The notes under the pieces are model-generated. The model was not told the DNA's origin, did no database searches, and saw nothing but the letters and a program-made list of their open reading frames with translations. Shown in pieces: positions 1 to 7,169 of a stretch of DNA of 7,169 nt. The number at the start of each line of letters is the position of its first letter. Position 1 is the first letter of the stretch. The position numbers were made by a program, and so were the translations under genes. Source of the stretch: Betaproteobacteria bacterium (GTDB lineage: Bacteria; Desulfobacterota; Desulfovibrionia; Desulfovibrionales; Desulfovibrionaceae); the NCBI GenBank assembly GCA_009778295.1, contig WRKB01000258.1, forward strand, positions 1 to 7,169, read 5' to 3'.

Positions 1-639
1 GTGGGCTTCCGAGGTGTTGGAACCAATAATGAAAAAACAGCTGGCGCGGTCAATGTCCGCGTAAGTGCCCATCGGCTCGTCCTTGCCGAAGGAGGTGAGG
101 TATCCTCCAACCGCCGAGGCCATACATAAGCGGGGATTGCCGTCCACATTGTTCGTGCGGAACCCCGCCTTGAATATTTTGTTGGCGAGATAGGTCTCTT
201 CTGTCAGACACTGGCCGGAACCGTACCATGCAACGGAGTTCGGCCCATGTGCATCCACGGCGGCGCGGAACTTCTTGGCCATCAAATCCAGGGCATCGTT
301 CCACGCAAGCGGCTCCAACGGCGCGTCCTTATTTTTACGGTACATCGGCTGGGTGACGCGATCCGGCGAATTCAGCACCGGAATAAGCATGGCCCCTTTC
401 AGGCATAGCAAACCCGCGTTGTGGTTGCCGGGGTCGCCTTTAATAGCAACAGCTTTACCGTTTTTTACCCCTACAAGCACGCCGCAGCCGGTACCGCAGT
501 AGCGGCATACGCCCTTGACCCACGTATCTGGGGTATCATCCTGTGCGCCGGCGGCCAATGCCTGCAGTGGACCGGAAGCTGCCGCGACCGCTGCTGAGAG
601 CGCCATGCTGCGTAAAAATTCACGTCTTGAAAATTCCAT
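1..639 (-). CDS. napA: Periplasmic nitrate reductase catalytic subunit NapA, N-terminal 213 residues (truncated by window edge)
   Basis: NapA reduces nitrate to nitrite in the periplasm at a bis-molybdopterin Mo centre fed by one 4Fe-4S cluster. The start ATG is at 639-637, preceded by a good Shine-Dalgarno (AAGGAG, six bases upstream). Residues 4-10 (SRREFLR) are a twin-arginine signal, followed by an Ala-rich stretch with a likely AxA cleavage after about residue 29, so the protein is probably exported folded through Tat. Cys45, Cys48, Cys52 (CRYCGTGC) and Cys79 (LLCLKG) form the 4Fe-4S site. Cys172 in NPRLCMASAV matches the Mo-ligating cysteine of NapA. WYGSGQCLTEE and KDEPMGTYADID are also typical of the family. 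The frame is open to base 1, and the family is usually about 750-830 residues, so roughly three quarters lie outside the window. It is third in a napC-napM-napA order. Other molybdopterin oxidoreductases (formate dehydrogenase, assimilatory Nas) are less likely given the two cytochromes upstream. Confidence 0.96.
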   Translation of the reverse strand, partial: MEFSRREFLRSMALSAAVAAASGPLQALAAGAQDDTPDTWVKGVCRYCGTGCGVLVGVKNGKAVAIKGDPGNHNAGLLCLKGAMLIPVLNSPDRVTQPMYRKNKDAPLEPLAWNDALDLMAKKFRAAVDAHGPNSVAWYGSGQCLTEETYLANKIFKAGFRTNNVDGNPRLCMASAVGGYLTSFGKDEPMGTYADIDRASCFFIIGSNTSEAH

Positions 640-645
640 ATTCTT

Positions 646-660
646 CTCCTTCACGAAGGA
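646..660 (-). promoter_or_regulatory. napA Shine-Dalgarno within a small hairpin
   Basis: On the minus strand the napA Shine-Dalgarno AAGGAG (positions 651-646) forms the 3' arm of an inverted repeat TCCTT-CGTG-AAGGA (660-647), five pairs with a four-base loop and one possible outer T-G wobble. The fold would partly hide the ribosome binding site. The 81-base napM-napA spacer is the only real gap in the visible operon, so napA is not coupled to napM and may be controlled separately in translation. The hairpin is short and could be chance. Confidence 0.4.
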
Positions 661-720
661 ATACGCGTGTACAATAAGCCTCTGCGTGGCGGAAATTTCT
701 CTTTCATCCCCGCGCCAATA

Positions 721-1176
721 CTATTCCAAGGTAGTTTTGCCTGTTTCCTGACGGTAGACGTAGGCGCTGCCATGCATGGAGCCCTGGTGGTAAGGGTGGC
801 AGCTTGAACAGTCGTTCCGCTTGCCGAACTTCGCTTCCATACGATCCATGCTCAACGAATGGCAGCGGGCACACAAACTAGCGTCCGGCGTGCGCGTGAA
901 CGCCACGGAACCCTTGCCGTCCGGCTGTCCATGACAGGTTTGACAACGCACCAAGGTAACCCCATGCTTGCTCTCATACCATTCCTGAGCCACCTTGGGC
1001 GTAGTTTTGATATGGCATCCATAACAATCACCCATGCGCTCCGGAGCGTCAAGATGCTTGGCGGCTTCACAGCGCACCGCAGGAAAAGCCCAATTTATAT
1101 ACGCGAAATAGCCACCCACCAGTACGAGCAGCAGCAGTGGAATGATAATTACAGGTTTACGGAGTATATCCGTCAT
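721..1176 (-). CDS. napM: Membrane-anchored tetraheme cytochrome c, NapM-like
   Basis: This is a predicted electron carrier between the quinol dehydrogenase NapC and NapA, anchored to the membrane and facing the periplasm. The 151-residue product has a hydrophobic segment at about residues 8-28 (IIIPLLLLVLVGGYFAYINW), best read as an uncleaved signal anchor, then four heme c motifs: CYGCH (51-55), CQTCH (78-82), CARCH (102-106) and CSSCH (123-127). Extra histidines (His71, His130, His135) could serve as distal ligands. The start ATG (1176-1174) has an AAGGAG Shine-Dalgarno and overlaps the napC stop as ATGA, so translation is probably coupled. The stop is TAG at 723-721. A tetraheme NapM beside napC and napA is known from Desulfovibrio, where it is thought to take the place of the diheme NapB. 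The name rests on heme count, anchor and position, not on an alignment. Confidence 0.86.
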   Translation of the reverse strand: MTDILRKPVIIIPLLLLVLVGGYFAYINWAFPAVRCEAAKHLDAPERMGDCYGCHIKTTPKVAQEWYESKHGVTLVRCQTCHGQPDGKGSVAFTRTPDASLCARCHSLSMDRMEAKFGKRNDCSSCHPYHQGSMHGSAYVYRQETGKTTLE

Positions 1177-1742
1177 GGCTGACTCTCCTTGAGTTTGCTG
1201 AGAAACTTGGCATTGCGCGGAATACGTTTATCAAAGGGAGGCAGGTGCGCCATATTGGCATGACACCCTGCACAGCCGCTACGGGCCTGACCGTTGGTTC
1301 CCAGATACGCTTCATGGGCCAGTTTGCCTTCCACAGAAACAGGACCGTCATTTTTAGCGTTTTTGAGCAAATCTTCGTGACAAACGCGGCAATTGCCGTC
1401 ATCCACAAAACGGCGGGCCACAGGCTGCATAGCAGCACGATCCAGTTCAGGAGGCTTTTCGGTATAATGCACCCAAAGATCCTTGCCCCCCAGATACGAT
1501 TTGCCCGCCAGCATGCGTACAATATTCGTACCCGGCACATGGCACTGCACACAACCTATAGGCTGCCCCTTGGCATCTTTGGCATGCGGAGAAGCCTCCA
1601 GCTCTTTTTGATAGAGCTGCATCTCGTGGCAGGAGAGGCAAAAGCTGCTCTTTTGGGTTTCCCTGACAACCATGCCTGTCCCCAGCAGGCACACGAACAC
1701 CGCGATACCGGCCATCCAGTATCGTTTTCGTCGTAACGACAT
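1173..1742 (-). CDS. napC: NapC/NirT-family tetraheme quinol dehydrogenase
   Basis: NapC-family proteins oxidise quinol at the membrane and pass electrons to periplasmic reductases. The 189-residue product has one N-terminal membrane helix (about residues 8-26, after the positive MSLRRKR start) and four heme c motifs: CLSCH (35-39), CVQCH (64-68), CRVCH (118-122) and CAGCH (157-161). The first heme reads CLSCHEM; Met41 fits the CxxCHxM pattern of the NapC/NrfH family. Length is typical of the family. The start at 1742 is preceded by AAAAGGAG about ten bases upstream. The frame stays open further upstream to 1850, but that stretch lacks a ribosome site and any NapC-like sequence, so the longer start was rejected. 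The gene is first in the visible operon, overlaps napM by four bases (ATGA), and faces a two-component system transcribed the other way. NrfH-type proteins are close relatives; the napA neighbour decides for NapC. Confidence 0.93.
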   Translation of the reverse strand: MSLRRKRYWMAGIAVFVCLLGTGMVVRETQKSSFCLSCHEMQLYQKELEASPHAKDAKGQPIGCVQCHVPGTNIVRMLAGKSYLGGKDLWVHYTEKPPELDRAAMQPVARRFVDDGNCRVCHEDLLKNAKNDGPVSVEGKLAHEAYLGTNGQARSGCAGCHANMAHLPPFDKRIPRNAKFLSKLKESQP

Positions 1743-1825
1743 ACGGTTATTACTCCTTTTGCTTGTGTACGCACACCACTTCTGAATGCCACTCTGGAAC
1801 GTAGTGCTGTTTTGCAGAGATAAAC

Positions 1826-1841
1826 TACAAAAAACATGCCG
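1826..1841 (-). promoter_or_regulatory. Candidate sigma-54 (-24/-12) promoter of the nap operon
   Basis: Read on the minus strand (1841 to 1826) the sequence is CGGCATGTTTTTTGTA. Against the sigma-54 consensus TGGCACG-N4-TTGCW it keeps the -24 GG, the CA, the G at the end of the -24 block, TTG of the -12 block and the last A, with the exact GG-to-GC spacing. Mismatches are C for the first T, T for C in the -24 block, and T for the -12 C. The last affects a normally well-conserved base, so this would be a weak or strongly activator-dependent promoter. Transcription would start near 1814, giving a leader of about 72 bases to napC. A sigma-54 activator encoded divergently makes the match more believable. 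Confidence 0.5.
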
Positions 1842-1872
1842 TGCGGGCACAGATTAAAATCTTTTGTAATTA

Positions 1873-1899
1873 TACTATGTTAATAATATTAACATAGTA
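1873..1899. promoter_or_regulatory. Perfect 27-bp palindrome between napC and the sensor kinase gene (likely operator or upstream activating site)
   Basis: Two perfect 13-base arms (TACTATGTTAATA and its reverse complement) flank a single central A at 1886. The core can be read as TGTTAA-N5-TTAACA. A perfect dyad of this size in the divergent spacer is very likely a dimer binding site. Its centre is about 45 bases upstream of the candidate -24/-12 element, suitable for an activator of sigma-54 polymerase, and it could also regulate the kinase gene. No T-tract follows on either strand, so it is not a terminator. A minus-strand TATAAT (1874-1869) sits at its edge, so a sigma-70 nap promoter with the palindrome over the -35 region is an alternative. 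The half sites resemble some Rex-type sites, but the five-base spacer does not fit the usual four. Confidence 0.75.
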
Positions 1900-1944
1900 A
1901 TGATAAAAAATGAAGGGTAAAACAGCCTTGCAATGTGTAGAAAA

Positions 1945-1963
1945 ATCAGACAGTTTGTCAGAT
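1945..1963. promoter_or_regulatory. Imperfect inverted repeat 42 bases before the sensor kinase start
   Basis: ATCAGACA and TGTCAGAT are separated by GTT and match in seven of eight paired positions. The element differs in sequence from the 27-bp palindrome and lies closer to the kinase gene, so it may be a separate operator or simply part of its leader RNA. I could not recognise a convincing promoter for the kinase gene in this spacer. Confidence 0.3.
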
Positions 1964-2004
1964 AAATATGACTCTCCGCCCACGCAGCGAAAAGGACCCA
2001 AAGG

Positions 2005-4269
2005 ATGAAATGCAGCACTGTGAAGCCGTATATATTGCCCTTTTTTCTTTCCGCGATCTGGTGCCTGCTGCTGCTGGTGCTTTTGCAACGCAATATGCGG
2101 GATGAAGAAAGCTACGCAACGGCACTGGCCCGTTTGCAGGCCCGCACTCTCTGCGCCCAGATGATGGACACCCGAGCCTGGAATGCTGCCCACGGCGGCG
2201 TATATGTGCGTGAAAGCGAATATGGCGTCGCCAACCCCTGGATTCCGGAAGAAATGCGCCGCGCTACCCTGTCCAACGGCGAAAGCCTCGTACTCATCAA
2301 TCCTGCCTACATGAGCCGCCAGATTGCCGAACGCGGCAGCACCAAAGGCGCGCGCTTGCGCATCACCAGCAGCAAGCCCCTCCGCCCGGAAAACCGGGCC
2401 GACGCATGGGAAGAGGCTGCGTTGCGCAGCATCAGCCTGGGAGAACCCGAAGTGTTCAAATTGGATGCGTCCGTGCCGGGTTCGCAAAATTTCCGTTATA
2501 TTGCGCCGTTGCATGCCGAAGAAGACTGTCTGCGCTGCCATACAAACAACAGGCTGCATGAAGTACGCGGCGGCATCAGCGTGACCCTGGAAGCCGCCCC
2601 CTTTTTACGGACAATCCAGGAATACAACGACACCCTCGGCTATACCTATGCGCTTATGGGACTGGCGGGCATGCTGGGAATAGGCAGTCTTTCCTTTGCC
2701 ATTAATCGCAAGCGCCTTCTTGCGGAGCATAAGGAGCAGATGAACAGCACCTTTTTAGCGAACATGAGCCACGACATGCGTACGCCGCTCACCGGCATCA
2801 TGGGCATGGCCGACTTGCTGCAGGAAGAAACGAATGAAGAGAAAAAACGGCAGGCATGCCGCTATCTTCGTTCCGCTGCCGCTACGTTGCTGGACATGGT
2901 TACGGACATCACCACGCATGCGGCCCTGGATACAGGACAGCTTCAATGTGCGCATCAGGCTTTTTCACTTAAAGAAAGCCTGGAGACCTGCCTGGAGCTG
3001 TTCCGCCCTGCCTGTGCTGAAAAAAAGCTGGAACTGGAACTCAGAATTATGGATGACCTGCCGCCTGTGCTGCTGGGAGATGAGTTCCGTTTGCGGCAGG
3101 CGCTCGGCAACCTGGTGGGCAATGCGGTAAAATTTACGGAACGTGGCGGTATCCGTGTAGAAGCGGGGGGGGAAGCCGTAGACGGCAATGAGTATATGCT
3201 GCTTATGAAGGTGCGGGACACCGGCCCCGGCATTGTGCCGGAAGAACAGGCGCACATTTTTGAACGCTTTGCCCAAGGCAACCAAGGCGAGATGCACAGC
3301 ACGCCGGGCACAGGACTTGGACTGTCCATTACACGAGAATTGGCGGGATTGATGCGTGGTACGCTTTGTCTGGAAAGCACACCTGGTGAAGGAAGCTGCT
3401 TTACCCTCAGCCTTCGTTGTGCACTGCCCGCAAATGCGACCAATGCACAATCCCGCCCGCTCGACGAGGGTGAAAAAAAAGTTTTGCAAGAGACGTCCGC
3501 CGCCCCGGCAAGCAAGCCCGAAGCACTCCGTATTGTCCTTGCGGAAGATAATAAGGCCAGCGCACATTTCTTCAAGGAAATTTTGCGTCAGGCCGGACAC
3601 AGTGTTGCAGTGGCCGAGGACGGGTTCGAAGCGCTTGCGCTCTTGCGGCATACCCCTGCAGACCTTGCCATTCTTGACATTCGTATGCCCGGTATAAACG
3701 GCCTGGAGCTTGTGGAGATCATCCGCAAAGGCGACGCGGGTGTTGAACCGGCACTACCGATCATCAGCATTACCGCCTCACAGAATGAAGAAATGCAAAC
3801 ACGGCTCAAGCAGCTCGGCGTGTGCGTTCAAGTGGCAAAACCCCTCAGCGCGGCACAACTCCTGCAAAGCATACGAAAAGCATACGGGAACAACAGTCTG
3901 CAGAGAGCGCCATCCGGTACGGAAACAGTCTTCGACCTTGCCGCAGCCCTTGAAAAAATGGAGGGCAACCATGTGTTGCTGCGCAAACTCGCCGCCGTGT
4001 CGCTTGAGGAACTGCCGCTACAGGAGCAGGCTCTTACACGGGCCATGGAGCAGAACACGCTGACGCAAGTTCACTGTCTGGCCCATGCGCTGAAAAACTC
4101 CGCAGCCATGCTGCAACTTCGACAACTGCGGACTGCCGCCGCAATCCTGGAAAACACCGCCCAAGCACAACAGGACTGCCAGCAGGCATGGCGGACGCTT
4201 CAACAGGCGATGCCCGTAGCGCAGAATGCCTTGCGGGCGTATGTGGATAACCGGGTGGATGCGATATGA
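2005..4269 (+). CDS. Hybrid sensor histidine kinase with heme c-binding periplasmic DUF3365/Tll0287-like domain, receiver and Hpt domains
   Basis: This 754-residue membrane kinase is the likely sensor of a phosphorelay. A membrane helix (about 8-28) and a second (about 212-233) enclose an extracytoplasmic domain. That domain has the DUF3365-type stretch DTRAWNAAHGGVYV (55-68) and a single heme c motif CLRCH (175-179). The cytoplasmic part holds HisKA with His256 (NMSHDMRTPL), a HATPase with N box (LGNLVGNAVKF), G1 DTGPGI (405-410), F box FERF (419-422) and G2 GTGLGL (435-440). It continues with a receiver (Glu514/Asp515, acceptor Asp558, Thr590, Lys612) and a C-terminal Hpt with HALKNSA (His694). 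All catalytic residues for His-Asp-His transfer are present. The start has AAGGA eight bases upstream. The stop overlaps the next gene by ATGA. Heme c attachment implies that it senses redox state or a gas or nitrogen oxide; nitrate or NO control of the divergent nap genes is inference. Confidence 0.93.
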   Translation: MKCSTVKPYILPFFLSAIWCLLLLVLLQRNMRDEESYATALARLQARTLCAQMMDTRAWNAAHGGVYVRESEYGVANPWIPEEMRRATLSNGESLVLINPAYMSRQIAERGSTKGARLRITSSKPLRPENRADAWEEAALRSISLGEPEVFKLDASVPGSQNFRYIAPLHAEEDCLRCHTNNRLHEVRGGISVTLEAAPFLRTIQEYNDTLGYTYALMGLAGMLGIGSLSFAINRKRLLAEHKEQMNSTFLANMSHDMRTPLTGIMGMADLLQEETNEEKKRQACRYLRSAAATLLDMVTDITTHAALDTGQLQCAHQAFSLKESLETCLELFRPACAEKKLELELRIMDDLPPVLLGDEFRLRQALGNLVGNAVKFTERGGIRVEAGGEAVDGNEYMLLMKVRDTGPGIVPEEQAHIFERFAQGNQGEMHSTPGTGLGLSITRELAGLMRGTLCLESTPGEGSCFTLSLRCALPANATNAQSRPLDEGEKKVLQETSAAPASKPEALRIVLAEDNKASAHFFKEILRQAGHSVAVAEDGFEALALLRHTPADLAILDIRMPGINGLELVEIIRKGDAGVEPALPIISITASQNEEMQTRLKQLGVCVQVAKPLSAAQLLQSIRKAYGNNSLQRAPSGTETVFDLAAALEKMEGNHVLLRKLAAVSLEELPLQEQALTRAMEQNTLTQVHCLAHALKNSAAMLQLRQLRTAAAILENTAQAQQDCQQAWRTLQQAMPVAQNALRAYVDNRVDAI

Positions 4270-5654
4270 CAAAACTTCTCGTAGTGGATGACGAAGCTCT
4301 GGTGCGCGTGCTGGTGGAAGAAGTGGTCGGCGCCCTTGGCTTTGAAGTGCTCAGCGCCGGCACCTTGGCGGAAGGATTGGCGTTGGGCCGCAAAGGCGTG
4401 GACCTTGTGCTGCTGGATGTCTTGCTGCCTGACGGTAACGGACTCGAGCGGATTAAAGATTTCAGCTACCTGCCCTCCCATCCGGAAATCCTGATCATCA
4501 GCGGGCACGGAGACGGCGATGCTGTTGAAAAGGCATTACGCTCAGGCGTCTGGGAATTTCTCGCCAAACCACTGAGCCCCCAGGAACTGACCCAGACCGT
4601 CAGCCAACTTATAGCCTACCGCCTCGGGAAACCGCGCCGCCAGGAAACCTCGCCCTTGGCGCGTATGGGCATCATCGGCAACAGCCCGCAACTTATGGCA
4701 GCCCTTCAAATACTGGCGGAAGCCGCGGCCAGCGACGTCAACGTCCTCCTGTTGGGAGAAACCGGCGTAGGCAAAGAACTCTTCGCCCATGCCCTGCACA
4801 AGAACAGCGCACGCGCCGCCCAACCTTTCGTGACCGTTGACTGCGCCGCATTACCCGCAAGCTTGGTGGAAAGCCATCTGTTCGGCTATGCCAAAGGAGC
4901 CTTCACCGGGGCGGATCGCAGCCGCGAGGGGCTGCTTGCGGCCGCCCATCGGGGCACATTATTTCTGGATGAAGTGGGGGATCTGCCCGCTGTAATCCAG
5001 GGCAATTTTTTACGCGTTCTTGAATTACGGCGCTTCCGCCCCGTAGGAGAGGTAAGGGAGGCTGAAAGCCAGTTCCGGCTTGTGGCCGCAACCAACCGTG
5101 ATCTGGAACAGCTTGCAGCGCTTGATCTGTTTCGTAACGATCTGCTCTTCCGGCTGCGCGGGGTCAGCATTCGTATCCCTCCGTTGCGGGAGCGCACAGA
5201 AGACATCCCCGATCTGACCCGGCATGCGGTCATGCGCTTTTGCTCACAGCATGCCATGCCTGCTAAGGAAATCACCGACGGATGCCTGGATCTGCTGCTC
5301 GAATACACTTGGCCCGGCAACGTGCGCGAACTCTTCCACACCATGGCGAGAGCCTGCGTTGCCGCAGGGCAACAGAACCGGATCTTTGCCGGACACCTGC
5401 CCACGGAACTGCGGGTTGCCGTAGCGCGCCGCAACATAGATAATTCACTACAAGCACCGTTTCAGGGACAAGCGTTTCCCCCCCTTGCGGACACGCCCAG
5501 CTTGCGCGAGTGGAAAACTCGCGCAGAGGCCATGTATGTCGAACAACTCGTTATGCACTGCCGGGGAGATATGCGTAAAGCTGCTGATATTGCTGGACTT
5601 TCTCGGGGGCACCTGTATGAGCTTCTAAAAAAGCACGGAAAAAACAAACGGTAG
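4266..5654 (+). CDS. Sigma-54-dependent response regulator (NtrC family)
   Basis: This 462-residue transcription activator is the likely final acceptor of the phosphorelay started by the kinase just upstream. The receiver (1-115) shows Asp8/Asp9, acceptor Asp51 (LLDVLLPDG), Ser79 at the Ser/Thr switch position and Lys101 (LAKPLS). The AAA+ domain (about 135-365) has Walker A GETGVGKE (164-171), an intact GAFTGA loop (211-216) for sigma-54 contact, Walker B LFLDEVGDL (232-240), an arginine-finger region FRNDLLFRL (289-297) and sensor II WPGNVREL (349-356). A Fis-type helix-turn-helix lies at about 434-458 (RKAADIAGLSRGHLYELLKK). Length and domain order are normal. The start ATG overlaps the kinase stop (ATGA) and has only a weak ribosome site, so coupled translation is likely. 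The obvious nearby target is the divergent nap operon. No other canonical sigma-54 promoter was seen in the window. Confidence 0.95.
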   Translation: MTKLLVVDDEALVRVLVEEVVGALGFEVLSAGTLAEGLALGRKGVDLVLLDVLLPDGNGLERIKDFSYLPSHPEILIISGHGDGDAVEKALRSGVWEFLAKPLSPQELTQTVSQLIAYRLGKPRRQETSPLARMGIIGNSPQLMAALQILAEAAASDVNVLLLGETGVGKELFAHALHKNSARAAQPFVTVDCAALPASLVESHLFGYAKGAFTGADRSREGLLAAAHRGTLFLDEVGDLPAVIQGNFLRVLELRRFRPVGEVREAESQFRLVAATNRDLEQLAALDLFRNDLLFRLRGVSIRIPPLRERTEDIPDLTRHAVMRFCSQHAMPAKEITDGCLDLLLEYTWPGNVRELFHTMARACVAAGQQNRIFAGHLPTELRVAVARRNIDNSLQAPFQGQAFPPLADTPSLREWKTRAEAMYVEQLVMHCRGDMRKAADIAGLSRGHLYELLKKHGKNKR

Positions 5655-5675
5655 GGCATTTTTTACTGGTGAAAC

Positions 5676-5699
5676 GAGTGGCAAGTCGTTGCCATTTTT
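5676..5699 (+). terminator. Intrinsic terminator after the two-component operon
   Basis: TGGCAA-GTCG-TTGCCA (5679-5694) is a perfect six-base stem with a four-base loop, extendable by A-T and G-T pairs on the outside, and is followed directly by TTTTT (5695-5699). It begins about 20 bases after the response regulator stop at 5654. It should end the kinase-regulator transcript and separate it from the small gene downstream. Confidence 0.85.
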
Positions 5700-5725
5700 C
5701 CAAAGAATTTGTACACACAGCGAAA

Positions 5726-5901
5726 AGTTGCTGTACGCACAGCAACTGCAAAGCGCCCGCAGAGGCAGGCCAAGTTCTCTTCGCATCACGCTGAATGCCG
5801 CCTATGTCTTCGCGGCGCGGGCTGCTGCCTTCGGCCGTAGCCCGATTCCAAGTGCAATCCGTTTGATTGCAACGTGGCATCAAAATCAAATACGATTTGA
5901 T
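5726..5901 (+). other. Gene-free stretch with a run of inverted repeats (possible structured RNA or operators)
   Basis: Between the terminator and the next gene I see no convincing protein, but several stems in a row. They are: a perfect nine-base stem with loop ACGC (5726-5747); a five-base GC stem (5797-5801 with 5812-5816); a long GC-rich stem of about eleven pairs with one mismatch and loop TTC (5818-5844), which overlaps no T-tract; a perfect seven-base stem TGCAATC/GATTGCA (5853-5871); and a perfect dyad ATCAAAT-ACG-ATTTGAT (5885-5901). The last overlaps a possible -10 box GATAAT (5899-5904) and so could be an operator. The rest could be a leader or a small RNA. No known RNA family was recognised. 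Confidence 0.4.
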
Positions 5902-5934
5902 AATGCTCTAACAGCATGGCAAAGGCTTCGGGAT

Positions 5935-6195
5935 ATGGATACCCCCAGGACCATCAAGGGTTATGTGACCGCACTGGCGGCAAACGCCGATGAAACAAAG
6001 GCCCGCATCGCGGTGGAAACGGACGGCGTTGCCTACCATGTTATCCGCCGCGGAGCGGGAGTGGATCTTGACGATCATCTGAGCGCTCTGGTGCAGGTCA
6101 CGGGTATTGTATACCAAGATGAGGACGAAAATTGGCTGATCAACGTGCGTAGCTATGAATTGCTGGAAGACGACAGCTGGTTCGAAGACGACTAG
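5935..6195 (+). CDS. Small OB-fold-like hypothetical protein with acidic tail
   Basis: I do not recognise a named family. The 86-residue product starts MDTPRTIKGYVTALAAN, contains alternating beta-like segments (IKGYVTAL, ARIAVETDGVAYHVI, ALVQVTGIVYQ, NWLINVRSYELL) in the manner of a small OB-fold beta-barrel, and ends in an acidic tail (LLEDDSWFEDD). No signal peptide or membrane segment is visible, so it is probably cytosolic. OB-fold proteins often bind nucleic acid or ligands, but nothing here shows which, and the fold itself is inferred from the pattern only. The frame is open back to a TTG at 5689, but that TTG sits inside the terminator stem and the extra N-terminus looks like non-coding read-through. 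ATG 5935, with AAAGG nine bases upstream, was therefore chosen. The gene stands alone after a terminator and its stop is one base from the convergent helicase stop. Confidence 0.7.
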   Translation: MDTPRTIKGYVTALAANADETKARIAVETDGVAYHVIRRGAGVDLDDHLSALVQVTGIVYQDEDENWLINVRSYELLEDDSWFEDD

Positions 6196-6196
6196 C

Positions 6197-7169
6197 CTAA
6201 AATAATTGCAATTGATGTCCTGTGGCGCGACTGCGGGCCACGAGGGTAGAACTTTTGCAGAATGGCCGTATGGCGTCAAGAAAGGGGGAAGGCTCAAGCC
6301 GAACGCTTCGCCCGTATAAACGCCGTTGGGCCGCGTGGCTGACAAACAGCGCCTCGCTCGCGCGACTCGCTCCCACATAGAAAAGCCGTAACTCTTCTTG
6401 TGCGGCAAGTTCGGCATCCTTCTCCTGCGCATCTTCCTCGTCATGGCTGCGTGCGAATGGCAAAATCCCTGCTTCCAGCGCCGGAAGAAAGACAACTCTG
6501 AATTCAAGCCCTTTGGATGCATGCAGTGTCAGAATCCTCACGTGCTCCGCACGTTCGCGCACCTGTTCCAAATCCCGCATAAAATGCAACTGCGTAAACA
6601 GCTCTTTCCATCCTTCTGTCGCGTTCCACAGTTTTTCCAAAGCAGCCAGAGCAGGAGAAGTGAGAAATAGGGGATCAAAGGGAGCCTGCCCTTTAAGGGC
6701 GGCAGCCACAGCAGCCGGACCTTGCGACCAGATATTCGGCGCCAGTTCTACCGACTCTTCGCCCTGAAACGCGCGGCCGCCCCCCAAACCGAGAAAACGT
6801 TCAGCCCCGGCCAGCAGCAAAGCCACACGCGGTTCATGCCAGAAAGCCTCCTGTTCCGGCACAGAAGGCTGGATATTAAATTGCTCCAGGACGTTTTTAT
6901 ATAAAGGAATAAGCGCCTTCATGCGCACTAGGATGGCTATTTCGCCAGGGCTGCAAGCATTTTTCAGGTGTCCCACATCAACGCCGCGCTCGTGATCGCT
7001 CAGACTGTGTGAGCCGCTACCAAGCAGCGCACGCACGCATTCCCCGATCCAGCGGGCTTCAGCTCTGTCGCCCGGCGCAGAAAACAGACGCAGAACGGCA
7101 GGTCCATCCCGGCCGGCACGCAAGGGATTGCATCCTTCTTTTTGATTCAGAATGGCGTTTGCAAAAGCC
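6197..7169 (-). CDS. UvrD/Rep/PcrA-type superfamily 1 DNA helicase, C-terminal 323 residues (start outside window)
   Basis: This is an ATP-dependent 3'-5' DNA helicase of the UvrD/Rep family, acting in replication or repair. The frame is open to the right-hand edge, so the Walker A and B part is missing; a TTG at 7123 is internal and not a start. Visible are a motif IV-like region (GEIAILVRMKALIPLYKNVLEQF), motif V (RILTLHASKGLEFRVVFLPALEAGILPF, about 211-238 of the visible part) and motif VI (EELRLFYVGASRASEALFVS), with the ATP-contacting Arg of SRA kept. YVGASRA differs slightly from the common YVAxTRA. The protein ends GHQLQLF; QLQLF resembles the bacterial beta-clamp binding pentapeptide QL(S/D)LF. 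It converges on the small OB-fold-like gene with a single base between the stop codons, and no terminator is evident between them. Which UvrD paralogue it is cannot be told without the N-terminal half. Confidence 0.9.
   Translation of the reverse strand, partial: AFANAILNQKEGCNPLRAGRDGPAVLRLFSAPGDRAEARWIGECVRALLGSGSHSLSDHERGVDVGHLKNACSPGEIAILVRMKALIPLYKNVLEQFNIQPSVPEQEAFWHEPRVALLLAGAERFLGLGGGRAFQGEESVELAPNIWSQGPAAVAAALKGQAPFDPLFLTSPALAALEKLWNATEGWKELFTQLHFMRDLEQVRERAEHVRILTLHASKGLEFRVVFLPALEAGILPFARSHDEEDAQEKDAELAAQEELRLFYVGASRASEALFVSHAAQRRLYGRSVRLEPSPFLDAIRPFCKSSTLVARSRATGHQLQLF

Follow-up and report, generated by a model that had tools for sequence, protein, structure and literature searches.

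An NrfS-NrfR-type phosphorelay with a predicted heme c sensor divergent from nap in a Desulfovibrionaceae genome

Two-component control of nap and nrf is familiar from NarX/NarQ-NarL/NarP, which resemble the system described here in that respect but contain no heme, have a different sensor and use a regulator that is not of the sigma-54 type.

The closest described system is NrfS-NrfR. In the text available for D. desulfuricans 27774, this pair is described with a divergent nrfHA operon and with likely sites in front of nap, and its signal was called unrevealed in 2017, though most probably nitrite (PMC5701242). In the passages available from other studies, DVU0621 is named as a regulator targeting the nitrite reductase genes DVU0624-0625 (PMC3333781, PMC4641369), the nitrite-stress regulator of nrfHA is given as NrfR, whose 16-bp motif resembles the LurR one (PMC6456213), and NrfS-NrfR is listed as a nitrite-sensing activator of both nap and nrf (PMC12285233).

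A second body of work concerns the heme c-carrying Cache domains (sCache_heme or Tll0287; DUF3365, PF11845). According to the accessible text of a 2026 preprint, 99% of the family carry CxxCH, and in one member of the signalling type NO comes off slowly and no stable complex with oxygen is formed (PMC12889525); a word search of its main text for Desulfovibrio, nitrate, nap and operon found none of these. The Geobacter chemoreceptors GSU0582 and GSU0935 belong to the same domain family and have a heme c in the periplasm to which both NO and CO bind, as reported in the part available (PMC8396549). No tie of NrfS to heme or to the heme-c Cache domain was found in the portions of the literature searched; the main study of NrfR, Rajeev 2015 (J Bacteriol 197:3400), may mention a heme motif of NrfS. 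The signal of NrfS, open in 2017, and the NO binding of heme-c Cache domains in the preprint together point to one question that can be put to a purified domain.

The kinase-regulator pair and its identity

The window, which is the whole stretch of 7,169 nucleotides analysed here, is contig 258 of a fragmented 1.48 Mb genome that is 65% complete and whose genus has two genomes in the comparison set; the nearest named relative is the Desulfovibrionaceae metagenome bin Nt197P3bin4 (71% identity, best segment). It encodes a hybrid histidine kinase together with an NtrC-type sigma-54 response regulator, on the strand opposite to napC-napM-napA (Table 1). The original prediction, which had read the kinase as divergent from nap, with a CLRCH heme c motif in a DUF3365-like domain, an intact HisKA-HATPase-REC-Hpt relay and a coupled sigma-54 regulator, was correct on all of these points. 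The motif falls within the Tll0287/DUF3365 domain, between two long helices, and is the only CxxCH of the kinase, while His256, Asp558 and His694 each stand, on inspection of the sequence, in a normal motif and at the residues and coordinates that had been proposed. GAFTGA is present in the translated regulator, and a sigma-54 gene was found in the same genome. The sensor part has one match in this genome, as far as it is assembled. Behind the regulator, the window holds an open frame of 85 aa (5938-6192) for which no Pfam or NCBIfam match was found, and the C-terminal part of a UvrD-type helicase that runs off the contig (6197-7168).

Table 1. Features of the window in the order of the signalling path and then of the facing operon.
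Feature	Position	Strand	Remarks
NrfS-type hybrid histidine kinase (754 aa)	2005..4269	+	helix, Tll0287/DUF3365 (sCache_heme) sensor, helix, HisKA, HATPase, REC, Hpt
CLRCH heme-c attachment motif, residues 175-179	2527..2541	+	CxxCH in 61/61 distinct related sensors
His256, predicted autophosphorylation site	2770..2772	+	His 60/61, gap 1/61
Asp558, predicted phospho-acceptor of internal receiver	3676..3678	+	Asp 51/61, gap 10/61
His694, predicted phosphotransfer site of Hpt	4084..4086	+	His 46/61, Arg 1/61, gap 14/61
NrfR-type sigma-54 response regulator (462 aa)	4266..5654	+	receiver and sigma-54 AAA+; start overlaps kinase stop
NrfR-type box 1, GTCATATTTATCTGAC	1957..1972	-	24.2 bits; 0/3000 shuffles as high
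NrfR-type box 2 (weak), GTCTGATTTTTCTACA	1936..1951	-	7.9 bits; 21 bp from box 1
Sigma-54-like -24/-12 element ACGGCATGTTTTTTGTA, facing napC	1826..1842	-	93 bp from box 2
napC (NapC/NrfH-family tetraheme cytochrome)	1173..1742	-	name from family and gene order
napM (cytochrome with four CxxCH)	721..1176	-	name from gene order
napA, N-terminal part, cut by contig end	1..639	-	

The sensor part was searched in 288 genomes of the family, its own included, and 126 of these gave a match at E 1e-10 or better. The surroundings were fetched for the best 60 other places, which with the window make 61 distinct loci. Genes for nitrite reductase, nitrate reductase or octaheme HAO-like cytochromes adjoin the pair in 52/61. 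The largest share has nrfHA-type genes divergent from the pair (38/61, among them one locus with nap behind nrfHA and one with a second type of NrfA), followed by a NapC/NirT-type cytochrome with an octaheme cytochrome, also divergent (8/61), and by nap itself (6/61), where the pair is divergent from napC in two loci (the window and L075) and lies downstream of napH in four. Of the rest, one locus ends at a contig edge and eight are without such neighbours. Adjacency to nap thus recurs in 6/61 loci, but nrfHA-type neighbours are far commoner, at 38/61. At two loci (L065 and L091) the open frames of the kinase are only 463 and 222 aa long while the regulator is still matched, which may reflect a frameshift, decay or an assembly error.

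A quick tree was built from 58 kinases, leaving out three short rows and one duplicate; it flags long branches, L075 among them. The window kinase falls in a starred set of 23, of which 20 are linked to nrfHA (SH-aLRT 99), and the eight kinases without nap, nrf or octaheme neighbours form one starred clade of their own. At one locus (L068), where the pair is divergent from nrfHA, the NrfA is 99.8% identical to PDB 1OAH, which we take to be the protein of D. desulfuricans ATCC 27774, in agreement with a reference title in PMC12285233. Since NrfS-NrfR was described in strain 27774, the pair at this locus, and by orthology that of the window, is NrfS-NrfR. Judged by sequence and tree position, the window pair is thus an ortholog of a known system and not a new nap-specific device. 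The idea of a different sensing device on the nap side is supported as regards the heme-c motif, the relay and a role in nap control, but not as regards nap-specific novelty, as the kinase falls in the clade of the known NrfS-NrfR pairs.

None of the fetched loci could be assigned to D. vulgaris Hildenborough, since identity to the NrfA of that organism (2J7A) does not exceed 80% at any locus. The link to DVU0621, which is presumably NrfR since the reported targets agree, rests on the D. desulfuricans anchor, on the papers and on this equation of DVU0621 with NrfR. A scan of named species with the window protein returned two loci, one of which was a distant Bacteroidetes kinase.

The pair shares with NrfS-NrfR of D. 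vulgaris and D. desulfuricans 27774 a sigma-54 regulator with its kinase, nrfHA as target (predicted here), 16-bp boxes and sites before nap, as far as these are covered in the text available (PMC5701242, PMC6456213, PMC3333781, PMC4641369). It differs in abutting napC and in the recognition of its sensor as a heme-c Cache domain, a point not found stated in the portions of the literature searched. A further difference is that the window genus probably has nap and nrfHA in a single array, judging from the sister genome described below.

The predicted heme c sensor domain and its likely signal

The match of the sensor to PF11845 scores 67 bits against a curated cut-off of 24.1, and the structure model is confident and shows a Cache fold like that of Tll0287. 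In the VIA list for this model Tll0287 comes first, tied with a WalK model and followed by heme-free Cache sensors, and GSU0935 and GSU0582 appear in the Foldseek list. Sequence searches against the PDB were less informative: the sensor as a single sequence gave no match, the best 60 of 423 matches of a full-length profile were kinase and receiver chains and one designed chain, and a sensor-only profile matched Tll0287 (E 0.047), GSU0582 (E 0.78) and a chain of NrfA (E 0.88), none of which is significant alone, so the likeness to Tll0287 is carried by the fold match of the model. The family membership is consistent with this, as the Pfam match is over cut-off, CxxCH is present and the model is Cache-like; in contrast to Tll0287, the window sensor is fused to HisKA-HATPase-REC-Hpt, and whereas GSU0582 and GSU0935 drive chemotaxis it is predicted to drive transcription.

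The CxxCH is kept throughout the 61 distinct kinases, and W59, N60, N77, N99, M103 and R105 are each present in 61/61, with H63 in 59/61. A heme c attached to the NrfS sensor in the periplasm is predicted. The axial Cys46 of Tll0287 would fall near Ala58 of the window sensor if the first helix aligns without gaps, so that no Cys ligand is expected.

The pair is NrfS-NrfR and probably switches on nap and nrfHA when the predicted periplasmic heme c meets nitrite or, more likely, NO formed from nitrite. Ligand binding or oxidation of the heme would move the transmembrane helices, and phosphate would pass from His256 to Asp558, His694 and Asp51 of the regulator. Phosphorylated NrfR would then bind its boxes and remodel a sigma-54 polymerase about 100 bp away. 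The nitrate and nitrite reductases would in this way be made together, and nitrite would not pile up. In the text available, nitrite is the reported inducer of NrfS-NrfR; NO is preferred as the ligand on the grounds that it is bound tightly by a relative and is formed from nitrite.

A different use of the same heme, as a redox sensor that reports periplasmic potential through a change of distal ligand on oxidation and perceives nitrogen oxides only indirectly, is the strongest alternative, though an unlikely one. A redox-linked ligand switch has been proposed for the solved relatives GSU0582 and GSU0935, with potentials of -156 and -251 mV in the part of the study available (PMC8396549), and the conserved M103 (61/61) and H63 (59/61) could supply a sixth ligand. 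It fits less well with the 52/61 loci in which reductases of the nitrogen-oxide type adjoin the pair, and with the signalling-type domain that, in the text available, holds NO with slow release (PMC12889525).

Candidate NrfR sites at nap and nrf

The motif GTC-Nk-GAC was counted for k from 3 to 15 in the intergenic regions that precede the pair at 48 loci. The N10 form occurred 44 times, in 28/48 regions, against 4.6 in simple shuffles, and the N5 form 12 times against 4.8, with the other 11 spacings at or below chance. A box profile was refined on 45 of the 48 loci, leaving out the window, L047 and L075, and the window scores in Table 1 are thus from a profile trained without it. Neither the score of the first box nor the tandem sum was reached in any of the 3000 dinucleotide shuffles of the window region. 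Tandem boxes beat all 60 shuffles in 48/48 regions, 45 of which had trained the profile. A sigma-54-like element (scanned as GG-N10 followed by GC, GA, GG or GT, with GG required and no shuffle baseline) lies 80-98 bp after the last box in 46/48 regions, in one of them as a tied second-best, and at 124 and 122 bp in L049 and L069. In the window its -12 position is GT, where the classical form has GC. Given their place between divergent genes, the boxes may also act on the nrfS-nrfR transcript. According to the text available, the 16-bp motif bound by LurR of D. vulgaris is almost the same (PMC6456213), so that a box by itself does not tell which regulator uses it. Between the boxes and the sigma-54-like element, the window also carries a perfect 23-bp palindrome, CTATGTTAATAATATTAACATAG (1875-1897), the core of a longer imperfect repeat, where HcpR1, Rex or some different regulator might bind.

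The nap loci of the family were surveyed as well. NapM was found in 62/288 genomes at E 1e-12, and the region upstream of nap was scored in 59 of these, leaving out the window, G120 and G281. Tandem boxes of at least 25 bits were present in 21/23 genomes with a NrfS ortholog and in 3/36 without (Fisher p 8e-11, a value that ignores shared ancestry). The two NrfS genomes without a tandem pair have one box each, of 25.1 bits (G059) and 15.0 bits (G235). The three exceptions without NrfS are G041, with strong boxes at a site that is the same as that of G037 and no NrfS detected, and G008 and G158, which carry another nap-linked kinase clade, of which G271 (23.0) and G272 (24.1) fall just short; G239, also without NrfS, has a single box of 20.7 bits. 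No kinase was found in the fetched nap stretches of the 23 NrfS genomes, and neither napM nor napA in their kinase loci, some of which are on short contigs. The link between boxes and NrfS is therefore independent of adjacency. The control of nap, which had originally been deduced from position, gains backing from the boxes, the sigma-54-like element and this co-occurrence, all of them sequence patterns. NrfR control of nap, for which PMC5701242 gives no count in the text available, is thereby extended to a survey of boxes and sensors that covers 59 nap loci.

In the window's own genome, nrfHA lies on another contig (172), after the end of napH and a gene for a FmdE/MoCF-domain protein. Upstream of this nrfH (G000:C172:2169-2192), box 1 scores 24.6 bits and the second box less than 7 bits. 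Over the 1.48 Mb, exactly two places match the tandem-box pattern, and exactly two the 14-mer CGGCATGTTTTTTG, in each case those before napC and nrfH, and the reversed-pattern controls for both gave 0 matches; as both were written after the two places had been viewed, the counts show uniqueness and not discovery. In the sister genome (G001, locus L108), napA, napG, napH, a FmdE-like gene, nrfH and nrfA are contiguous, and nrfH is preceded by a similar element and by two boxes, scoring 18.3 and 16.8 bits. From this gene order, nap and nrfHA are probably parts of a single array in the genus. In G120, nrfH has one strong box upstream but no convincing promoter element was found there; this and the weak second boxes slightly lower the weight of joint control. 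The protein encoded between napH and nrfH (L107 358-2064, L108 2791-4488; domains scanned in L107) has FmdE and MoCF-binding domains and is perhaps a molybdenum cofactor helper for NapA.

These results bear on a nitrate sensor specific to nap, recruited away from nrf in the window lineage. The arrangement in the window and in G120, where the pair abuts napC and nrfHA is elsewhere or further off, would suit such a sensor. It is nevertheless improbable, since the box pattern is retained before nrfH in the own genome, boxes are also present at nap loci distant from the pair, and 22/47 other NrfS genomes, some of them incomplete, have no NapM match at E 1e-12. Together with the NrfS-NrfR clade and the commoner nrfHA neighbours (38 against 6 of 61), these genomes make a nitrate-only device unlikely. 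A chance placement beside nap, with the pair acting on some other target, is more improbable still, as gene order does vary (nrfHA lies between the pair and nap in G281, and after nap and the FmdE-like gene in G001) but in the window, G281 and G120, which form one clade, the genes divergent from the pair are still those of a nap or nrf operon, with a box and promoter element facing it.

A second clade of DUF3365 hybrid kinases, downstream of napH, was seen at L067, L085, L086 and L088. These nap-linked kinases form a separate clade in the kinase tree, and their loci mostly carry weaker box pairs in front of napC, of 13.6 to 29 bits. With the trained profile, a tandem pair above the cut was found at L085 (29.0 bits) but at none of L067, L086 and L088, and the four were not counted as NrfS.

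Octaheme cytochromes and a possible wider role for NrfS

Genes for tetraheme NapC/NirT-type and octaheme HAO-like cytochromes lie upstream of and divergent from the pair at L089, L090, L092, L094, L096, L101, L103 and L105. The octaheme cytochromes are likely a third class of NrfR target beside nap and nrf, one that was not found in the portions of the NrfR literature searched.

A more tentative proposal, which we regard as possible without favouring it, is that NrfS is a periplasmic heme-c sensor of NO throughout the family, and that one NO-gated phosphorelay runs Nap, NrfHA and the octaheme HAO-like enzyme. Cells would then read a toxic leak outside the membrane instead of the substrate, and NO would be the answer to what NrfS senses, a point left open in the text available from PMC5701242.

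Two of the eight octaheme proteins were scanned and match PF13447, with the NCBIfam hydrazine dehydrogenase model matching far under its cut-off, so they are named here only as far as HAO-like. For the remaining six, the assignment comes from their eight CxxCH motifs and similar N-termini.
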